This document shows, piece by piece, positions 1 through 64,000 of a stretch of DNA of 64,000 bases. This stretch comes from Modestobacter lapidis. Its GTDB lineage: Bacteria; Actinomycetota; Actinomycetes; Mycobacteriales; Geodermatophilaceae. The notes beneath the pieces are model-generated. The model did no database searches. It was given only the letters and a program-made list of their open reading frames with translations, and was not told where the DNA came from. The translations under genes and the position numbers were made by a program. The DNA is taken from NCBI GenBank assembly GCA_019779905.1, contig JABAKE010000013.1:1-64000 (forward strand). The letters run 5' to 3'. Position 1 is the first letter of the stretch. Every line of letters begins with the position of its first letter.

Positions 1-80
1 GCGAGGGCACCCCCGCCGCCCTCGTCACCGACCGCTCCACGCTCACCGGCGAGCATCTCGCCGCCTACGTCAGCACCTGA
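1..80 (+). CDS. C-terminal end of a UvrA-like ABC ATPase (5' truncated by window)
   Basis: An open frame enters from the left edge and stops at TGA 78-80, giving about 25 residues that end GEHLAAYVST. The pattern EGTPAALV...STLTGEHLAAYV resembles the extreme C-terminus of UvrA-paralogue ATPases (excision-repair-like or drug-resistance UvrA proteins), where this segment follows the last ABC signature region. Only the tail is present, so no catalytic motif can be checked; the call rests on recall of the family tail alone. Confidence 0.5.
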   Translation, partial: EGTPAALVTDRSTLTGEHLAAYVST

Positions 81-120
81 CCGAGGCCCGCACGGGCATC
101 GCGGGACGAGGAGATCGGTG

Positions 121-3020
<2,900 letters not shown>

Positions 3021-3042
3021 CGGACCCCCTCGCCCCCACCAC

Positions 3043-3090
3043 CGTGCTTTTTCGGGCTCAAGTACGCGTGCTTGAGCCCGAAAGAGCACG
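3043..3090. terminator. Long hairpin after eno-ftsB
   Basis: Two 20-nt arms (3043-3062 and 3071-3090) pair with a single G:T-type mismatch around an 8-nt loop. The flanks are C-rich on the left and G-rich on the right and could extend the stem. It separates the eno-ftsB unit from the next gene, which has its own -10-like hexamer. Confidence 0.75.
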
Positions 3091-3133
3091 GGGTCAGGGG
3101 GAGGGGGCGTGCGGGGGCGCGGAGCGCCTGCCG

Positions 3134-3139
3134 CAGACT
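3134..3139 (+). promoter_or_regulatory. -10-like hexamer CAGACT for the DUF501 gene
   Basis: CAGACT ends 7 nt before GTG 3147, the spacing seen at enolase. It supports a separate, leaderless transcript downstream of the hairpin at 3043-3090. Confidence 0.45.
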
Positions 3140-3146
3140 CGACCGG

Positions 3147-3731
3147 GTGAGTCACCCCGGAACCCGCCCGCCGCAGCCGGAACCCGTGTCCCCGGCCGAG
3201 CGGGCCGTCATCGGCCGGCAGCTCGGCCGTCCGCCCCGCGCGCTGGTCGGCGTCGCCCACCGGTGCCCGTGCGGCCAGCCCGACGTCGTCGAGACCTCGC
3301 CGCGGCTGGAGGACGGCACGCCCTTCCCGACGCTGTACTACCTCACCTGCCCGCGGGCGACGGCGGCCGCGAGCCGGCTGGAATCCACCGGCCGGATGCG
3401 CGACTGGCAGGACGACCTGGCCGCCGACCCGGAACTGTCGGCGGCCTACCTGGCCGCGCACGAGTCGTTCCTGGCCACCCGTGACGCTCGCGACGTGCTG
3501 CCCACCCGGGCCAGCGCGGGCGGGATGCCCGACCGGGTGAAGTGCCTGCACGCGCTGGCCGGGCACGCCCTGGCCGCCGGGCCCGGGGTGAACCCGATCG
3601 GTGACCGGGCGGTCGAGGAGATGGGCCGATGGTGGACGGCCGGGCCGTGCGCCGTGCCGTCCGCTGCTCCTCCGGCCCAGCCCGCCACCCCCGCCGACGG
3701 GGCCGCCGGCCGGCCGAGGAGTGGCGCGTGA
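3147..3731 (+). CDS. DUF501 family protein
   Basis: A 194-residue protein. The conserved core runs from VIGRQLGRPPRALVGVAHRCPCGQPDVV to the region MPDRVKCLHALAGHALA and GVNPIGD. The cysteines in CPCGQP, LTCPRA and VKCLH look like a metal-binding set. The DUF501 family is almost confined to Actinobacteria and sits between FtsB and exopolyphosphatase, as here (Rv1025 in M. tuberculosis). Start GTG 3147 is chosen from the hexamer spacing and because residues upstream in the frame come from the hairpin. The stop overlaps the next start (GTGA). Function unknown. Confidence 0.85.
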   Translation: MSHPGTRPPQPEPVSPAERAVIGRQLGRPPRALVGVAHRCPCGQPDVVETSPRLEDGTPFPTLYYLTCPRATAAASRLESTGRMRDWQDDLAADPELSAAYLAAHESFLATRDARDVLPTRASAGGMPDRVKCLHALAGHALAAGPGVNPIGDRAVEEMGRWWTAGPCAVPSAAPPAQPATPADGAAGRPRSGA

Positions 3732-4678
3732 CCCGGGTCGCCGCCATCGACTGCGGCACCAACTCGATCCGGTTGCTCGTCACCGACGTCCCGCCTGAGG
3801 GGCCGCACCGCGACCTGCTGCGGCGGATGGAGGTCGTTCGTCTCGGCGAGGGCGTCGACGCCACCGGCCGGCTGGCCCCGCAGGCGATCGAGCGCACCCG
3901 GGGCGTGCTGGCCCAGTACGCCGCGCAGGCCCGCGAACTGGGCGCCGAGCGGGTCCGGATGGTCGCCACCAGCGCGACCCGGGACGCCGCCAACCGGGCG
4001 GAGTTCGAGGCGATGGTCATCGCGACGCTCGGGCAGCTGCCCGACGTGGCCACCGGGGTGGAGGAGGCCGGGCTGTCCTACCTGGGCGCCACCGCCTCGC
4101 TGGCCACCGCGGCCGCCGCCCACGGGAGTGCGGCGCCACGGCCGCCCTACCTGGTGGTCGACATCGGCGGCGGCTCGACGGAGTTCGTGCTCGGCGACGC
4201 CTCGGGCGTGCGGGCGGCCCGCTCGGTGGACGTCGGCTGCGTCCGGCTCACCGAACGGCACCTGCGCAGCGACCCGCCGCCGCCGGACGAGGTGCAGGCC
4301 GCCGAGGCCGACATCCGGGCGGCCCTGGCGCAGGTGGCCACCGACGTGCCGGTCGGCGAGACGGCCACGCTCGTCGGGCTGGCCGGCTCGGTGACGACGG
4401 TGGCCGCGCTGGCCCTGGGGCTGCCCGCCTACGACGCGACGGCCATCCACGGGTCGCGGATCCCGGTCGGCGCCGTCCGGTCGGTGACCGCGGGGCTGCT
4501 CACCGCCACCCGCGCCCGGCGGGCGGCCCTGCCGGTGATGCACCCGGGCCGGGTCGACGTCATCGGCGCCGGTGCCCTGGTGCTGCGGGTGGTCATGGAC
4601 GCCTTCGATCTCGACGAGGTCGTGGTCAGCGAGCACGACATCCTCGACGGCATCGCCCTCCGTCTCGCGCGTTCCTGA
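3728..4678 (+). CDS. ppx: Exopolyphosphatase / pppGpp phosphohydrolase (Ppx/GppA family)
   Basis: 316 residues, the short single-module form typical of actinobacteria. The ASKHA-fold phosphate loops are visible: AIDCGTNSIRLLV at the start and VVDIGGGSTEFVLG near residue 145, with ATSATRDAANR between them. Family members degrade inorganic polyphosphate or pppGpp; which substrate is used cannot be told from sequence. The GTG overlaps the DUF501 stop by 4 bp, so it is coupled to it. Hairpin element copy 1 follows directly. Confidence 0.93.
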   Translation: MTRVAAIDCGTNSIRLLVTDVPPEGPHRDLLRRMEVVRLGEGVDATGRLAPQAIERTRGVLAQYAAQARELGAERVRMVATSATRDAANRAEFEAMVIATLGQLPDVATGVEEAGLSYLGATASLATAAAAHGSAAPRPPYLVVDIGGGSTEFVLGDASGVRAARSVDVGCVRLTERHLRSDPPPPDEVQAAEADIRAALAQVATDVPVGETATLVGLAGSVTTVAALALGLPAYDATAIHGSRIPVGAVRSVTAGLLTATRARRAALPVMHPGRVDVIGAGALVLRVVMDAFDLDEVVVSEHDILDGIALRLARS

Positions 4679-4693
4679 CGCCGCCCGCGGCCC

Positions 4694-4750
4694 GAAGGAC
4701 CCCCTCCTCCCCACCCCTCGCAAGCTCGGGGCGGTGCCCTGGCGGGGGCC
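4694..4750. repeat. Intergenic hairpin element, copy 1
   Basis: A 57-bp element that begins GAAGGACCCCCTCC and ends TGGCGGGGGCC, so the outer arms pair; the centre CCCCTCGCAAGCTCGGGG forms an inner imperfect hairpin. It lies between the convergent ppx and DUF4235 genes and so probably ends both transcripts. Four related copies are at 18671, 23613, 25763 and 62067. Confidence 0.8.
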
Positions 4751-5067
4751 TACGCGGCGCTGTCGGCGTTCAGGCCGGGCGGCAGCTTGCCGGTCAGCTT
4801 CTGGTAGGTCGCCGCCGCGCCCCGGGCGGCGACCAGCCGGGCGGAGGCGTACAGCACGCCGGTGGCCGCCGACCAGGCCAGCGCGTCGGGCCAGGTCACC
4901 CCCGGTGCCGCCGGGTTCTTCGGCGGCGGGTAGCCACGGAGCCTCAGCCACGCCGAATCGGCCGCCTTCTTGACGACGATGCCGCTGGGGATGGCCATCC
5001 CCAGCCCGAGCACCTTGTACAACAGCGGGGTCTTGACCTTCTGCTTCTTCGCCACGACGGCGATCAT
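4750..5067 (-). CDS. DUF4235 family small membrane protein
   Basis: About 105 residues. AKKQKVKTPLLYKVLGLGMAI at the N-terminus, a helix with GIVVKKAADSAWLRLRG, and WPDALAWSAATGVLYASARL followed by RGAAATYQKLTGKLP match the DUF4235 pattern of two short membrane helices. ATG 5065-5067 is taken; a GTG four codons later (5055) is an equally plausible start. The gene is divergent from the uracil-DNA glycosylase with about 50 bp between starts. Its stop codon touches the hairpin element. No function is known. Confidence 0.75.
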   Translation of the reverse strand: MIAVVAKKQKVKTPLLYKVLGLGMAIPSGIVVKKAADSAWLRLRGYPPPKNPAAPGVTWPDALAWSAATGVLYASARLVAARGAAATYQKLTGKLPPGLNADSAA

Positions 5068-5117
5068 GCCGTGGGGGGCGCTGCCCCGCTCGCTCCGTTC
5101 CGTGCTGTGCTGTCGGC

Positions 5118-5924
5118 ATGGCACGCGACGCCGACGGCTACCCGGTCACCGCCAGCCCGGCGGGCGTGCGGCGGAGCGCCGCCGCCACCCGCGACCTCGC
5201 CGTCCTGGACGAGCGGATCTCGGGCTGCCGGGCCTGCCCGCGCCTGGTGCGCTGGCGGGAAGAGGTGGCGATGGTCAAGCGGGCCTCCTTCCGCGGCGAG
5301 GACTACTGGGGCCGGCCGGTACCGGGGCTCGGGCCGGCCGACGCGCGGATCGCCGTCGTCGGGCTGGCCCCGGCGGCGCACGGCGGCAACCGCACCGGCC
5401 GGGTGTTCACCGGTGACCGCAGCGGTGACTGGATCTTCGCCGCGCTGTGGCGGGCCGGGCTGGCCAACCAGCCCACCTCCACCCACCTCGGCGACGGGCT
5501 CGAGCTCACCGACGTCCGGGTCTGCGCCTCGGTGCGCTGCGCTCCGCCGGCCAACGCCCCCACGCCCGGGGAGCGGGACACCTGCTCGCCCTGGCTGGCC
5601 CGCGAGCTGGAGCTGCTGCCCCGGCTGCGGGTGGTCGTCGTGCTCGGCGGCTTCGGTTGGACGGCGCTGTGGCCGGTGCTGGGCGCCGCCGGGTACGCGG
5701 TTCCCCGGCCGCGGCCGGCCTTCGGGCACGGCGTCGAGGTTCCCCTGGCCGGTCCGCGACGGCCGCTGACCCTGCTGGGCAGCTACCACGTCAGCCAGCA
5801 GAACACCTTCACCGGCAAGCTCACCGAGCCGATGCTCGACGCCGTGCTGGCCCGCGCGAACGAGCTGGCCGCCGGCGGGGGGACGACCTCGTCGTCGGGT
5901 CGCGGACCGGCCGGACGCGAATAG
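5118..5924 (+). CDS. Family 5 (UdgB-type) uracil-DNA glycosylase
   Basis: 268 residues. It removes uracil and some deaminated purines from DNA as the first step of base excision repair. CRACPRL near residue 37, VCASVRC and DTCSPW supply the four cysteines of the 4Fe-4S cluster. The active-site region is GLAPAAHGGNRTGRVFTGD, which has Ala rather than the Asp or Glu of family 4, as expected for family 5. The DNA-intercalation motif is SYHVSQQN. The C-terminal 20 residues are low complexity. Ten bases separate it from the NADH dehydrogenase gene, which has its own -10-like hexamer. Confidence 0.9.
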   Translation: MARDADGYPVTASPAGVRRSAAATRDLAVLDERISGCRACPRLVRWREEVAMVKRASFRGEDYWGRPVPGLGPADARIAVVGLAPAAHGGNRTGRVFTGDRSGDWIFAALWRAGLANQPTSTHLGDGLELTDVRVCASVRCAPPANAPTPGERDTCSPWLARELELLPRLRVVVVLGGFGWTALWPVLGAAGYAVPRPRPAFGHGVEVPLAGPRRPLTLLGSYHVSQQNTFTGKLTEPMLDAVLARANELAAGGGTTSSSGRGPAGRE

Positions 5925-5927
5925 GGT
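5922..5927 (+). promoter_or_regulatory. -10 element TAGGGT for a leaderless ndh transcript
   Basis: TAGGGT overlaps the stop codon of the glycosylase gene (TAG 5922-5924) and ends 6 nt before ATG 5934. No ribosome-binding site is present in the gap. Confidence 0.6.
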
Positions 5928-5933
5928 GGTCGC

Positions 5934-7319
5934 ATGGCCAAGCGACCGGTGATCCTGATCGTGGGTGGTGGCTACGTCGGCCTCTACACCGCGCTGCGAC
6001 TGCAGAAGAAGCTGAGCCGCGGGCGGGCCGACGTCATCGTGGTCGATCCCCAGCCGCACATGACCTACCAGCCGTTCCTGCCCGAGGCGGCGGCCGGGTC
6101 GGTCGAGCCGCGGCACGTCGTCGTGCCGCTGCGGCGCACCCTCGACAAATGCCGGGTGATCACCGGCGCCGTCACCGGGCTGACCCACGCGGACCGGACG
6201 GCGCAGGTCACCCCCGCCGTGGGCGATGCGTTCGAGGTCCGGTACGACGTGCTGGTCATGGCCGCGGGCTCGGTCGCGCGCACCCTGCCGATCCCGGGGC
6301 TCCGGGAACGCGGGATCGGCTTCAAGAACGTCGGCGAGGCCATCTACCTGCGCAACCACGTGCTCGCCCGGCTGGACGCGGCCAGCTCCACCGACGACCC
6401 GGCGGTGCGCCGCAAGGCGCTCACGTTCACCTTCGTGGGGGGCGGCTACGCCGGCATCGAGGCGTTCGCCGAGCTCGAGGACATGGCCCGGTACGCCGTT
6501 GAGCGCGACTACCCGCGGCTCACCCCGGAGGACATGCGCTGGGTGCTGGTCGAGGCGACCGGCCGGATCCTGCCCGAGGTCGACCTGGACATGGGGGAGT
6601 GGACCGTCCAGCAGCTCATCGCCCGGGGGATGGAGCTGAAGCTGGAGACCCGGCTGGAGTCGGTGACGGCCGACGGCATCGTCACCACCGGCGACGGCGA
6701 CTCCTTCGCCAGCGACACCCTCGTCTGGACGGCGGGCACCAAGCCGCACCCGATGCTGGCCGCCACCGACCTGCCCCTCGACGAGCGGGGCCGGGTGTGC
6801 TGTGAGGCGACGCTGCAGGTCGTCGGGATGGACGGCGCGTGGGCCGCCGGCGACCTGGCCGCCGTCCCGGACCTGACCAAGGACGAGCCAGGGGCCACCA
6901 CCGCGCCCAACGCCCAGCACGCCGTCCGGCAGGCCAAGCAGCTGGCGGACAACATCGTCGCGGTGCTGGCCGGGCAGGAGCCGGCGCCCTACCGGCACGC
7001 CTACGCCGGTTCCGTCGCCAGTCTGGGCCTGCACAAGGGCGTCGCCCAGGTCTACGGCGTCAAGCTCAAGGGCTGGCCGGCCTGGATGATGCACCGCCTC
7101 TACCACGTCAGCCGGGTGCCCACCTTCAACCGCAAGGTGCGGGTCATCGCCGACTGGGCGCTGGCGTCGGTGTTCCGGCGGGAGGTCATCTCGCTGGGCC
7201 AGCTGCAGGATCCCCGCCACGAGTTCCTCGCCGCGGCGACCGGCGGTGCGCCGCTGCCGCCGCCGTCCGACGGCGACAAGGCCCAGTCCGGTGGGGGCCC
7301 GGCGGCCCGGGCCGGCTGA
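5934..7319 (+). CDS. ndh: NAD(P)/FAD-dependent oxidoreductase, type II NADH dehydrogenase-like
   Basis: 461 residues. The first Rossmann fold is at the N-terminus (ILIVGGGYVGLYTALRL, FAD). TYQPFLPEAAAG matches the NDH-2 active region. A second dinucleotide motif, FVGGGYAGIEAFAELED, lies near residue 170 (NADH), and the FAD-closing motif GAWAAGDLAAVPD near 302. The C-terminal part, WPAWMMHRLYH...NRKVRVIADWAL, fits a membrane-associating region. Family members pass electrons from NADH to menaquinone without proton pumping. The protein is somewhat longer than the usual 400-440 residues because of a low-complexity tail. A tRNA gene follows. Confidence 0.88.
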   Translation: MAKRPVILIVGGGYVGLYTALRLQKKLSRGRADVIVVDPQPHMTYQPFLPEAAAGSVEPRHVVVPLRRTLDKCRVITGAVTGLTHADRTAQVTPAVGDAFEVRYDVLVMAAGSVARTLPIPGLRERGIGFKNVGEAIYLRNHVLARLDAASSTDDPAVRRKALTFTFVGGGYAGIEAFAELEDMARYAVERDYPRLTPEDMRWVLVEATGRILPEVDLDMGEWTVQQLIARGMELKLETRLESVTADGIVTTGDGDSFASDTLVWTAGTKPHPMLAATDLPLDERGRVCCEATLQVVGMDGAWAAGDLAAVPDLTKDEPGATTAPNAQHAVRQAKQLADNIVAVLAGQEPAPYRHAYAGSVASLGLHKGVAQVYGVKLKGWPAWMMHRLYHVSRVPTFNRKVRVIADWALASVFRREVISLGQLQDPRHEFLAAATGGAPLPPPSDGDKAQSGGGPAARAG

Positions 7320-7368
7320 GCGGGCCGCCCCCGGTTCGGGCGCCAGGGTAGTTTCCGTCCCCGGTGTG

Positions 7369-7442
7369 GCCCCCGTAGCCCAATCGGCAGAGGCAGGCCC
7401 CTTAAAAGGGTTCCAGTGTCGGTTCGAACCCGACCGGGGGCA
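7369..7442 (+). tRNA. tRNA with UAA anticodon (nominal tRNA-Leu), short variable arm
   Basis: A 74-nt cloverleaf. The acceptor arms are GCCCCCG and CGGGGGC with discriminator A7442. The D arm has a 3-bp stem and an 11-nt loop containing GG. The anticodon stem is GGCCC/GGGTT (two G:T pairs) with loop CTTAAAA, placing anticodon TAA at 7403-7405. The variable region is only five bases (CCAGT). The T arm is GTCGG-TTCGAAC-CCGAC. The CCA end is not encoded. Bacterial leucine tRNAs normally carry a long variable arm, so the class I shape is unusual; I recall similar genes annotated as tRNA-Leu(TAA) in other Actinobacteria. Confidence 0.85.
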
Positions 7443-7633
7443 CAGCGTGACGACGTGCCCGCTGGGTCGCCGAGCCCGACGTCACCTGCCGCAAGGTGGT
7501 TGACGGTGCACCGACGGCAGGAGACGGTCCCGGCGCGAGCCCGAGCATTCGGGCGTACGCCGACGAACAAGCGAGGCCGTCATGGTGCCGATCGCCCTCC
7601 GCAGCTGCGCCGACCCGGCTCGCGGGAGTTGAG

Positions 7634-9364
7634 GTGTCCCGTGCGTGGGCCCGTCGGCTGACGTGCGCCGCTGCCGCGCTGGCCGTCGGGCTCTCCCCGC
7701 TCGTCGTGACGACCACCGCGGTCGCGGCCGAGGACCCCGCCGTCGAGGCGCCCGCGCCGGAGTCGCCCGCGCCCGCCGAGGGGGCTGAGCCGCCGCTGGT
7801 CAGCGGGGTGGAGGCCAGCAAGGCCGCCCTGGTCCGCATCGAGACCTCGGCCGTGGCGGAGATCGTGCACATCGACCACTCGTCCGGCGACGTCGACCTG
7901 GTCCGGGGGCGCTACTCGGTCCCGGTCGCCTCCGGAACGGGCGTGTTCGTCTCCGCGGACGGCGTCATCACGACGGCCGGCCGGAACGTGATCCTCGACG
8001 AGAAGCAGGTCGGGATCTCCGCCGCCAACCAGCTGTTCACCGACCAGCTCGCGCAGACACTGGTCGGCAACGACGGTGACCTCTCCCGGCGCGCCCGGTC
8101 GACCGATCCCCGGTGGGACCCGCACCTCCAGCACTGCTACGACCGGGTGGACCACTGCGTGCTCTTCACGGTTCCCCAGTACGAGGTGTTCCCGTACACC
8201 ACGACCGGGGTCAGCGCCCCGGCCGACCTGATCACGGCGCCCGGTGGGCCGGCCGACGTGGCGGTGCTCCGGATCAGCGGCGGCGGCGGAACGCCGACGG
8301 CGGAGCTTGCCCCGGCCGACCGGCCGGCGCCCGCGGAGGCGCTGCTGACCGGGTTCGACCAGCTCCCGCGCCCCGACCTCGCGGCCGCCACCATGCCGGT
8401 GCGGGCGGACGCCGCGACCGGTGGCCTCAGCGCCGAGGGCGATCTCGGCGGGGCGCTGGGCAACGGGATGACCGGGGGCGCCGTCCTCGACCCGGCCACC
8501 GGCGAGCTGGCCGGGCTGGCGACGACGGCGGACGACGGTGCCCCGCTGCTCATCCCGGCCGGGGCCGTCCGCACCGCGCTCGACGCCGCCGGCACCTCGC
8601 CGGACCCCTCGGAGTTCGACGCGGTGTTCCGCCGGGGCCTGGACCACATGGCCAGCGGGCACACGCCCGGCTCGGCCGTCGGCGCGTTCGAGGAGTCGCT
8701 GACCTACTACGACTCGGCGCTGGCCGACCAGTACCTGCAGCGGGCGCGGGAGCAGGCGGGCGCATCGGGCCAGGCGGCCTCGGCTGCCGGCGCGGACGAC
8801 GGTGGATTCCCCGGCGGGCCGATCGGGTGGCTGGTCCTCCTGCTCGTCGCCGTCCTCGTCGCCGTGGCCGTCGCCCTGCTGCTCCGTCGCCGCCGCGCGG
8901 CGGCCGGCCGGCGCGGCGGAGGCGGTCCGGGCGGCGGTGCCCCGGTGCCGTCCGGACCGGCTCCGGGCCCGCCCGGGGCCGCGGCCCCCACGGCCGCTGC
9001 GGCCGGTGGCCTGACCGCTGCCCGCCCGGCCGGCTCGCCGGCCGGAGAGGTGCCACCGCCGCTGGACCCGACCGCCGAGGGGCGGAAGCCGGAGCCGGTC
9101 AGCGCGGCGGTGTCCGCGGTCGGCGCCGGGTCGTCGGCCCCCGGGGGCACGACGATGATCGCCCGGCCACCGCTGCGGGGCGCCCCTCCGGCCGCGGTAC
9201 CCGGCGCCGGGTCGCCGCCCCGGCCGGCCCCGCGCAGCGGCGACAGCGCAGCGGGCGCCGCGGTGCCCGGCTCGGCCGGCCAGCCGGCCTTCTGCAGCGA
9301 CTGCGGGCAGAAGCTGCGGGACGGCGCCCGCTTCTGCGGCGCGTGCGGTGCCCGGGCCGACTGA
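7634..9364 (+). CDS. Membrane-anchored trypsin-like (probably inactive) protein with C-terminal zinc ribbon
   Basis: 576 residues from GTG 7634 (GGAG six bases upstream). Layout: signal peptide (1-32, ending TTTAVAA), acidic proline-rich linker, a chymotrypsin-like domain (about 55-320), a helical segment, a transmembrane helix (about 395-420), a long Gly/Pro/Ala linker, and a CSDCG...FCGACG zinc ribbon (about 552-573). The protease-like domain has GTGVFVSADGVITTAG where active enzymes have a catalytic His, and GMTGGAVLD where GNSGG would hold the catalytic Ser, so it looks inactive. It is followed one base after its stop by a kinase start, and an FHA-ABC transporter follows that. Confidence 0.7.
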   Translation: MSRAWARRLTCAAAALAVGLSPLVVTTTAVAAEDPAVEAPAPESPAPAEGAEPPLVSGVEASKAALVRIETSAVAEIVHIDHSSGDVDLVRGRYSVPVASGTGVFVSADGVITTAGRNVILDEKQVGISAANQLFTDQLAQTLVGNDGDLSRRARSTDPRWDPHLQHCYDRVDHCVLFTVPQYEVFPYTTTGVSAPADLITAPGGPADVAVLRISGGGGTPTAELAPADRPAPAEALLTGFDQLPRPDLAAATMPVRADAATGGLSAEGDLGGALGNGMTGGAVLDPATGELAGLATTADDGAPLLIPAGAVRTALDAAGTSPDPSEFDAVFRRGLDHMASGHTPGSAVGAFEESLTYYDSALADQYLQRAREQAGASGQAASAAGADDGGFPGGPIGWLVLLLVAVLVAVAVALLLRRRRAAAGRRGGGGPGGGAPVPSGPAPGPPGAAAPTAAAAGGLTAARPAGSPAGEVPPPLDPTAEGRKPEPVSAAVSAVGAGSSAPGGTTMIARPPLRGAPPAAVPGAGSPPRPAPRSGDSAAGAAVPGSAGQPAFCSDCGQKLRDGARFCGACGARAD

Positions 9365-9365
9365 G

Positions 9366-11057
9366 ATGGTGTCCCCGTTGCTCCTGCTCGAGCCGGGTGC
9401 GCAGTTCGGGAGCTACCTGGTCGAGTCGGTCGTCGGCCGCGGTGGGATGGGGGTGGTCTACCGCGCACGGGACACCCGGCTGGACCGGCCGGTCGCCCTG
9501 AAGCTCCTGGCACCGGAGCTCACGGTCAACGCCACGTTCCGCGCCCGGTTCGTCCGGGAGTCCCGGCTGGCCGCCGCCGCGGACCACCCGAACATCATCC
9601 CGATCTACGAGGCGGGGGACGCCGACGGGCTGCTGTACCTGGCGATGCGCTTCGTGCGCGGCGTCGACCTGCGGGCCGACCTCGACCGGCGGACGCTGCT
9701 GCCCGTGCCGGAGGCTCTCGACGTCCTCCGGCAGACGGCGGCCGCGCTGGACGCCGCGCACCAGGCAGGCCTGGTGCACCGTGACGTCAAACCGGCCAAC
9801 ATCCTGCTCGCCGACGCCCCGCCCGGGGTCCGTCGCCACGTGTACCTCACCGACTTCGGTCTGACCAAACGCTCGTCGTCGGTCTCCGGGCTGACCACGA
9901 CCGGCCACTTCCTCGGCACGCTGGACTACGTGGCACCCGAGCAGATCCGCGGGGAGCCGGTCGATGCCCGGGCCGACGTGTACGCGCTGGCCTGCGTGGC
10001 CTACGCCGTCCTGACCGGGCGCCCGCCCTTCGACAAGGACGACGAGGCCGCCATCCTCTGGTCGCACATGTCGGCGGAGCCGCCGCGGGCCAGCGCGATG
10101 CGCCCCGAACTGCCGGCCGCCCTGGACTCCGCACTCGCCGCCGGCCTGGCGAAGGCCAGGGAGGACCGCCCGCCCAGTTGCGGCGCGCTGGTGGCGCTGC
10201 TGGGCGGGGCCGAGCCGGGGCCCGGCGCGCCGCCGCGGGGACGACGGGGCATCTGGCGCGGCCGCCAGGCTGCCGCCGGGCTGCCGGCGCCGCGGTCGGG
10301 CTCGCACCCCGGCCCGGCCGCGGACCCGGCACCGGCCTCCTCCCTCGCCCCGGGGCACGCGTCGGCCTCGGCGCACGCGCCGGCCCCGGACGCGGCTCCG
10401 GATCTGGCGGTCGCCGCGGACGCCGCCCCGCCCGGTCGCGCACCGGCCCGCCGGCGGCTCGGCGGCCTCCGCCACGTGCTGGCCGTCGCGGCGGTGCTGG
10501 CGGTGGCCGTCGCCGCCGGCCTGGTGGTGCTGCCGCGGGGCGGGGAGGACTGGGGGCAGTTCAGCGACCCCGGGCTGCCGTACACCCTCGAGGTGCCGGC
10601 GGACTGGACGCCACGGACGATGGACGCCGGTGACAGCACGGTCACCGTGCTCGCACCGACCGACCTCCTCGGCCTCTTCGCCGACGATCCCGCCGCCATG
10701 GCCGCGGCGGCGGAAGCCGCCCGCAGCGATCCCGGCTCGGTGGTCGGGCTGGCGATCTACCACCGTCCCCGGCTCGACGGGGCCTCCCTCCGGTCGGTGG
10801 TGGGGTCCGCCCGGGCGCTCCTGCCGGGAGCCGAGGGGACGCTGACCCCCCGGGGCAGGGCGCCGGTCGGGGAGCTCGAGGCCGAGGTCATGACCGGCTC
10901 CTTCGCCCTCTCGGCCGAGCAGAGCCTGCGGGTGCGGGTGCTGGCGGTCGAGTCCACCCCGCACCAGCTGTTCGTCTTCTTCGCCCCGCCGGCGGTGTTC
11001 GCCGAGACCTCCGGGACGTTCGACCGGGTCGCCGGCTCGCTGCGCACCACGGGTTGA
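9366..11057 (+). CDS. Receptor-like serine/threonine protein kinase (Hanks type)
   Basis: 563 residues from ATG 9366; GTG 9369 is an alternative. The kinase domain spans about 15-275: glycine loop GRGGMG (24-29), ATP-binding K46 in VALKLL, catalytic HRDVKPANIL near 138, DFG near 163, APEQ and an activation loop with several Ser/Thr. An Ala/Pro-rich juxtamembrane linker leads to one transmembrane helix (about 370-390), then an extracellular domain (YTLEVPADWTP...SGTFDRVAGSLR) resembling PsbP/Mog1-type sensor folds, not PASTA repeats. The next gene encodes an FHA transporter, as in the PknF-Rv1747 pair of M. tuberculosis. Confidence 0.9.
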   Translation: MVSPLLLLEPGAQFGSYLVESVVGRGGMGVVYRARDTRLDRPVALKLLAPELTVNATFRARFVRESRLAAAADHPNIIPIYEAGDADGLLYLAMRFVRGVDLRADLDRRTLLPVPEALDVLRQTAAALDAAHQAGLVHRDVKPANILLADAPPGVRRHVYLTDFGLTKRSSSVSGLTTTGHFLGTLDYVAPEQIRGEPVDARADVYALACVAYAVLTGRPPFDKDDEAAILWSHMSAEPPRASAMRPELPAALDSALAAGLAKAREDRPPSCGALVALLGGAEPGPGAPPRGRRGIWRGRQAAAGLPAPRSGSHPGPAADPAPASSLAPGHASASAHAPAPDAAPDLAVAADAAPPGRAPARRRLGGLRHVLAVAAVLAVAVAAGLVVLPRGGEDWGQFSDPGLPYTLEVPADWTPRTMDAGDSTVTVLAPTDLLGLFADDPAAMAAAAEAARSDPGSVVGLAIYHRPRLDGASLRSVVGSARALLPGAEGTLTPRGRAPVGELEAEVMTGSFALSAEQSLRVRVLAVESTPHQLFVFFAPPAVFAETSGTFDRVAGSLRTTG

Positions 11058-11080
11058 CGCGAACTCGAGGAGGAGGGGCC

Positions 11081-13360
11081 ATGACGCGGACTCCCGACGT
11101 GGGGGAGCGAGTGCTGCACATCGTCGGTGAGGGGCGTGCCTGGTCCTTCCGGCCGGCCCAGCCGGTGGTGGTCGGCCGCGACCCCAGCTGCGACGTCCAC
11201 GTTCCCGACGCCCTGGTCAGTGGCATGCACCTGGGCATCCGCTGCGACGGGAACGGCTGGCTGCTGCGCGACCTGGGCAGCCGGAACGGCACCTGGGTCG
11301 ACGGGGTGCCCGAGCAGCGCGCCCGGGTGGCGCCCGACCGGGAGGTCAGCGTCCGGGTCGGCGGCCAGGACGGCCCCGAGCTGCGCCTGAGCTGCGCTCC
11401 CGCCGCGCCGGCCGACGAGCAGCTCCCCGCGGCCCGGCGGGTCATCGTGGTCGGCCGCGATCCTGCCTGCGACGTCGTCGTGGCCACCGATCCGCTGATG
11501 TCCCGGCGCCACGCGGCGGTGGAGACCGGCGCCGAGGCGGCGCTGACCGACCTGGGCAGCTTCAACGGCACCTACCTCAACGGGCACCGCGTCTCCGGCC
11601 GGACGCCGCTGGCGGTCGGCGACAGCGTCGGGGTGGGCGGGACCAGCTTCCGGTGGGACGGGCGCACGCTCAGTCCGGTGGGCGTCCAGCAGGCGGCGCT
11701 CGTCGCCCGGCACCTGGCCGTGACCACGGCGAAGGGCACCCGGCTCCTGGACGACGTGACGCTCACCGTGCGCACCGGGGAGCTGGTCGCCGTCATCGGG
11801 CCGTCCGGCGCGGGCAAGTCGACGCTGCTGGGGGCCCTCACCGGGCTGCGCCCCGCCGGCGCGGGCCGGGTCACCTGGAACGGGCGCGACCTGTACGAGG
11901 AGTACGAGCAGTTGCGGTTCTCCGTCGGCCTGGTGCCCCAGGACGACATCCTGCACCGGCAGCTCACCGTGCGGCGGGCCCTGGACTTCGCCGCCCGGCT
12001 CCGGCTGCCACCGGACACGTCCGCCGCCGAGCGGGACCAGCGGGTGCGGGACGTGCTCGCCGAGGTGCGGCTGACCCCGCAGATCGACCAGCGGATCGAC
12101 TCGCTGTCCGGTGGGCAGCGCAAGCGCATCTCGATCGCGCTGGAGCTGCTCACCGCACCACAGATGCTGTTCCTCGACGAGCCCACCTCCGGGCTGGACG
12201 CCGGGCTGGACCGGCAGGTGATGGAGGGGCTGCGCGTGCTGGCCGATGCCGGCCGGGTGGTCCTCGTCGTCACGCACAGCGTGCTCGCCCTCGACCAGTG
12301 CGACCGGGTGCTGCTGCTGGCGCCGGGAGGAAAGGTCGCGTTCTACGGGCCGCCCGAGCGGTTGCTGCCCTTCTTCGGCGTTCCCGACTTCCCCGGGGTC
12401 TTCGCCGCCCTGGACGACCCGGCCTGGGTGACCCGGTTCGCCGAGTCCTCCGTGCGCCGGGCCTACGTCGAGCCCACCTCCACCGGAACGCCCGCACCGG
12501 TACCCGCGGGGCATGCGCCGGTGCCCGCGCGGCCGGCGCCGCTGCGCCAGCTGGTCACCCTCATCAGACGCAACCTCGCGGTGGTGGCCGCCGACCGGCT
12601 GTTCCTGGTGCTCCTGCTGGGCATGCCCCTGCTGCTGGCCGCGATGGCGCACGCGTTCCCGGGGGAGGCCGGGCTGTCGATGGAGCGGGCGGGCGGCAAC
12701 CCGCACGAGCCCACCCAGCGCATGATCGTGCTGGTCGTCGGGGCGGCTCTGATGGGCACCGCCCTGGCGGTGCGCGAGCTCGTGGCCGAGCGGCCGATCT
12801 ACCGCCGCGAGCACGCGGTGGGCCTCTCGCCCGCGGCCTACCTGGCCAGCAAGGTGGTGGTGCTGGGCGGCTGCGTGGCGCTGCAGTCGCTGGCGTTCAC
12901 CCTGCTGGCGCTGGCCGGGCTGCCCGGACCCGACGACACCCGGCTGCTGCCGTGGGGGCGGCTGGAGGTCGCGGTCGCGGTGGCCGGGGTCGGCGTGGCC
13001 ATGTGCATCGCCGCGCTCGCCGTCTCGGCGCTGGCCCGGTCGGCCGACCAGACCATGCCGGCCCTGGTGGCCCTGGTCATGTGCCAGCTGGTGTTCTGCG
13101 GCGGGCTGTTCCCGCTGTCCGGGCGCGTGGGGCTGGAGCAGCTCGGCTGGGTGCTGCCGGCCCGCACCGGGTACGCCGCGACGGCCTCGACGGTGGGCGT
13201 GCAGCCCCTGGGCGGGGAGCAGACCGAACCCCTCTTCGAGCCCACCACCGGGCAGTGGTTGGTCGACATCGGGCTGCTGGCGGCGCAGTCGGCGGCCTTC
13301 CTGGCCCTCGCCGCGTGGGCGCTGTCGCGGTCGGTGGCCCGGGGGGAGGCCGGCCGCTGA
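11081..13360 (+). CDS. FHA-FHA-ABC transporter (ATPase and permease in one chain)
   Basis: 759 residues, RBS GAGGAGGAGG before ATG 11081. Two FHA domains: the first (about 20-100) has GRDPSCD and RNGTWVDG but VSGMH in place of the usual SRxH, so phosphothreonine binding may be weak. The second (about 125-200) is canonical with GRDPACD, MSRRHA and FNGTYLNG. The ABC domain (about 215-440) has Walker A GPSGAGKST, signature LSGGQRKR and Walker B MLFLDEPTSGLD. Six membrane helices of ABC2 type fill 500-750. It resembles ABCG-type exporters and M. tuberculosis Rv1747, which is phosphorylated by PknF. The kinase lies 23 bp upstream. Confidence 0.9.
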   Translation: MTRTPDVGERVLHIVGEGRAWSFRPAQPVVVGRDPSCDVHVPDALVSGMHLGIRCDGNGWLLRDLGSRNGTWVDGVPEQRARVAPDREVSVRVGGQDGPELRLSCAPAAPADEQLPAARRVIVVGRDPACDVVVATDPLMSRRHAAVETGAEAALTDLGSFNGTYLNGHRVSGRTPLAVGDSVGVGGTSFRWDGRTLSPVGVQQAALVARHLAVTTAKGTRLLDDVTLTVRTGELVAVIGPSGAGKSTLLGALTGLRPAGAGRVTWNGRDLYEEYEQLRFSVGLVPQDDILHRQLTVRRALDFAARLRLPPDTSAAERDQRVRDVLAEVRLTPQIDQRIDSLSGGQRKRISIALELLTAPQMLFLDEPTSGLDAGLDRQVMEGLRVLADAGRVVLVVTHSVLALDQCDRVLLLAPGGKVAFYGPPERLLPFFGVPDFPGVFAALDDPAWVTRFAESSVRRAYVEPTSTGTPAPVPAGHAPVPARPAPLRQLVTLIRRNLAVVAADRLFLVLLLGMPLLLAAMAHAFPGEAGLSMERAGGNPHEPTQRMIVLVVGAALMGTALAVRELVAERPIYRREHAVGLSPAAYLASKVVVLGGCVALQSLAFTLLALAGLPGPDDTRLLPWGRLEVAVAVAGVGVAMCIAALAVSALARSADQTMPALVALVMCQLVFCGGLFPLSGRVGLEQLGWVLPARTGYAATASTVGVQPLGGEQTEPLFEPTTGQWLVDIGLLAAQSAAFLALAAWALSRSVARGEAGR

Positions 13361-13494
13361 CCGCTCCGGGGCCACCCGTCCGGAGGACACCGGCCGGGTC
13401 AGGAACGCGCCGGGGCCCTGCGACGTTGGACTGACAGCGTGGGGTGGACCAAGCTGAGCCCCACGGACCGACCAGTCACCTCGAGGAGATGACG

Positions 13495-14304
13495 ATGCCC
13501 AGCAGCAATCCGGCCTTCAGCCGGGGGTTCCCCGCCGCCGGCAACGGCCAGTACGCCAGTTGGGGCACCGCCCCCCAGCAGACGTACGGCGGGGCGCCCA
13601 CGCAGCACGACCCGTACACCGCTCCGTCGCCGTACGCGGCCACGAGCACCACCTACCTGACGATGGACGACGTCGTCACCAAGACCGGCATCAGCTTCCT
13701 GGTGACCGTCCTGGCCGCCGCGGCGGTCTGGGCGATGCCGGGCGAGGCGGCCTGGGGCCTGGCGCTCCCGGCGGTCCTGGTGGCCTTCGTCGTCGGTCTG
13801 GTCATCTCGTTCAAGCAGATCGCCAGCCCGGTCGCCACGCTCGCCTACGCCGCCCTGATGGGTGCCGGCCTCGGCGCGATCAGCGAGGCGTTCAACAGCA
13901 TCTACCCCGGCATCGTCATGCAGGCGATCATCGGCACCTTCGGTGTCTTCGGCGGCATGCTGCTGGTCTACAAGACCGGTGCCATCCGGGTCACCCCCAA
14001 GCTGACCCGCTGGATCGTCGGCGCCATGATCGGCGTCCTGGTCCTGATGGTGGCCAACCTGATCGGCGGCCTGTTCGGCGCCGACCTCGGCCTGCGTGAC
14101 GGCGGCCCGGTGGCGATCATCTTCAGCCTCGTCGTGATCGGGGTGGCCGCGTTCTCGTTGCTGCTCGACTTCGACATGGCCGACGAGGCGATCCGCCGCG
14201 GTGCCCCCGCCAAGTTCGCCTGGTACATCGCCTTCGGCCTGCTGGTCACGGTCGTCTGGCTGTACCTGGAGATCCTGCGTCTGCTCAGCTACTTCCGCGA
14301 GTAA
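13495..14304 (+). CDS. Bax inhibitor-1/YccA family membrane protein
   Basis: 269 residues. A Gly/Tyr/Gln-rich cytoplasmic N-terminus (1-50) precedes seven hydrophobic helices between about 60 and 268. The pattern ALMGAGLGAISEAFNSIYPGIVMQA and the C-terminal LLDFDMADEAIRRGAP...WYIAFGLLVTVVWLYLEILRLLS match the long YccA-like actinobacterial branch. Family members are proton- or calcium-leak channels or regulators of membrane proteases; the role here is unknown. GAGGAG at 13484-13489 favours ATG 13495 over ATG 13489. The perfect terminator at 14317-14360 follows. Confidence 0.88.
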   Translation: MPSSNPAFSRGFPAAGNGQYASWGTAPQQTYGGAPTQHDPYTAPSPYAATSTTYLTMDDVVTKTGISFLVTVLAAAAVWAMPGEAAWGLALPAVLVAFVVGLVISFKQIASPVATLAYAALMGAGLGAISEAFNSIYPGIVMQAIIGTFGVFGGMLLVYKTGAIRVTPKLTRWIVGAMIGVLVLMVANLIGGLFGADLGLRDGGPVAIIFSLVVIGVAAFSLLLDFDMADEAIRRGAPAKFAWYIAFGLLVTVVWLYLEILRLLSYFRE

Positions 14305-14316
14305 GAGCAGGACCAC

Positions 14317-14360
14317 ACGACCGTGGCCCGGTCCCCGCGAGGGGACCGGGCCACGGTCGT
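14317..14360. terminator. Perfect 20-bp bidirectional terminator
   Basis: Arms 14317-14336 and 14341-14360 pair perfectly around a GCGA tetraloop and are followed by TTCTTC. It lies between the convergent Bax-inhibitor and thiolase genes and would serve both. Confidence 0.9.
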
Positions 14361-14363
14361 TCT

Positions 14364-15584
14364 TCAGGACAGGCGCTCGACCACCATCGCCATGCCCTGG
14401 CCGCCGCCGACGCACATCGTCTCCAGGCCGAACTGGCCGTCCCGCGCGCGCAGACCGTTGAGCAGGGTGCCGGTGATCCGCGCCCCGGTCATGCCGAACG
14501 GGTGGCCGACGGCGATCGCGCCGCCGTGCACGTTCAGCTTGTCGATGTCGATGCCCAGGTCGCGGTAACTGGGGATCACCTGCGCGGCGAACGCCTCGTT
14601 GATCTCCACCAGGTCGATGTCGGAGATCGACATGCCCGCCCGGGCCAGCGCCTGCTCCGTCGCCGCGACCGGGCCGTAGCCCATGATCTCCGGCGACAGG
14701 CCGGTGACCCCGGTGGAGACCACCCGGGCCAGCGGCGTGATGCCGAGCTCGCGGGCCCTGGTGTCGCTCATGACCACGAGGGCGGCGGCCCCGTCGTTGA
14801 GCGGGCAGGCATTGCCGGCGGTGACCCGGCCGTCGGGACGGAACACCGGCTTGAGGGCCGAGATGGCCTCGATCGTGGTGCCGGCGCGGGGGCCGTCGTC
14901 CGCGCTGACCACCGACCCGTCGGGCAGCGTGACCGGGGTGATCTCGCGGGCCCAGAAACCGTCCGCGATGGCCTGTTCGGCACGGTTCTGGCTGCGGACA
15001 GCGAACTCGTCCATCTCCTGCCGCGAGACGTCCTTCAGCAGCGCCAGGTTCTCCGCCGTCTGCCCCATCGCGATGTAGGCGTCGGGGAGCTCGCCGTCCT
15101 CCCGCGGGTCGCGCCAGCTCTCCGCACCGCTCTCGGCGGTCTTGGCGACCGTGGCCTGGGCGGCGCTGAACCGCGGGTTCTGGGTGTCGGGCAGCGAGTC
15201 AGAGCTGCCCTTGGCGAACCGGGACACCATCTCGACGCCGGCGGAGACGAACACGTCGCCCTCGCCGGCCTTGATGGCGTGCAGCGCCATCCGGGTGGTC
15301 TGCAGCGACGAGGAGCAGTAGCGGGTGACCGTGGTGCCGGGCAGGTGGTCCATGCCGAGCAGCACCGCGACGATGCGGCCCATGTTGTACCCCTGCTCGC
15401 CGCCGGGCAGGCCGCAGCCGAGCATGAGGTCGTCGATGTCGGTGGGGTCGAGCTGGGGCACCTGGTCCAGCGCGGCGCGCACGATGGTGGCGGCCAGGTC
15501 GTCGGGGCGCAGGTCCTTCAGGGAGCCCTTGAACGCCCGCCCGATGGGTGAGCGCGCGGTGGCGACGATGACGGCTTCGGGCAT
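14364..15584 (-). CDS. Acetyl-CoA C-acyltransferase (thiolase)
   Basis: 406 residues. Thiolases catalyse the last, CoA-dependent cleavage in fatty acid beta-oxidation or its reverse condensation. The nucleophilic cysteine is in [17 protein letters not shown] (about residue 90), the catalytic His in [16 protein letters not shown] and the second cysteine in [14 protein letters not shown]. The N-terminus [22 protein letters not shown] is standard, and GGAGGA precedes the ATG. The following minus-strand neighbour upstream is an SGNH hydrolase, matching the fadA3-Rv1075c order of M. tuberculosis. Degradative use is more likely given the broad FadA-type sequence. Confidence 0.93.
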
Positions 15585-15645
15585 GGGTCCTCCACGATGA
15601 GGCGCCACCGGACGGGCGGCGACGGACGTCGGGTCGACGCCGAAC

Positions 15646-16683
15646 CTACTCCCCGGTAGGCGGCTCAGCCGGGTCGCCGGAGGCGGCCGGACGAGCCGTT
15701 CCCCCGGGGGCGGCGATGGCCGGCGGACGGCGCCGCCGCAGCCGCGCCCAGGGCCCGCGGGGGCCGGTCTCCTCGCCGCGCACATCGGTGGCCTGCACCT
15801 CGGTACCGGTGCGCCCGGCGGCACGGGCGGCGGCCTGGGCGACCGGACGGACGGTGTCCCGGCGCATCCGCAGGCCCCGGTCGGCTGCGGCCGGCCACAC
15901 GCCGACGGCGTCGGCGACCGAGGGCAGCAGCACCGCGGCGGCGGCGGCGTACCCGGCCGCGGAAGGGTGGAACTCGTCGCTGCTGAACAGCTCCCGGTCG
16001 GTGGCGAACTTCGGGCCGAGCACGGAGCCCAGCGACACCGTCCGGCCGCCCTCGGCGACCACGGCGATCGTCTGGGCGGCTGCGAGCTGCCGGCTCCAGC
16101 GCCGGGCGAGGACCCGCAGCGGCTGACGGATCGGCCGGATCGTGCCGAGGTCCGGGCAGGTGCCGACGACGACCTGGCAGCCGGCGGCGACCAGCACCCG
16201 GACCGCCTCGGCGAGGTTGCGCACCGAGTCGGCGGGGCGGGCCCGGTTGGTGACGTCGTTGGCCCCGATCATGATCACGGCCACGTCGGGCTCCTCGGCC
16301 AGGGCCAGTTCGACCTGTGCGGCCAGCCGGGCCGAGGTGGCGCCGGTGCCGGCCAGCCGCACGAACCGGACGGGCCGTTCGGCGAGCTCGGTCAGCGCCG
16401 AGGCGATCAGCACGCCGGGGGTCTGCTCGGCCCGGTGGACGCCCAGCCCGACGGCGCTCGAGTCGCCGAGCATGGCCAGCACGATGGGCCTGCCCCGGCC
16501 GCTGCCGTAGCGCCCGTTGCCGTTGGGCGGGTCGGCCGGCGCCCGCCGGACCTCGATCGTCCGCCGGGCGTCCCGGGCCTCATGGCGCAGCAGACCCACG
16601 AGCGCGGCGCCGGCGATGCCGAGGCCGCCGCCGCCGTACATGGCGCCGGTCACCAGCCGCCGTGCCCTGCTCGCGCGTGTCAC
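15646..16683 (-). CDS. SGNH/GDSL hydrolase family protein, probably exported
   Basis: 345 residues from GTG 16681-16683. An N-terminal hydrophobic helix (about 8-30, RRLVTGAMYGGGGLGIAGAALVGLL) acts as signal anchor. The hydrolase domain follows: block I LAMLGDSSAVGLG (catalytic Ser), block III MIGANDVTN (Asn) and block V SSDEFHPSAAGY (Asp and His). An arginine- and proline-rich C-terminal tail is predicted disordered. This resembles M. tuberculosis Rv1075c, an exported GDSL esterase. The gene is divergent from the DUF2252 gene. Confidence 0.85.
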   Translation of the reverse strand: MTRASRARRLVTGAMYGGGGLGIAGAALVGLLRHEARDARRTIEVRRAPADPPNGNGRYGSGRGRPIVLAMLGDSSAVGLGVHRAEQTPGVLIASALTELAERPVRFVRLAGTGATSARLAAQVELALAEEPDVAVIMIGANDVTNRARPADSVRNLAEAVRVLVAAGCQVVVGTCPDLGTIRPIRQPLRVLARRWSRQLAAAQTIAVVAEGGRTVSLGSVLGPKFATDRELFSSDEFHPSAAGYAAAAAVLLPSVADAVGVWPAAADRGLRMRRDTVRPVAQAAARAAGRTGTEVQATDVRGEETGPRGPWARLRRRRPPAIAAPGGTARPAASGDPAEPPTGE

Positions 16684-16752
16684 CCCGTCCGCCTCTCCCT
16701 CGCAGGTGCCGCCCTGGAGCAGCGGCACCTGATCAGCAGGCTAGCCACCGCC

Positions 16753-16758
16753 TACGGT
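16753..16758 (+). promoter_or_regulatory. -10 element TACGGT for a leaderless DUF2252 transcript
   Basis: TACGGT ends 6 nt before GTG 16765 with no ribosome-binding site between. Confidence 0.55.
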
Positions 16759-16764
16759 GGGGCC

Positions 16765-18120
16765 GTGCCCGACCGAGCAGACCTCACCCCTTCCGACGAC
16801 GGGGCCCGACGGCAGCAGATCGTCGACGTCCTGGTGGACGCCTTCGCCGACCTGATGACCGCCGACGCCGACGCCTTCCGGACCAAGTTCCGCAAGATGG
16901 CTGCCGACCCGTTCGCCTTCTACCGCGGATCGGCACCGCTCTTCTACGCCGACATGGTGGCGATGGGCGACCGCTGGTGCGACGAGCGGACGTCGCGGGT
17001 GTGGATCCACGGTGACCTGCACGCGGAGAACTTCGGCACCTACATGGACAGCATCGGGCGGATCGTCTTCGACGTGAACGACTTCGACGAGGCCTGTCTC
17101 GGCCACGTCAGCTGGGACCTCCGCCGCTTCGCCGCCAGCCTGGCGCTGCTGGCCTGGCGCAAGGCGCTGTCCGACGACGTCATCGCCGAGCTGATCGGGA
17201 TCTACCTGGCGGCCTACCTGGACCAGGTGGAGGCGTTCCGGACCGCCGACGACGACCGCGACTTCGCCCTGCTGCGGGAGAACACCGAGGGGGCCGTCCA
17301 CGACCTCGTGCTGTCCACCGCCGAGCGGACCAGGGTGGGGCTGCTCGACCGGTTGACCGTCATCGAGGACCACCGGCGCCGCTTCGCCGACACTCCACGG
17401 CACCGCCGGCTCGACGAGGCCGAGCACGATCGGGTGCTGGCCGCCATCGAGCGCTACCGGGAGACCATCCCGCCGGGCAAGCGCCGCCGGGACATCGCCT
17501 ACGACGTGAAGGACCTGGTGGGCACCGGCGGGTTCGGCATCGGCAGCGCGGGGCTGCCCGCCTACACGGTGCTGCTCGAGGGCTACGACCAGGCCCTGGA
17601 GAACGACGTCGTCCTGTCGATCAAGCAGGGCGGGGTGCCGGCGGCCGGCCGGGTCCTCGCCGACGCGGGGTTCGCGGCCTACTTCGCGCACGAGGGGGAG
17701 CGCACGGCGGCCAGCCAGCGGGCGCTGCAGTCGCACGCCTCGCCCTTCCTGGGCCACACCGAGATCGACGGCGTCGGCTTCGTCGTGTCCGAGCTCTCGC
17801 CCTACGAGCGGGACCTGGAGTGGGACGACCTGACCGAGCCGGCCGAGATCGCCCCGGTCGTCGCCCAGCTCGGGCGGGCCACCGCCAAGACGCACTGCGT
17901 CGGGGACGCCGACAGCGACCACACGCTGGTCGACTTCCAGACCGAGGAGGCGATCGCTGCGATGGTCGGGAACCGCCGCGCGGAGTTCGTTGCCGACATC
18001 GTCGACTTCGCGCACGCCTACGCCCGCCGGACCCGGGAGGACCACCGGTTGTTCGTCAACGCCTTCCGGGCCGGGGAGATCCCGGGAATCAGCTCCAGCG
18101 GGACCCAGCCGCTCACCTGA
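16765..18120 (+). CDS. DUF2252 family protein (kinase-fold-like)
   Basis: 451 residues. DUF2252 proteins resemble the aminoglycoside phosphotransferase/choline kinase fold: here VWIHGDLHAENFGTY near 75 and IVFDVNDFDEACLGH near 95 parallel the HGDLHxxN and D motifs of that fold, and KDLVGTGGFGIGS near 255 looks like a glycine-rich loop. Substrate and reaction are unknown. Start GTG 16765 fits the -10 hexamer 6 nt upstream. The stop codon overlaps the end of the convergent GNAT gene by 8 bp. Confidence 0.82.
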   Translation: MPDRADLTPSDDGARRQQIVDVLVDAFADLMTADADAFRTKFRKMAADPFAFYRGSAPLFYADMVAMGDRWCDERTSRVWIHGDLHAENFGTYMDSIGRIVFDVNDFDEACLGHVSWDLRRFAASLALLAWRKALSDDVIAELIGIYLAAYLDQVEAFRTADDDRDFALLRENTEGAVHDLVLSTAERTRVGLLDRLTVIEDHRRRFADTPRHRRLDEAEHDRVLAAIERYRETIPPGKRRRDIAYDVKDLVGTGGFGIGSAGLPAYTVLLEGYDQALENDVVLSIKQGGVPAAGRVLADAGFAAYFAHEGERTAASQRALQSHASPFLGHTEIDGVGFVVSELSPYERDLEWDDLTEPAEIAPVVAQLGRATAKTHCVGDADSDHTLVDFQTEEAIAAMVGNRRAEFVADIVDFAHAYARRTREDHRLFVNAFRAGEIPGISSSGTQPLT

Positions 18121-18577
18121 TCGGCAGCTCCACGACCATGCCGCGGTGCGGGCCGACCGGGCGCAGGTCGTAATCGCCGGTGACGACGGTGAAGCCGATC
18201 CGCTCGTAGAAGCCGACGGCGGCCGCCCGGGCGTCGCACCAGACGAGGTCCGCGCCGCGCTGGACGACCCGGGTCAGGCCCTCGGCGACCAGCGCGCGGC
18301 CGGCGCCGAGCCCGCGGACACGGGGATCGGTGGCCATCCCGCGCAGCTGCCACGGGGCCTCGGCCTGCCGCCATGGGCAGTCCCGGGGGTGGAAGCGCAC
18401 GACGCCGACGATCTCGCCGCCGTCCAGCCGGGCGGCCAGGTGCAGGGCGTACGGGGCGTCGTCCCCGTCGATCTCCGGCGGGCGCCCATGGCGGAGTTCC
18501 TGGGCGCGCAGCGGGTAGGTGGCCGCGGCGTCGACCTGCTCGACGGTGATCATGCCCGGACTCGCCTCGGTGCTCAC
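18113..18577 (-). CDS. GNAT family N-acetyltransferase
   Basis: 154 residues. The fold is recognisable from IVGVVRFHPRDCPW (beta strand 4), the acetyl-CoA loop LRGMATDPRVRGLGAGRALV (Q/RxxGxG/A motif) and the C-terminal GFYERIGFTVVTGDYDLRPVGPHRGMVVEL. The substrate cannot be told. GTG 18575-18577 is preferred over the internal ATG eight codons later because GAGAAT lies 6 nt upstream on this strand. It overlaps the convergent DUF2252 stop by 8 bp. Confidence 0.85.
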   Translation of the reverse strand: MSTEASPGMITVEQVDAAATYPLRAQELRHGRPPEIDGDDAPYALHLAARLDGGEIVGVVRFHPRDCPWRQAEAPWQLRGMATDPRVRGLGAGRALVAEGLTRVVQRGADLVWCDARAAAVGFYERIGFTVVTGDYDLRPVGPHRGMVVELPIR

Positions 18578-18583
18578 GGGTCC

Positions 18584-18589
18584 ATTCTC
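18584..18589 (-). promoter_or_regulatory. -10 element GAGAAT (minus strand) for the GNAT gene
   Basis: On the minus strand GAGAAT ends 6 nt before GTG 18577, indicating a leaderless transcript and fixing the start. Confidence 0.5.
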
Positions 18590-18634
18590 CCCGACGCCGT
18601 CCAGACGGCCCCGGTTCAGGTGGTGGTCCTTTCG

Positions 18635-18760
18635 CTCACCGAGATCGCCGCCCCCTTCGGACCCGCAGCAGAAGGACCTGCTCCTCCCCAGCCCTCGCAA
18701 GCTCGGGCCGGGCCCCGGGAGCAGGCCTCACCGAGATCGCCGCCCCCTTCGGACGCGCAG
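18635..18760. repeat. 34-bp direct repeat flanking hairpin element copy 2
   Basis: The segment 18635-18668 recurs at 18727-18760 with one mismatch (28 bases identical, then C/G, then CGCAG). The second copy is the 3' end of the VWA gene including its stop codon. The hairpin element 18671-18727 lies exactly between the copies, as if it had been inserted with duplication of the gene end. Confidence 0.85.
18671..18727. repeat. Intergenic hairpin element, copy 2
   Basis: Begins GAAGGACCTGCTCC and ends GGGAGCAGGCC; the CTGCTCC/GGAGCAG stem differs from copies 3 and 4 in both arms, so pairing is kept. It lies directly after the VWA gene on the minus strand and probably terminates it. Confidence 0.8.
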
Positions 18761-20722
18761 ATAATCGGCGACGACGAACTCGCCCAGCCGTTCGCTGTCC
18801 GGGGTGAACACCCGTCCGCCGGCCCGCGCGGTGATGTCGTGGACGAAGTCGACCAACCCGGGCTCGGGGTCGAGGGCGAAGACGTTGAGCGTGGCCCCGG
18901 AGCGGGCGCAGCGCTCCACCTCCGCGACCGTCCGGGCGATCGTCTCGGGCATCGGCGGCCAGCAGAAGTAGGGGGTGCCGTCGTCCTCGAGGTGTGCGGT
19001 CGGCTCCCCGTCGGTGACCACCAGGATCACCGGCTCGGCGTCCCGGTGCCGGGCCAGGAACCTGCGGGCCAGCATCAGCCCGTGCTGCAGGTTGGTGCCC
19101 TGCAGGGTGTCGACCGACAGCTCGGCGAGGGTCTCCGGGCGCAGCACCTGCGCGGTCGAGGAGAAGCCGATGATCTCGATCGCGTCCTGCGGGAACCGGG
19201 TGGTGACCAGCGAGTGCAGCGCCATCGCGGTCGACTTGGCCGCGCCCCAGGTTCCGCGCAGCGCCATCGAGTAGGACAGGTCGACCAGCAGCGCGACCGC
19301 GGCCCCGGCGCGCCGCTCGGTCTCCACCACCTCGAAGTCCTCGACGGCGATCTGCACCCGCCGCTGGCCCTCCTCCCGCGGCTCGCCCGCCTGCCGCAGG
19401 ACCGCGTTGCGGACGGTGCGGACGACGTCCAGCGGCTGCTCGTCGCCGAACCGCCACTCCCGCGAGCTACCGGTCAGCTCCCCGGCCGACCCCGCGTCGG
19501 TGACATCGTGGTCGCCGCGGCCCGCCGACGACAGCGTGGCGAACACCCGGCGCAGCGCGGTGGCCCCCAGCCGGCGGACGGCCTTGGCGGACAGTTCGAG
19601 CCTGCCCTCCGAGCGCTGCAGGTAGCCCTGCCGCTCGAGCTCGCGCTCCAGCCGGCGCAGCGCCGCCAGGTCGTCCAGCGCCGGGCGGCCCAGCGCCTGC
19701 TCCAGCAGCTCCTCGTCGACATCGGCCAGCGATGCCCCGGCGTAGCCCTGGGACAGCTGCGAGGACAGCGCCTCCAGGTCGGCGAGCTCGGCGACGGCGG
19801 TGGTCGCGTCGCCGAGCCCGAGGCCCTGTTCGCCGTCCGGCAGCGGCCCGCGCTGGCCCCACGGCAGGTCGGGCCGTGCCTGGCGCAGCGCATCGGACAG
19901 GTGTGACATCTCGCTCTGCAGCCCGAGGTCGCCCATCGCCTGGGCCATCAGGTCCTGCAGCTCGGCCCGCTGGTCGGCCGACAGCCCGGCCATCATGCGT
20001 TCCTGGGCGGCCGCCCGGCGGGCCAGCGAGTCGATCAGCTCGTCGACCGACTGCGGGTCGTCGGGGAAGAACTGGCCGTGCCTGCTCATGAAGTCGGCGA
20101 ACTGCTGGTCGGTGTCCTCGCCCCGGTTGTGCGCATCGACCAGCGCGGACAGGTCCGCGACCATGTCCTTGACCGCCTGCATGGCGGCGCCGTCGCCGTC
20201 CTGCATCTGCTGCAGCGCCTGCTTCATGCCCTGGAAGGAGCTGTCGAGCACCTCCTGGCGGAGCAGGTCCTGGATCTGCTGGTAGGCCGCGGCGGCCTCC
20301 GGCGAGCGCCACCGGTGGTCCTTGAGGGCGCGGACGGCGCCGGCGGTGTCCTGCGGCAGCGAGTCGAGCTCGGCCTCGGCGAGCCTGGCGGCGTCGTCGG
20401 GGTCGGGGAAGAGCTCGCGCCGCTCGGCGGCAACGGCGCGGTCGAGCAGCTCCCGGACCTCCTCCAGCGTGCCGTCCATCCGCCCGGCCTGGCGAGCCTG
20501 GCGCAGCCGGTCACGGACCGAGCGGCGCAGCTGGTCCAGACCCGGGCGGCCGTCGACCCCGCGGCGCAGCAGGTCGCGCAGCGCCTCGCGCACGCCGCTG
20601 CCGCCCAGCACCGAGTCGCCGAGCTCGTCGACGGCGGCGGCCACGTCGTAGGGCGGGGCCAGCGGATCGGGCCCGCCGTGCCAGCGCCCGTACCGGTACC
20701 CCTTGCCAGGGCGGCGCACCAT
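18728..20722 (-). CDS. VWA domain protein, partner of the adjacent AAA+ ATPase
   Basis: 664 residues with GAGGAGG before ATG 20722. The first 420 residues are helical and rich in Gln, Asp and Leu, without recognised catalytic motifs. The C-terminal von Willebrand A domain has an intact MIDAS: DLSYS near 480, a central Thr and ILVVTDGEPTAH near 580. The tail YLRVRRGRRSR is basic. Genes of this pattern lie next to a Mg-chelatase-like AAA+ ATPase (20797-22254, same strand, 74 bp upstream). Together they resemble MoxR-VWA or BchI-BchD chaperone pairs that load metals or remodel proteins; the client is unknown. Confidence 0.85.
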   Translation of the reverse strand: MVRRPGKGYRYGRWHGGPDPLAPPYDVAAAVDELGDSVLGGSGVREALRDLLRRGVDGRPGLDQLRRSVRDRLRQARQAGRMDGTLEEVRELLDRAVAAERRELFPDPDDAARLAEAELDSLPQDTAGAVRALKDHRWRSPEAAAAYQQIQDLLRQEVLDSSFQGMKQALQQMQDGDGAAMQAVKDMVADLSALVDAHNRGEDTDQQFADFMSRHGQFFPDDPQSVDELIDSLARRAAAQERMMAGLSADQRAELQDLMAQAMGDLGLQSEMSHLSDALRQARPDLPWGQRGPLPDGEQGLGLGDATTAVAELADLEALSSQLSQGYAGASLADVDEELLEQALGRPALDDLAALRRLERELERQGYLQRSEGRLELSAKAVRRLGATALRRVFATLSSAGRGDHDVTDAGSAGELTGSSREWRFGDEQPLDVVRTVRNAVLRQAGEPREEGQRRVQIAVEDFEVVETERRAGAAVALLVDLSYSMALRGTWGAAKSTAMALHSLVTTRFPQDAIEIIGFSSTAQVLRPETLAELSVDTLQGTNLQHGLMLARRFLARHRDAEPVILVVTDGEPTAHLEDDGTPYFCWPPMPETIARTVAEVERCARSGATLNVFALDPEPGLVDFVHDITARAGGRVFTPDSERLGEFVVADYLRVRRGRRSR

Positions 20723-20796
20723 CAGTCCTCCTCGCTGGCGCTCGTCGGCCGACGGCCGACCGCTCTGCTCATGGACGAGCTCGCAAGCTGGCTCAT

Positions 20797-22254
20797 CTAG
20801 GCCCCGTACACGGTGCGACCGCCGTCGGTGTCCTTGGCCAGCCGGCGGGTCAGGTACAGCCCCTCCAGGGCGAACTCGACCGCGGCGGCGGCCTGCTCGG
20901 CGGCCTGCTCGCCCTCCGGAACACCCACCCGGCCCAGCAGCTCGGCGAGCTTCGGGATGGTCCCGAGCTGCCCCAGCAGGGCGGCGGCGGGCACCAGGTC
21001 ACCGGACTCGACGACGTCGCCACCGGTGAAGTGTTCCTGCAGGCCGGTCAGGTCGAGCCCGCCGCAGCGGGCGCGGAACGTCTGCGCGGTGGCCTGCCGG
21101 AGCAGGTGCTCGAGCACCTCGACCTCCCGCTCGTCGTCGGGGTCGGAGCCGGCGTCGGCGAACTCCACCTTGCCGCGGCTGGCCGGCACGATGGCGGGCA
21201 GGTCGACCACCCGGGCGACCGGCCGGGTCTCCCCGGCGACCGCCGCGCGGCGGACGGCGGAGGCGGCGATCGTCTCCAGCCCGGCGATGGCGAACCGGGC
21301 GCTGACCCCGGAGCGCTGGTCGACGTGGCTGGACTCGCGCACCAGCCGGGTGAACCGGGCGACGATCTCCACCAGGTGCTCGGGGACGACGGGGGCGTCG
21401 AACCCGCCGGGCCCAGCGGCCGCCCCGAGCCACGTGGTCTGCGCCTCCTGGTGCAGCAGCCGGATCTCGTCGGCGAGCTCGAGCGGGTAGTGGGTGCGCA
21501 CCTCGGCGCCGAACCGGTCCTTGAGCGGGGTGATGATCCGGCCGCGGTTGGTGTAGTCCTCGGGGTTGGCGCTGGCCACCAGGAGTACGTCCAGCGGCAG
21601 CCGTACCCGGTAGCCGCGGATCTGGATGTCTCGTTCCTCGAGCACGTTCAGCAGCGCGACCTGGATCCGCTCGGCGAGGTCGGGCAACTCGTTGATGCTG
21701 AAGATGCCGCGGTTGGTGCGCGGGACGAGCCCGTAGTGCACCGTCTCCGGGTCGCCCAGGGTGCGGCCCTCGGCCACCTTGATCGGGTCGACGTCACCGA
21801 TCAGGTCGCCCACCGAGGTGTCGGGGGTGGCCAGCTTCTCGCCGAAGCGGTCGCTGCGGTGCAGCCAGCCGACCGGGGTGGCGTCCCCGTGCGCGGCGAT
21901 CTGCCGCCGCGCCCAGACGCTGATCGGAGCGAGCGGGTGCTCGTTGAGCTCGCTGCCGACCAGCACCGGCGTCCACTCGTCGAGCAGGCCGACCAGGGTG
22001 CGGATCAGCCGGGTCTTGCCCTGGCCCCGCTCGCCGAGGAGCACCAGGTCGTGCCCGGCGATCAGCGCCCGCTCGACCTCGGGCAGCACGGTGTCCTCGA
22101 ACCCGACGATGCCGGGGAGGGTGGGCTCCCCGGCGGCGAGCCGGGCGAGCAGGTTGGCGCGGATCTCGGCCTTGACCGGCCGGGGCGTGGCTCCGCTGTC
22201 GCGGAGCCCGCCCAGCGTGGTGGGAGCGGGGGCGGGAGCTGCGGCGTCCGTCAC
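20797..22254 (-). CDS. AAA+ ATPase, magnesium-chelatase/MoxR-like
   Basis: 485 residues from GTG 22252-22254. Walker A is GERGQGKT at 74-81. Sensor and Walker B regions follow: GIFSINELPDLAERIQVALLNVLEERD, then LLVASANPEDYTNRGRIITPLKDRFG, typical of BchI/MoxR ATPases with a pre-sensor insertion. The C-terminal third is helical. A TACCGT hexamer lies 7 nt before this GTG, which makes it preferable to the in-frame GTG three codons upstream. It is co-directional with the VWA gene, implying a two-component ATPase/VWA machine. Confidence 0.9.
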   Translation of the reverse strand: MTDAAAPAPAPTTLGGLRDSGATPRPVKAEIRANLLARLAAGEPTLPGIVGFEDTVLPEVERALIAGHDLVLLGERGQGKTRLIRTLVGLLDEWTPVLVGSELNEHPLAPISVWARRQIAAHGDATPVGWLHRSDRFGEKLATPDTSVGDLIGDVDPIKVAEGRTLGDPETVHYGLVPRTNRGIFSINELPDLAERIQVALLNVLEERDIQIRGYRVRLPLDVLLVASANPEDYTNRGRIITPLKDRFGAEVRTHYPLELADEIRLLHQEAQTTWLGAAAGPGGFDAPVVPEHLVEIVARFTRLVRESSHVDQRSGVSARFAIAGLETIAASAVRRAAVAGETRPVARVVDLPAIVPASRGKVEFADAGSDPDDEREVEVLEHLLRQATAQTFRARCGGLDLTGLQEHFTGGDVVESGDLVPAAALLGQLGTIPKLAELLGRVGVPEGEQAAEQAAAAVEFALEGLYLTRRLAKDTDGGRTVYGA

Positions 22255-22261
22255 CTCGTCC

Positions 22262-22267
22262 ACGGTA
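22262..22267 (-). promoter_or_regulatory. -10 element TACCGT (minus strand) for the AAA+ gene
   Basis: TACCGT on the minus strand ends 7 nt before GTG 22254. It would give a leaderless AAA+/VWA transcript. Confidence 0.5.
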
Positions 22268-22369
22268 CGACGGTGGTGCGCCCTGTCGTCCTCCGGACGA
22301 CGCCGCGACCAACTGCCGTCCCCCGGCACGGCAGCCGTCGTCCGGTCCTCCTCGACGCCCGGGTGCTGC

Positions 22370-22375
22370 GATGAT
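22370..22375 (+). promoter_or_regulatory. -10-like hexamer GATGAT for ilvA
   Basis: GATGAT ends 6 nt before ATG 22382; there is no purine-rich ribosome-binding site, so a leaderless transcript is likely. Confidence 0.4.
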
Positions 22376-22381
22376 CGCGAC

Positions 22382-23605
22382 ATGCCCGCTGCCGCCGTCC
22401 CCCTCGTGACCGGTGCCGACGTCGAGTCGGCCGCGGAGCTGCTGCGCGGCGTCGTCCGGCACACCCCGCTGGAGCACTCGCGGGCGCTCGCCGACCGGGT
22501 CGGCGGCCCGGTCTGGCTCAAGTGCGAGAACCTGCAGCGGGCCGGGTCGTTCAAGATCCGCGGGGCCTACACCCGGATCTCCCGGCTCGGCGACGCCGAC
22601 CGGGCGCGGGGTGTGGTCGCCGCCAGCGCCGGCAATCACGCCCAGGGCGTGGCCCTGGCCGCCCGGCAGCTGGGCGCCGGGGCGACCGTATTCATGCCCG
22701 AGTCCGCGCCGCTGCCGAAGGTGGCCGCCACCCGGGGCTACGGGGCCGATGTGCGCCTCGGCGGGCCGACGCTGACCGAGGCGCTGCTCGCTGCGACGGA
22801 GTTCGCCGAGGAGACCGGCGCGGTTCTCATCCACCCCTTCGACCACCCCGACGTGATCGCCGGACAGGGCACCGTGGGCCTGGAGGTGCTCGAGCAGTGC
22901 CCCGACGCCGCCACCGTGGTCGTCTGCACCGGCGGTGGTGGGCTGGTGTCCGGGATCGCCGCCGCGGTCCGGGCCCGCCGGCCGGACGTGCGGGTGGTGG
23001 CCGTGCAGGCGGCCGGGGCCGCTGCCTTTCCGGCCTCGCTGGCCGCGGGGCGGCCGGTCCGGCTGGCGTCGATGACCACCATGGCCGACGGGATCGCCGT
23101 CGCCGCCCCCGGCGACCTGACCCTCGCCCACGTCGCCGGCCTGGTCGACGAGGTCCGCACGGTCAGCGAGCACGACCTCTCCCGCGCCCTCCTGTTCTGC
23201 CTGGAGCGGGCCAAGCTGGTCGTCGAGCCCGCCGGGGTGGCCGCGGTCGCCGCCGTGCTCGCCGATCCCGCGGCGTTCCGGCCGCCGGTGGTGGCGGTGG
23301 TCTCCGGCGGCAACATCGACCCGCTGCTGATGCTCAAGGTGGTGCAGCACGGCATGGCCGCCGCCGGCCGGTACCTGTCGCTGCGGGTCCGGGTGCCCGA
23401 CCGGCCGGGATCGCTGGCCGCGCTGCTCGCCGAGCTGGCCGGCCTGGCGGCCAACGTGCTGTCGGTCGAGCACGAGCGGACGACGGCGCAGCTGGATCTC
23501 GGGGAGGTGGAGATCGCGGTGCACGTGGAGACCCGCGGCCCCGACCACGCCGCGCACGTGCTATCCGCCCTGGGCACCGCGGGGTACGCCGTCCGCGCCG
23601 ACTGA
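22382..23605 (+). CDS. ilvA: Threonine ammonia-lyase (threonine deaminase) with C-terminal ACT-like domain
   Basis: 407 residues. It converts threonine to 2-oxobutyrate and ammonia with PLP, feeding isoleucine synthesis or catabolism. The PLP lysine is in AGSFKIRGAY near 57, the asparagine loop is ASAGNHAQGVA and the phosphate-binding glycine loop is TGGGGLVSG near 185. Residues about 325-407 (YLSLRVRVPDRPGSLAALLAEL) form an ACT-like regulatory domain of the short TdcB/IlvA type. The single ACT module suggests effector control that differs from the double-ACT biosynthetic E. coli enzyme. Hairpin element copy 3 follows the stop. Confidence 0.93.
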   Translation: MPAAAVPLVTGADVESAAELLRGVVRHTPLEHSRALADRVGGPVWLKCENLQRAGSFKIRGAYTRISRLGDADRARGVVAASAGNHAQGVALAARQLGAGATVFMPESAPLPKVAATRGYGADVRLGGPTLTEALLAATEFAEETGAVLIHPFDHPDVIAGQGTVGLEVLEQCPDAATVVVCTGGGGLVSGIAAAVRARRPDVRVVAVQAAGAAAFPASLAAGRPVRLASMTTMADGIAVAAPGDLTLAHVAGLVDEVRTVSEHDLSRALLFCLERAKLVVEPAGVAAVAAVLADPAAFRPPVVAVVSGGNIDPLLMLKVVQHGMAAAGRYLSLRVRVPDRPGSLAALLAELAGLAANVLSVEHERTTAQLDLGEVEIAVHVETRGPDHAAHVLSALGTAGYAVRAD

Positions 23606-23612
23606 AGAAGTC

Positions 23613-23669
23613 GAAGGACCCCGTCCTCCCCGCCCCTCGCACGCTCGGGGCGGGCCCCTGGACGGGGCC
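23613..23669. repeat. Intergenic hairpin element, copy 3
   Basis: Begins GAAGGACCCCGTCC and ends GGACGGGGCC, a 9-10 bp outer stem, with inner CCCCTCGCACGCTCGGGG. It starts 8 bp after the ilvA stop and probably terminates it. The following 40 bp (CTCGCGAGCTCGC and onward) also resemble the sequence after copy 4. Confidence 0.8.
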
Positions 23670-23868
23670 GTGCCCCCCACCGCTCGCGAGCTCGCAGCGG
23701 GACCGTGCAGAGCGGCCGTCTCCCGGCCCGACCGATGAGTTCGGCCGGTCGCCCCGGTCCGGTACCCGAGCGCCGTACCCGGCGCCGGAGTCGAAGGAGA
23801 TGACGTGCAGCTGCTGCCCCGGCCCGCCGGGCCGGAGAAACCAGTTCGGAACTGTCGGTGGGGAGCCC

Positions 23869-23874
23869 TAGCGT
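23869..23874 (+). promoter_or_regulatory. -10 element TAGCGT for the ABC exporter
   Basis: TAGCGT ends 7 nt before ATG 23882. This places the start at MTNAVVV rather than at an in-frame GTG eight codons upstream. Confidence 0.55.
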
Positions 23875-23881
23875 GCCTGGC

Positions 23882-24895
23882 ATGACCAACGCCGTCGTCG
23901 TCGAAGGCCTCGTCAAGCGGTTCGGTGCCACCACCGCGCTCGACGGGGTGGGGTTCACCGTCGCCGAGGGCACCGTGCTGGGGCTGCTGGGGCCCAACGG
24001 CGCCGGGAAGACGACGGTGGTGCGCATCCTCAGCACGCTGATGCGGGCCGATGCCGGCCGCGCCGAGGTGGCCGGCCTGGACGTGGTCCGGCAGGCCGGT
24101 GAGGTCCGGGCCTCGATCGGGCTCACCGGGCAGTACGCCGCGGTCGACGAGTACCTCACCGGGAGCGAGAACCTGGAGATGGTCGGGCAGCTCTACCGGC
24201 TGGGCAAGCGTGAGTCGCGGGCCCGGGCCGGGCAGCTGCTCGAGCGGTTCGAGCTCACCGACGCCGCCCGCCGCCCGGCGAAGACGTACTCCGGTGGCAT
24301 GCGCCGCCGGCTGGACATCGCCGCCTCGCTGATCGCCCGCCCTCGGGTGCTCTTCCTCGACGAGCCGACCACCGGGCTCGACCCGCGCAGCCGGCTGGGC
24401 ATGTGGGAGTTCATCGCCGACCTCGTCCAGGACGGGACGACGATCTTGCTCACCACCCAGTACCTGGAGGAGGCCGACCGGCTCGCCGACCGGATGGTGG
24501 TCATCGACCGCGGCCAGGTCATCGCCCGCGGCACCGCCGACGAGCTGAAGGCCCAGGTCGGTGGTGAGCGGCTGGAGCTCACCGTGGCAACCGTCGAGCA
24601 GCTGGTCCTCGCCGCCGAAGCGCTGCGCCCGCTGGCGCAGGCCGAGATGCGGCGGGACGAGCAGACCCGGCGGCTGTCGATGCCGGTGAGCGGAGGCACC
24701 GAGACACTCGCCGAGGCGCTGCATCGGCTGTCGGCCACCAGCGTGCAGGTCCTCGACATCGGCCTGCGCCGCCCCGACCTCGATGATGTCTTCCTCACCC
24801 TCACCGGGCACGCCGCGGAGGACGCGGCCCCGCCCACCGATCCGGCCGATCCCGTCGAGCCATCGCTTCCCGTCGGTACAGGAGCACCCCGATGA
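23882..24895 (+). CDS. ABC exporter ATP-binding protein, DrrA-like
   Basis: 337 residues. Walker A GPNGAGKTT near 38, Q-loop region GLTGQYAAVDEYLTG, signature YSGGMRRRLD near 138 and Walker B VLFLDEPTTGLDP near 158 are all intact. The C-terminal extension (about 225-310, with DIGLRRPDLDDVFLTLTG) is characteristic of the DrrA/daunorubicin-resistance branch, which powers drug or lipid export. A Pro-rich tail ends 52 bp before the permease gene. No antibiotic gene cluster is nearby, so the substrate is unknown. Confidence 0.9.
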   Translation: MTNAVVVEGLVKRFGATTALDGVGFTVAEGTVLGLLGPNGAGKTTVVRILSTLMRADAGRAEVAGLDVVRQAGEVRASIGLTGQYAAVDEYLTGSENLEMVGQLYRLGKRESRARAGQLLERFELTDAARRPAKTYSGGMRRRLDIAASLIARPRVLFLDEPTTGLDPRSRLGMWEFIADLVQDGTTILLTTQYLEEADRLADRMVVIDRGQVIARGTADELKAQVGGERLELTVATVEQLVLAAEALRPLAQAEMRRDEQTRRLSMPVSGGTETLAEALHRLSATSVQVLDIGLRRPDLDDVFLTLTGHAAEDAAPPTDPADPVEPSLPVGTGAPR

Positions 24896-24947
24896 AATAC
24901 CTGACAGCGCGGCAAGGCCGTTCCGCTCCCGCGCCGGAGGCAGGTCG

Positions 24948-25754
24948 ATGAGCACCGTGGCCCAGACGATCTCCGACAGCGTCACCATCACCCGGCGCAA
25001 CCTGATCAAGGTCAAGCGCGTCCCCGACCTGATCGTCTTCGCGACGCTGTCGCCGATCATGTTCGTGCTGCTGTTCCGCTACGTGTTCGGCGGCGCGATC
25101 CAGGTACCCGGCGACGTCCCCTACGCGGAGTTCCTGCTGCCCGGGATCTTCGCCCAGACGGTGGTGCTCGGGTCGACCGTCACCGGCGCCAGCATCGCCG
25201 AGGACCTGCAGAAGGGGCTCATCGACCGGTTCCGGTCCCTGCCGATGTCCCGCTCGGCGGTGCTCATCGGCCGCACCGTCGCCGATCTCGGCCTCAACGT
25301 CATCTCGATCGTCGTGATGGCGCTCACCGGCCTGGTCGTGGGCTGGCGGATCAGGTCCTCGGTGCCCGAAGCGGCGGCGGGCTTCCTGGTCCTACTCCTG
25401 CTGGCCTTCTCCATCAGCTGGCTGATGGCCCTGGTCGGTCTCCTGGTCCGCACCCCCGAGGTGGTCAACAACGCCAGCTTCATGGTGCTCTTCCCGCTGA
25501 CGTTCATCGCCAACACCTTCGTTCCGCTGGAGAGCTTCCCCCCGGTGCTGCGCACCTTCGCCGAGTGGAACCCGGTGTCCGCGGTCGTCCAGGCGGCCCG
25601 CAACCTGTTCGGCAACACCCTCCCCGGTGCGCCGGTGCCGGACGCCTGGTCGCTGCAGCACCCGGTGCTCTACACGGTGCTCTGGACCGCCCTGATCCTG
25701 GTCGTGTTCGTGCCGCTGTCGGTCCGGGCCTATCAGCGGACCTCCACCCGCTGA
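24948..25754 (+). CDS. ABC-2 type permease, DrrB-like
   Basis: 268 residues from ATG 24948, GGAGG at 24936-24940. Six hydrophobic segments are visible. The family patterns RRNLIKVKRVPDLIVFATLSPIMFVLLFRYVFGG and EDLQKGLIDRFRSLPMSRSAVLIGRT match the ABC2 membrane domain of DrrB/NodJ. It forms the membrane half of the exporter whose ATPase is encoded just upstream. The open frame extends further upstream only as a shadow of the ATPase gene. Hairpin element copy 4 lies 8 bp after its stop. Confidence 0.9.
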   Translation: MSTVAQTISDSVTITRRNLIKVKRVPDLIVFATLSPIMFVLLFRYVFGGAIQVPGDVPYAEFLLPGIFAQTVVLGSTVTGASIAEDLQKGLIDRFRSLPMSRSAVLIGRTVADLGLNVISIVVMALTGLVVGWRIRSSVPEAAAGFLVLLLLAFSISWLMALVGLLVRTPEVVNNASFMVLFPLTFIANTFVPLESFPPVLRTFAEWNPVSAVVQAARNLFGNTLPGAPVPDAWSLQHPVLYTVLWTALILVVFVPLSVRAYQRTSTR

Positions 25755-25762
25755 GAAAGGTC

Positions 25763-25818
25763 GAAGGACCCCGTCCTCCTCCTCCCTCGCAAGCTCGGGT
25801 GAGCCTCGGGACGGGGCC
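25763..25818. repeat. Intergenic hairpin element, copy 4
   Basis: Begins GAAGGACCCCGTCC and ends GGGACGGGGCC; inner CCCTCGCAAGCTCGGG. It directly follows the permease gene. It shares with copy 3 the preceding TCGAAGGACCCC and a following GAGCTCGCGACGGG-like tail. Confidence 0.8.
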
Positions 25819-25879
25819 ATCCGGAGCTCGCGACGGGTCCCTGCCGGAAGGCCGCGCGCGCAGGCGGAGGATGGGGGCG

Positions 25880-27958
25880 ATGAGCACCGCTGATCCGGTC
25901 ACCGCGCCGGCCGCCGCCACCCTGCCCCCGTCCAACCCGCTCGCCGAGCCCTCCGCGCTGCCCTACGCCCTGCCGCCGTTCGCCGAGATCACCCTCGACC
26001 ACTGCCGGGAGGCACTGCTCGCCGGGATGGCGGGGCAGCGCGCGGAGGTGGCCGCGCTGGTCGCCACCCCCGAGCCGCCCACCGTCGAGAACACGATCGT
26101 CGCCCTGGAGCGCTCCGGGCAGCTGCTGGGCCGGGCCGAGGCGGTCTTCTACAACCTCGCCTCGTCGAACTCCTCCGACCGGCTGCGGGAGATCGAGCGC
26201 GAGATCGCTCCGCTCGCCGCCGCGCACTCCGACGCGCTGCGGCTCGACCCGGCGCTGTTCGCCCGGGTCGACGCGGTCCACCAGCAGCGGCACGGCGCCG
26301 GGCTGGACGCGGAGTCCCTGCGGCTGGTGGAGCGCTACCACCTCGATTTCGTGCTGGCCGGTGCCGGGCTGGACGAGGCCGGCCGCGAGGAGCTCCGCCG
26401 GCTCAACCAGCGGCTGTCGGAGCTGTCGACGACGTTCGGCCAGAACCTGCACGTGGCCACCGAGGCGGCGGCCGTCCTGGTCACCGACGCCGCCGAGCTC
26501 GACGGGCTCACCCCCGCCGAGGTCGGGGCGGCGGCCGGCGCGGCCACCGAACGCGGCTCGGCCGGGGCGTACCTGATCCCGCTGGTCCTGCCCAGCGGGC
26601 AGCCGGTGCTCGCCAAGCTCCGCAACCGCGCACTGCGACGCCGGGTGCACGAGGCGTCGGTCACCCGAGCGTCGTCCGGTGAGCACGACAACGGCCCGGT
26701 CGCCGCCGAGATCGCGCACGTCCGGGCGGTGCGGGCCCGGTTGCTGGGGCACGCGACGCACGCCGACCTGATCGCCGCGGACCAGACGGCGAAGACCTCG
26801 GCCGCGGTCGACGAGCTGCTGGCGGCCCTGGTTCCCCCCGCCGTCAGCAACGCGCAGGCCGAGGCCGCAGTGCTCGCCGAGCTGGCCACGGCCGACGGGA
26901 TCGAGCTGGCGCCCTGGGACTGGGCCTTCTACTCCGAGCGGGTGCGCGCCGAGCGGTACGCCGTCGACCGCGCCTCGCTGCGGCCGTGGTTCGAGCTGGA
27001 CCGGGTCCTGGTCGACGGCGTCTTCCGGGCCGCCGAGCTGCTCTACGGCTACACCTTCACCCCGCGTCCCGACCTGGCCGGCTACCACCCCGACGTCCGG
27101 GTGTGGGAGGTGCACGGGGCCGGCGGGGAGCCGGTCGGGCTGTACCTGGGCGACTACTTCGCCCGCGAGGGCAAGCGCGGTGGCGCCTGGATGAACTCCT
27201 TCGTCACCCAGTCGCAGCTGCTGGACACCCGGCCGGTCGTGGTGAACAACCTCAATGTGACCCGCCCGGCAGCGGGGCAGCCGGCGCTGCTGACCCTCGA
27301 CGAGGTCACCACGCTGTTCCACGAGTTCGGGCACGCGCTGCACGGGCTGTTCTCGCACGTCACCTACCCCCGCTTCGCCGGTACCAGCGTGCCCCGGGAC
27401 TTCGTGGAGTTCCCCAGCCAGGTCAACGAGATGTGGGCGCTGTGGCCGGAGGTCCTGGCCGGTTACGCCCGGCACGTGGAATCCGGTGAGCCGCTGTCGG
27501 CGGACGTGGTGGGGGCGATCGAGGCCGCGTCGCTGTGGGGTGAGGGCTTCGCGACGCTGGAGTACCTGGCGGCGACCCTGCTCGACCAGGCGTGGCACCG
27601 GCTGGACCCGGAAACCGCCGTTCCGGATGCCCAGGCGTTCGAGGCCCGCGCACTGGCCGACGCCGGGGTCTCCTCCGCTCTCGTCCCGCCGCGCTACCGG
27701 ACGACGTACTTCCAGCACGTCTTCGCCGGTGGCTACTCGGCGGGCTACTACTCCTACATCTGGTCGGAGGTGCTCGACGCCGACACGGTCGAGTGGTTCC
27801 GGGAGAACGGCGGGCTGACCCGGGCCAACGGTGACGTCTTCCGCGACCGGCTGCTGTCCCGCGGTGGATCGGTGGACCCGCTGGGCGCCTTCCGCGCCGT
27901 CCGCGGGCGCCCCGCCGACACCGGCCCGCTCTTGAGGCGGAGAGGACTGGCCGCGTAG
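25880..27958 (+). CDS. M3 family metallopeptidase (peptidyl-dipeptidase Dcp-like)
   Basis: 692 residues. It is a zinc peptidase of the thimet/Dcp group that trims dipeptides from oligopeptide C-termini; no signal peptide is seen, so it is cytoplasmic. The zinc site HEFGHALHG lies near residue 480 with the third ligand Glu about 27 residues on (FPSQVNEMW). The substrate-loop motif YYSYIWSEVLDAD and the Gly-rich AGGYSAGYYSY are near 617. The upstream spacing of GGAGG (25866-25870) favours ATG 25880; ATG 25871 is the alternative. A Pro/Ala-rich extension of about 25 residues precedes the homologous region. Confidence 0.92.
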   Translation: MSTADPVTAPAAATLPPSNPLAEPSALPYALPPFAEITLDHCREALLAGMAGQRAEVAALVATPEPPTVENTIVALERSGQLLGRAEAVFYNLASSNSSDRLREIEREIAPLAAAHSDALRLDPALFARVDAVHQQRHGAGLDAESLRLVERYHLDFVLAGAGLDEAGREELRRLNQRLSELSTTFGQNLHVATEAAAVLVTDAAELDGLTPAEVGAAAGAATERGSAGAYLIPLVLPSGQPVLAKLRNRALRRRVHEASVTRASSGEHDNGPVAAEIAHVRAVRARLLGHATHADLIAADQTAKTSAAVDELLAALVPPAVSNAQAEAAVLAELATADGIELAPWDWAFYSERVRAERYAVDRASLRPWFELDRVLVDGVFRAAELLYGYTFTPRPDLAGYHPDVRVWEVHGAGGEPVGLYLGDYFAREGKRGGAWMNSFVTQSQLLDTRPVVVNNLNVTRPAAGQPALLTLDEVTTLFHEFGHALHGLFSHVTYPRFAGTSVPRDFVEFPSQVNEMWALWPEVLAGYARHVESGEPLSADVVGAIEAASLWGEGFATLEYLAATLLDQAWHRLDPETAVPDAQAFEARALADAGVSSALVPPRYRTTYFQHVFAGGYSAGYYSYIWSEVLDADTVEWFRENGGLTRANGDVFRDRLLSRGGSVDPLGAFRAVRGRPADTGPLLRRRGLAA

Positions 27959-27983
27959 ATCGAGAATCGGCGCGGAAGCGCCT

Positions 27984-28028
27984 GAGGAGTTCTGGGTGGG
28001 GGCCGTAGGCCTCCGACCGGAACTCCTC
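27984..28028. terminator. Hairpin between M3 peptidase and RNHCP gene
   Basis: GAGGAGTTC (27984-27992) pairs with GAACTCCTC (28020-28028), and the 27-nt loop can form its own small GGCC-based stem. It follows the peptidase and faces the convergent RNHCP gene. Confidence 0.55.
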
Positions 28029-28105
28029 GCAGCGGCTCATCGGCGGTCGGGGACGGTTCCTGGCCGCGGTGCGATCCGGAGGATCGCAATGTGCACAGCC
28101 CGCAC

Positions 28106-28429
28106 TCACAACCAAGGGAGGGCGAGCACCAGGTCCAGGTCGTCGGGGGCGGCACCCTCGCGGACCAGGCGGTTGGGCTGCCGGTGGCCGCAGACGGTGC
28201 AGCGGTGCACCACCTGCCAGCCCTTGCCCGACTTCTCCACCAGCCCGATCGGCTCCATCTGCCCGCGGCACTCGCTGGCCCGGTCACCGGGCAGTTCGTC
28301 GACGTGCAGCGACCACAGGCACCACGGGCAGTGGTTGCGGTAGTGACCGTCGGTGTTCGCCGGCACCGGGGTGGCGCAGTGGGCGCACGGAAAGGAGGTG
28401 TTCTCCGCCTGACGGGACCGTGCGCCCAC
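28106..28429 (-). CDS. RNHCP domain zinc-binding protein
   Basis: 107 residues from GTG 28427-28429. The name motif is literal: HYRNHCPWCLWSLHVDE near 30-45. Cysteine pairs FPCAHCATP, NHCPWC and HRCTVCGHRQPNRLV suggest two zinc knuckles. RNHCP proteins are small and uncharacterised. The gene is downstream of greA on the same strand with 17 bp between, so it is likely co-transcribed with it. The C-terminal DDLDLVLALPWL is typical of the family end. Confidence 0.85.
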   Translation of the reverse strand: MGARSRQAENTSFPCAHCATPVPANTDGHYRNHCPWCLWSLHVDELPGDRASECRGQMEPIGLVEKSGKGWQVVHRCTVCGHRQPNRLVREGAAPDDLDLVLALPWL

Positions 28430-28446
28430 CTGCCGTGCCCCGCTCG

Positions 28447-28953
28447 TCAGGGGACGAAGGGCTCGACGCCCAGCACCTTCACCGAGATGTCCCGGCCATT
28501 GGGTGCCTGGTACGTCACCGTCTCGCCGGGGGCGGCCCCGACGATCGCCGAACCCAGCGCCGACTCGGGGGAGTAGACCGTCAGCTCCGTGGTGCCGGCG
28601 ATCTCGCGCGAGCCGAGCAGGAACTTCTCGGTGTCGTCCTCGTCGCCCTCGAAGGCGATCGTGATGACCGTGCCGAGCGCGGCGTTCGTCGCCGTCGTGG
28701 GCGGCTCACCGACGCGCGCCTTGCGCAGCAGGTCGGTGAGCTGCCGGATCCGGCCCTCCTGCTTGCCCTGCTCCTCGCGGGCGGCGTGGTACCCGCCGTT
28801 CTCCTTGAGGTCGCCCTCTTCGCGGCGGTCGTTGATCTCCTTGGCCATGGCCGGGCGGTTGGCCACCAGCTGGTCGAGCTCGGCCTTCAGCCGGTCGTGG
28901 GCCGTCTGCGTCAGCCAGACGCCCGGGTCCTGCTCGTCAGTGGGGGTGGACAC
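28447..28953 (-). CDS. greA: Transcription elongation factor GreA
   Basis: 168 residues from GTG 28951-28953 (GGGAG upstream). The N-terminal antiparallel coiled coil has WLTQTAHDRLKAELDQL and the tip acidic region INDRREEGDLKENGGYHAA, which enters the RNA polymerase secondary channel and stimulates cleavage of backtracked RNA. The C-terminal FKBP-like domain (about 90-165) ends ISVKVLGVEP. It is divergent from mca, the same arrangement as Rv1080c and Rv1082 in M. tuberculosis. Confidence 0.96.
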   Translation of the reverse strand: MSTPTDEQDPGVWLTQTAHDRLKAELDQLVANRPAMAKEINDRREEGDLKENGGYHAAREEQGKQEGRIRQLTDLLRKARVGEPPTTATNAALGTVITIAFEGDEDDTEKFLLGSREIAGTTELTVYSPESALGSAIVGAAPGETVTYQAPNGRDISVKVLGVEPFVP

Positions 28954-29132
28954 GATGTGGAGACTCCCGAGTTTCGGATGGCGGCCGTCCGGTGACGGAC
29001 CGCCGTTGTCGAAGCGAGAAAACTAACACCGCGGCGGCCGCCGGTGCAGGTACCGCCCGGGCCGGAGGCGCCCGGCCGGGTGCCCCGGCCGTCCTCCGGC
29101 CGGGGCACCCGCCGGTCCCGGCGCTCGCGGGG

Positions 29133-29138
29133 GACAAT
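29133..29138 (+). promoter_or_regulatory. -10 element GACAAT for mca
   Basis: GACAAT ends 7 nt before GTG 29146. It overlaps the alternative ATG at 29137, which argues that GTG is the true, leaderless start. Confidence 0.5.
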
Positions 29139-29145
29139 GGGCGAC

Positions 29146-30033
29146 GTGACAGAACCGGACCAGTTGCGCCTGCTCGCGGTGCACGCCCATCCCGACGACG
29201 AGTCGAGCAAGGGTGCCGCGACGATGGCCAAGTACGTCGCCGAGGGCGCCCGGGTGCTGGTGGCCACCTGCACCGGCGGAGAGCGCGGCTCGGTGCTCAA
29301 CCCCGCGATGGACCGCCCCGAGGTGTGGGAGCGGTTGCCGCAGCTGCGGATGGAGGAGATGGCCCGGGCGCGGGAGATCCTCGGCGTCGAGCAGGAGTGG
29401 CTCGGCTTCGTCGACTCCGGCCTGCCCGAGGGCGACCCGCTGCCCCCGCTGCCCGAGGGCTGCTTCGCCCTCGTGCCCACCGAGGAGGCCGCGGCGCCGC
29501 TCGTGGAGCTGATCCGCCGCTTCAGGCCGCAGGTGGTGACCACCTACGACGAGCGCGGCGGGTACCCGCACCCCGACCACATCAAGACCCATGAGGTCTC
29601 GGTGTACGCCTTCGAGGCCGCCGGCGACCCGGAGCGCTACCCGGACCTGGGCGAGCCCTGGCAGCCGAGCAAGCTCTACTACCAGATGAGCTTCACACTG
29701 CCGCGCACCAAGGCGCTGCACGAGGCGATCCTGTCGATGGGGCTGGAGTCGCCGTACGCCGAGATGCTGGAGAAGTGGGACCCGGCCAGGGACATCTCCC
29801 ACCGGGTCACCACCCGGGTGCCCTGCGCCGAGTACTTCCCGGTCCGCGATGCAGCACTGATCGCGCACGCCACCCAGATCGACCCGAGCGGGCGGTGGTT
29901 CACCGTGCCGCTGGACATGCAGACGAGGGCCTGGCCGACCGAGGACTACGAGCTGGCGCGCTCGCTGGTCGACTCGACGCTGCCGGAGGACGATCTGTTC
30001 GCCGGCGTCCGCAGCCCGGTGCGTGTCCCGTGA
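29146..30033 (+). CDS. mca: Mycothiol S-conjugate amidase
   Basis: 295 residues. Mca hydrolyses mycothiol S-conjugates to a mercapturic acid for export plus GlcN-Ins, the detoxification branch of mycothiol metabolism. Zinc ligands are in VHAHPDDESSKGA near 12-22 and in GGYPHPDHIKTHEVSV near 140. ATCTGGERGSVLNP and the C-terminal half ISHRVTTRVPCAEYF separate it from the paralogue MshB. Presence implies a mycothiol-using actinobacterium. GTG 29146 is chosen from the hexamer; ATG 29137 would add three residues. Its stop overlaps the next start (GTGA). Confidence 0.93.
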   Translation: MTEPDQLRLLAVHAHPDDESSKGAATMAKYVAEGARVLVATCTGGERGSVLNPAMDRPEVWERLPQLRMEEMARAREILGVEQEWLGFVDSGLPEGDPLPPLPEGCFALVPTEEAAAPLVELIRRFRPQVVTTYDERGGYPHPDHIKTHEVSVYAFEAAGDPERYPDLGEPWQPSKLYYQMSFTLPRTKALHEAILSMGLESPYAEMLEKWDPARDISHRVTTRVPCAEYFPVRDAALIAHATQIDPSGRWFTVPLDMQTRAWPTEDYELARSLVDSTLPEDDLFAGVRSPVRVP

Positions 30034-30380
30034 CCGGCGCACTCATCACCGGTCTCACGGTCCTGGCCGCGCAGCAGGAACAGCTCCCCGAGGACGTGGG
30101 CAAGGCCGGGCCGATCGGTCTGACGTTGATCGTCGCCCTGCTGATCGCCACGATCCTGCTGGTGCGGTCGATGGGCGGGCATCTCAAGAAGCTGCCGAGG
30201 AGCTTCGGGCCCGACGACGAGCCGGTCGAGATCCCCGACACCCCGGCGGAGTTGATCGACGGGCCCCGCCCGGGGGACGAGTTGCTCGACACCCTGCGCC
30301 GGGCGCCGCTGGCCATCGAGCCGCCGCGCCGTCCCCAGGACGGCAACCCCCGGGACGGCGGCCAGGTTCCCGGCTCCTGA
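30030..30380 (+). CDS. Small membrane protein after mca (Rv1083-like position)
   Basis: 116 residues from GTG 30030, coupled to mca by a 4-bp overlap. One transmembrane helix is clear (about 28-46, GPIGLTLIVALLIATILLV), followed by a basic stretch HLKKLPRSF and a Pro/Asp-rich cytoplasmic tail. A small membrane protein occupies the same place after mca in M. tuberculosis (Rv1083). Function is unknown. This is the last gene of the conserved block before the accessory region. Confidence 0.75.
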   Translation: MTGALITGLTVLAAQQEQLPEDVGKAGPIGLTLIVALLIATILLVRSMGGHLKKLPRSFGPDDEPVEIPDTPAELIDGPRPGDELLDTLRRAPLAIEPPRRPQDGNPRDGGQVPGS

Positions 30381-30411
30381 CCGGGGACCGGCCGGGCCGC
30401 CCGCCGGACGG

Positions 30412-30452
30412 CCTGCAGACGCCGAGCGGGGCGCCCGCCCGGCGTCTGCAGG
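30412..30452. terminator. Convergent terminator hairpin
   Basis: CCTGCAGACGCCG (30412-30424) pairs perfectly with CGGCGTCTGCAGG (30440-30452) around a GC-rich loop. It lies between the end of the mca unit and the convergent AMIN-like gene. Confidence 0.85.
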
Positions 30453-30467
30453 GTCCTGCGGTGGGGA

Positions 30468-31055
30468 TCACCAGTGGTGCGCCACGTCGATCACCAGTCG
30501 GGGCCCCTGGTCGGAGAACGGCGTACCCGGCAGGGTGAACACCCGGAAGGGCAGTCGGGCCCGGACGCCGACGCCCAGGGTGGTCTGGCCCTCGAAGGAC
30601 CCGGCCCAGGCGACCTGCCGGAACGTGGTGAACCCGCGGACGTCCACGACCTCCCGGGGGTCGGCGGGCGCGTAGGTGGCGCCGTGCTCGTCGTAGGCCG
30701 GGGCCCCGACGATGATCTGCAGCGCCGCACCGCCCCGGACCGGGACAACGGCTCCGGACCCGTCGGCGATGACCTGGGGCACGTAGCGCACGTCGTACGA
30801 GCCGAACGAGCTGTCCTGGCCGCCCAGATCGATGACCAGGCGGTCGTAGCAGTCGTGCCGGCCGGCACGGACGTCGTTGACCACCTCGCGGTCGGCGAGG
30901 TCGTCGTGCGCCTCGGGGAGCGAGCCCCAGGTGATGCCGCAGTAGGGGGCGGCCGCCGCGGCGGGGCCGGCGGCGCCGACCAGGACCGCGGCGACCGCGG
31001 TGAGGACGACGGAGAGGATGGCGAGGGGACGGCGACGGGGCCGGGGACGGTTCAC
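30468..31055 (-). CDS. Secreted AMIN-like domain protein
   Basis: 195 residues from GTG 31053-31055 with GGAGG five bases upstream. A Tat-like or Sec signal peptide (RPRPRRRPLAILSVVLTAVAAVLVGA...AAAAA, about 1-36) precedes a single all-beta domain of about 155 residues. The features YDRLVIDLGG, YDVRYVPQV, GGAALQIIVGAPA and FRVFTLPGTPFSDQGPRLVIDV match the AMIN-like family of secreted actinobacterial proteins. Two cysteines (PYCGITW and HDCYDR) could form a disulphide. Possible cell-wall binding is an inference from the AMIN relation. Confidence 0.75.
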   Translation of the reverse strand: MNRPRPRRRPLAILSVVLTAVAAVLVGAAGPAAAAAPYCGITWGSLPEAHDDLADREVVNDVRAGRHDCYDRLVIDLGGQDSSFGSYDVRYVPQVIADGSGAVVPVRGGAALQIIVGAPAYDEHGATYAPADPREVVDVRGFTTFRQVAWAGSFEGQTTLGVGVRARLPFRVFTLPGTPFSDQGPRLVIDVAHHW

Positions 31056-31131
31056 GGTTCCTCCAGGTGTGAGGTGAGCCACTGGAAGCGTCCCGCGACA
31101 CGCCGGCCCATTACCAGACCGTGGCTGCCAC

Positions 31132-31163
31132 GACAACCCATGACCTGTGCCGAGTCGGTTGTC
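31132..31163. repeat. Inverted repeat in the 303-bp gap 31056-31358
   Basis: GACAACC (31132-31138) is matched by GGTTGTC (31157-31163), with an additional inner GAC/GTC pair. The site lies about 80 bp upstream of the AMIN-like gene and 195 bp upstream of the small membrane gene at 31359. It may be an operator or a small hairpin; the rest of this gap shows nothing recognisable. Confidence 0.4.
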
Positions 31164-31358
31164 AGATGTCGTCGAAGCACCGGTGCGTCGCGGCGGAGCC
31201 GATCCGCGGCGTTGCCCTCCGCAGTGGACCGGCAGACCGTCGTCCTGGGCCGGTCGACGAGATATCTGGCGAACCGCAGCTTCGGCCCGCAGTCGTCGGG
31301 GTAGCTCAGGCATCAGCCGTGCGGGAACCGGTTCCGGTCGGGGAAAGAGGCACCAGGC

Positions 31359-31727
31359 ATGCGGAGGCAACCCGTGGCAGCCGGGCTGGCCCGGGCGCAC
31401 GGCGCGTTCAACGTGCTGGGTGGGCTGTGGCCGCTGCTGCACATGCGCAGCTTCGAGGTGGTCACCGGGCCGAAGGTCGACCGGTGGCTCGTGCGGACGG
31501 TCGCCGGCCTGATGGTGGCCAACGGCGTGGTGCAGTGGCGGGCCGAGCCGTCGGACGACGGCCTGGCCGGCGCTCGCCGTGTCGGTGTCGGGACGGCGCT
31601 GACGCTCGGGAGCATCGACCTGGTCTACGTGGGCCGGCACCGGATCAGCCGGATGTACCTGGTGGACGCTGTGCTGGAGGCCGGCTGGGTGCTCGCGTGG
31701 GCACGTTCCCTGCGATCGCCCGGCTGA
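31359..31727 (+). CDS. Small membrane protein, unknown
   Basis: 122 residues from ATG 31359 (weak GAAAGAGG nine bases upstream). Four short hydrophobic segments are visible: GAFNVLGGLWPLLHM, LVRTVAGLMVANGVVQW, GVGTALTLGSIDLVYV and YLVDAVLEAGWVLAWA. The pattern resembles small hypothetical membrane proteins of soil actinobacteria, but I recognise no named family. No operon partner is evident. Coding is supported by GC3 bias and absence of a better frame. Confidence 0.6.
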   Translation: MRRQPVAAGLARAHGAFNVLGGLWPLLHMRSFEVVTGPKVDRWLVRTVAGLMVANGVVQWRAEPSDDGLAGARRVGVGTALTLGSIDLVYVGRHRISRMYLVDAVLEAGWVLAWARSLRSPG

Positions 31728-31773
31728 CAGCAGCGGACGTCGCGCTCACCAGGCAGGCGTCGTCGCGCTGCGG

Positions 31774-31962
31774 CTACTCCCGGACGACCCAGACCTCGGC
31801 CGGCCCCTGCGGGGTGTCCTGCATCTGCACGGGCTCGAAGCGCTCGTACACCCCGAACCACCGTGGCCCGTCGTAGACGAGGACCGAGGACGCCAGCATC
31901 TCGGCGACCACGTCATCGACCTCGCCGTGACGCGGGCCGCCCCAGTGGAAGATCAACGACAT
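31774..31962 (-). CDS. Small hypothetical protein
   Basis: 62 residues. The sequence is well-formed, with GPRHGEVDDVVAEML, WFGVYERFEPVQMQDTP and a VWVVRE ending, and resembles short conserved hypotheticals. Independent support for expression is the TACGGT hexamer 6 nt before its ATG on the minus strand. No function can be assigned. Confidence 0.6.
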   Translation of the reverse strand: MSLIFHWGGPRHGEVDDVVAEMLASSVLVYDGPRWFGVYERFEPVQMQDTPQGPAEVWVVRE

Positions 31963-31968
31963 GAGGGG

Positions 31969-31974
31969 ACCGTA
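31969..31974 (-). promoter_or_regulatory. -10 element TACGGT (minus strand) for the 62-aa gene
   Basis: On the minus strand TACGGT ends 6 nt before ATG 31962, the same geometry as at the DUF2252 gene. Confidence 0.5.
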
Positions 31975-32183
31975 GACGAGCCCCCGCGCCGGGGTGCCAC
32001 CGCGGGTTCACCGCCGTGGGCGGCCGGGTCGATCCGGGGGACCGCGGCAGCAGGTGCTGGTCCGGACCGGCGCGCCGCGGTGGTGTCGTCGATGATCGGG
32101 CCCATGCCGGACGCCCAGCGAGCACCTGGCATCGCCGTGCCCGGCACGGCGCGTCGCCGCCCGGCCGGACCCGAGGGCGTGCG

Positions 32184-33104
32184 GTGAGGCTCTCCGATGT
32201 CGCCGGCGAGCTGTACGGGCTGCCTCCTGATGAGTTCACCGCCGCCCGCGACGCCCGACGGAAGGAGGCCCGTGCCGACGGGGACCGCGATCTGGCGCAG
32301 GCGATCGGGAAGCTCCGCAGGCCCTCCGCCGCGGCGTGGGCAGTCAACACGCTCGTGCGGCGGGAGCCCGACGAGCTCCGCCAGCTGGTTGCCCTGGGTG
32401 CCGACCTGCGGGAGGCGCAGCGCACTCTCGAGGGGGAGCAGCTGAAGGAGCTCACCCAGCAGCGCCGGCGGGTGGTGGCGGCCCTGGTACGCCAGGCACG
32501 CACGCTGGCGCAGGAGCTCGGCCGGCCGGTGAGCGACGCGGTCGCCGGTCAGGTCCAGGACACGCTGCGGGCGGCGATGGCCGACGAGGACGCCGGCCGG
32601 GCGACGCTGTCCGGTCGACTGACCTCACCCCTGTCGTACACCGGTGTCGGAACGGCCGACGTGCACGGGGCGGTCGCCGCCCTCCCGGCGGGTGAGCCGG
32701 GTGAGGCCACCTCGGCAGCGGGGCGGGCCGGCGACGAGCGGACGTCGACGCGCGAGCGGCAGCGACGGGCCGCGCAGGAGCAGTTGGCCGGCGCGCGGGA
32801 GGAGCTCGTGGACGCCGAGGCCGCCGCAGCGGAGGCCGAGACGGAGGCCGAGGGGGAGCGGGACCGACTGGACGGGCTCAGCGCTCGGCGGGACCAGCTG
32901 CGTGCCCGGATCGGGGAGCTCGAGGACGAGCTGCGCCGGGCTGAACAGGAGGCCGGTGAGCTGACGGGCGACCTGCGGCAGGGCCAACGGCGCCGGGACG
33001 CCGCGGAGCGCCGCGCGCAGCGCGCCGGCCAGGTCCGGGACCGGGTCCGGGCGCGCGTGGAGCGACTGGAGAGATCCGCCGCCGGACGCCGGACGAAGGG
33101 CTGA
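32184..33104 (+). CDS. Coiled-coil protein, unknown
   Basis: 306 residues from GTG 32184 (GAGGG upstream). The N-terminal 120 residues, with LYGLPPDEFTAARDARRKEAR and LRRPSAAAWAVNTLVRREPDEL, match a recurrent actinobacterial hypothetical motif. The C-terminal half (about 185-305) is a long Glu/Arg/Ala-rich coiled coil. It lies 92 bp upstream of ku on the same strand, which suggests a possible link to DNA repair, but no domain supports that. The N-terminal motif also resembles DNA-packaging-type hypotheticals; function unknown. Confidence 0.7.
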   Translation: MRLSDVAGELYGLPPDEFTAARDARRKEARADGDRDLAQAIGKLRRPSAAAWAVNTLVRREPDELRQLVALGADLREAQRTLEGEQLKELTQQRRRVVAALVRQARTLAQELGRPVSDAVAGQVQDTLRAAMADEDAGRATLSGRLTSPLSYTGVGTADVHGAVAALPAGEPGEATSAAGRAGDERTSTRERQRRAAQEQLAGAREELVDAEAAAAEAETEAEGERDRLDGLSARRDQLRARIGELEDELRRAEQEAGELTGDLRQGQRRRDAAERRAQRAGQVRDRVRARVERLERSAAGRRTKG

Positions 33105-33196
33105 CCTGCCCGGCATCGGCACGACGTCGAACCGGCGGCATGGGGCGTCCCCGCGCGGGTAGGGCGGCTGCACGTCGATGAGAGGAGGCGGTCGTC

Positions 33197-34222
33197 ATGG
33201 CACGAGCCATCTGGACGGGAGCCCTGACCTTCGGGCTGGTCAACGTACCGGTCGGGCTCTACTCCGCCACCGAGGACAAGACGGTGCACTTCAACCAGTT
33301 CGAGCGGGGCACCTCCTCCCGGATCCGCTACAAGCGGATCAACGAGGACACCGGCGACGAGGTCGACTACGACGACATCGTCAAGGGCGAGGACATCGGT
33401 GACGGCCGGTACGTCATCGTCACTCCCGAGGAACTGGAGGAGATCGAACCGGGGCGGTCCCGGATCATCGACATCTCCGACTTCGTCGACGTGGCCGAGA
33501 TCGATCCCATCTACTACCAGAAGACCTACTACCTGGCGCCGCAGAACGACGAGGCCCAGCGTGCGTATGCACTCCTCCTGCAGGCGATGGAACGGGCCGG
33601 CCGAGTGGGTGTGGCCACGTTCGTCATGCGGTCCAAGCAGTACCTGGCCGCGATCCGGCCACAGGGTGAGGTGCTCACGCTGGAGACGATGTTCTTCGCC
33701 GACGAGGTGCGCGACCCGGTCGAGGAGATCGAGCAACTGCCGGTCGGGCACTCCTTCAAGGCCCGCGACCTCGACATGGCGGTGTCGCTGATCGAGTCCA
33801 TGACCACCGGGTGGGACCCCGGCAACTACCGCGACACCTACCGCGACCGGGTCAACGAGCTCATCGAGGCCAAGCGTCGCGGTGAGGAGGTGGTGACCGA
33901 AGGGGGGCCGGCAGGCGAGTCGAACGTCCTCGACCTGATGGATGCGTTGCGCGCTAGCGTCGCAGAGGCCAAGGGCCACCGGCCGGGCAACAGCAAGGAC
34001 GTCGGAAAGCTGACCACCCGCCGGTCCGGCCGGGAAGCGAGCGAGGACCCAGCCGCCCGGGAGCAGGACGGGCCGGACGGCGACCTGGAGCGCATGACGA
34101 AGAAGGACCTCTACGACCTGGCCCAGGGTCTCGACGTCCCCGGGCGGTCCAAGATGACCCGCGAGGAGCTGGCGGAGGCCGTGCGGAGCGCGCGCAGCGC
34201 GGCCGGCAGCAAGGCCTCCTGA
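33197..34222 (+). CDS. ku: Non-homologous end-joining protein Ku, with C-terminal SAP/Rho_N-like extension
   Basis: 341 residues; GAGGAGG upstream of ATG 33197. The Ku core (about 1-255) begins MARAIWTGALTFGLVNVPVGLY and includes YYQKTYYLAPQ and RSKQYLAAIRPQG. Bacterial Ku homodimers ring DNA ends and recruit LigD. Residues about 295-335 (MTKKDLYDLAQGLDVPGRSKMTREELAEAVR) form a SAP/HeH-type helical module that can add DNA binding. No ligD is in the window. The convergent neighbour (34281-34886) carries a similar module. Confidence 0.96.
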   Translation: MARAIWTGALTFGLVNVPVGLYSATEDKTVHFNQFERGTSSRIRYKRINEDTGDEVDYDDIVKGEDIGDGRYVIVTPEELEEIEPGRSRIIDISDFVDVAEIDPIYYQKTYYLAPQNDEAQRAYALLLQAMERAGRVGVATFVMRSKQYLAAIRPQGEVLTLETMFFADEVRDPVEEIEQLPVGHSFKARDLDMAVSLIESMTTGWDPGNYRDTYRDRVNELIEAKRRGEEVVTEGGPAGESNVLDLMDALRASVAEAKGHRPGNSKDVGKLTTRRSGREASEDPAAREQDGPDGDLERMTKKDLYDLAQGLDVPGRSKMTREELAEAVRSARSAAGSKAS

Positions 34223-34280
34223 CCGGGAAGCGAGCGGAGAGCCCAGGTCTGACGCCGGGGGCCGGGTCCGATCAGGCCGC

Positions 34281-34886
34281 TCAGGCGTCCTCGCGGTCCG
34301 GGCTCTCCAGCCGGAAGAAGTTGCTCTGGTTCCCGTCCTTGCGCTCCTCCTGGTACAGGAAGTTGAGCTTGCGGGCGTCGAAGGTGGCGAACCATTCGTC
34401 CCAGCTCACCTGCCGCAGGTTCTCGGAGTCGCCGGCGAAGTCGAAGCGCAGCACGCCGAGGTGGTCGCCGTGCTCGGTGCCGTCGACGGTGGCCGGCACG
34501 CCGTTGCGCTCCTCGGCCCAGTGCCGGATCACCTCGTGGCTCGTCGTGGCGAGGCTGCGGCCCTGGCGTTCCGGGTCCTCGTCCAGCGAGGTCACCTCCT
34601 GGGAGTACTTCAGGGACCGCGACGTCTGGTCTCCGGTGCGCAGGTGCCCGTCATCGGGACCGCGATCGCCGGGGTGTCCCGCCTCGCTCTCTCCGGTGCT
34701 GCCGTCCGAGCCGTCCCGAGCGTCCTCCCGGTACGCCTCCGACATGGCGCTGACGAGTTCCTCCTTCTTCATCGAGGAGGTTCCGCTGATGCCCGCTTCC
34801 CTGGCCTGCTCGCGGAGGTCGTCGACCTTGGTCCCGCGCAGCTCCGTCTCGCTGAGTCCCGGGGTGTTCGGCGTCTCGTTGCTCAC
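34281..34886 (-). CDS. SAP/Rho_N-like domain protein next to ku
   Basis: 201 residues from GTG 34884-34886 with GGAG upstream. The N-terminal module (about 12-50, LRGTKVDDLREQAREAGISG and SSMKKEELVSAM) is a SAP/HeH or Rho-N helical domain like the one at the Ku C-terminus. A Gly/Asp/Ser-rich linker (55-100) follows. The C-terminal domain (about 108-200) has SHEVIRHWAEERNGVPATV, GVLRFDFAG, SWDEWFATFDARKLNFLYQE and NFFRLES. I recall this C-terminal pattern in uncharacterised actinobacterial proteins. The gene is convergent with ku. Confidence 0.7.
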   Translation of the reverse strand: MSNETPNTPGLSETELRGTKVDDLREQAREAGISGTSSMKKEELVSAMSEAYREDARDGSDGSTGESEAGHPGDRGPDDGHLRTGDQTSRSLKYSQEVTSLDEDPERQGRSLATTSHEVIRHWAEERNGVPATVDGTEHGDHLGVLRFDFAGDSENLRQVSWDEWFATFDARKLNFLYQEERKDGNQSNFFRLESPDREDA

Positions 34887-35007
34887 GGTGTTCTCCTTTC
34901 CCGGTGGGCGGTGATGATCACGGCCCTACCCGCCAGTGCCGGACCCACGCGCACGGCGGGGTCCTGGCTCGGCCGCACCGCGGGGGGCTGCCAGCCCGCC
35001 GTCACAG

Positions 35008-35022
35008 GGCCGGCAACCGGCC
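35008..35022. terminator. Short hairpin after the membrane DUF305 gene
   Basis: GGCCGG-CAA-CCGGCC, a 6-bp perfect stem, lies 10 bp beyond the stop of the DUF305 gene on its downstream side. It is a weak terminator candidate. Confidence 0.3.
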
Positions 35023-35031
35023 ATGCCGCGG

Positions 35032-35628
35032 TCAGTCTGGCGGGCAGTCGCGCGCTGCAGCCGCCTCGAAGTCAGGGACGGGTCGGGCCTCGGCCTCCTC
35101 GACCGTGTCGGCGATCCCGTTCTCCGCGATGTCCCCGATCAGCCAGTCCATCTCGTCGATCTCCCGCTGCTGTGCCTCGATGATCTCGACGGCCAGCTGG
35201 CAGACGCGCACGTCGTCGAGCTCGGCCCGCTCGGAGCGGGTGATCGCCATCGAGTGGTGGGGGATCATCGCGCGCATCCAAGCGGTGTCCTGCACGGTGG
35301 TCTGGCTGCGGTCGAGGAAGATCCCGAAACCCAGGAGCAGCAGGCTCGCTGCCACGATGGCGATGTTGGCCTTCATGTTCTTGTACATGTTGGACATCCA
35401 CGCGAGCATGACCAGCCCCATGGCCCCGCCCATGGTGATCGCCATGAAGACGCGGCTCTGGCTGAAGCGGATGTGGCTCCACTCCCAGGTGCTGACGAAC
35501 ATGATCCAGTACATGAGGACGATGGACGTCAGGATCGCGGCCCCGAACCGCAGGTACATCTTCGCCTGGGGCGACATGCCGCCGCCCTGATCGTTCTCGT
35601 TCGCCTCGTCGCTCTTCTTCGTCGCCAT
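35032..35628 (-). CDS. Membrane-anchored DUF305 protein
   Basis: 198 residues from ATG 35626-35628. Three hydrophobic helices occupy about 25-110, then a soluble DUF305 module with WMRAMIPHHSMAITRSERA near 125 and VCQLAVEIIEAQQREIDEMDWLI. The HHS metal-site motif is conserved; DUF305 proteins are ferritin-like helical bundles and include the copper-binding CopM of Synechocystis. The gene is divergent from the DUF6153-like gene, and dyad box A (35810-35833) lies in the shared upstream region. The in-frame upstream ATG at 35676 is less likely because GGAGAT precedes 35628. Confidence 0.85.
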   Translation of the reverse strand: MATKKSDEANENDQGGGMSPQAKMYLRFGAAILTSIVLMYWIMFVSTWEWSHIRFSQSRVFMAITMGGAMGLVMLAWMSNMYKNMKANIAIVAASLLLLGFGIFLDRSQTTVQDTAWMRAMIPHHSMAITRSERAELDDVRVCQLAVEIIEAQQREIDEMDWLIGDIAENGIADTVEEAEARPVPDFEAAAARDCPPD

Positions 35629-35809
35629 GAATCCGATCTCCGTTCTGCGGTTGTCGGGGTGGGAGGAGTCGCGCACGTCGTGGGACTCGCGGCCACGAGA
35701 GCCGCTGGCTGCATCCGGTCACACCGCAGGCGCGTGGCTGCCGTGGTCGGCAGTCCGCGCGGAAGGTCGAGACTTTAGGCAGACGGCGACCTTGTGGAAC
35801 GGCGTCCGC

Positions 35810-35833
35810 ATGCCCGTACGGTTGTCCGGATAA
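35810..35833. promoter_or_regulatory. Dyad box A (ATGCCCG-N10-CGGATAA)
   Basis: A 24-bp site in the 306-bp intergenic region 35629-35934 between divergent DUF305 and DUF6153-like genes. It shares spacing and most positions with boxes B and C, including the spacer GGTTGTC of A and AGTTGTC of C. A TACGGT -10-like hexamer (35817-35822) lies inside it. The remainder of the gap has no recognised feature other than a minus-strand TAAAGT hexamer at 35772-35777. Confidence 0.65.
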
Positions 35834-35934
35834 ACGCGAGTGACTCGGTGCCCTCGTCGGAACCGTCGGAACAGGTACCGTCGTGCCGCCATCGAGCCTG
35901 CAGGCATGCGGGGCAGGTGTGGAGCGGGGGTGTC

Positions 35935-36357
35935 ATGCGAGGGCGGCGGATCTGGGCACTGCTCGTGGTGGCCGCCGTCCTGGCCATGCACGGGGTGCAG
36001 TGCATGAGCGGATCTTTCGGCCCCGCCCACGTGGCTTCCGCCGTCCCTCTCACCGTGCTGGACGGCGGCTCGACCGTGTTCCCCGATGGAACCCCCCACG
36101 TCGCCGCCCTCGGCGCGGATGCGATCACGCCACTCCACCCCGCTCCTGGCGGCCTCCCAGCCCATGGACCCGAGTTCTGGACCATCTGTCTTGCTGTGGT
36201 GTTCGCGGCGTTGGCGCTGGTGAGCGTCGCGTTGCTGTTCCGTGGGCGAGCCGCCCTCGTCGTACGAGGCCCGCCCCGCTCGTTGCATGGGCTCCGGCAG
36301 CGCTACCGGCTGCACCCGGCGCCGGATCTCTCCGCTCTCTGTCTCCTGCGGATCTAG
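35935..36357 (+). CDS. DUF6153-like small membrane/secreted protein
   Basis: 140 residues from ATG 35935. An N-terminal hydrophobic segment (about 5-25, IWALLVVAAVLAMHGVQC) acts as signal anchor, a variable extracytoplasmic stretch follows and a second hydrophobic helix lies near 85-105 (FWTICLAVVFAALALVSVALL). The layout, the LAMHG motif and the position next to DUF305 genes fit DUF6153 proteins, which accompany DUF305 genes in many actinobacteria. Box A is about 100 bp upstream. The rest of the sequence is low in conserved features, so the family name is tentative. Confidence 0.6.
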   Translation: MRGRRIWALLVVAAVLAMHGVQCMSGSFGPAHVASAVPLTVLDGGSTVFPDGTPHVAALGADAITPLHPAPGGLPAHGPEFWTICLAVVFAALALVSVALLFRGRAALVVRGPPRSLHGLRQRYRLHPAPDLSALCLLRI

Positions 36358-36438
36358 GCCGAACGCCCCGACCCCGCCAGCACCTGCTGGACGGGGGGCG
36401 ATCAGGCACGCCCAGACCTCATTGACAGGAGACTCGCA

Positions 36439-37071
36439 ATGACCCGCACGACAGCTCGACTCGTCCGCATCGCCGGTGGCCTGCTCGCCGGCGCAGTCCT
36501 TCTCGGCGGCTGTTCCAGTGCCGTCGACGGCACCGCGGCCGATAGCAACACTTCCGCCGACAGCTCGGCGACCGTGTCCGAAGAGTTCAACGACGCCGAC
36601 GTCGCCTTCGCTCAGGGGATGATCCCGCATCACGAAGGTGCCCTGGTGATGGCTGAGATGGCTGTGGAGCGCGCCAGCGATCCTCGCGTGCTGGGCCTGG
36701 CCGAGCGCATCCAGGCCGGTCAGGGCCCGGAGATCGATCTGATGACCGGCTGGCTGGAGGAGTGGGGAGAGCCGGTGGAATCCGGTGGCATGGGCGGTAT
36801 GGATCATGGATCAGATGGCATGGGCCACGCGCCCCAGGACATGCCCGGCATGGGCTCCGGCGGCATGGGAGACATGCCCGCCGGTCCCGACTTCGACCGG
36901 ATGTGGCTCCAGTCGATGATCGGCCACCACGACGGTGCGGTGGTCATGGCGCAAATCGAGATCGACGACGGCGCGAACGAGGAAGCGATCGACCTGGCTC
37001 GGCTCATCGTCGAGACCCAGAACGACGAGATCAACGAGATGCAGCAGCTGCTGAATGAACTCGGCGGCTGA
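36439..37071 (+). CDS. DUF305 lipoprotein with Met/His-rich linker
   Basis: 210 residues. Lipobox LLGGC gives lipidated Cys25. Two DUF305 half-motifs are present: GMIPHHEGALVMAEMA (about 60-75) and MIGHHDGAVVMAQIE (about 160-175). Between them, residues about 116-146 are Gly/Met-rich with a GMDHG motif, the composition of copper-binding Met motifs. The protein would sit outside the membrane and bind copper or another soft metal; this is inferred from CopM-type relatives and Met/His content. It belongs to the unit DUF6153-DUF305-BNR under box A. Confidence 0.9.
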   Translation: MTRTTARLVRIAGGLLAGAVLLGGCSSAVDGTAADSNTSADSSATVSEEFNDADVAFAQGMIPHHEGALVMAEMAVERASDPRVLGLAERIQAGQGPEIDLMTGWLEEWGEPVESGGMGGMDHGSDGMGHAPQDMPGMGSGGMGDMPAGPDFDRMWLQSMIGHHDGAVVMAQIEIDDGANEEAIDLARLIVETQNDEINEMQQLLNELGG

Positions 37072-37081
37072 GTCGGTGGCT

Positions 37082-37112
37082 GCGGGGGCGGCGGCCGGTC
37101 CGCCGCCCCCGC
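37082..37112. terminator. GC-rich hairpin after the DUF305 lipoprotein gene
   Basis: A perfect 13-bp stem (37082-37094 with 37100-37112) and CCGGT loop, 10 bp after the stop. It may attenuate transcription into the BNR-repeat gene. Confidence 0.7.
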
Positions 37113-37170
37113 GGCGCCCCTGCTTGCCGGGTCCACCTCCCGGCCCTCAGACGGATCCCTGGAGTTCGCC

Positions 37171-38061
37171 GTGCGTAGCCAGATAACCCCTCGTTCTTGC
37201 CGTTCCTCCCGGACGATGGTCACCGGCTCGGTGATGACCGCCCTCGTGGTTGCCCTGGCCGCATGTTCCTCGTCGGAGTCCGCCCCCTCCGGCCCAGTCG
37301 AAGCACTTCCTGCGGGGTCATTGCCCGCAGCTCACGTCCACGGAGTTGGGATAGATCCTGGAGACGGAGACGTGCTGGTGGCGACGCACGAGGGCCTCCT
37401 CGAGGTCGGTGACGGCGGCCAGGTCACCCCCGTCGGCCCGGTGATCGACCTGATGGGGTTCAGCGTGGCCGGTCCCGCCCGGTACCTGGCCTCCGGTCAC
37501 CCCGGCCTGCGCGTCGACCTGCCGCAGCCCGTCGGCCTCATCGAGTCCACCGACGGCGGTCGTACCTGGACGCCGCTGTCCCGACAGGGGCAGTCCGACT
37601 TTCACGGCTTGACCGCCAGCGACGCCGGTGTGCTCGGCTTCGACGGGGCACTGATGCGTAGCGACGACGGCCGAGCGTGGGAACAGCTGGACATCCCGGC
37701 CGAGCCGCACTCGCTGGCGGCGTCACCGGACGGCATGCACGTGCTGGCGGCGACTCAGCAGGGCCTCCTGCGCTCCGTCGATGCGGGGTCCTCGTGGTCC
37801 CCGTCGGTTGGGGCGCCCGTCCTCCAGGTGGTCGACTGGGCCGACGGTGACAGCGCCGTCGGGGTGACGCCGACCGGGGTGGTGTGGTCCAGCACCGACC
37901 GTGGTGAGACGTGGCAGGAGGCGGGGCGGCTGGACGCCGCTCCCGAAGTTGTGGTGGCGTCTGCGGAAGGCGATCGGATGCGGCTCGTGGTCGTGACTAC
38001 CGACGCCCTCGTCGAGTCGTTCGATGGTGGCTCTACTTTCGAGGTCCTGCTGGAGCGTTGA
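37171..38061 (+). CDS. BNR/sortilin-repeat lipoprotein (F510_1955-type)
   Basis: 296 residues from GTG 37171 (GGAG seven bases upstream); ATG 37216 is an alternative start. A lipobox-like ALAAC is at about 26-30. The remainder is a beta-propeller with BNR motifs: ESTDGGRTWTPLS, MRSDDGRAWEQLD, RSVDAGSSWSPSV, SSTDRGETWQEAG and ESFDGGSTFEVLL. I recall this family, annotated F510_1955 glycosylhydrolase, next to DUF305 genes in other actinobacteria; no glycosidase residues can be identified. Likely an extracytoplasmic partner of the DUF305 lipoprotein. Confidence 0.8.
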   Translation: MRSQITPRSCRSSRTMVTGSVMTALVVALAACSSSESAPSGPVEALPAGSLPAAHVHGVGIDPGDGDVLVATHEGLLEVGDGGQVTPVGPVIDLMGFSVAGPARYLASGHPGLRVDLPQPVGLIESTDGGRTWTPLSRQGQSDFHGLTASDAGVLGFDGALMRSDDGRAWEQLDIPAEPHSLAASPDGMHVLAATQQGLLRSVDAGSSWSPSVGAPVLQVVDWADGDSAVGVTPTGVVWSSTDRGETWQEAGRLDAAPEVVVASAEGDRMRLVVVTTDALVESFDGGSTFEVLLER

Positions 38062-38069
38062 GGTCGGCC

Positions 38070-38108
38070 CCGGGGGCGCCAGGCCGTGGTGGACCGTGGC
38101 GCCCCCGG
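38070..38108. terminator. Convergent terminator hairpin
   Basis: A perfect 12-bp stem (38070-38081 with 38097-38108) lies between the BNR gene and the convergent copper-protein gene. Confidence 0.75.
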
Positions 38109-38129
38109 CGTCGACCGTCCGTGCGGCCG

Positions 38130-38537
38130 TCAGCCCAGCGAGCTGATGAGGTCCCGGCACGCCTGCTCGCAGCGCCGGCAGGCCTCGGCGCAGACCCGGC
38201 AGTGCTCGTGCATCGAGGCGTGGCCCTCGCACTCGTCACCGCACGCCTTGCAGGCCGCGGCGCAGGCCTCGAGCACCGCGCGGGTGAGGTTGGCGTCGTA
38301 GCCGGTGTGCCGGGAGAGCACGCGGCCGGTCGTGTCGCAGATGTCGGCGCAGTCGGTGTTGCTGCGGATGCACTTGGTCAGCTCGGCGACCTTGTCCTCG
38401 CTGAGGCAGGCGTCGGCGCACGCGGTACACGCCTGGGCGCACTCGAAGCAGGCTTCGATGCAGGCCAGGAGCTTCTGCTTGTCGACCCCGCCGAGGTCCT
38501 TGGGGTAGGTGTCGAGCATCTGGGCTGCCACGGTCAT
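38130..38537 (-). CDS. Four-helix-bundle copper-binding protein (Csp/DUF326 family)
   Basis: 135 residues with GGAG before ATG 38537. Eighteen cysteines are spaced as CxxxC and CxxC along four helices, at 26, 30, 33, 37, 40, 44, 56, 63, 67, 92, 96, 99, 103, 113, 116, 120, 123 and 127, which is the hallmark of Csp copper-storage proteins that hold many Cu(I) ions inside the bundle. No signal peptide is seen, so this is a cytosolic Csp3-like form. It is divergent from the ArsR gene with box B between, so it is a likely direct target of that regulator. Confidence 0.93.
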   Translation of the reverse strand: MTVAAQMLDTYPKDLGGVDKQKLLACIEACFECAQACTACADACLSEDKVAELTKCIRSNTDCADICDTTGRVLSRHTGYDANLTRAVLEACAAACKACGDECEGHASMHEHCRVCAEACRRCEQACRDLISSLG

Positions 38538-38607
38538 GGGTACTCCTCGGATCTGTGGCGCCGGACGGCTCGGACGCCGTCTGGGACGATCGCCGACAAG
38601 TTCGGCG

Positions 38608-38631
38608 CTACCCGCAGATCCGTACGGGTAT
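38608..38631. promoter_or_regulatory. Dyad box B (CTACCCG-N10-CGGGTAT)
   Basis: The most symmetric copy of the 24-bp dyad; on the minus strand it reads ATACCCG-N10-CGGGTAG. It lies 23 bp before the ArsR start (38655) and 70 bp before the divergent copper-protein start, overlapping a TATGAG hexamer, a good position for autorepression. Confidence 0.75.
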
Positions 38632-38654
38632 GAGTGCACCGGAGGTGTTTCTCG

Positions 38655-39035
38655 ATGTCCCCACCTGACCACGCGCACCCGGTCGACCCCGAGCGGGTCG
38701 CACACGCCCGTGCCCGGCTGCCCAGCCGGGACGAAGCGGCTCAGCTGACCAGCGTGCTGAGCCTGATGGCCGATCCCACCCGGGCCCGGGTCCTGTTCGC
38801 CCTGGACATGGTCGAGGAGCTCTGCGTCGGCGACCTCGCCCTCGCACTTGAGACCAACGAGGACGCCGTGGGGTACGCCCTCCGGTTGCTGCGCACGGCA
38901 GGCCTCGTCACCAACCGGAAGCAGGGCCGCGTCGTCTACTACCGCCTCGCCGACGGTTTTCCCGAACCGCTCCGCGAGCACTGCCTTCGCCAGCTGATCG
39001 TGCTCGCCGAGGCGCCGGCACCGGACGACGACTGA
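38655..39035 (+). CDS. ArsR/SmtB-family metal-responsive repressor
   Basis: 126 residues; GGAGG nine bases before ATG 38655. The winged-helix fold is clear: LTSVLSLMADPTRARVLFALDM, EELCVGDLALALETNEDAVGYALRLLRTAGLV (recognition helix) and the wing VTNRKQGRVVYYRLAD. C57 in the ELCVGD motif matches one of the two cysteines of the ELCVCD metal site of ArsR/CadC-type sensors, with C110 (REHC) and His residues near both ends as further possible ligands. The neighbouring copper protein suggests Cu(I) or a related soft metal as inducer, but the ligand set does not prove this. Boxes A-C are the presumed operators. Confidence 0.9.
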   Translation: MSPPDHAHPVDPERVAHARARLPSRDEAAQLTSVLSLMADPTRARVLFALDMVEELCVGDLALALETNEDAVGYALRLLRTAGLVTNRKQGRVVYYRLADGFPEPLREHCLRQLIVLAEAPAPDDD

Positions 39036-39132
39036 CGGGATGCCGGCCTTGGGACGCAGCTCTTTCCGTGCGTCTCACGGCGCGCGGCCTGCGTCGGCGC
39101 GCGGGCATCCTCGACCGCCCCTACAGTCGGCT

Positions 39133-39156
39133 ACATCCGCACAGTTGTCCGGATGT
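39133..39156. promoter_or_regulatory. Dyad box C (ACATCCG-N10-CGGATGT)
   Basis: A third 24-bp dyad, perfectly symmetric in its outer seven bases, 67 bp upstream of the first gene of the complex I-like operon. It shares the CCGYACRGTTGTCCGGAT core with box A, differing at a few positions. Confidence 0.7.
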
Positions 39157-39223
39157 CAGCGCCATCACCTGGCCGGTCCCGGCCGGTCGGTTTCGACTTC
39201 TTGCGGAAGGCGAGAGGGCGTCC

Positions 39224-39565
39224 ATGATTGCCGTGCTGTCGTTGCTGGCCCTGATTCTGGCCGGCGTCGTCGGGCTGTACGCCGCGTCGTCCGCGGTGCG
39301 CCCCGCCCGCGAGTCAGCGACCGTCCTGCCCTACGAATCCGGGCTGGTCCCGCAGCAGCACGCCGTCTCCCGCTACCACACCCGCTGGTACGCGGTCACC
39401 GTCCTGTTCCTCGCCTTCGACATGGAGATGATCTTCATGTACCCGTGGGCGGTCGTCGTCGCGGACATGGGCACGACTGCCGTCGTCGAGATGTTCGGCT
39501 TCCTCACCATCCTGCTCGTCGGCGTCACCTACGTGTGGCGGGAAGGCGCTCTGCGATGGACCTGA
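39224..39565 (+). CDS. NuoA-like subunit of a complex I-like membrane module
   Basis: 113 residues from ATG 39224. NuoA pattern: three membrane helices, the loop LPYESGLVPQQHAVSRYHTRWYAVTVLFLAFDMEMIFMYPWAVV with the conserved E/D residues in the second helix, and FLTILLVGVTYVWREGALRW. It is the first gene of an eight-gene operon with tight overlaps (here 10 bp with the next gene). The usual NuoB, C, D, E, F, G and I genes are missing. Box C upstream implies metal-regulated expression. Confidence 0.9.
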   Translation: MIAVLSLLALILAGVVGLYAASSAVRPARESATVLPYESGLVPQQHAVSRYHTRWYAVTVLFLAFDMEMIFMYPWAVVVADMGTTAVVEMFGFLTILLVGVTYVWREGALRWT

Positions 39566-40650
39566 GTGCGCGACTGCGCGGCTGGGCGTTGGCCCGGCCA
39601 CGAGTCCTGCTCGTCGACACCCCCGGCGCGACGCCGTTCCGCTGGGCCGTCGAGGCCGACCTCGATCGCCGCGGCTGGTCGCACGCCCGGTCGCCGGCGG
39701 ACACCGATCTTCTCGTCGTCCTGGGCCCCCCTGGACCGGGCCTGGCCGCGGCTGTCGAGGTCCTCTGGAGCCAGGTACCCGAACCCCGGCATCGGGTGGA
39801 CCTGCGCCGGCCTGACGACATCGGCGCCGCTCTGGACGAGGGCGGGGCCGCGCTCATCCGCCCGGCAGGCTCGGGGCCGGGCGCCGACGATCGGCCGTCC
39901 CCGGCAGAGCTGCTCGGCACGGACGGGGACGCCGGTCACGAGGGCATGGACCACGGTGGTGGTCACGAGGGCATGGACCACGGTGGTGGTCACGAGGGCA
40001 TGGACCACGGTGGTGAGGTCGCCGGGCTGCCGATGGCGATGACGGGCCCGGATCGGGACGGGCTCGAGCTAGACGTGCTCACGGTGGTGCTCGGGCCGGT
40101 GCTACCCGGCTGGCCCACCGGGCTGGTCCTGCGGGCGGAACTGCAGGGTGACGTCCTCACGTCCGCCGAGCTCTGCTGGCTCGACGCCGCGTCTCTCCCC
40201 GCCGCCGAGCTCGACCTGGATCCGCAGCAGGCGGCGCTGGATCGTCTCGTCCGCTTCCTCGTCGTGGCCGGTTGGCCGACGGCCGCCCGCGATGCACGTC
40301 GCGCCCGGGACGGCTTCAGCGCCGGCGACCCCGATCGACGCGTCGCGGCACAGCGGCGCGCAGCGGCGGTGGCGCGGAGGGTGCGCCGCTCGCGCGCGCT
40401 GGCGTGGACGGCCGGTGGCATCGGGTGCACGGCGCCGGAAAGTGGCCTCGGCGGAGACACCCTGGACCGGGTTCGGCGGTGGTGTGAGATCGCGGTGGGG
40501 CAGCCGGTGGCGGAGCTTGCCGGGCCGTCGCTGGACGAGGTCGCGGCGCTGGTGCAGGGCGCCGAGCTCGGAAGTGCACGATTGATCGTGGCCGGCTTCG
40601 ACCTCCAGCCCGTCACCGTGGTCCCGCCGTCGGAGTCCGCCCATGCCTGA
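39556..40650 (+). CDS. Degenerate NuoB/NuoD-like protein with His/Met-rich repeat
   Basis: 364 residues, 10-bp overlap with the NuoA-like gene. Residues about 15-90 resemble NuoB in pattern (TDLLVVLGPPGPGLAAAVEVL, SQVPEPRHRVDL beside the QMPEPKWV of true NuoB), but every cysteine ligand of cluster N2 is missing. Residues 127-153 are three GHEGMDHGG units. Residues about 170-205 (LTVVLGPVLPGWPTGLVLR and LQGDVL) resemble the N-terminus of NuoD/hydrogenase large subunit. The C-terminal 150 residues are helical and Arg-rich. It may be the cytosolic connector of the module; the alignment is by eye and the fusion reading is inference. Confidence 0.65.
   Translation: MDLSARLRGWALARPRVLLVDTPGATPFRWAVEADLDRRGWSHARSPADTDLLVVLGPPGPGLAAAVEVLWSQVPEPRHRVDLRRPDDIGAALDEGGAALIRPAGSGPGADDRPSPAELLGTDGDAGHEGMDHGGGHEGMDHGGGHEGMDHGGEVAGLPMAMTGPDRDGLELDVLTVVLGPVLPGWPTGLVLRAELQGDVLTSAELCWLDAASLPAAELDLDPQQAALDRLVRFLVVAGWPTAARDARRARDGFSAGDPDRRVAAQRRAAAVARRVRRSRALAWTAGGIGCTAPESGLGGDTLDRVRRWCEIAVGQPVAELAGPSLDEVAALVQGAELGSARLIVAGFDLQPVTVVPPSESAHA
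39934..40014 (+). repeat. Three perfect 27-bp tandem repeats
   Basis: Units 39934-39960, 39961-39987 and 39988-40014 are identical and encode GHEGMDHGG in frame. Perfect identity suggests recent expansion or gene-conversion upkeep of a metal-binding segment. Confidence 0.95.
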
Positions 40651-41584
40651 CGAGACGTTGGTGGACGTGTGGGGGTTGGCGCCTGCCGTCCTGGTGATCA
40701 TGGTGGGCGGGCTGGCCCTGGGCCTCGTGGTGGCGGCGGTCGACCGGGCCGTCGTCTCCGGGGAAGCCGGGAGAGCGGTCGTCGAGCCGCTGCTTGCCGG
40801 CGCGCGGGGGCTGGTGGAGCAGCGGCGGACGACCTTGGCGCCGGATCGGCTGCTGTGGCGGATCGGCTGCGCCGCGGTGCCGACGCTGGCGCTGTTGTCG
40901 CTGGCCGTGGTGCCCGTGGGCGGCCGGACGCTGTGGTCGACCAGCGCGGACCTCGTGTGGTTCAACGCCATGGAGGCGTTGCTGTGGGCGGCGGTGTGGC
41001 TGGTCGGGTGGGGTCCGAACGCGGTCCACGCGCTGACCGGCGGATACCGGTTCCTCGCCCAGGGCCTGGCCTACGAACTGCCGCTGATGTTCGCGTTGAT
41101 CACGGCGGGCCTGGCGGCCGGGTCGCTGCGGACGACGGACGTCGTCGCCGCGCAGGAGGGCCTGTGGTTCGTGGTGACGATGCCGGTCGCCTTCGTCGTC
41201 TTCGTGGCCGGCGCCGCGGCCTTCGCGTTCTGGGGCCCGTTCGCCGCGCCCGCCGCGGCCGACATCGCCGGCGGCGTCACCTCGGAGCTGTCGGGTGTCG
41301 ACCGGCTGCTCGTCGACCTGGGCCGGGCGGTGTTCCTGGGCGCCGCCGCGGCCATGGCTGTCGCCCTGTTCCTGGGCGGCGACGCCGGCCCGTGGCTGCC
41401 CGGCCCGTTGTGGTTCCTGCTCAAGACCCTCGCCGTCGTGACGGCGCTCGTCTGGGCCGGCCGCCGGGTGCCGGTGCTGCGGCCCGATCGCACGGTGGAG
41501 GTCGGCTGGATGGTCCTCGTTCCGCTGACCCTGCTGCAGGCGCTCGCCGTGGCCGTGCTGGTCCTGAACGGCTTCTACGCATGA
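40643..41584 (+). CDS. NuoH-like membrane subunit
   Basis: 313 residues, overlapping the previous gene by 8 bp. Eight hydrophobic helices and the motif GGYRFLAQGLAYELPLMF (compare the AQxxSYE of NuoH) identify it. The quinone-site loop that normally reads ERxPFDxxEAE is changed: GPFAAPAAADIAGGVTSELSG keeps the TSELSG equivalent but loses most acidic residues. The protein would be the anchor between peripheral and membrane arms, but the changes suggest altered quinone chemistry. Shorter than the usual 320-420 residues. Confidence 0.85.
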   Translation: MPDETLVDVWGLAPAVLVIMVGGLALGLVVAAVDRAVVSGEAGRAVVEPLLAGARGLVEQRRTTLAPDRLLWRIGCAAVPTLALLSLAVVPVGGRTLWSTSADLVWFNAMEALLWAAVWLVGWGPNAVHALTGGYRFLAQGLAYELPLMFALITAGLAAGSLRTTDVVAAQEGLWFVVTMPVAFVVFVAGAAAFAFWGPFAAPAAADIAGGVTSELSGVDRLLVDLGRAVFLGAAAAMAVALFLGGDAGPWLPGPLWFLLKTLAVVTALVWAGRRVPVLRPDRTVEVGWMVLVPLTLLQALAVAVLVLNGFYA

Positions 41585-41594
41585 GGAGGGCGCG

Positions 41595-42176
41595 ATGCTG
41601 ACCGACCTCGGCGGCTGGGTGATCGCCACCGTCGTCGCCCTCGGGATCCTGTCGGTCGCCGCCGGGATCGCCGTGTTCGTCGTCGACTCGATGGCGCGGG
41701 CGACCTTCGCCCTGCTGGCGTCGTTCCTCGCCGTGGCGGGGGTGCTGCTGGCCCTGGACCTGGTCTACCTGGCCGTCGTGACGGCGCTGATGATGACGAT
41801 CGAGATGGCGATCATGGCCGTCTTCATGATCATGTTCATGATGAACCCGGCCGGCCTCATGCCGATGACGATGGTGCACAACGCCAAGGGCTCGGCTGTG
41901 ATCGGGGCCGGTGCGTTCGCCGGGCTCACCGTCGGCATCTGGACGGTCGACTGGCCGACCCGGGACGTCTCCCGCCCCGCCGACAGCACCCGCCAGCTCG
42001 GCGAGGCCATCATGGGCAGCCACATGCTGGTCATGCTGGTCATCGGCATCGGGCTGTTCGCCACGATCATCGCCGGCACCGTCCTGGCCACCGCACGCGG
42101 GCGGTACGACCGCTTCGGTGCCGATCTCGCCGCCGAACATCCGGACGACCCGGTGCCCGGGGGACTGCCCCGATGA
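41595..42176 (+). CDS. NuoJ-like membrane subunit, methionine-rich
   Basis: 193 residues, GAGGAGGGC before ATG 41595. Five helices and the ND6 pattern LAVVTALMMTIEMAIMAVF occur in the expected places. Residues 66-93 contain eleven methionines in 28 positions, far above normal NuoJ composition. The Met cluster covers TM3, which in complex I carries the pi-bulge and conserved Tyr/Gly, and these are replaced here. The 4-bp overlap with the next gene (ATGA) continues the operon. Confidence 0.85.
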   Translation: MLTDLGGWVIATVVALGILSVAAGIAVFVVDSMARATFALLASFLAVAGVLLALDLVYLAVVTALMMTIEMAIMAVFMIMFMMNPAGLMPMTMVHNAKGSAVIGAGAFAGLTVGIWTVDWPTRDVSRPADSTRQLGEAIMGSHMLVMLVIGIGLFATIIAGTVLATARGRYDRFGADLAAEHPDDPVPGGLPR

Positions 42177-42490
42177 CCGCCGAGCTGGTGCTCCAGGTCG
42201 TGCTGACCGTCGCCGCCGGCCTGATCGGTGTCGGGTTGTTCGGAGCGCTGTCCCAGCAGACGATCGTCATGGTGATGATGGGCCTCGAGCTCGTCCTCAA
42301 CGGGGTGCTGCTGGCCGGGGGAGCTGCCTGGTACTTCCTCGCGCCGGACCTGCCCGACGCCCAGATGCTGGTCGTCGTCGCGCTGGTGGTCATGGCGGTG
42401 GAGATGGCCATGGGCTTCGCCGTCACCATCGCCTTCTACCGGGCCCGGCAGATCGACATGATCGACATGGCCTCGGACCTGCGCGGATGA
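42173..42490 (+). CDS. NuoK-like membrane subunit
   Basis: 105 residues, the usual NuoK length. The two buried glutamates of the proton path are conserved: GLELVLNGVLLAGG (E36 equivalent) and VMAVEMAMGFAVTIAFYRAR (E72 equivalent). Starts ATGA inside the previous stop and overlaps the next gene likewise, so J, K and L are translationally coupled. The C-terminus IDMIDMASDLRG is a short cytosolic tail. Confidence 0.9.
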   Translation: MTAELVLQVVLTVAAGLIGVGLFGALSQQTIVMVMMGLELVLNGVLLAGGAAWYFLAPDLPDAQMLVVVALVVMAVEMAMGFAVTIAFYRARQIDMIDMASDLRG

Positions 42491-44424
42491 GCGCCGCCCT
42501 CGGCGCGCTGGTGCTGCTCCCCGCCCTGAGCGGGACGGGGCTGCTGGTCGCCGGTCGGCGGGCCGACCGTGCCGCCGGTCCGCTGGCCGTTGCCGTCACC
42601 GGGGCCGGTGCGGCGCTGTCAGCTTGGGTGGCCGGAACCCGGCCGCGGCTTTCGGTGCCCTTCCTCGGCGTCATCGAGGGCGGCGACCTGCGCCTGGTCG
42701 TCGACGGGCTGTCCGCCGTGCTCGTGGTCCTGGTCGCGGGGATCGCTCTGCTGGTCACCGTCTTCGCCCTCGCGGATCTGCCGGCGGATGCCGCACGAGG
42801 GCGCTTCTTCGGCTACCTGCTGCTCTTCGTCGCCGCCATGCTGGCCACGGTCACCGCGGCCACACTGCCCGCGCTCCTCCTGGCATGGGAGGTGATGGGC
42901 GCGACCTCCTACGCGCTGATCGGCTTCCGGTGGGAGGAGCCGGGCAAGCTGGCCGCCGGCACCCGCGCGTTCGTGACCACGCGCGCCGGGGACCTCGGCC
43001 TGTACGTCGCCGGCGGGGCCGCGCTGGCGGCCACGGGCAGCCTGGTCCTCGCCGATCTGGCCGGTGCCGACGGCGGCTGGGCGCATCTGGCCGCCGCCGG
43101 CGTGCTGGTCGCCGCGCTCGGCAAGTCGGCGCAGCTGCCCTTCTCGGCCTGGCTCTCGGCCGCCATGCAGGGCCCGAGCCCGGTCAGCGCGCTGCTGCAC
43201 TCGGCCACGATGGTGGCCGCCGGCGGATACCTGCTGATCCGGATGCAGCCACTGCTGGCAGCGACCGGCTGGGCCGCGACCGCGGCCGCCTGGGCCGGTG
43301 CGTTGACCGCACTCGTGCTGGGCGCCGTGGCCCTGGCTCAGTCCCATCTCAAGCAGTTGCTCGCGGCGAGCACCGCCGCACAGATCGGCTTCGTCGTGCT
43401 CGCCGCCGGGGTGGGCGCCACCGCGGGCGGCACGGCTCAGCTCGTCGCGCACGCCGCGGTCAAGGCCGGCCTCTTCGTCGCCGCCGGCGCCTGGCTCACC
43501 GCGCTCGGCACCAGGAACCTCGCCGACCTGCGTGGCGCCGCCCGCCGGTACCCGGGGATCGGCGCAGCCGCCACCGTCGCCGCCCTCGCCCTGGCCGGTG
43601 TGCCTCCCCTGTCGCTGTGGGCGACCAAGGACGAGGTGCTCGCCGGTGTCGACGGACGGGCGCTGACGGTGGTGGGTCTCGCCGCCGCTGCGCTCTCGGC
43701 GGCGTACGCCGGTCGGATCCTGGCCGTCGTCCTCGCTCGGCCGACCGGGGACGAGGCGTTCGACGACGAGGAGCCGGGCACCCGGCGCGTCCCGGCGCTC
43801 ACCACCGTCGTCGCCGGCGTGCTCGCCGTGTTCGCCGCCGGGCTGGGCGTGCTCGCGCTGCCGGCCGTGGCCGAGCAGCTCAAGGCGGTCCTGGGCGCGG
43901 AGGGCCAGCCGTCCCCGGGCCTGGGGGAGCTGCTGTCGTCCGGGGCGCTCGCGCTCGCCGTCCTGGGGCTGACCATCGCCGTGGTCAGCACCCGCCCCGC
44001 CGTTCTGCAGCAGCTCTCCCGGGGTCCGCTCGGGTCGTGGGCCGGGCTCGGGCGGCTGCTGTCCCCGCGACCGGCGATGGCGCTGGCCCGGGCGCTGGCC
44101 ACCGTGGACGACCGGGTGGTGGACCGGGCGGTGATGGGAGTGGCTGCCGGCGCCCGCCGGCTTGCCGCATCGGCGTCCCAGGCGGACGACCGTGTCCTGG
44201 ACGGCGCGGTGTCGGCGGTCGCCTCGGCGACCCGCGGTGCAGCCGCCGGGGCCGCGCGGATGGACGCCGGAGTGGTGGACGGCGCGGTCCGCGGCACGGC
44301 GAGGGCGTTCCGTCGCGCGGGGAGCGCCGCCCGCCGTCCCCAGACCGGGCTGCTGCACCAGTACTACGCCCAGGCCGTCGTCGGTCTGGGCGTCCTGCTC
44401 GTTCTCCTGCTCGTGGTGAGGTAG
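42487..44424 (+). CDS. NuoL-like antiporter subunit
   Basis: 645 residues. The Mrp-type core is clear: LLAWEVMGATSYALIGF with its Glu, TRAFVTTRAGDLGLY, GKSAQLPFSAWLSAAMQGPSPVSALLHSATMVAAGGYLL and LKQLLAASTAAQIGFVVLA. The usual His of PFHTWLPDAM is Ser here. A C-terminal extension (about 530-620) has three short imperfect repeats around DDRVVDRAV, DDRVLDGAV and DAGVVDGAV before a last helix; in NuoL this position carries the long lateral helix. It belongs to the eight-gene module controlled by box C. Confidence 0.9.
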   Translation: MSAALGALVLLPALSGTGLLVAGRRADRAAGPLAVAVTGAGAALSAWVAGTRPRLSVPFLGVIEGGDLRLVVDGLSAVLVVLVAGIALLVTVFALADLPADAARGRFFGYLLLFVAAMLATVTAATLPALLLAWEVMGATSYALIGFRWEEPGKLAAGTRAFVTTRAGDLGLYVAGGAALAATGSLVLADLAGADGGWAHLAAAGVLVAALGKSAQLPFSAWLSAAMQGPSPVSALLHSATMVAAGGYLLIRMQPLLAATGWAATAAAWAGALTALVLGAVALAQSHLKQLLAASTAAQIGFVVLAAGVGATAGGTAQLVAHAAVKAGLFVAAGAWLTALGTRNLADLRGAARRYPGIGAAATVAALALAGVPPLSLWATKDEVLAGVDGRALTVVGLAAAALSAAYAGRILAVVLARPTGDEAFDDEEPGTRRVPALTTVVAGVLAVFAAGLGVLALPAVAEQLKAVLGAEGQPSPGLGELLSSGALALAVLGLTIAVVSTRPAVLQQLSRGPLGSWAGLGRLLSPRPAMALARALATVDDRVVDRAVMGVAAGARRLAASASQADDRVLDGAVSAVASATRGAAAGAARMDAGVVDGAVRGTARAFRRAGSAARRPQTGLLHQYYAQAVVGLGVLLVLLLVVR

Positions 44425-44426
44425 TC

Positions 44427-46034
44427 GTGCTGCTGACGGTCGTGATCTTCCTGCCGGTGGTGATCGCCGGCGTGCTGCTGGCCGCCCGCGGGCTCGGTGC
44501 CCGGGCGGCCATCGGGCTGTGGGTGGCCGCCTCCGCCGTCGACCTGGCGCTGGTCGGCTGGATGTGGTGGCGCTTCGAGCCGGGGGAGGGCGCCTCGGGG
44601 GTCGTCGACGGCCTGGCGTACGAGGCCGACCTGCAGTGGATCCCGACCGTCGACGCCGGCTACCACGTCGGCGTCGACGGGCTCTCCCTGCCGCTGCTGG
44701 CCCTCACCGGGGTGCTGTTCCTGGCCTGCGCGATCTACTCGCTGCGCGAGCCGGACCGGCCGCGTACCTATGCGGCGCTGTTCCTCTTCCTGCAGACCGC
44801 GTGCCTGGGCACGTTCGCCTCGCTGGACCTGATCCTGTTCTTCGTCTTCTTCGACCTGACGATCGTCGGGATGTACTTCGTCATCGCCGGCTGGGGCCAC
44901 GGCAACGCCCGGCGCAGCGCGCTGAAGTTCTTCCTCTACACGTTCATCGGGTCGCTGGCGCTGCTCGTCGGCTTCATCGGGCTGTTCCTCGGCAGCGACG
45001 AGCGCACCTTCGACATGGTGGCGCTGGCGGCGAACCCACCGCTCGCGGACTCCCCGGTGGCCGGAGGGCTGGTCCTGCTGGCGATCGGCCTGGGGCTGGC
45101 GGTGAAGACACCGCTGTTCCCGTTCCACACCTGGCTGCCCGACGCGCACACCGACGCGCCGGCGGCCGGGTCCGCCGTTCTCGCCGGGATCCTGCTCAAG
45201 CTCGGCACCTACGGGTTCGTGCGGATCGCCATGCCGATCCTTCCCGAGGCCTGGCAGCGGTGGGCGATGGTGGCCGTCGTCGTCGGGGTGATCAGCGTGC
45301 TGTGGGGCGCGTTCGTCGCGCTGGCCCAGACCGACGTCAAGCGGATGATCGCCTACACCTCCGTCAACCACATGGGTTACGTGCTCCTCGGCCTGGGCGC
45401 GGCCGGCCTGGTCGCGTCCGCCGACGAGGGGGCGCGGACCGTCGCCACGGTGGGGGCGATGTACCAGATGGTCAGCCACGGCCTGCTCACCGGCGCGCTG
45501 TTCCTGCTCAGCGGGGTGCTGTGGTCCCGCGGGCACACCTACGCCTTCGACCGGTGGGGCGGCCTGGCGCGGCCGGCGCCGGTCTTCGCCGGCTGCCTCG
45601 CGCTCGCCGCGTTCGGTTCCCTCGGGCTGCCCGGGTTCTCCGGCTTCATCGCCGAGTTCCAGATCTTCACCGGTGCCCTGCAGGCCACGCCGGTCGCCAC
45701 GGTGATCGCCGTCGTCGGCATCCTGGTCACCGCTGGACTGTTCCTGGTCGCCCTGCAGCGGCTGCTCACCGGCGACCCCGTCGACCCCGTCGTCCCGGCC
45801 GAGGCGGACGCCGACGGGACGGGGGAGCGGCCGGCTCCCGACCGGACGGACGGGCACACGGTGACCGCCACCCGCCCGGAGGTGTCGGCCCGGGTGGTGG
45901 ACCTGCGCGGCCACGAGGTGGCCTCGATCGTCCCGCTGCTCGTGCTCGCGCTGGTCCTGGGCCTGCTCCCACGGATCGTGCTGGATGTCCTCGAGCCGGC
46001 CGCCATGGCGGTGGTGGAGCTGGTGGCCCGGTGA
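44427..46034 (+). CDS. NuoM-like antiporter subunit
   Basis: 535 residues from GTG 44427 with GAGGTAG overlapping the previous stop. Patterns: VGVDGLSLPLLALTGVLF, GLAVKTPLFPFHTWLPDAH with the central lysine, VKRMIAYTSVNHMGYVLLG and GFSGFIAEFQIF. Where NuoM has the essential Glu in the WELMLIPMYFLI motif, this protein has FFDLTIVGMYFVIAG, so Glu is replaced by Asp, and the following HTEAP is HTDAP. These are conservative, repeated E-to-D changes. A His/Asp/Arg-rich cytosolic loop lies near 450-500. Confidence 0.9.
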   Translation: MLLTVVIFLPVVIAGVLLAARGLGARAAIGLWVAASAVDLALVGWMWWRFEPGEGASGVVDGLAYEADLQWIPTVDAGYHVGVDGLSLPLLALTGVLFLACAIYSLREPDRPRTYAALFLFLQTACLGTFASLDLILFFVFFDLTIVGMYFVIAGWGHGNARRSALKFFLYTFIGSLALLVGFIGLFLGSDERTFDMVALAANPPLADSPVAGGLVLLAIGLGLAVKTPLFPFHTWLPDAHTDAPAAGSAVLAGILLKLGTYGFVRIAMPILPEAWQRWAMVAVVVGVISVLWGAFVALAQTDVKRMIAYTSVNHMGYVLLGLGAAGLVASADEGARTVATVGAMYQMVSHGLLTGALFLLSGVLWSRGHTYAFDRWGGLARPAPVFAGCLALAAFGSLGLPGFSGFIAEFQIFTGALQATPVATVIAVVGILVTAGLFLVALQRLLTGDPVDPVVPAEADADGTGERPAPDRTDGHTVTATRPEVSARVVDLRGHEVASIVPLLVLALVLGLLPRIVLDVLEPAAMAVVELVAR

Positions 46035-47503
46035 CGGGCATGTCCGGGGGCGGTGAGCGGGTGCTCGCCCTGCTGCCCGAACTGCTCCTGCTGCTCGGCG
46101 CGGTCGGTGGGTTGCTGCTGGGGCTCTGGACGCCGCAGCACCGGCAGCGGCGGGTCCGGCTCCTGGTCACCGCGGCCTGTCTGGCCAGCGCGGTCGCCGC
46201 AGCCGTGGCGCTGCCCGAACCGGCCGAGCGGGTGTTCGAGGACACCTGGGTCGTCGACACCACCACCGGCGTCGTTCGGATCGTCGTCGCGCTCGGGGTG
46301 GCGGCGCTCGTCTGGCTGGCGTCGGCCTCGTTCGCCGGACACCCGCGCGAGACCGAGGCCTACGTCCTCATGCTGCTCGGTGGGCTGGGCGCCGTCGCGC
46401 TGGCCGCCAGCGGCGACCTGCTGCTGCTCGTTGCCGCCTACCTGCTGGCCAGCGTCCCGCTGTACGCGCTCGCCGGCTTCGCCAAGGATTCTGCCGGAGT
46501 CGAGGCGGCGATGAAGTACTACCTCATGGGCGCCTTCGTCGGCGTCCTGATGCTGGTCGGCGTCGCCGCCCTGGTGCTCGCCACCGGCACGACCGGTTAC
46601 TCCGACCTCGCCGTGCTGCTCCCTGGCGCCTCCCCGGGTCTGCTCGCGGTGGGCATCCTCGGCGTGCTCGCCGGTGTCGGGTTCAAGGCCGGTGCGGTGC
46701 CGGTGCACTTCTGGGTTCCCGACGTCACGGCCGGCACCACGCCTCCGATGGCTGCCTACCTCACCACGATCCCCAAGATCGGCGCGGTCGCGGCCGCCTT
46801 CCGGCTGCTCGCCGAGCCCTTCGCCGACGTTCCCCTCGACGTGCCCCTGCTGGTCGCCCTCATTGCGGCAACCAGCATGACCCTGGGCAACCTGGCTGCC
46901 TTTCACCAGACCGACGTTCTGCGCCTGCTGGCGTACTCGACGGTGAGCCAGGTCGGCTACCTGTTCATGGTCGTGGCCGTCGCGGCGCGCACCGACCTCG
47001 CCGTGCCGGCCCTGGCGATCTACCTGGCCGGCTACGCGGTGACCAACGTCGGCGCTTTCGCCGCCGTGGCGGCGGCCCCGGTGGCTCGCACGATCACCGA
47101 CTGGGCGACCGCGGTCGGGCGCCACCGCTCGCTGGTCGTCAGCCTGGTGGTCTGCCTGCTCGGCCTGGTCGGAACACCACCGACCGCCGTCTTCGTCGGC
47201 AAGCTCGCGGTGTTCGCCGCAGCCTGGGACGGCGGGCTCGCCTGGCTGGTCGTCGTGGCGGCGATCAACACCGTCGCCAGCCTCTTCTACTACCTGCGCT
47301 GGATCGCCCCGGCGTTCGCCGGTGTTCCCGTCGCACCGGCGACGGGGGAGGGCGAGCCCGGCAGTGGTCCGCGGACCGCGGCCGGCACGGCACAGCGGAT
47401 CCAGCGCGGCCCCGTGGTGGTCCTGCACGCGGCCGCCGTGCTCTCGGTCCTCCTCGGCGTAGGCGCCGGGGTGTGGCTCGCGGCGGCCACCAGCGCGAGC
47501 TGA
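46031..47503 (+). CDS. NuoN-like antiporter subunit
   Basis: 490 residues from GTG 46031 (GTGA overlap); ATG 46040 is the alternative start. Recognised by AMKYYLMGAFVGVLMLVG, GFKAGAVPVHFWVPDVTAGTTPPMAAYLTTIPKIGAV, LRLLAYSTVSQVGYLFMVV and LVGTPPTAVFVGKLAVFAAA. At the place of the conserved membrane Glu (LELLSLPLY in typical NuoN) the sequence is YLLASVPLYALAGF with no acid, so this subunit may not pump in the usual way. Last gene of the operon; no strong terminator follows. Confidence 0.9.
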   Translation: MTGMSGGGERVLALLPELLLLLGAVGGLLLGLWTPQHRQRRVRLLVTAACLASAVAAAVALPEPAERVFEDTWVVDTTTGVVRIVVALGVAALVWLASASFAGHPRETEAYVLMLLGGLGAVALAASGDLLLLVAAYLLASVPLYALAGFAKDSAGVEAAMKYYLMGAFVGVLMLVGVAALVLATGTTGYSDLAVLLPGASPGLLAVGILGVLAGVGFKAGAVPVHFWVPDVTAGTTPPMAAYLTTIPKIGAVAAAFRLLAEPFADVPLDVPLLVALIAATSMTLGNLAAFHQTDVLRLLAYSTVSQVGYLFMVVAVAARTDLAVPALAIYLAGYAVTNVGAFAAVAAAPVARTITDWATAVGRHRSLVVSLVVCLLGLVGTPPTAVFVGKLAVFAAAWDGGLAWLVVVAAINTVASLFYYLRWIAPAFAGVPVAPATGEGEPGSGPRTAAGTAQRIQRGPVVVLHAAAVLSVLLGVGAGVWLAAATSAS

Positions 47504-47707
47504 GTAGCGGTGTCGGTGGGCGGAGCCGGCAGGAGGGTTGGTGTGGTCACGGCCGGGCATGGTGTCCGAGCGAATCGCGTGGTCGGTCGCCCCGAGACGG
47601 TATCCGCGGAGCCGTTCGGACGACGGGCTGATCGGTCTGGCTTTGGCTGCCTGACCGTGCCTTTCGGGCAGACCACGACCCTGGGTTCCATGCGAGAGGC
47701 GGTCAGG

Positions 47708-49714
<2,007 letters not shown>

Positions 49715-49731
49715 TTACACAATTACAGTGT
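49715..49731 (+). promoter_or_regulatory. AT-rich dyad promoter before the 194-aa gene
   Basis: ATTACACAATTACAGTG is the most AT-rich short stretch seen near any start in this window and includes the dyad ACAC-N7-GTGT (49717-49720, 49728-49731). TACAGT (49724-49729) can serve as -10. The start codon is 30 nt further on with a GGGAGG ribosome-binding site, so this mRNA has a short leader. Confidence 0.45.
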
Positions 49732-49758
49732 GCGCATCGACGTTCCCGGGAGGACACC

Positions 49759-50343
49759 ATGCACGCACTGCACCGCTTCGCATCGGACGGCTTCCCCGGG
49801 CGGGGGCGGCCGCGGGGCCGCGCGGCCGACGCGGCGCCGCCGGTGGACCGCGCGGAGGTGGCCGGCTGGTTCGCCGGCCGGCTGCCCGACGGCTGGTTCA
49901 CCGGGCCGGTCGAGCTGAGCCTCGACCGGGACGAGATCACCGTGGTCGGCGCCGTCGCCGAGCCGGACGCGGGTGAGGGTGACCCGGCCGCGGCCCGGGC
50001 CGGACGGATCGCCCGGTTCCGCGAGCAGACCCGCGAGCAGCGGATGGCCATCGCCGACGCAGCCCAGGCCCGGTACGGCCGTTCGGTGGCGTGGGGCGCC
50101 CGGTGCGGCGACACCCGCGAGCTGTTCACCACGCTGTCGGTGCCGGTGATGACCCGGCTGCGCCAGCCGGAGCGCCAGGTCCTCGACACCCTGGTCGACG
50201 CCGGCGTGGCCCGCTCGCGCTCGGACGCCCTGGCCTGGGCGGTGCGGCTGGTCGGGCAGCACACCGACGCCTGGCTCACCGACCTCCGCCGGGCCATGGA
50301 GTCGGTCGAGGAGGTGCGCGCCCGCGGCCCCCGGACCGGCTGA
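49759..50343 (+). CDS. Hypothetical protein with ribbon-helix-helix-like C-terminus
   Basis: 194 residues from ATG 49759 (GGGAGG upstream). The N-terminal 40 residues are disordered; then WFAGRLPDGWFTGPVELSLDRDEITVVG and a helical stretch RIARFREQTREQRMAIADAAQARYGRSVAWGA. The C-terminal 60 residues, RQVLDTLVDAGVARSRSDALAWAVRLV, resemble the helices of CopG/RHH antitoxins but no toxin gene is adjacent. I have no family name for it. The dyad in its promoter (49715-49731) would suit self-regulation. Confidence 0.65.
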   Translation: MHALHRFASDGFPGRGRPRGRAADAAPPVDRAEVAGWFAGRLPDGWFTGPVELSLDRDEITVVGAVAEPDAGEGDPAAARAGRIARFREQTREQRMAIADAAQARYGRSVAWGARCGDTRELFTTLSVPVMTRLRQPERQVLDTLVDAGVARSRSDALAWAVRLVGQHTDAWLTDLRRAMESVEEVRARGPRTG

Positions 50344-50469
50344 CGCGCTGGGCTCCCGGCTCCCGGATCGCGGCGAGCACGCAGGGTGGGATGTCCGGCG
50401 TCGCCGCCCGCTTCCCACTGTTCGGCTGATCGCGGCGGGCCCTGCGCCGGGCCGCCGGCGGCGACCGGG

Positions 50470-50475
50470 GACACT
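50470..50475 (+). promoter_or_regulatory. -10 element GACACT for the flavoprotein gene
   Basis: GACACT ends 7 nt before GTG 50483; no ribosome-binding site in between. Confidence 0.5.
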
Positions 50476-50482
50476 GGGTCGT

Positions 50483-51727
50483 GTGACCACCGACGTCGAG
50501 CCCACCGAGACCGACGTCCTCGTGGTCGGCGCCGGTCCGGCCGGATCGGCCGCCGCGGCCTGGGCGGCCCGCCACGGTGCGGACGTCGTGCTGGCCGACG
50601 CCGCCGTCTTTCCCCGGGACAAGACCTGCGGCGACGGCCTCACCCCGCGGGCGATCGCCGAGCTCGACCAGCTGGGGCTGGGTGACTGGGTGCGCTCCCA
50701 CGGACGCAACCGCGGGCTGCGTGCCGCCGGCTTCGGCCAGGAGCTGCTGCTGCCCTGGCCCGGCGGGTCGCTGCCCGACCACGGCGGCGCCGTGCCGCGC
50801 ACCCAGCTGGACGCCCGGATCCGCCAGGTGGCCCTCGACGACGGCGCGCAGCCGCTCGAGAGCGCCAGGGCCGTCGACGTCGAGCGGGACGGCGACCGGG
50901 TGTCCGGGGTGGTGTTCCGCCGTCCGGACGACACGACGACGACGGTGTCCTGCCGCCGGCTGGTCGTGGCCGACGGCGCCCGCTCGCCGCTGGGCCGGGT
51001 GCTGGGCCGCGAGTGGCACCGGGACACCGCCTACGGCGTGGCCGCCCGCGGCTACGTGTCCTCCGGGCGCAGCGACGACGAGTGGATCTCCTCCCACCTG
51101 GAGCTGCGCGGTGCGGAGGGGGAGCTGCTGTCCGGCTACGGCTGGGTCTTCCCGCTCGGCGGGGGCGAGGTGAACATCGGCGTCGGCACGCTGGCCACCG
51201 CGCGCCGGCCGGCCGGCGTCCAGCTCAAGGGCCTGCTCGAGCTCTACACCGACCAGCGCCGCGACGACTGGCGGATCGAGGGCGCGGTCCGGGCCCCGGC
51301 GAGTGCGCTGCTGCCGATGGGCGGGGCAGTGTCCGGGGTGGCCGGGGCGAACTGGGCGCTGGTCGGCGACGCCGCCGGCTGCGTCAACCCGCTCAACGGC
51401 GAGGGCATCGACTACGGCCTCGAGACCGGCCGGATGGTCGGCGGGCTGCTCGAGGAGCGCGACTGGTCCCGGGCGTGGCCGGTGACGCTGCGCCGGCACT
51501 ACGGCGAGGCCTTCTCCATCGCGCGGCGGCTCGCCGGCCTGCTGACAGTGCCGCGGTTGCTGCCGGCCGCCGGCCCGGTCGGGATGCGCTCCCGGGTGCT
51601 GATGACGGTGGCGCTGCGGGTGATGGGGAACCTGGTCACCGACGCCGACCGCGACCTGACCGCCCGCGCCTGGCGGGCCGCCGGGAAGCTGTCGCTCAAG
51701 CTGGACGAGCGCAAGCCGTTCGGCTGA
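50483..51727 (+). CDS. Geranylgeranyl reductase family flavoprotein (MenJ-like)
   Basis: 414 residues. The FAD-binding Rossmann motif is VLVVGAGPAGSAAAAWAA, followed by the family CGDGLTPRAIAELDQLG. The central motif is GYGWVFPLGGGEVNIGVG and the FAD closing motif ALVGDAAGCVNPLNGEGIDYGLETG. Such enzymes saturate isoprenoid chains; the mycobacterial MenJ reduces one unit of the menaquinone side chain. Given actinobacterial menaquinones and the nearby isoprenyl transferase, a quinone or polyprenol substrate is likely but not shown. Confidence 0.9.
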   Translation: MTTDVEPTETDVLVVGAGPAGSAAAAWAARHGADVVLADAAVFPRDKTCGDGLTPRAIAELDQLGLGDWVRSHGRNRGLRAAGFGQELLLPWPGGSLPDHGGAVPRTQLDARIRQVALDDGAQPLESARAVDVERDGDRVSGVVFRRPDDTTTTVSCRRLVVADGARSPLGRVLGREWHRDTAYGVAARGYVSSGRSDDEWISSHLELRGAEGELLSGYGWVFPLGGGEVNIGVGTLATARRPAGVQLKGLLELYTDQRRDDWRIEGAVRAPASALLPMGGAVSGVAGANWALVGDAAGCVNPLNGEGIDYGLETGRMVGGLLEERDWSRAWPVTLRRHYGEAFSIARRLAGLLTVPRLLPAAGPVGMRSRVLMTVALRVMGNLVTDADRDLTARAWRAAGKLSLKLDERKPFG

Positions 51728-51729
51728 GC

Positions 51730-51749
51730 GGGGGGCCGGAGGCTCCCCC
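51730..51749. terminator. Imperfect GC hairpin after the flavoprotein gene
   Basis: A G-run and C-run (GGGGGG and CTCCCCC) pair with one interior mismatch, 3 bp after the stop. It faces the convergent TrhA gene. Confidence 0.4.
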
Positions 51750-51905
51750 GAAGGCGAACTCGACGTGAGACGACATGGACGGACCTGCGGTCCGGAGGAC
51801 CGATGTGGTCGGACGGTGTGGCGGCCGGAGGCTGTCCGCCGTCAGGCCACGAAACGGCTCGGTGCAGCTGGGGCACGGCACCTGGCCGCGGTGTCTGACC
51901 GGAGG

Positions 51906-52733
51906 TCAGACGAAAGGGGAGTTGTACAAGGCGAAGTAGACGGCGATGTAGTGGCAGGTCGCCGCCACGATGGTCGCCGCGTGGAACACCTCGTGGTAGC
52001 CGAAGGTGCCCGGCCACGGGTTGGGCTTCTTGAGCCCGTAGGCGATGCCGCCCGCGGTGTAGAGCACGCCGCCGACGGCGAGCAGCACCATCGCGGTGAC
52101 CCCGGCGAGCCGAAGGATGTCGGTGAGCACGAACACCGCCACCCAGCCCAGTGCGAGATAGATCGGCACGCCCACCCAGCGCGGCGCCGTGGGCCACACC
52201 AGCTTCAGCGACATCCCGGCCAGGGCGCCGGCCCAGACCACGCCCAGGATCCACAAGTTGGTGGGCGCGGAGACCGCCAACATCGCGAACGGCGTGTAGG
52301 TGCCGGCGATGAACAGGAAGATCATCGAGTGGTCGAGCCGCTTCATCACCTTCCAGCCCCGCGGTGACCAGCGCCGCCGGTGGTAGGCGGCGCTGATGCC
52401 GAACAGCCCGAGGATGGTCAGGCAGTACAGCGAGACGGGGATGCCGGCCCGTGGGCCGTGGGCCCAGGCGAGGGGGATGAGCACCGCCCCGGCGACGATC
52501 GAGCCGAACGCCGCGAACAGGTGCAGCCAGCCGCGCATCCGGGGCCGGGTGTCGGGGTGGTCGTAGTCGCGGTCGCCGTAGTCGGCGACGGCCCACCCAC
52601 CGGCCTGCTCGACGGCCTGGACCTGCTCGCCCTCGGCGACGACGGCATCGACGGCCTCGCCGAGCGGTGCCTCCAGCTGGGCTCCGTCGGCGGTGACCCG
52701 GGCGCGGCCTGCGCGGTCGGGAGAGAGCGTCAT
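51906..52733 (-). CDS. trhA: PAQR-family membrane homeostasis protein TrhA (hemolysin III)
   Basis: 275 residues. A hydrophilic N-terminus (1-60) precedes seven helices. The metal-site motifs of the PAQR fold are conserved: ISAAYHRRRWSPRGWKVMKRLDHSMIF with the first His and Asp, and GYHEVFHAATIVAATCHYIAV with the two C-terminal His. TrhA affects membrane fluidity in E. coli. M. tuberculosis has Rv1085c in the same place beside uppS. On the minus strand TAACCT lies 6 nt before the ATG. Confidence 0.92.
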   Translation of the reverse strand: MTLSPDRAGRARVTADGAQLEAPLGEAVDAVVAEGEQVQAVEQAGGWAVADYGDRDYDHPDTRPRMRGWLHLFAAFGSIVAGAVLIPLAWAHGPRAGIPVSLYCLTILGLFGISAAYHRRRWSPRGWKVMKRLDHSMIFLFIAGTYTPFAMLAVSAPTNLWILGVVWAGALAGMSLKLVWPTAPRWVGVPIYLALGWVAVFVLTDILRLAGVTAMVLLAVGGVLYTAGGIAYGLKKPNPWPGTFGYHEVFHAATIVAATCHYIAVYFALYNSPFV

Positions 52734-52739
52734 GCACCG

Positions 52740-52745
52740 AGGTTA
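52740..52745 (-). promoter_or_regulatory. -10 element TAACCT (minus strand) for trhA
   Basis: TAACCT ends 6 nt before ATG 52733 on the minus strand. Confidence 0.55.
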
Positions 52746-52834
52746 CGGAGCCGTAGGGAGCCCGTCATCCTGTGCGGGCTGTGATCCGGCCGGTGGTCTG
52801 CGGCGTGCCGGGAGGCGCCGGGCCGGAAGGGTCC

Positions 52835-52840
52835 TAGGCT
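52835..52840 (+). promoter_or_regulatory. -10 element TAGGCT for uppS
   Basis: TAGGCT, identical to the hexamer at enolase, ends 7 nt before GTG 52848. Confidence 0.65.
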
Positions 52841-52847
52841 GCCTTCC

Positions 52848-53627
52848 GTGAGGGTGCGCGCGCGGGTCCGCGAGGTGCTCACCATCCTGTACGAACGACG
52901 GTTGGCCCGTGCGGTCCTGGGCGGCGACACCCCCCGGCACGTCGGCGTGATCATCGACGGCAACCGCCGCTGGGCGAAGTCCATCGGCCTGGAGGACGTC
53001 AACGACGGCCACCGGGTCGGTGCCGACAAAATCGCCGAGCTGCTGCGCTGGTGCGACGAGGCCAAGGTCGAGGTGGTCACCCTCTTCCTGCTGTCGACCG
53101 ACAACCTGCAGCGCCCCGAGCCGGAGCTCACCCCGCTGCTGCGGATCATCGAGGGGGTCGCCTGCGACCTGGCGCAGCCGGGGCGCAACTGGCACCTGCG
53201 GGCGTTCGGTGCGCTGGAGCTGCTGCCGGCCGAGACCGTCGCCGTGCTCAAGGAAGCGGAGGAGGACACCCGCGACCGTCCGGGCGCCAGCGTGAACCTC
53301 GCGGTCGGCTACGGCGGGCGACGGGAGATCGCCGACGCCGTCCGCTCGCTGCTGGCCGAGCACGCCCAGCGGGGGACGACGCTGCCCGAGCTGATCGAGG
53401 TGCTGGACGTCGAGCACATCTCCGAGCATCTCTACACCCGCGGCCAGCCCGACCCCGATCTCGTCATCCGCACCAGCGGCGAGCAGCGGCTGTCGGGCTT
53501 CCTGCTCTGGCAGACGGCGCACTCCGAGTTCTACTTCACCGACGTCTACTGGCCGGAGTTCCGTCGGGTCGACTTCCTGCGTGCGCTGCGTGACTACGCC
53601 GCCCGGAACCGGCGTTTCGGCGGTTGA
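52848..53627 (+). CDS. uppS: Isoprenyl transferase (cis-prenyltransferase, UppS family)
   Basis: 259 residues from GTG 52848. The pyrophosphate-binding aspartate is in VGVIIDGNRRWAKSIG near 30; other family motifs are VVTLFLLSTDNLQR, NLAVGYGGRREIADA and the C-terminal PDLVIRTSGEQRLSGFLLWQTAHSEFYF. These enzymes extend allylic diphosphates in cis to make the lipid carrier for cell-wall synthesis; the M. tuberculosis counterpart at this position, Rv1086, makes Z,E-farnesyl diphosphate. A second homologue probably exists elsewhere in the genome. Confidence 0.95.
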   Translation: MRVRARVREVLTILYERRLARAVLGGDTPRHVGVIIDGNRRWAKSIGLEDVNDGHRVGADKIAELLRWCDEAKVEVVTLFLLSTDNLQRPEPELTPLLRIIEGVACDLAQPGRNWHLRAFGALELLPAETVAVLKEAEEDTRDRPGASVNLAVGYGGRREIADAVRSLLAEHAQRGTTLPELIEVLDVEHISEHLYTRGQPDPDLVIRTSGEQRLSGFLLWQTAHSEFYFTDVYWPEFRRVDFLRALRDYAARNRRFGG

Positions 53628-53695
53628 CGCGCCGGCGAGGCAGCGACCGGGGAGCGGAACCCGGGGCGGCGGCGGTCGTGTGCTGCGGCGGCTGG

Positions 53696-53701
53696 GAGAC
53701 T
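53696..53701 (+). promoter_or_regulatory. -10-like hexamer GAGACT for the DUF885-like gene
   Basis: GAGACT ends 7 nt before ATG 53709; no ribosome-binding site in between. Confidence 0.45.
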
Positions 53702-53708
53702 CGGGGCC

Positions 53709-54926
53709 ATGGCAGCCGGCGCGGTCGACGTCCCCCTGGAGTACGTGCGGCTGGGGCTGCGGTTCGACCGGGTGGAGCCCGGCTTCGTCGACGCCTACAC
53801 CGGCGACCCGCGGCTGCGCGCGCAGGTGGCCGACGAGCCGGCGCCCACGCCGCAGGGGCTGCGGAACCAGGCCCGCGCCCTGCTCGCCGAGCTCGACGTC
53901 GCGGGGCTGCGCCGCGACCGGGCCGGCTACCTGCGCGGTCAGCTGACCGGGTTGGAGTGCACCGCCCGGAAGATGGCGGGGGAGCCGATCGGCTTCGTCG
54001 ACGAGGTGCGCGCCTACTTCCAGGTCGACGTCGCCCTCGGTGACCCGGGCGAGTACGCCGCCGCGCACGCCGAGCTGGAACGGCTGCTGCCGGGCAGCGG
54101 CACGCTCGCCGAGCGCTACGCCGTGCACCGCCGGCGCGAGGAGTGCCCGCCGGCCCGGCTGGAGGTCGCCGTGCACGCGCTGTCCTCGGCCCTGCGTGAC
54201 CGGGTCCGCGGCCGGTACGGGCTGCCCGAGGCCGAGACGGTGCGCTACGAGGTGGTCACCGACAAGCCGTGGTCGGGCTTCAACTACTACGAGGGCGGCT
54301 ACCGCTCCCGGGTGGCCATCAACGCCGACCTCCCGCACCGGCTGGGTCAGCTGCCGCACCTGGTCGCGCACGAGTCCTACCCCGGCCACCACACCGAGCA
54401 CTGCCGCAAGGAGCAGGGGCTCGTCGAGCGCGACCAGCACCTCGAGCACACCATCTTCCTGGTCAACACCCCCGAGTGCCTGATGGCCGAGGGGCTGGCC
54501 GACCTGGGCGTGGAGGTGGCCGTCGGCGACGGGTGGGGCGCGTGGTCGGCCGAGGTCCTCGCCGACCTGGGCCTGCACTTCGACGGCGCGCTGGCCGAGC
54601 GGGTGGCCGCCGTCGCGGCACCGCTCAACCGCGTGCGCCAGGACGCCGCGATCCTGCTGCACGACCGGCACGCCGATCCCGACGTCGTCATCGCCCACCT
54701 GCAGCGGTGGGGTCTGGTCAGCCACGACCGCGCCGTCCAGCAATTGCGCTTCCTCACCGACCCGTTGTGGCGGGCCTACATCTCCACCTACGTCGAGGGG
54801 TACCAGCTGCTGAGCCGCTGGCTCGCGGCCCGCCCGGTGGAGCAGCCGGTCGCCGACCGCTTCCTGCGGCTGCTGGACGAGCCGCTCACCCCGGCCGGCG
54901 TCACCGCCGAACTGACGGCGGCCTGA
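53709..54926 (+). CDS. DUF885-like zinc metallopeptidase
   Basis: 405 residues. HESYPGHHTEHC near residue 223 is the HExxH-type motif of DUF885/carboxypeptidase-like proteins, with a downstream acid in ECLMAEGLADLGVEV. Flanking motifs are SGFNYYEGGYRSRVAINADLP and YISTYVEGYQLL near 357. The chain is mostly helical and has no signal peptide, so a cytosolic peptidase is likely. The substrate is unknown. It is 81 bp after uppS, and its own -10-like element suggests separate transcription. Confidence 0.8.
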   Translation: MAAGAVDVPLEYVRLGLRFDRVEPGFVDAYTGDPRLRAQVADEPAPTPQGLRNQARALLAELDVAGLRRDRAGYLRGQLTGLECTARKMAGEPIGFVDEVRAYFQVDVALGDPGEYAAAHAELERLLPGSGTLAERYAVHRRREECPPARLEVAVHALSSALRDRVRGRYGLPEAETVRYEVVTDKPWSGFNYYEGGYRSRVAINADLPHRLGQLPHLVAHESYPGHHTEHCRKEQGLVERDQHLEHTIFLVNTPECLMAEGLADLGVEVAVGDGWGAWSAEVLADLGLHFDGALAERVAAVAAPLNRVRQDAAILLHDRHADPDVVIAHLQRWGLVSHDRAVQQLRFLTDPLWRAYISTYVEGYQLLSRWLAARPVEQPVADRFLRLLDEPLTPAGVTAELTAA

Positions 54927-54932
54927 GCCGGG

Positions 54933-55124
54933 GTGGTGCGGCCGACGGCGGGGCAACGACGGTTCCTCGGGCTCTGGACGGCGGGGTGGCTGGCCGTGCT
55001 GCTGCTGGCCGGCCTGCTGTGGGTGGGTGACCTGTCGCTGCAGTGGCCGGTGCTGCTCGCGCCGGTACTGGGGGCGCTGGTGAGCCTGCGCCACCGGGAC
55101 GACGGCGCGGCGCCCGGCCGCTGA
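54933..55124 (+). CDS. Small membrane protein, unknown
   Basis: 63 residues from GTG 54933, 6 bp after the peptidase gene. Two hydrophobic helices (about 12-30 and 36-52, FLGLWTAGWLAVLLLAGLLW and WPVLLAPVLGALVSL) with basic ends. No name can be given. Coding is plausible from position and composition but not proven. Confidence 0.5.
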   Translation: MVRPTAGQRRFLGLWTAGWLAVLLLAGLLWVGDLSLQWPVLLAPVLGALVSLRHRDDGAAPGR

Positions 55125-55273
55125 CCGTGGGCACGGGCGTGCTCGGCCGGGGGCTTCGGCGTCCGGCGCTTCCGGCAGGAATCCAGCTGAACGTGAGGTG
55201 TCCGCGAGGTCACCGTTGTCCCACGTGTCACCCGTTGGCGTGTTGTGGGGCTCCATTCGTCGGTACCGGCGCC

Positions 55274-55279
55274 TAGCGT
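55274..55279 (+). promoter_or_regulatory. -10 element TAGCGT in the phoH2 leader
   Basis: TAGCGT lies in the 308-bp gap before phoH2, about 150 nt upstream of its start. It would place transcription start near 55285, where a GTG opens an out-of-frame ORF (55285 to 55662), and gives phoH2 a leader that contains the small ORF at 55326. Confidence 0.4.
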
Positions 55280-55325
55280 CCGCGGTGGAGGACGGGTGCC
55301 ACCCCGTCGTCCACGGGAGGCCCGG

Positions 55326-55436
55326 ATGGTGCGACTGCGTACGTCGTCCAGAGGGGCCGCGTCCAGGCCCCTGCGCCGGGACCCGGCCACCTTCGAGCCG
55401 GGGCGCGTCCCGCGCCCCACGGGAGTCGACTCGTGA
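55326..55436 (+). CDS. Small ORF coupled to phoH2 (phoAT-like position)
   Basis: 36 residues ([10 protein letters not shown]... ending RPTGVDS) with a GGGAGG ribosome-binding site five bases upstream and a stop that overlaps the phoH2 GTG by 4 bp (GTGA). The peptide is basic (eight Arg) and has no recognised domain. In mycobacteria phoH2 is preceded by a small overlapping gene, phoAT, that acts with it as a toxin-antitoxin pair; the position here is the same, but sequence similarity cannot be judged from memory. Confidence 0.5.
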
Positions 55437-56728
55437 ACAAGCGCCGCACGTTCGTCCTGGACACCTCCGTCCTGCTCTCCGACCCGGGTGCGCTGCTGCG
55501 CTTCGGCGGGCACGACGTGGTGCTGCCCCTGGTGGTCATCAGCGAACTGGAGGCCAAGCGCGACCACCCGGAGCTCGGCTGGTTCGCCCGGCAGACCCTG
55601 CGGGCGCTCGACGACCTGCGGGTCCAGCACGGCCGGCTCGACGCTCCCGTCCCGGTCGGTGACCAGGGCAGCACGCTGCACGTGGAGCTGAACCACAGCG
55701 ATCCGTCGGTGCTGCCGGTCGGTTTCCGCAACGACAGCAACGACAGCCGGATCATGGTGGTGGCGCTGAACCTCCGCAGCGAGGGCCGGGACGTCTGCCT
55801 GGTCACCAAGGACGTCCCGCTGCGGGTCAAGGCGGCGGCCATGGGCCTGGAGACCGACGAGTACCGGGCGCTGGGCGCCGTCGACGCCGGGTGGACCGGG
55901 ATGGGCGAGCTCGCGCTCGACGAGGCGGAGGTGAACGCTCTCTACGAGGCCGGGTCGCTGTTCGTGCCGGCCGCCGCGGAGCTGCCCACGCACACCGGGC
56001 TGGTGCTGCTGTCGCCCCGCGGATCGGCGTTGGGCCGGGTGACGCCGGACAAGCAGGTGAAGCTGGTGCGCGGTGACCGCGATGCCTTCGGGCTGCACGG
56101 CCGGTCGGCCGAGCAGCGGATCGCCCTGGACCTGCTGCTCGACCCCGAGATCGGCATCGTGTCGATGGGCGGTCGGGCCGGCACCGGCAAGTCGGCGCTG
56201 GCGCTGTGCGCGGGGCTGGAGTCGGTGCTGGAGCGGCGCGCGCACAAGAAGGTGGTCATCTTCCGGCCGCTGTACGCCGTCGGCGGCCAGGAGCTGGGGT
56301 ACCTGCCGGGCAGCGAGGGCGAGAAGATGGCGCCCTGGGCCCAGGCGGTCTTCGACACCCTGGGGGCGCTGGTCTCACCCGCTGTCCTCGACGAGGTCAT
56401 CGGCCGCGGGCTGATCGAGGTGCTGCCGCTGACCCACATCCGTGGCCGCTCGCTGCACGACTCGTTCGTCGTCGTCGACGAGGCGCAGTCCCTCGAGCGC
56501 GGCGTGCTGCTGACCGTGCTCTCCCGGCTGGGCACCAACTCCCGCGTCGTCCTCACCCACGACGTCGCCCAGCGCGACAACCTGCGGGTCGGCCGGCACG
56601 ACGGCGTCACCGCGGTGATCGAGGCCCTCAAGGGGCACCCGCTGTTCGCCCACGTGACCCTGACCCGCTCGGAGCGCTCGCCGATCGCCGCGCTGGTCAC
56701 CGAGATGCTGGAGGACCTCCCGCGCTGA
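55433..56728 (+). CDS. phoH2: PhoH2: PIN ribonuclease domain fused to PhoH ATPase
   Basis: 431 residues from GTG 55433. The N-terminal PIN domain (1-140) has the acidic residues of [38 protein letters not shown] and [11 protein letters not shown]. The C-terminal PhoH domain (about 210-425) has Walker [16 protein letters not shown] near 245, the [15 protein letters not shown] loop and Walker [12 protein letters not shown] near 345. PhoH2 proteins are RNA helicases and ribonucleases that cleave structured mRNA. The small coupled ORF upstream suggests toxin-antitoxin control. Confidence 0.95.
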
Positions 56729-56745
56729 TCGGCCGGCCCTCGCCG

Positions 56746-56784
56746 GCTCCTGCGGTGTTGCAACTGCTCCTGCGGTGTTGCAAC
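56746..56784. repeat. Two tandem copies of a 19-nt repeat after phoH2
   Basis: GCTCCTGCGGTGTTGCAAC occurs at 56746-56764 and 56766-56784, one base apart, then GCCGCAAGAAG. It lies between the convergent phoH2 and small membrane gene, so it may form alternative hairpins with the following GCCGCAAG segments. Confidence 0.7.
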
Positions 56785-56826
56785 GCCGCAAGAAGGGGAG
56801 CGAAGCCGCAAGAGCCGGCGGGGCGG

Positions 56827-57063
56827 TCAGGAGGTGGGAGGTTCGCTCGCGGGCGGGGTCCGGGTGGACGTCGTCGAGCGGGCCGGGGTGCGGGGCACGG
56901 TGGCGAAGCGCATCAGGGCCACCGCGGCCCAGCCGGCCCCCAGGCACCACACCACGCGCAGCACGACGTCGTCGGGGGCGAGGTCGCCGCGCAGGCCGAG
57001 GAGCAGCACCGGGATGGCGAGCACGAAGCCGGTGATGAGCACGTCGCCGCGCAACGGGCTCAC
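56827..57063 (-). CDS. Small membrane protein at the end of the flagellar operon
   Basis: 78 residues from GTG 57061-57063 (GGGAGG five bases upstream). Two helices (about 8-24 and 32-48, VLITGFVLAIPVLLLGL and VVLRVVWCLGAGWAAVAL) and a Thr/Pro-rich tail. The start is 49 bp beyond the flhF-like stop on the same strand, so it is probably co-transcribed. No flagellar role is known; I do not recognise a family. Confidence 0.6.
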   Translation of the reverse strand: MSPLRGDVLITGFVLAIPVLLLGLRGDLAPDDVVLRVVWCLGAGWAAVALMRFATVPRTPARSTTSTRTPPASEPPTS

Positions 57064-57112
57064 CGGTCCTCCCTGCGCCGGCCGGTCGGCCGCACCCGGC
57101 CGGCCGCCGGGG

Positions 57113-59842
57113 TCACATGTCCTCCAGCCGCTCACACAGCAGGGAGGCCCAGCGGTGCGCGGTCGCCCGTGCCCCGTCGATCCGCGCGACCGGAGCGGTC
57201 AGGTGGCTGAGCACGGCGGCGGGGTCGGCGGTCGCCTCGGTCTCCTGGACGACGACGGCGTCCAGCCGGGGCAGCGCGTCGAGCCACGGAACGACGTCCT
57301 CCAGCTTGCGGGTGGCGTCGACGACACCCCAGACGGCGTCCGGCGCCCAGATGGCGAGCATGTGCGCCAGCCAGTTGCCGCCGCCGGTCCGCAGCGGGGC
57401 GTCGACGGCGACGATGGTCACCGTGCCGGCCCGCTCACTGATCCGGTGCCGTTCGGTGGCGGTCTCCAGCGTGGTGATCCGGCTGTGCTCGGGAACCAGG
57501 GAGGCGGCGTCGCCGGGGGTGGCCCACTGCACCGCGGCCGGGTCGAGCCGCACCGAGACGGCCAACGACCGGGCGGCGGCCAGCGTCTCGGGGCCGGGGC
57601 CGACCACGAGCAGCACCGAACCCGGCTCGGCCGGCACGTCGGGGACCGGGGCGAGCCGGTCGCTGAGGGTGCGGGTGAGCGCCGCGTACAGACCACGGGT
57701 GGCCGCGTCGCCGGCGAACCCCGGGGAGATGAGGAACTCGGGGACGCCCAGCGCGAGCAACTGGACGACGAGCTCCTCACCGGAGCTCACCCCGTAGGGA
57801 GCCAGCTCGCCGGAGGAGGACGGGATCGGCACCAGCCGGGTGACCGTGGCCAGCCGGGGCCCGACCTCGGCAGCGGCCAGGGGAACCTGGCGGGGCGCGA
57901 CCTCGAGCGCGGTGCGCTCAGCGCCCTCGAGCCGGTCCGGCACCGCGGGACGGCCGGAGATCGCCGGCCGGCTGGCCGTGCTGGGGCCGGAGGCCAGCGG
58001 ACGGCGGGCGGGCGGGACCGCGGGGCGACCCTTGAGCAGCGGCGGGAGACCGCCGATCGAGGGCATCCGCTGCGGGGGCAGCAGCGACAGCGGGGGCAGG
58101 ATCGTGGTGGCGTCCATCGACAGCGGAGCGGGGTCGCTGGCCGTGCGCGCCATGGCCGGCCAGGCGGCCATCGACGGGGTCATCACCAGCGGCTCGCGGT
58201 GCGCGAGGACCTCGTGGCGCTGCATGTCCACGACGACGTCCCGGCGGAGCTCGTGCACCCGGGCCTCCTGCACCCGGACGTCGTCGGCCCAGTCGGCCGC
58301 CCAGTCGTCCGCGGTCCGGTCGCCGGCCAGCTCGGCCAGCTCCTCGTCCAGGGGGTCGGGGGTCAGCGCGGCCAGGTTCTCCGCGGCGGTCCCGACGGGA
58401 ACCGGCACGGGCCGCAGCGTCCCGGGTAGCGGGGCGTGGTCGGGGCGGACGGCGGCCATCTCGCTCGTGGCCGGGTGGCTCGTGACCGGCTGGCTCGTGG
58501 CCGTGGGCTCGGGGAAGCGGTGCCGGCCGCGGGACGACGACTCGTCGAGCTCCACCGCCGCGGCGGTGGCGGCCTCGCCGGAGAGGACGCGCTCGAGCAC
58601 CCCTTCGAGCAGGCGCTCCATGTCGCGGTCCGTGGACCCGGCCGAGCGCAGCACGGACTGCAGCGCCGACTGGAGGGCGGCGCGCTGGTCCAGGGACTGC
58701 GGGGCGTCGGCTGCAGCCGACGCGGCCGCGGCAACGTCGGGGAGTGCGGCGGCGGGCTGCGCCGGTGCGCCGGGGGCGGCCCCCGGCGCCGCGGGAGCAG
58801 GCGCCGTGACCGGCGCCGGGGGAGCGGACGCCGCCACCGGTGCCGGCGTGGCGGCCGGGACAGCGGCCACCGGCGCCGGGACGGCCTCCTCGGTCTCGTC
58901 GATCCACTCCTCGGCCCGTACCCGGAAGACCGGCTCCTCGACCGGCTCGAAGCCGAGGCCGTCGGAGCCGAGGTCGTCAGCGGTGCGGTGATCGGCAGCG
59001 CGCTCGTCGGCAGCGGAGCGTTCGACGGCGTCAGCGTCGGCGTCGGCGTCGGTGACGGCGGCGGTGACGGCGACGGAGACCGAACGGTCGGCGACCATCC
59101 GGGCGAGGGCGGCGGTGAACGGCGAGGGGCCGGCCGGTTCGGGCTCGGCCGCCGGCTCGGGAGCGGTCTCGACGAACCGGTCGAGGGTCGGCCGGTGACG
59201 GGAAGGGGTGAACGGCGTGGCGGCCGGGGCGGCGGCCGCGGCCTGCACGGCGGCCGCGAAGGAGCCCCGGGCGAGGCCGGCGACCGGGGCGCTGTCCCGG
59301 GGGGCCGCACCGCCCCGCGGTGCCGCGGTGGAGCCGATCGGGGCCGCGGCCGGGCCGGTGGTCCGGGCCGGCGCGGAAGCGCGGAGACCCCCGGCCGGTG
59401 TCTCGGGAGCCGGCGCCGTGCGTGGGCGCCGCTGGGCGACGACGTCCTCGATGGCCGGGCCCCGGGCCACTCCGGCGGCCGAGTAGAGGCCGATCGGCAG
59501 CTGACCCGACGACGGTCCGAGCAGGTCGGCCAGCTCGGACATCCGGTCGTCGACCGACTCGGCCGGGCGGGCGCGGGGCGCCCGGCGGGGCGCCCCGTCG
59601 GAGCGGGATCCGGTGCCGGGGTCGGCCCGGTCGTCCGGCCTGCGGGCGGACCCGCCGCCGGCCGGGGCGCTGCGCGCGCTCAGGTCGACCTCGGCGACGT
59701 AGCGCTCGGCGGCGAAGAACCCGAGCACCCCGCCGGAACGGATGCGACGGACGCCGACGATCTTCGCCGACGGCCCGTACTCCTCGCGGGCGGCGGCGAT
59801 GGCCTCCTCGCGCGTGGCTGCCTCAACGGATTGCGACGGCAC
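57113..59842 (-). CDS. FlhF-like flagellar protein with long Ala/Pro linker and degenerate GTPase domain
   Basis: 909 residues from GTG 59840-59842, overlapping flhA by 20 bp. The N-terminus (1-55, REEAIAAAREEYGPSAKIVGVRRIRSGGVLGFF) has the FlhF B-domain pattern. About 600 residues of Ala/Pro/Asp linker follow. The C-terminal 180 residues have the NG-domain topology (VLLVVGPGPETLAAARSLA, TVTIVAVDAPLRTGG, WGVVDATRKLEDVVPWLDAL). The P-loop GxxxxGKT is absent (GPGPETLA), so GTP binding is doubtful. Usual FlhF is 400-500 residues. The call rests on position between flhA and the operon end and on the N-terminal pattern. Confidence 0.65.
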   Translation of the reverse strand: MPSQSVEAATREEAIAAAREEYGPSAKIVGVRRIRSGGVLGFFAAERYVAEVDLSARSAPAGGGSARRPDDRADPGTGSRSDGAPRRAPRARPAESVDDRMSELADLLGPSSGQLPIGLYSAAGVARGPAIEDVVAQRRPRTAPAPETPAGGLRASAPARTTGPAAAPIGSTAAPRGGAAPRDSAPVAGLARGSFAAAVQAAAAAPAATPFTPSRHRPTLDRFVETAPEPAAEPEPAGPSPFTAALARMVADRSVSVAVTAAVTDADADADAVERSAADERAADHRTADDLGSDGLGFEPVEEPVFRVRAEEWIDETEEAVPAPVAAVPAATPAPVAASAPPAPVTAPAPAAPGAAPGAPAQPAAALPDVAAAASAAADAPQSLDQRAALQSALQSVLRSAGSTDRDMERLLEGVLERVLSGEAATAAAVELDESSSRGRHRFPEPTATSQPVTSHPATSEMAAVRPDHAPLPGTLRPVPVPVGTAAENLAALTPDPLDEELAELAGDRTADDWAADWADDVRVQEARVHELRRDVVVDMQRHEVLAHREPLVMTPSMAAWPAMARTASDPAPLSMDATTILPPLSLLPPQRMPSIGGLPPLLKGRPAVPPARRPLASGPSTASRPAISGRPAVPDRLEGAERTALEVAPRQVPLAAAEVGPRLATVTRLVPIPSSSGELAPYGVSSGEELVVQLLALGVPEFLISPGFAGDAATRGLYAALTRTLSDRLAPVPDVPAEPGSVLLVVGPGPETLAAARSLAVSVRLDPAAVQWATPGDAASLVPEHSRITTLETATERHRISERAGTVTIVAVDAPLRTGGGNWLAHMLAIWAPDAVWGVVDATRKLEDVVPWLDALPRLDAVVVQETEATADPAAVLSHLTAPVARIDGARATAHRWASLLCERLEDM

Positions 59843-61868
59843 CGCTCACCACTCCCAGGGATTCGATCTGGGCCGTGCGGGACACCTCGTTGTAGGAGAT
59901 GACCGACAGCCGGGGAAGGACCTGGCGGACCAGGCGGGACAGGGCGGCGCGCACCTGCGGCGAACACACCAGGACAGGGGACAGGTTCACGCGCTCTGCC
60001 TCCTCGAGCAGTTCGGTGCAGCCGCGGACCAGCACGTCCACGGTGTGCCCGTCCAGGGCGAGGACCTGGCCGTCGGCGCCCTGGCGGATCGACTCGAGCA
60101 GCCGCTGCTCGAAGCCGGGCTCGAGGGTGATGACGTGCAGCCGCTCGTCGGGGGTGACGTAGGGGTGGCTGATCGCCGCGCCGAGGGCGTTGCGCACGGC
60201 TTCCACCAGCCCGTCGAGGTCGGTGGAGGTCTTGGCCCGCAAGGAGAGCGCCTCGAAGATCCGGACCAGGTCGCGGATCGAGACGTCCTCGTCGAGCAGG
60301 GCGGCCAGCACCCGCTGGATCTCACCGGTGGTGAGCAGTGTCGGGGTGAGCTCCTCGACCACGACCGGGTGCGAGCGGCGGACCATCTCGATCAGCAGCC
60401 GGACGTCCTCCCGCCCGAGCAGCGACGAGGCGTTCTGCCGGACCACCTCGGCCAGGTGCGTGGTGATCACCGAGGAGCGGTCGACCACCGTGGCGCCGGC
60501 CATCTCGGCCTGACGCTGCAGCTCGGCGGGGACCCACTTGGCGGGCAGCCCGAACACCGGCTCGCGGGTGGCCTTGCCGGGCAGCCCGTCGAGGTGGTCG
60601 CCGATGGCCAGCACCGTGCCGGCGGGGGAGATGCCCTTCGCGGCCGGGACACCGTTGAGCCAGATGACGTACTCCGACGAGGGCAGGTCCAGGTTGTCCC
60701 GGGTGCGGACCAGCGGGATGACCAGGCCGGTGTCCATGGCCACCTTGCGGCGCAGCGCCTTGACCCGGTCGAGCAGGTCGCCGCCGCGGGCGGTGTCGAC
60801 GAGCTCGACGAGGTCGAAGGCCACCTCGAGCTCCAGCGGGTCGACCCGCATCCGCTCGGCGATGGACTCGGGGGAGTCGGGTTGGGCCTCGGCGTCCGGT
60901 CCGATCGCGGCCTGCTCGTCGTCGTCGTCGGTCTCGACCACCTCGGTCACCCGGCTGGCGGCGAACAGGAAGAGGCTGCCGACGATGAGGAAGGGCAGCT
61001 TGGGCAGGCCGGGGATGAGGCACAGGGCGATGGCGGCGCCGCCGGCGACCCGCAGCGGCTGCTTGCTGCGGCCCAGCTGCTTGATCAGGTCCTGGCCCAT
61101 GTCGCCGTCGGAGGCCGACCGGGTCACGATCAGGCCGGTGGCCGTGGAGATCAGCAGGGCGGGGATCTGCGAGACCAGGCCGTCGCCGACGGTCAGCAGC
61201 GAGTACGTGGAGACGGCCTCGCCCGGCGCCAAGCCACGCTGCATGATCCCGATGGCGAAGCCGCCGATCAGGTTGATCAGCGTAACGATGATGCCGGCGA
61301 TGGCGTCGCCCTTGACGAACTTGCTGGCGCCGTCCATCGAGCCGTAGAAGTCGGCCTCGGAGGTGACCTCCTGGCGCCGCTTGCGGGCCTGCTTCTCGTT
61401 GATCAGCCCGGCATTGAGGTCGGCGTCGATGGCCATCTGCTTGCCGGGCATCGCGTCGAGGGTGAATCGGGCGCCGACCTCGGCCACGCGCCCGGCACCG
61501 TTGGTGATGACGACGAACTGGATGATCGTGAGGATCACGAAGATCACCAGGCCGACGACCAGTGAGCCACCGATGACGAAGTGGCCGAAGGCCTCGATGA
61601 CCTTGCCGGCGTAACCGTCGGTGAGCACCAGCCGGGTCGAGGACACGTTGAGCGCGAGGCGCATCAGCGTGGCGACGAGCACCAGGGCCGGGAAGACGGC
61701 GAAGTCCAGGGGCCGCTTGATCTGCATCGCCACCAGCAGGATCAGCAGCGACATCGTGATGTTCAGGCCGAGCAGCAGGTCCAGCAGCGCGGCCGGCAGC
61801 GGCACGACCAGCATCAGGACGATGGAGACGACTCCGATGGGGACGGCGGCCTTGCCCAGGTTCCGCAT
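59823..61868 (-). CDS. flhA: Flagellar biosynthesis protein FlhA
   Basis: 681 residues, GGAGGA before ATG 61868 (a longer in-frame ATG at 61889 is less likely). The FHIPEP family features are clear: eight helices in the first 340 residues, DLLLGLNITMSLLILLVAM, PALVLVATLMRLALNVSSTRLVL, the loop ARFTLDAMPGKQMAIDADLNAGLI and GDGLVSQIPALLISTATG. A soluble C-terminal domain (about 350-681) acts as export gate docking site for substrates and chaperones. It forms the nonameric gate of the flagellar type III apparatus with FlhB. It is followed by the flhF-like gene. Confidence 0.96.
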   Translation of the reverse strand: MRNLGKAAVPIGVVSIVLMLVVPLPAALLDLLLGLNITMSLLILLVAMQIKRPLDFAVFPALVLVATLMRLALNVSSTRLVLTDGYAGKVIEAFGHFVIGGSLVVGLVIFVILTIIQFVVITNGAGRVAEVGARFTLDAMPGKQMAIDADLNAGLINEKQARKRRQEVTSEADFYGSMDGASKFVKGDAIAGIIVTLINLIGGFAIGIMQRGLAPGEAVSTYSLLTVGDGLVSQIPALLISTATGLIVTRSASDGDMGQDLIKQLGRSKQPLRVAGGAAIALCLIPGLPKLPFLIVGSLFLFAASRVTEVVETDDDDEQAAIGPDAEAQPDSPESIAERMRVDPLELEVAFDLVELVDTARGGDLLDRVKALRRKVAMDTGLVIPLVRTRDNLDLPSSEYVIWLNGVPAAKGISPAGTVLAIGDHLDGLPGKATREPVFGLPAKWVPAELQRQAEMAGATVVDRSSVITTHLAEVVRQNASSLLGREDVRLLIEMVRRSHPVVVEELTPTLLTTGEIQRVLAALLDEDVSIRDLVRIFEALSLRAKTSTDLDGLVEAVRNALGAAISHPYVTPDERLHVITLEPGFEQRLLESIRQGADGQVLALDGHTVDVLVRGCTELLEEAERVNLSPVLVCSPQVRAALSRLVRQVLPRLSVISYNEVSRTAQIESLGVVSGAVAIR

Positions 61869-62066
61869 CCGGTCCTCCTCTCCTCGCACCCGACGCCCGC
61901 GGTCCGCAGGCTGCCCGTGGGGAGCGGTGTGCTCCTCTCAGCCGTTCTCGGCAGTCGGTGAGGACGGCGGTACCGGAGCGGAAGGGGCGGGCGCCCCGCG
62001 AGTCACACGCGCTCCGCGCGTTCACCGAAGATCCCGCGGCCCTCCTGCAGGGGCCCGCCGCGAGGG

Positions 62067-62123
62067 GAAGGACCCGCTCCTCCCCGACCCTCGCGAGCTC
62101 GGGCCGGGTCCCGGGAGCGGGCC
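62067..62123. repeat. Intergenic hairpin element, copy 5
   Basis: Begins GAAGGACCCGCTCC and ends GGGAGCGGGCC; the inner part reads CCCTCGCGAGCTCGGG. The CGCTCC/GGAGCG stem differs from other copies on both arms, keeping pairing. It lies in the 275-bp flhB-flhA gap 20 bp past the flhB stop, so it could terminate or attenuate flhA. Nothing else is recognised in that gap. Confidence 0.8.
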
Positions 62124-62143
62124 GGGGGCAGCAGGGTCCGCTT

Positions 62144-63274
62144 TCAGCGGCGACGGGCGCGGGGGAGCCCCTCGGTCACCGGCGGCTCGAAACCGGGCCG
62201 GTGCATGCCCCCGCGGACCCCGCGGGAGGACAGTTGCATGACGAAGGCGAGCACCCGGGCCACCGCGGTGAACAGCTGCGCCGGTACCTCCTGGTTCAGG
62301 TCGCAGGAGGCGTGCAGGGCCCGGGCGAGCGGGATGTCCTGAACCATCGGGACCCGGTTCTCCTCGGCCAGGGCGCGCAGCCGGGCGGCGAGCTCGCCGG
62401 AGCCCTTGGCCACCACCCGCGGCGCACCCTTCTCGGGGGTGTACTTCAGCGCGACGGCCACGTGCGTGGGGTTGACCAGCAGGACGTCGGCGTCGGCGAC
62501 CTCGCTCATCATCCGGTTCCGGGACATCGCCAGCTGGGTCGCCCGCCGCTGTCCCTTGACCAGCGGGTCGCCCTCGGACTGCTTGTGTTCCTGCTTGATC
62601 TCGGTGTGGCTCATCTGGAGCTGCTTCATCATCTTCTTGCGGACGACGATGTAGTCGGCCACCGCGATGACCAGCCCGGTGACGCCCACGACGCGGAACA
62701 TCAGGACGGCGGACTCGGCGAAGACCTGGATGATCCGGGACAGCGGCAGGGCGCCGGAGGCGGAGACGAGCTCCTGGGCCTTGTCCGAGGTGGTGATGAT
62801 GATGACGGCCAGCGCGACGGTCTTGATGATCGCCTTGGCGGCCTCCCACAGCCCCTGGGTGCCGAACATCCGCTTGACGCCCGGTAGCGGGTTGAACTTC
62901 TTCAGGGTCGGCTTCATCCCCTTGGGGGCCAGGGTGACTCCGCCCTGAGCCGCCAGGGCCAGCGTGCCGAGCAGCATCAGCGCCACCGCCATCGGCAGCA
63001 CCGTGGTGAGGAAGGCGATGAGGGCCTGGCCCATCAGCTCCGTGAGAGCCGACGTCTCCGGAGCCTGGGCCACCACGCCGACCTGGAGGAAGAGCTCCTG
63101 GGCCGTCTCGAAGGAGTTGCCCACCAGCATCGGCAGCAGGAAGCTCGCCACCGCCGCGCCGAGCCAGGAACCGAGCTCCTGGGTCCGCGGGATCTGGCCT
63201 TCCTTGCGGGCCTCCTTGATCTTCTGCGGAGTCGGCTTCTCGGTCTTCTCCCCGCCGGGACCGTCCTTGGCCAC
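62144..63274 (-). CDS. flhB: Flagellar biosynthesis protein FlhB
   Basis: 376 residues from GTG 63272-63274, 3 bp after the fliR stop. N-terminal GEKTEKPTPQKIKEARKEGQIPRTQEL is the standard motif, four helices follow, and the autocleavage motif NPTH appears in DVLLVNPTHVAVALKY near residue 270. The cytosolic domain ends with KGSGELAARLRALAEENRVPMVQDIPLARAL and a basic tail. FlhB switches substrate class from hook to filament after self-cleavage. Operon order fliR-flhB-flhA is standard for actinobacterial flagella. Confidence 0.96.
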   Translation of the reverse strand: MAKDGPGGEKTEKPTPQKIKEARKEGQIPRTQELGSWLGAAVASFLLPMLVGNSFETAQELFLQVGVVAQAPETSALTELMGQALIAFLTTVLPMAVALMLLGTLALAAQGGVTLAPKGMKPTLKKFNPLPGVKRMFGTQGLWEAAKAIIKTVALAVIIITTSDKAQELVSASGALPLSRIIQVFAESAVLMFRVVGVTGLVIAVADYIVVRKKMMKQLQMSHTEIKQEHKQSEGDPLVKGQRRATQLAMSRNRMMSEVADADVLLVNPTHVAVALKYTPEKGAPRVVAKGSGELAARLRALAEENRVPMVQDIPLARALHASCDLNQEVPAQLFTAVARVLAFVMQLSSRGVRGGMHRPGFEPPVTEGLPRARRR

Positions 63275-63277
63275 GGG

Positions 63278-64000
63278 TCACCCGCTCCGGAAGGAGGTCA
63301 TCGCCTCGACGGCGGTGGACATCAGCGCGTCGAGGGCCGGCGGCAGCAGCGGGAACGTCAGCCCGAGCAGGGCCAGCGTCACCATGATCTTCACCGGGAA
63401 GCCCAGCGAGAACATGTTCAGCGCGGGCGCGGCCTTGCTCAGCAGCGCCAGGGCGACGTCGGTGAGCAGCAGCACGGCCACCATGGGGCCGGCGATCTGC
63501 AGGGCGGCCAGGAACATCATGGCGAACGCGGTGGTCATCGCGGAGCCGAGTTGCTCGGTGTCCAGCGAGCCGCCCAGCGGCAACCCCTGGTACGAGGTGA
63601 CGAAGCCGCGGACGAGCATCAGGTGGCCGCCGCTGGTGAACAGCAGCGTGGTGGCCAGCAGGTAGTGCAGCCGGCCGATCGAGGAGTTCATCGTCAGCGA
63701 CAGCGGGTCGAAGGCGGGTTGGAGCGAGAAGCCGCCGGCGATGTCGATGATGTCGCCGGCCAGCTGGACGGCGGTGAAGAGGACCTGGACGACGAAGCCC
63801 AGGGCCGCGCCGATGATCGCTTCGGTGATCGCCGCGACGATCAGGAAGCCGGCGGTGACGGCCGGCATGTCCGCGGCCAGCTGCGGGAAGACGACCAGCG
63901 ACAGTGCGAGGGCCAACGCCCCCTTGACCGCCATCGGGATGCCGTTGTTGTTGAACGGCGGGGCCAGGACGACGAAGCCCGTGGCTCGCACCGTGGCCAG
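63278..64000 (-). CDS. fliR: Flagellar biosynthesis protein FliR (5' end beyond window)
   Basis: The open frame reaches the right edge, so the N-terminal helix of the protein is missing; about 240 residues are visible. ATGFVVLAPPFNNNGIP matches the first conserved region of FliR (LAPxF), AAITEAIIGAALGFVVQVLFTAVQLAGDIID the second, and SLTMNSSIGRLHYLLATTLLFTSGGHLMLVRGF and ALLSKAAPALNMFSLGFPVKIM the later ones. FliR forms the export channel with FliP and FliQ, whose genes probably follow outside the window. Confidence 0.93.
   Translation of the reverse strand: MATVRATGFVVLAPPFNNNGIPMAVKGALALALSLVVFPQLAADMPAVTAGFLIVAAITEAIIGAALGFVVQVLFTAVQLAGDIIDIAGGFSLQPAFDPLSLTMNSSIGRLHYLLATTLLFTSGGHLMLVRGFVTSYQGLPLGGSLDTEQLGSAMTTAFAMMFLAALQIAGPMVAVLLLTDVALALLSKAAPALNMFSLGFPVKIMVTLALLGLTFPLLPPALDALMSTAVEAMTSFRSG

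Follow-up and report, generated by a model that had tools for sequence, protein, structure and literature searches.

The window, a 64,000-nucleotide stretch of a contig from the soil actinobacterium Modestobacter lapidis, carries genes for DUF305 proteins, a Csp-type copper-storage protein, an ArsR/SmtB-family regulator and a complex I-like operon, together with three matched dyads (Table 1). The membrane DUF305 protein matches DUF305 with an E-value of 8.5e-9 on the longer frame 35032–35676 and the CopM model with 36.4 bits, under the cut-off of 90. The second DUF305 protein has a signal-like N-terminus, as judged by eye. The Csp protein scores 35.5 bits with TIGR04401, under the cut-off of 100, and its homologues at the same place are annotated as four-helix bundle copper-binding proteins. 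At dyad 1, the preliminary description had placed a divergent pair of DUF305 and DUF6153-like genes; the position of the pair holds, whereas the DUF6153 match falls below the Pfam cut-off (E 5.2e-5; 24.5 bits versus 27.7).

Table 1. Genes and sequence elements of the locus, in window coordinates
Feature	Position	Strand	Remark
Membrane DUF305 protein, 198 aa	35032..35628	-	Likely dyad 1 target
Dyad 1, ATGCCCG-N10-CGGATAA	35810..35833	+	Between divergent DUF305 and DUF6153-like genes
DUF6153-like small protein	35935..36357	+	Possible second dyad 1 target
Second DUF305 protein, CopM family	36439..37071	+	DUF305 E 7.4e-46; CopM 113.5 bits (cut-off 90)
F510_1955-family BNR-repeat protein	37171..38061	+	NF045728 249 bits (cut-off 175)
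Csp-type four-helix cysteine-rich copper-storage protein, 135 aa, 18 Cys	38130..38537	-	DUF326 E 4.7e-14
Dyad 2, ATACCCG-N10-CGGGTAG	38608..38631	-	Candidate operator common to csp (-) and arsR (+)
ArsR/SmtB-family regulator, 126 aa	38655..39035	+	Proposed repressor of three units and itself
Possible -10 element, TACAGT	39122..39127	+	5 bp before dyad 3; putative promoter role
Dyad 3, ACATCCG-N10-CGGATGT	39133..39156	+	67 bp before NuoA-like gene
NuoA-like, first operon gene	39224..39565	+	Oxidored_q4 E 8.2e-29
NuoB-NuoD-like fusion	39556..40650	+	Without invariant cysteines; Met/Asp/His-rich linker, HEGMDHGGG repeats
NuoH-like	40643..41584	+	NADHdh E 2.1e-40; usual acidic loop largely changed
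NuoJ-like	41595..42176	+	PF00499 E 5.6e-12
NuoK-like	42173..42490	+	PF00420 E 1.1e-12
NuoL-like antiporter subunit	42487..44424	+	PF00361 E 5.6e-48
NuoM-like antiporter subunit	44424..46034	+	PF00361 E 6.3e-65
NuoN-like antiporter subunit	46040..47503	+	TIGR01770 E 1.1e-85, 288.5 bits (under cut-off 332.6)

The dyads in the genome and in relatives

The sequences and places first given for the three dyads, and the distance from dyad 3 to the NuoA-like start, proved correct; dyad 2 reads ATACCCGTACGGATCTGCGGGTAG on the minus strand. Site 1, by way of correction, consists of two overlapping dyads starting at 35802 and 35810. TACAGT stands at the same distance from the dyad in 9 of 29 nuoA rows from relatives, besides the window. 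When the genome (4,784,129 bases) was scanned with the consensus AYRYCCGYACRGWTSTSCGGRT, the three window sites were the only places with 0 mismatches, and no further place was found at 1 or 2 mismatches; 15 unrelated places appeared at 3 mismatches, and the pattern read backwards, as a control, gave 3 matches at up to 3 mismatches. Because the pattern was built from these three sites, its perfect matches to them are circular evidence. The lack of other close matches and the clustering of the three sites in 3.3 kb are not circular. For close matches, the scan rules out a motif scattered over the genome.

Without using the window sequence, a matrix was trained on 56 upstream regions taken from 32 loci outside Geodermatophilaceae. 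With its starting set picked for arm sequence and spacing (CCCG-N10-CGGG, TCCG-N10-CGGA, or an arm with ACCCGT), this matrix ranks the three dyads 1, 2 and 3 in the 64-kb window, with 29.1, 28.5 and 22.1 bits; the next unrelated place scores 7.7. An earlier matrix had been seeded with the three window sites themselves. CCCG-N10-CGGG also tops a seed-free dyad count. In a count of exact dyads, the top value was reached in 0 of 60 shuffles; this count alone is weak evidence, as random places in these loci equalled it in 32, 4 and 1 of 60 draws with 4-, 5- and 6-base arms. Reversed sequence was rejected as a control for exact dyads because reversal preserves palindromes, and shuffles and random places were therefore used. 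Reversed-sequence controls of matrix scans share the weakness only in part. A matrix scan of 581,142 bases of outside-family loci gave 39 matches, compared with 0 when the sequence was reversed. Of the 34 loci outside Geodermatophilaceae, 33 had a site above 15 bits; several of these genomes had also fed the window-seeded matrix.

As the related-genome comparison shows, orthologues in other genera likewise carry the dyad upstream. Among 53 ArsR loci of relatives, it precedes csp in 30 of 31 cases and nuoA in 27 of 29, whereas 2 of the 53 loci had nothing above 9 bits. Site 1 is associated with the gene for the membrane DUF305 protein (15/22, missing in 7) more than with DUF6153 (5/16, missing in 11), which is the weaker member. 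Linked nuoA dyads lie 45–191 bp from the aligned start and are kept through rearrangements; the target units stay behind the dyad when rearranged, divergent or 5–11 kb from arsR. In contrast, nuo-like operons unlinked to an ArsR orthologue have the dyad in 2 of 13 cases and lack it in 11 (27/29 versus 2/13, Fisher 1.3e-6, a value that overstates independence because the genomes are related), and unlinked copies in four ArsR-bearing genomes (G053, G072, G074 and G082) are without it. The notion that every nuo-like operon belongs to the regulon was rejected on these 11 operons and on the plasmid loci L225–L230, which, unlike the window, show no dyad above 12 bits.

The motif also tracks the regulator, and the proposal thus survived the sequence-based refutation tests set in the preliminary description. 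A close ArsR orthologue (best match of at least 66% identity) is carried by 41 of 146 genomes, own genome included, and all 18 genomes with a model match at E ≤ 0.01 are among them (hypergeometric 4e-12, with the same caveat of relatedness). Strict filters limited this search to 54 scored candidates per genome, and the three window sites themselves fail to reach E 0.01; a looser pattern (≤2 mismatches) is matched in 82 of the 146 genomes, many without ArsR. Collectively, a single ArsR regulon of three units appears well supported at the sequence level because of the matrix recovery, the upstream conservation, the contrast with unlinked operons and the co-occurrence with ArsR.

The regulator, its candidate signal and other readings

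The regulator matches HTH_5 with an E-value of 1.2e-7 (32 bits versus a cut-off of 22) and NCBIfam HTH_metalloreg with 68.8 bits (cut-off 55). Its profile finds SmtB as the best solved chain (E 2.8e-18), and the winged-helix domain of the ArsR family is present, the predicted fold being helix-helix-helix-strand-helix-helix-strand-strand-helix (pLDDT 86.1). The protein has only two cysteines, C57 and C110. In 42 aligned rows (the window plus 41 of 51 distinct proteins), C57 and D60, which fall in 'ELCVGDLA', are invariant together with H8 and C110, and H6 is kept in 40; C57, D60, C110 and H8 are candidate sensing residues, and an alpha-3N-type site would use a Cys at ELCxGD plus an N-terminal Cys or His. 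The alpha-5 zinc site of SmtB, DxHx10Hx2E, was not found in these rows, as position 102 is Phe in 42/42 and position 100 varies. Judging from the alignment, the missing ligands exclude an SmtB-type alpha-5 site, not the ArsR/SmtB family.

According to an excerpt of PMC8790569, the 12-2-12 repeats bound by SmtB/ArsR repressors lie near the transcription start or overlap it. In the window, an 11-2-11 dyad in the same register ends 23 bp before arsR, where it is kept in many, not all, relatives. An excerpt of PMC10141476 describes a family member, BxmR, that senses Ag+/Cu+ besides Zn/Cd and controls an ATPase, itself and bmtA. With SmtB, BxmR, AztR and CadC, the window protein shares the winged-helix family (by sequence and predicted secondary structure), the operator register and, from sequence only, apparent autoregulation with divergent metal-binding genes. 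It differs from them in its GC-rich half-site ATAYCCGTACG, its lack of alpha-5 zinc ligands and its candidate ligands H8, C57, D60 and C110, and its proposed regulon includes Csp, DUF305 and a complex I-like operon.

With a probability of roughly 0.8, an ArsR dimer represses the csp/arsR, DUF305-side and complex I-like units, and a soft metal, most likely Cu(I), releases it from DNA; we infer the dimer, its binding, repression as the sign of control and Cu(I) as the ligand. The dimer would bind the 24-bp operator ATAYCCGTACG-N2-CGTACGGRTAT, a GC-rich form of the SmtB-type 12-2-12 inverted-repeat register. It would occupy the shared csp/arsR promoter region and the gap that separates the divergent DUF305 and DUF6153-like genes, and would sit just downstream of a likely -10 box ahead of the complex I-like operon. 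Binding of a soft metal, most likely Cu(I), to the repressor would release the DNA, and the cytosolic copper-storage protein, the likely copper-binding DUF305 protein(s), the complex I-like membrane assembly and more repressor would then be made.

Copper is the likeliest signal, as suggested by neighbouring genes, namely the company on Rhodococcus plasmids and a CsoR-type box before a related nuo-like operon. On two Rhodococcus plasmids (pRB29/pRZP2), whose copper islands hold the same arsR-csp-DUF305 set as the window, a 30.7-bit dyad lies between arsR and csp-DUF305-HMA-copper ATPase, so that the candidate operator precedes copper storage or export genes there as well as at csp in the ArsR loci. 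Copper islands of Arthrobacter FB24 plasmid 1 and Pseudonocardia pPA12743CP contain the same nuo-like operon; on these actinobacterial plasmids, the operon or the arsR-csp-DUF305 set lies beside copper ATPases, HMA proteins or a multicopper oxidase. On the Arthrobacter plasmid, a multicopper oxidase and a sulfocyanin-like protein adjoin the operon. In Pseudonocardia, a CsoR-type box stands between csoR and the related nuo-like operon, and such a box takes the place of the dyad at the plasmid locus L226.

The same regulon could nonetheless answer another inducer, such as Zn(II)/Cd(II)/Pb(II), As(III)/Sb(III) or reactive sulfur/oxidant, with the copper proteins as general soft-metal or thiol-stress protection. 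This less probable reading draws on several observations: the ArsR/SmtB family covers many inducers (PMC10141476, excerpt), below-cut-off model matches of the regulator include CmtR (Cd/Pb), BigR (sulfite) and TsoR, one of the invariant candidate ligands (D60) is a carboxylate, and in other genera an ArsP_1 permease, SO_0444 (Cu/Zn)- or SaoE-like with both matches under cut-off, lies behind the dyad. The copper genes on the plasmids, the multicopper oxidase and sulfocyanin-like neighbours, the CsoR-type box and the loss of the SmtB alpha-5 ligands speak against it. An ArsP_1-type permease does not single out copper.

It is unlikely that another regulator, encoded elsewhere, binds the dyads and that arsR is merely one target. 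Some loci (e.g., L092, L094, L099 and L101) have the dyad before csp or nuoA but not before arsR, and one genome (G007) has dyads before csp and nuoA, yet its best ArsR relative is 42% identical. Against this stand the 18 of 18 genomes above and the dyad's symmetry and register, which are those of SmtB/ArsR operators as the excerpted source gives them. CsoR was rejected as the window regulator: the box TA-N0-2-CCCC-N1-6-GGGG-N0-2-TA, the single form tried, is absent from the window, the dyad does not resemble the CsoR-type box TACCCCTAGGGGGTA, and the only CsoR found in the genome lies on another contig (C184). In Streptomyces coelicolor, expression of the copper-storage gene SCO3281 shifts together with predicted CsoR targets (PMC6414726, excerpt). 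Actinobacterial CsoR regulons resemble the window system in that a nuo-like operon lies behind a CsoR-type box (Pseudonocardia) and a copper-storage gene (SCO3281) moves with predicted CsoR targets, but the window system has another regulator family and another operator, of 24 bp with N10 between CCG and CGG. A term search of the main text of a Kineococcus radiotolerans copper proteome (PMC2928746) found none of ArsR, NADH, DUF305, complex I, ferredoxin or permease, so that this study adds no expression evidence.

Similarly improbable is a functional site at csp/arsR only, with sites 1 and 3 as relics or acting on other genes. The membrane DUF305 start (35628) is 181 bp from dyad 1 and the relatives' membrane DUF305 genes keep the dyad incompletely, as given above, but dyad 3 is kept before nearly all linked nuoA genes, and several relatives also have dyad 1 together with the dyad that overlaps it. 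Chance occurrence of function-less GC-rich inverted repeats is very improbable: the loose 7-N10-7 pattern occurs 4 times in the window (site 3 counted twice) against 0.73 expected by shuffling, a count reached in 1 of 100 shuffles, and exact-arm dyads alone are not rare in the random-place control, but the conservation of the dyad upstream of the same genes and its recovery with the outside-family matrix contradict a chance origin.

The complex I-like operon and wider meaning

The complex I-like operon is the oddest target of the proposed regulon. It encodes the membrane-arm subunits A, H, J, K, L, M and N (Pfam/NCBIfam), the lysines of the antiporter-type subunits are kept, and no C, E, F, G or I genes occur within 39224–47503, although other places of the genome could hold them; a second nuo-like set (A, H, L, M and N) lies on contig C17. 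The fusion protein consists of a NuoB-like stretch (E 0.0005–0.001, by sequence) and a NuoD fold, for which the comparison covers mainly residues 165–355; the NuoD-like part is short, aligning over 184 residues to a 407-residue chain. The cysteines of the N2 Fe-S cluster are missing from the NuoB part, in which 20 rows show no invariant Cys. A Cys replaces the Ala of NuoB's VAG in 10 of these rows, at what we take not to be a cluster position. The acidic loop of the genome's other NuoH reads ETNRxPFDLPEAExEL, whereas in the NuoH-like proteins the Glu of ETNR and both Glu of PEAE are missing in 17/17 rows, PFD keeps an acidic residue (Asp/Glu) for its Asp in 4 (L095, L116, L226 and L227), and Asp stands in place of the last Glu in 14.

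The operon therefore resembles respiratory complex I (Nuo/NDH-1) in subunits A, H and J–N, in NuoB-like and NuoD-like parts and in the antiporter lysines. It differs in having no C/E/F/G/I, no invariant NuoB cysteines, a short NuoD part, a Met/Asp/His-rich linker and a largely changed NuoH loop. Tentatively, its product may be a membrane machine of a new kind, a redox-stripped complex I membrane arm with a NuoB-NuoD scaffold cap and a probably copper-binding linker, copper-induced through ArsR here and CsoR elsewhere, in which the proton gradient would power the handling of copper (by export, sequestration or Cu(I)-triggered proton flux) in place of NADH oxidation. Among the matches listed in open-licence literature, there was no paper on a copper-linked complex I-like operon or on an ArsR/Csp regulon.

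The actinobacterial copper response has been described mostly through CsoR. If the proposed regulon is true, the widespread ArsR-type 24-bp operator, present in Blastococcus, Modestobacter, Nocardioides, Rhodococcus, Janibacter, Kineococcus and other genera, would be a second copper-response system with predictable targets in many genera. The regulon would also offer a way into genes of unknown role, including DUF305, DUF4396, ArsP_1-type permeases and the complex I relative. The latter, without the usual Fe-S cysteines, adjoins copper genes on chromosomes and plasmids; if this machine handles copper, the complex I membrane arm would have been put to a new use.

The dyads in the window and in the genome

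The three dyads lie at the places, and have the sequences, reported for them in the preliminary description (see the table). All three are covered by a single pattern, AYRYCCGYACRGWTSTSCGGRT, which matches perfectly three times in the 4,784,129-base genome, each time within one 3.3 kb stretch; no match with one or two mismatches was found in this genome, and at three mismatches the pattern occurs at 15 unrelated places. Close matches to the motif are thus not randomly spread across the genome. Because AYRYCCGYACRGWTSTSCGGRT was derived from the sites themselves, further tests were needed. The double dyad at site 1 suggests that two dimers may bind next to each other. A double dyad upstream of DUF305 also occurs in relatives, e.g., at loci L077, L079, and L080.

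Positions of the dyads and other features (window coordinates, unless a plasmid locus is named)
Feature	Position	Strand	Remarks
Site 1	35810–35833	+	DUF305/DUF6153 gap
Second, weaker dyad	35802–35825		overlaps site 1, 8-bp offset; 19.2 bits
Site 2	38608–38631	−	csp/arsR gap
Site 3	39133–39156	+	before nuoA
Membrane DUF305	35032–35628	−	
DUF6153-like	35935–36357	+	match below Pfam cut-off
csp	38130–38537	−	Csp-type copper storage
arsR	38655–39035	+	126 aa
nuo-like operon	39224–47503	+	complex I-like genes A, NuoB-NuoD fusion, H, J, K, L, M, N
NuoB-NuoD fusion	39556–40650		HEGMDHGGG repeats; number very variable among relatives, like a repeat-length polymorphism
YyaL/Thioredox_DsbH (DUF255) frame	47510–49714	+	≤10 bp after nuo-like operon, same strand
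CsoR-type box TACCCCTAGGGGGTA	L226, 7844–7858		csoR–nuoA intergenic stretch, Pseudonocardia autotrophica plasmid pPA12743CP
Copper genes and nuo-like operon	L227, 3487–16496		Arthrobacter sp. FB24 plasmid 1

Conservation of the dyad among relatives

ArsR relatives at E ≤ 1e-12 occur in 62 of the 146 searched genomes (G numbers; own genome counted), and 41 hold a close orthologue (130-bit line, best match at least 66% identity). Around close ArsR genes, 53 loci (L numbers) of up to 20 kb each, nine of them under 19.9 kb, were fetched, and the window proteins were mapped onto them. A first matrix, grown from the window's three sites, gave 105 matches above 14 bits versus 2 in reversed sequence (1.006 Mb), a count that takes in overlapping matches and the look-alike loci L117–L119; L124 and L125, alone among the 53 loci, had nothing above 9 bits. 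For genes with at least 60% coverage, and with the window left out, the dyad lies upstream of 27 of 29 nuoA, 30 of 31 csp, 15 of 22 membrane DUF305, and 5 of 16 DUF6153 genes. In the two exceptions (L114, L115), nuoA is located behind a co-directional csp, which itself has a dyad. The dyad is also kept where the nuo genes are divergent from arsR (L093, L097, L103–L105, L108–L110) or 5–11 kb away from it (L088, L092, L094, L098, L099, L101). The motif is therefore conserved before orthologues and kept through rearrangement. Within the DUF305/DUF6153 unit, also proposed as a target, DUF6153 is the weaker member of the two. Loci L114 and L115 are the same stretches as L184 and L188 of Nakamurella endophytica, where csp is the first gene of an apparent operon with nuo-like genes; this genome has the arrangement twice, on separate contigs.

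A loose pattern (up to two mismatches) matched in 82 of the 146 genomes, many without the ArsR, and gave 21 matches in all when run backwards (counted by hand). Its matches in genomes with a close ArsR orthologue fall in three clusters, one directly before arsR, one before nuoA, and a third elsewhere. A model of sequence alone, built from 36 sites, with strict filters and 54 candidates scored per genome, reached E ≤ 0.01 in 18 of the 146 genomes, each of which belongs to the 41 orthologue-bearing ones (hypergeometric 4e-12, uncorrected for kinship); the own genome had no match this strong. The expectation that the motif tracks ArsR orthologues is thus borne out for strong model matches (18/18) but not for the loose pattern.

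The cleanest test of the dyads is a matrix learnt outside Geodermatophilaceae. A contig search found 171 relatives; the best 80 loci, which were retained, include Blastococcus, Geodermatophilus, Modestobacter, Nocardioides, Rhodococcus, Janibacter, Kineococcus, Pseudokineococcus, Nakamurella, Ornithinicoccus, Gryllotalpicola, and various MAGs. Of these 80, the 34 outside the family were used. All except L193 have a site above 15 bits (33/34; weak in Kineococcus L165, 16.4), with 39 matches against none when the 581,142 bases were reversed; several genomes behind these loci had contributed to the scoring matrix. The outside-family matrix was built from 56 stretches, each at most 260 bp long, taken from in front of arsR, csp, and nuoA in 32 of the 34 loci, window excluded, and comprises 38 sites with the consensus ATATCCGTACAGCTGTACGGATAT. 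When the window was scanned with it, the three dyads took ranks 1, 2, and 3 (29.1, 28.5, and 22.1 bits), followed by the overlapping 35802 dyad (15.1 bits) and then 7.7. The starting set of this matrix was 39 stretches carrying CCCG-N10-CGGG, TCCG-N10-CGGA, or an arm with ACCCGT, so its arms and spacing are constrained. A seed-free count of exact dyads in the same stretches placed CCCG-N10-CGGG, ACCCG-N10-CGGGT, and TACCCG-N10-CGGGTA (arms 4, 5, and 6) on top. These counts were reached in 0 of 60 shuffles and, at random places of the same loci, in 32, 4, and 1 of 60 draws, respectively; by themselves they are not decisive.

The regulator and its proposed mode of action

The window regulator belongs to the ArsR/SmtB family. 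In 42 aligned rows (the window and 41 of 51 distinct proteins; L125, a C-terminally different frame, was omitted), H8, D11, C57, D60, and C110 are invariant, H6 is found in 40, and the position of the SmtB α5 histidine is occupied by Phe in every row. Both C57 and D60 fall within the stretch aligned with ELCVGDLA of SmtB, in which Cys and Asp serve as metal ligands. The dyad has an 11-2-11 arrangement, in the same register as the 12-2-12 repeats of SmtB/ArsR operators, which lie over or close to the transcription start according to an excerpt of PMC8790569. Because TACAGT lies 5 bp ahead of the dyad in the window and in 9 of 29 nuoA rows, the dyad would cover the nuoA transcription start, a position that fits repression. 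The family includes BxmR, capable of sensing Cu+ (excerpt of PMC10141476). Judging from the gene company, Cu(I) is the best guess for the signal here.

Extent of the regulon

The NuoB-NuoD fusion is present in 38 of the 146 genomes. Among 15 further stretches fetched, 13 hold a nuoA unlinked to the ArsR orthologue, two of which have the dyad (G007, G067). In G012, where no ArsR was found at E ≤ 1e-12, no dyad precedes the nuo-like operon; unlinked copies in G053, G072, G074, and G082 also lack it, although the ArsR is in the genome. By this comparison, the nuo-like operon is therefore not an obligatory member of this ArsR regulon. On the Pseudonocardia autotrophica plasmid, the complex I-like operon apparently answers to another copper sensor. 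Arthrobacter sp. FB24 plasmid 1, typed as conjugative, encodes a sulfocyanin-like protein, DUF305, an F510_1955 protein, and a multicopper oxidase, then a nuo-like operon.

Other genes also follow the dyad. In other genera, an ArsP_1 permease lies behind it, mostly with YHS domains; four such proteins tested are SO_0444- and SaoE-like, under both NCBIfam cut-offs. At L178, L195, L201, and L186, in several genera, the dyad is followed by such a permease, again mostly with YHS domain(s), which directly precedes this ArsR; this arrangement is possibly the older core of the regulon. The Janibacter csp is followed by a DUF4396 protein, of which G126 has a look-alike (by eye) at a distance of 20 bp from its orphan site. 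An Ion_trans_2 channel follows csp in L171, with similar ORFs (by eye) after dyads in L075, L087, L089, and L099. Two Rhodococcus plasmids have one 30.7-bit dyad between arsR and csp-DUF305-HMA-copper ATPase, and a Pimelobacter plasmid has a 27.1-bit dyad between csp and the conserved arsR start, within a longer annotated frame.

Collectively, comparative sequence evidence supports well the proposal of one ArsR regulon joining the units. We put the probability that ArsR, acting through the dyad, controls csp, arsR, and nuoA at roughly 0.9; the same regulon with copper counted in as the signal is likely, to a somewhat lesser degree. Experiments would be most worthwhile on the copper-linked complex I relative.
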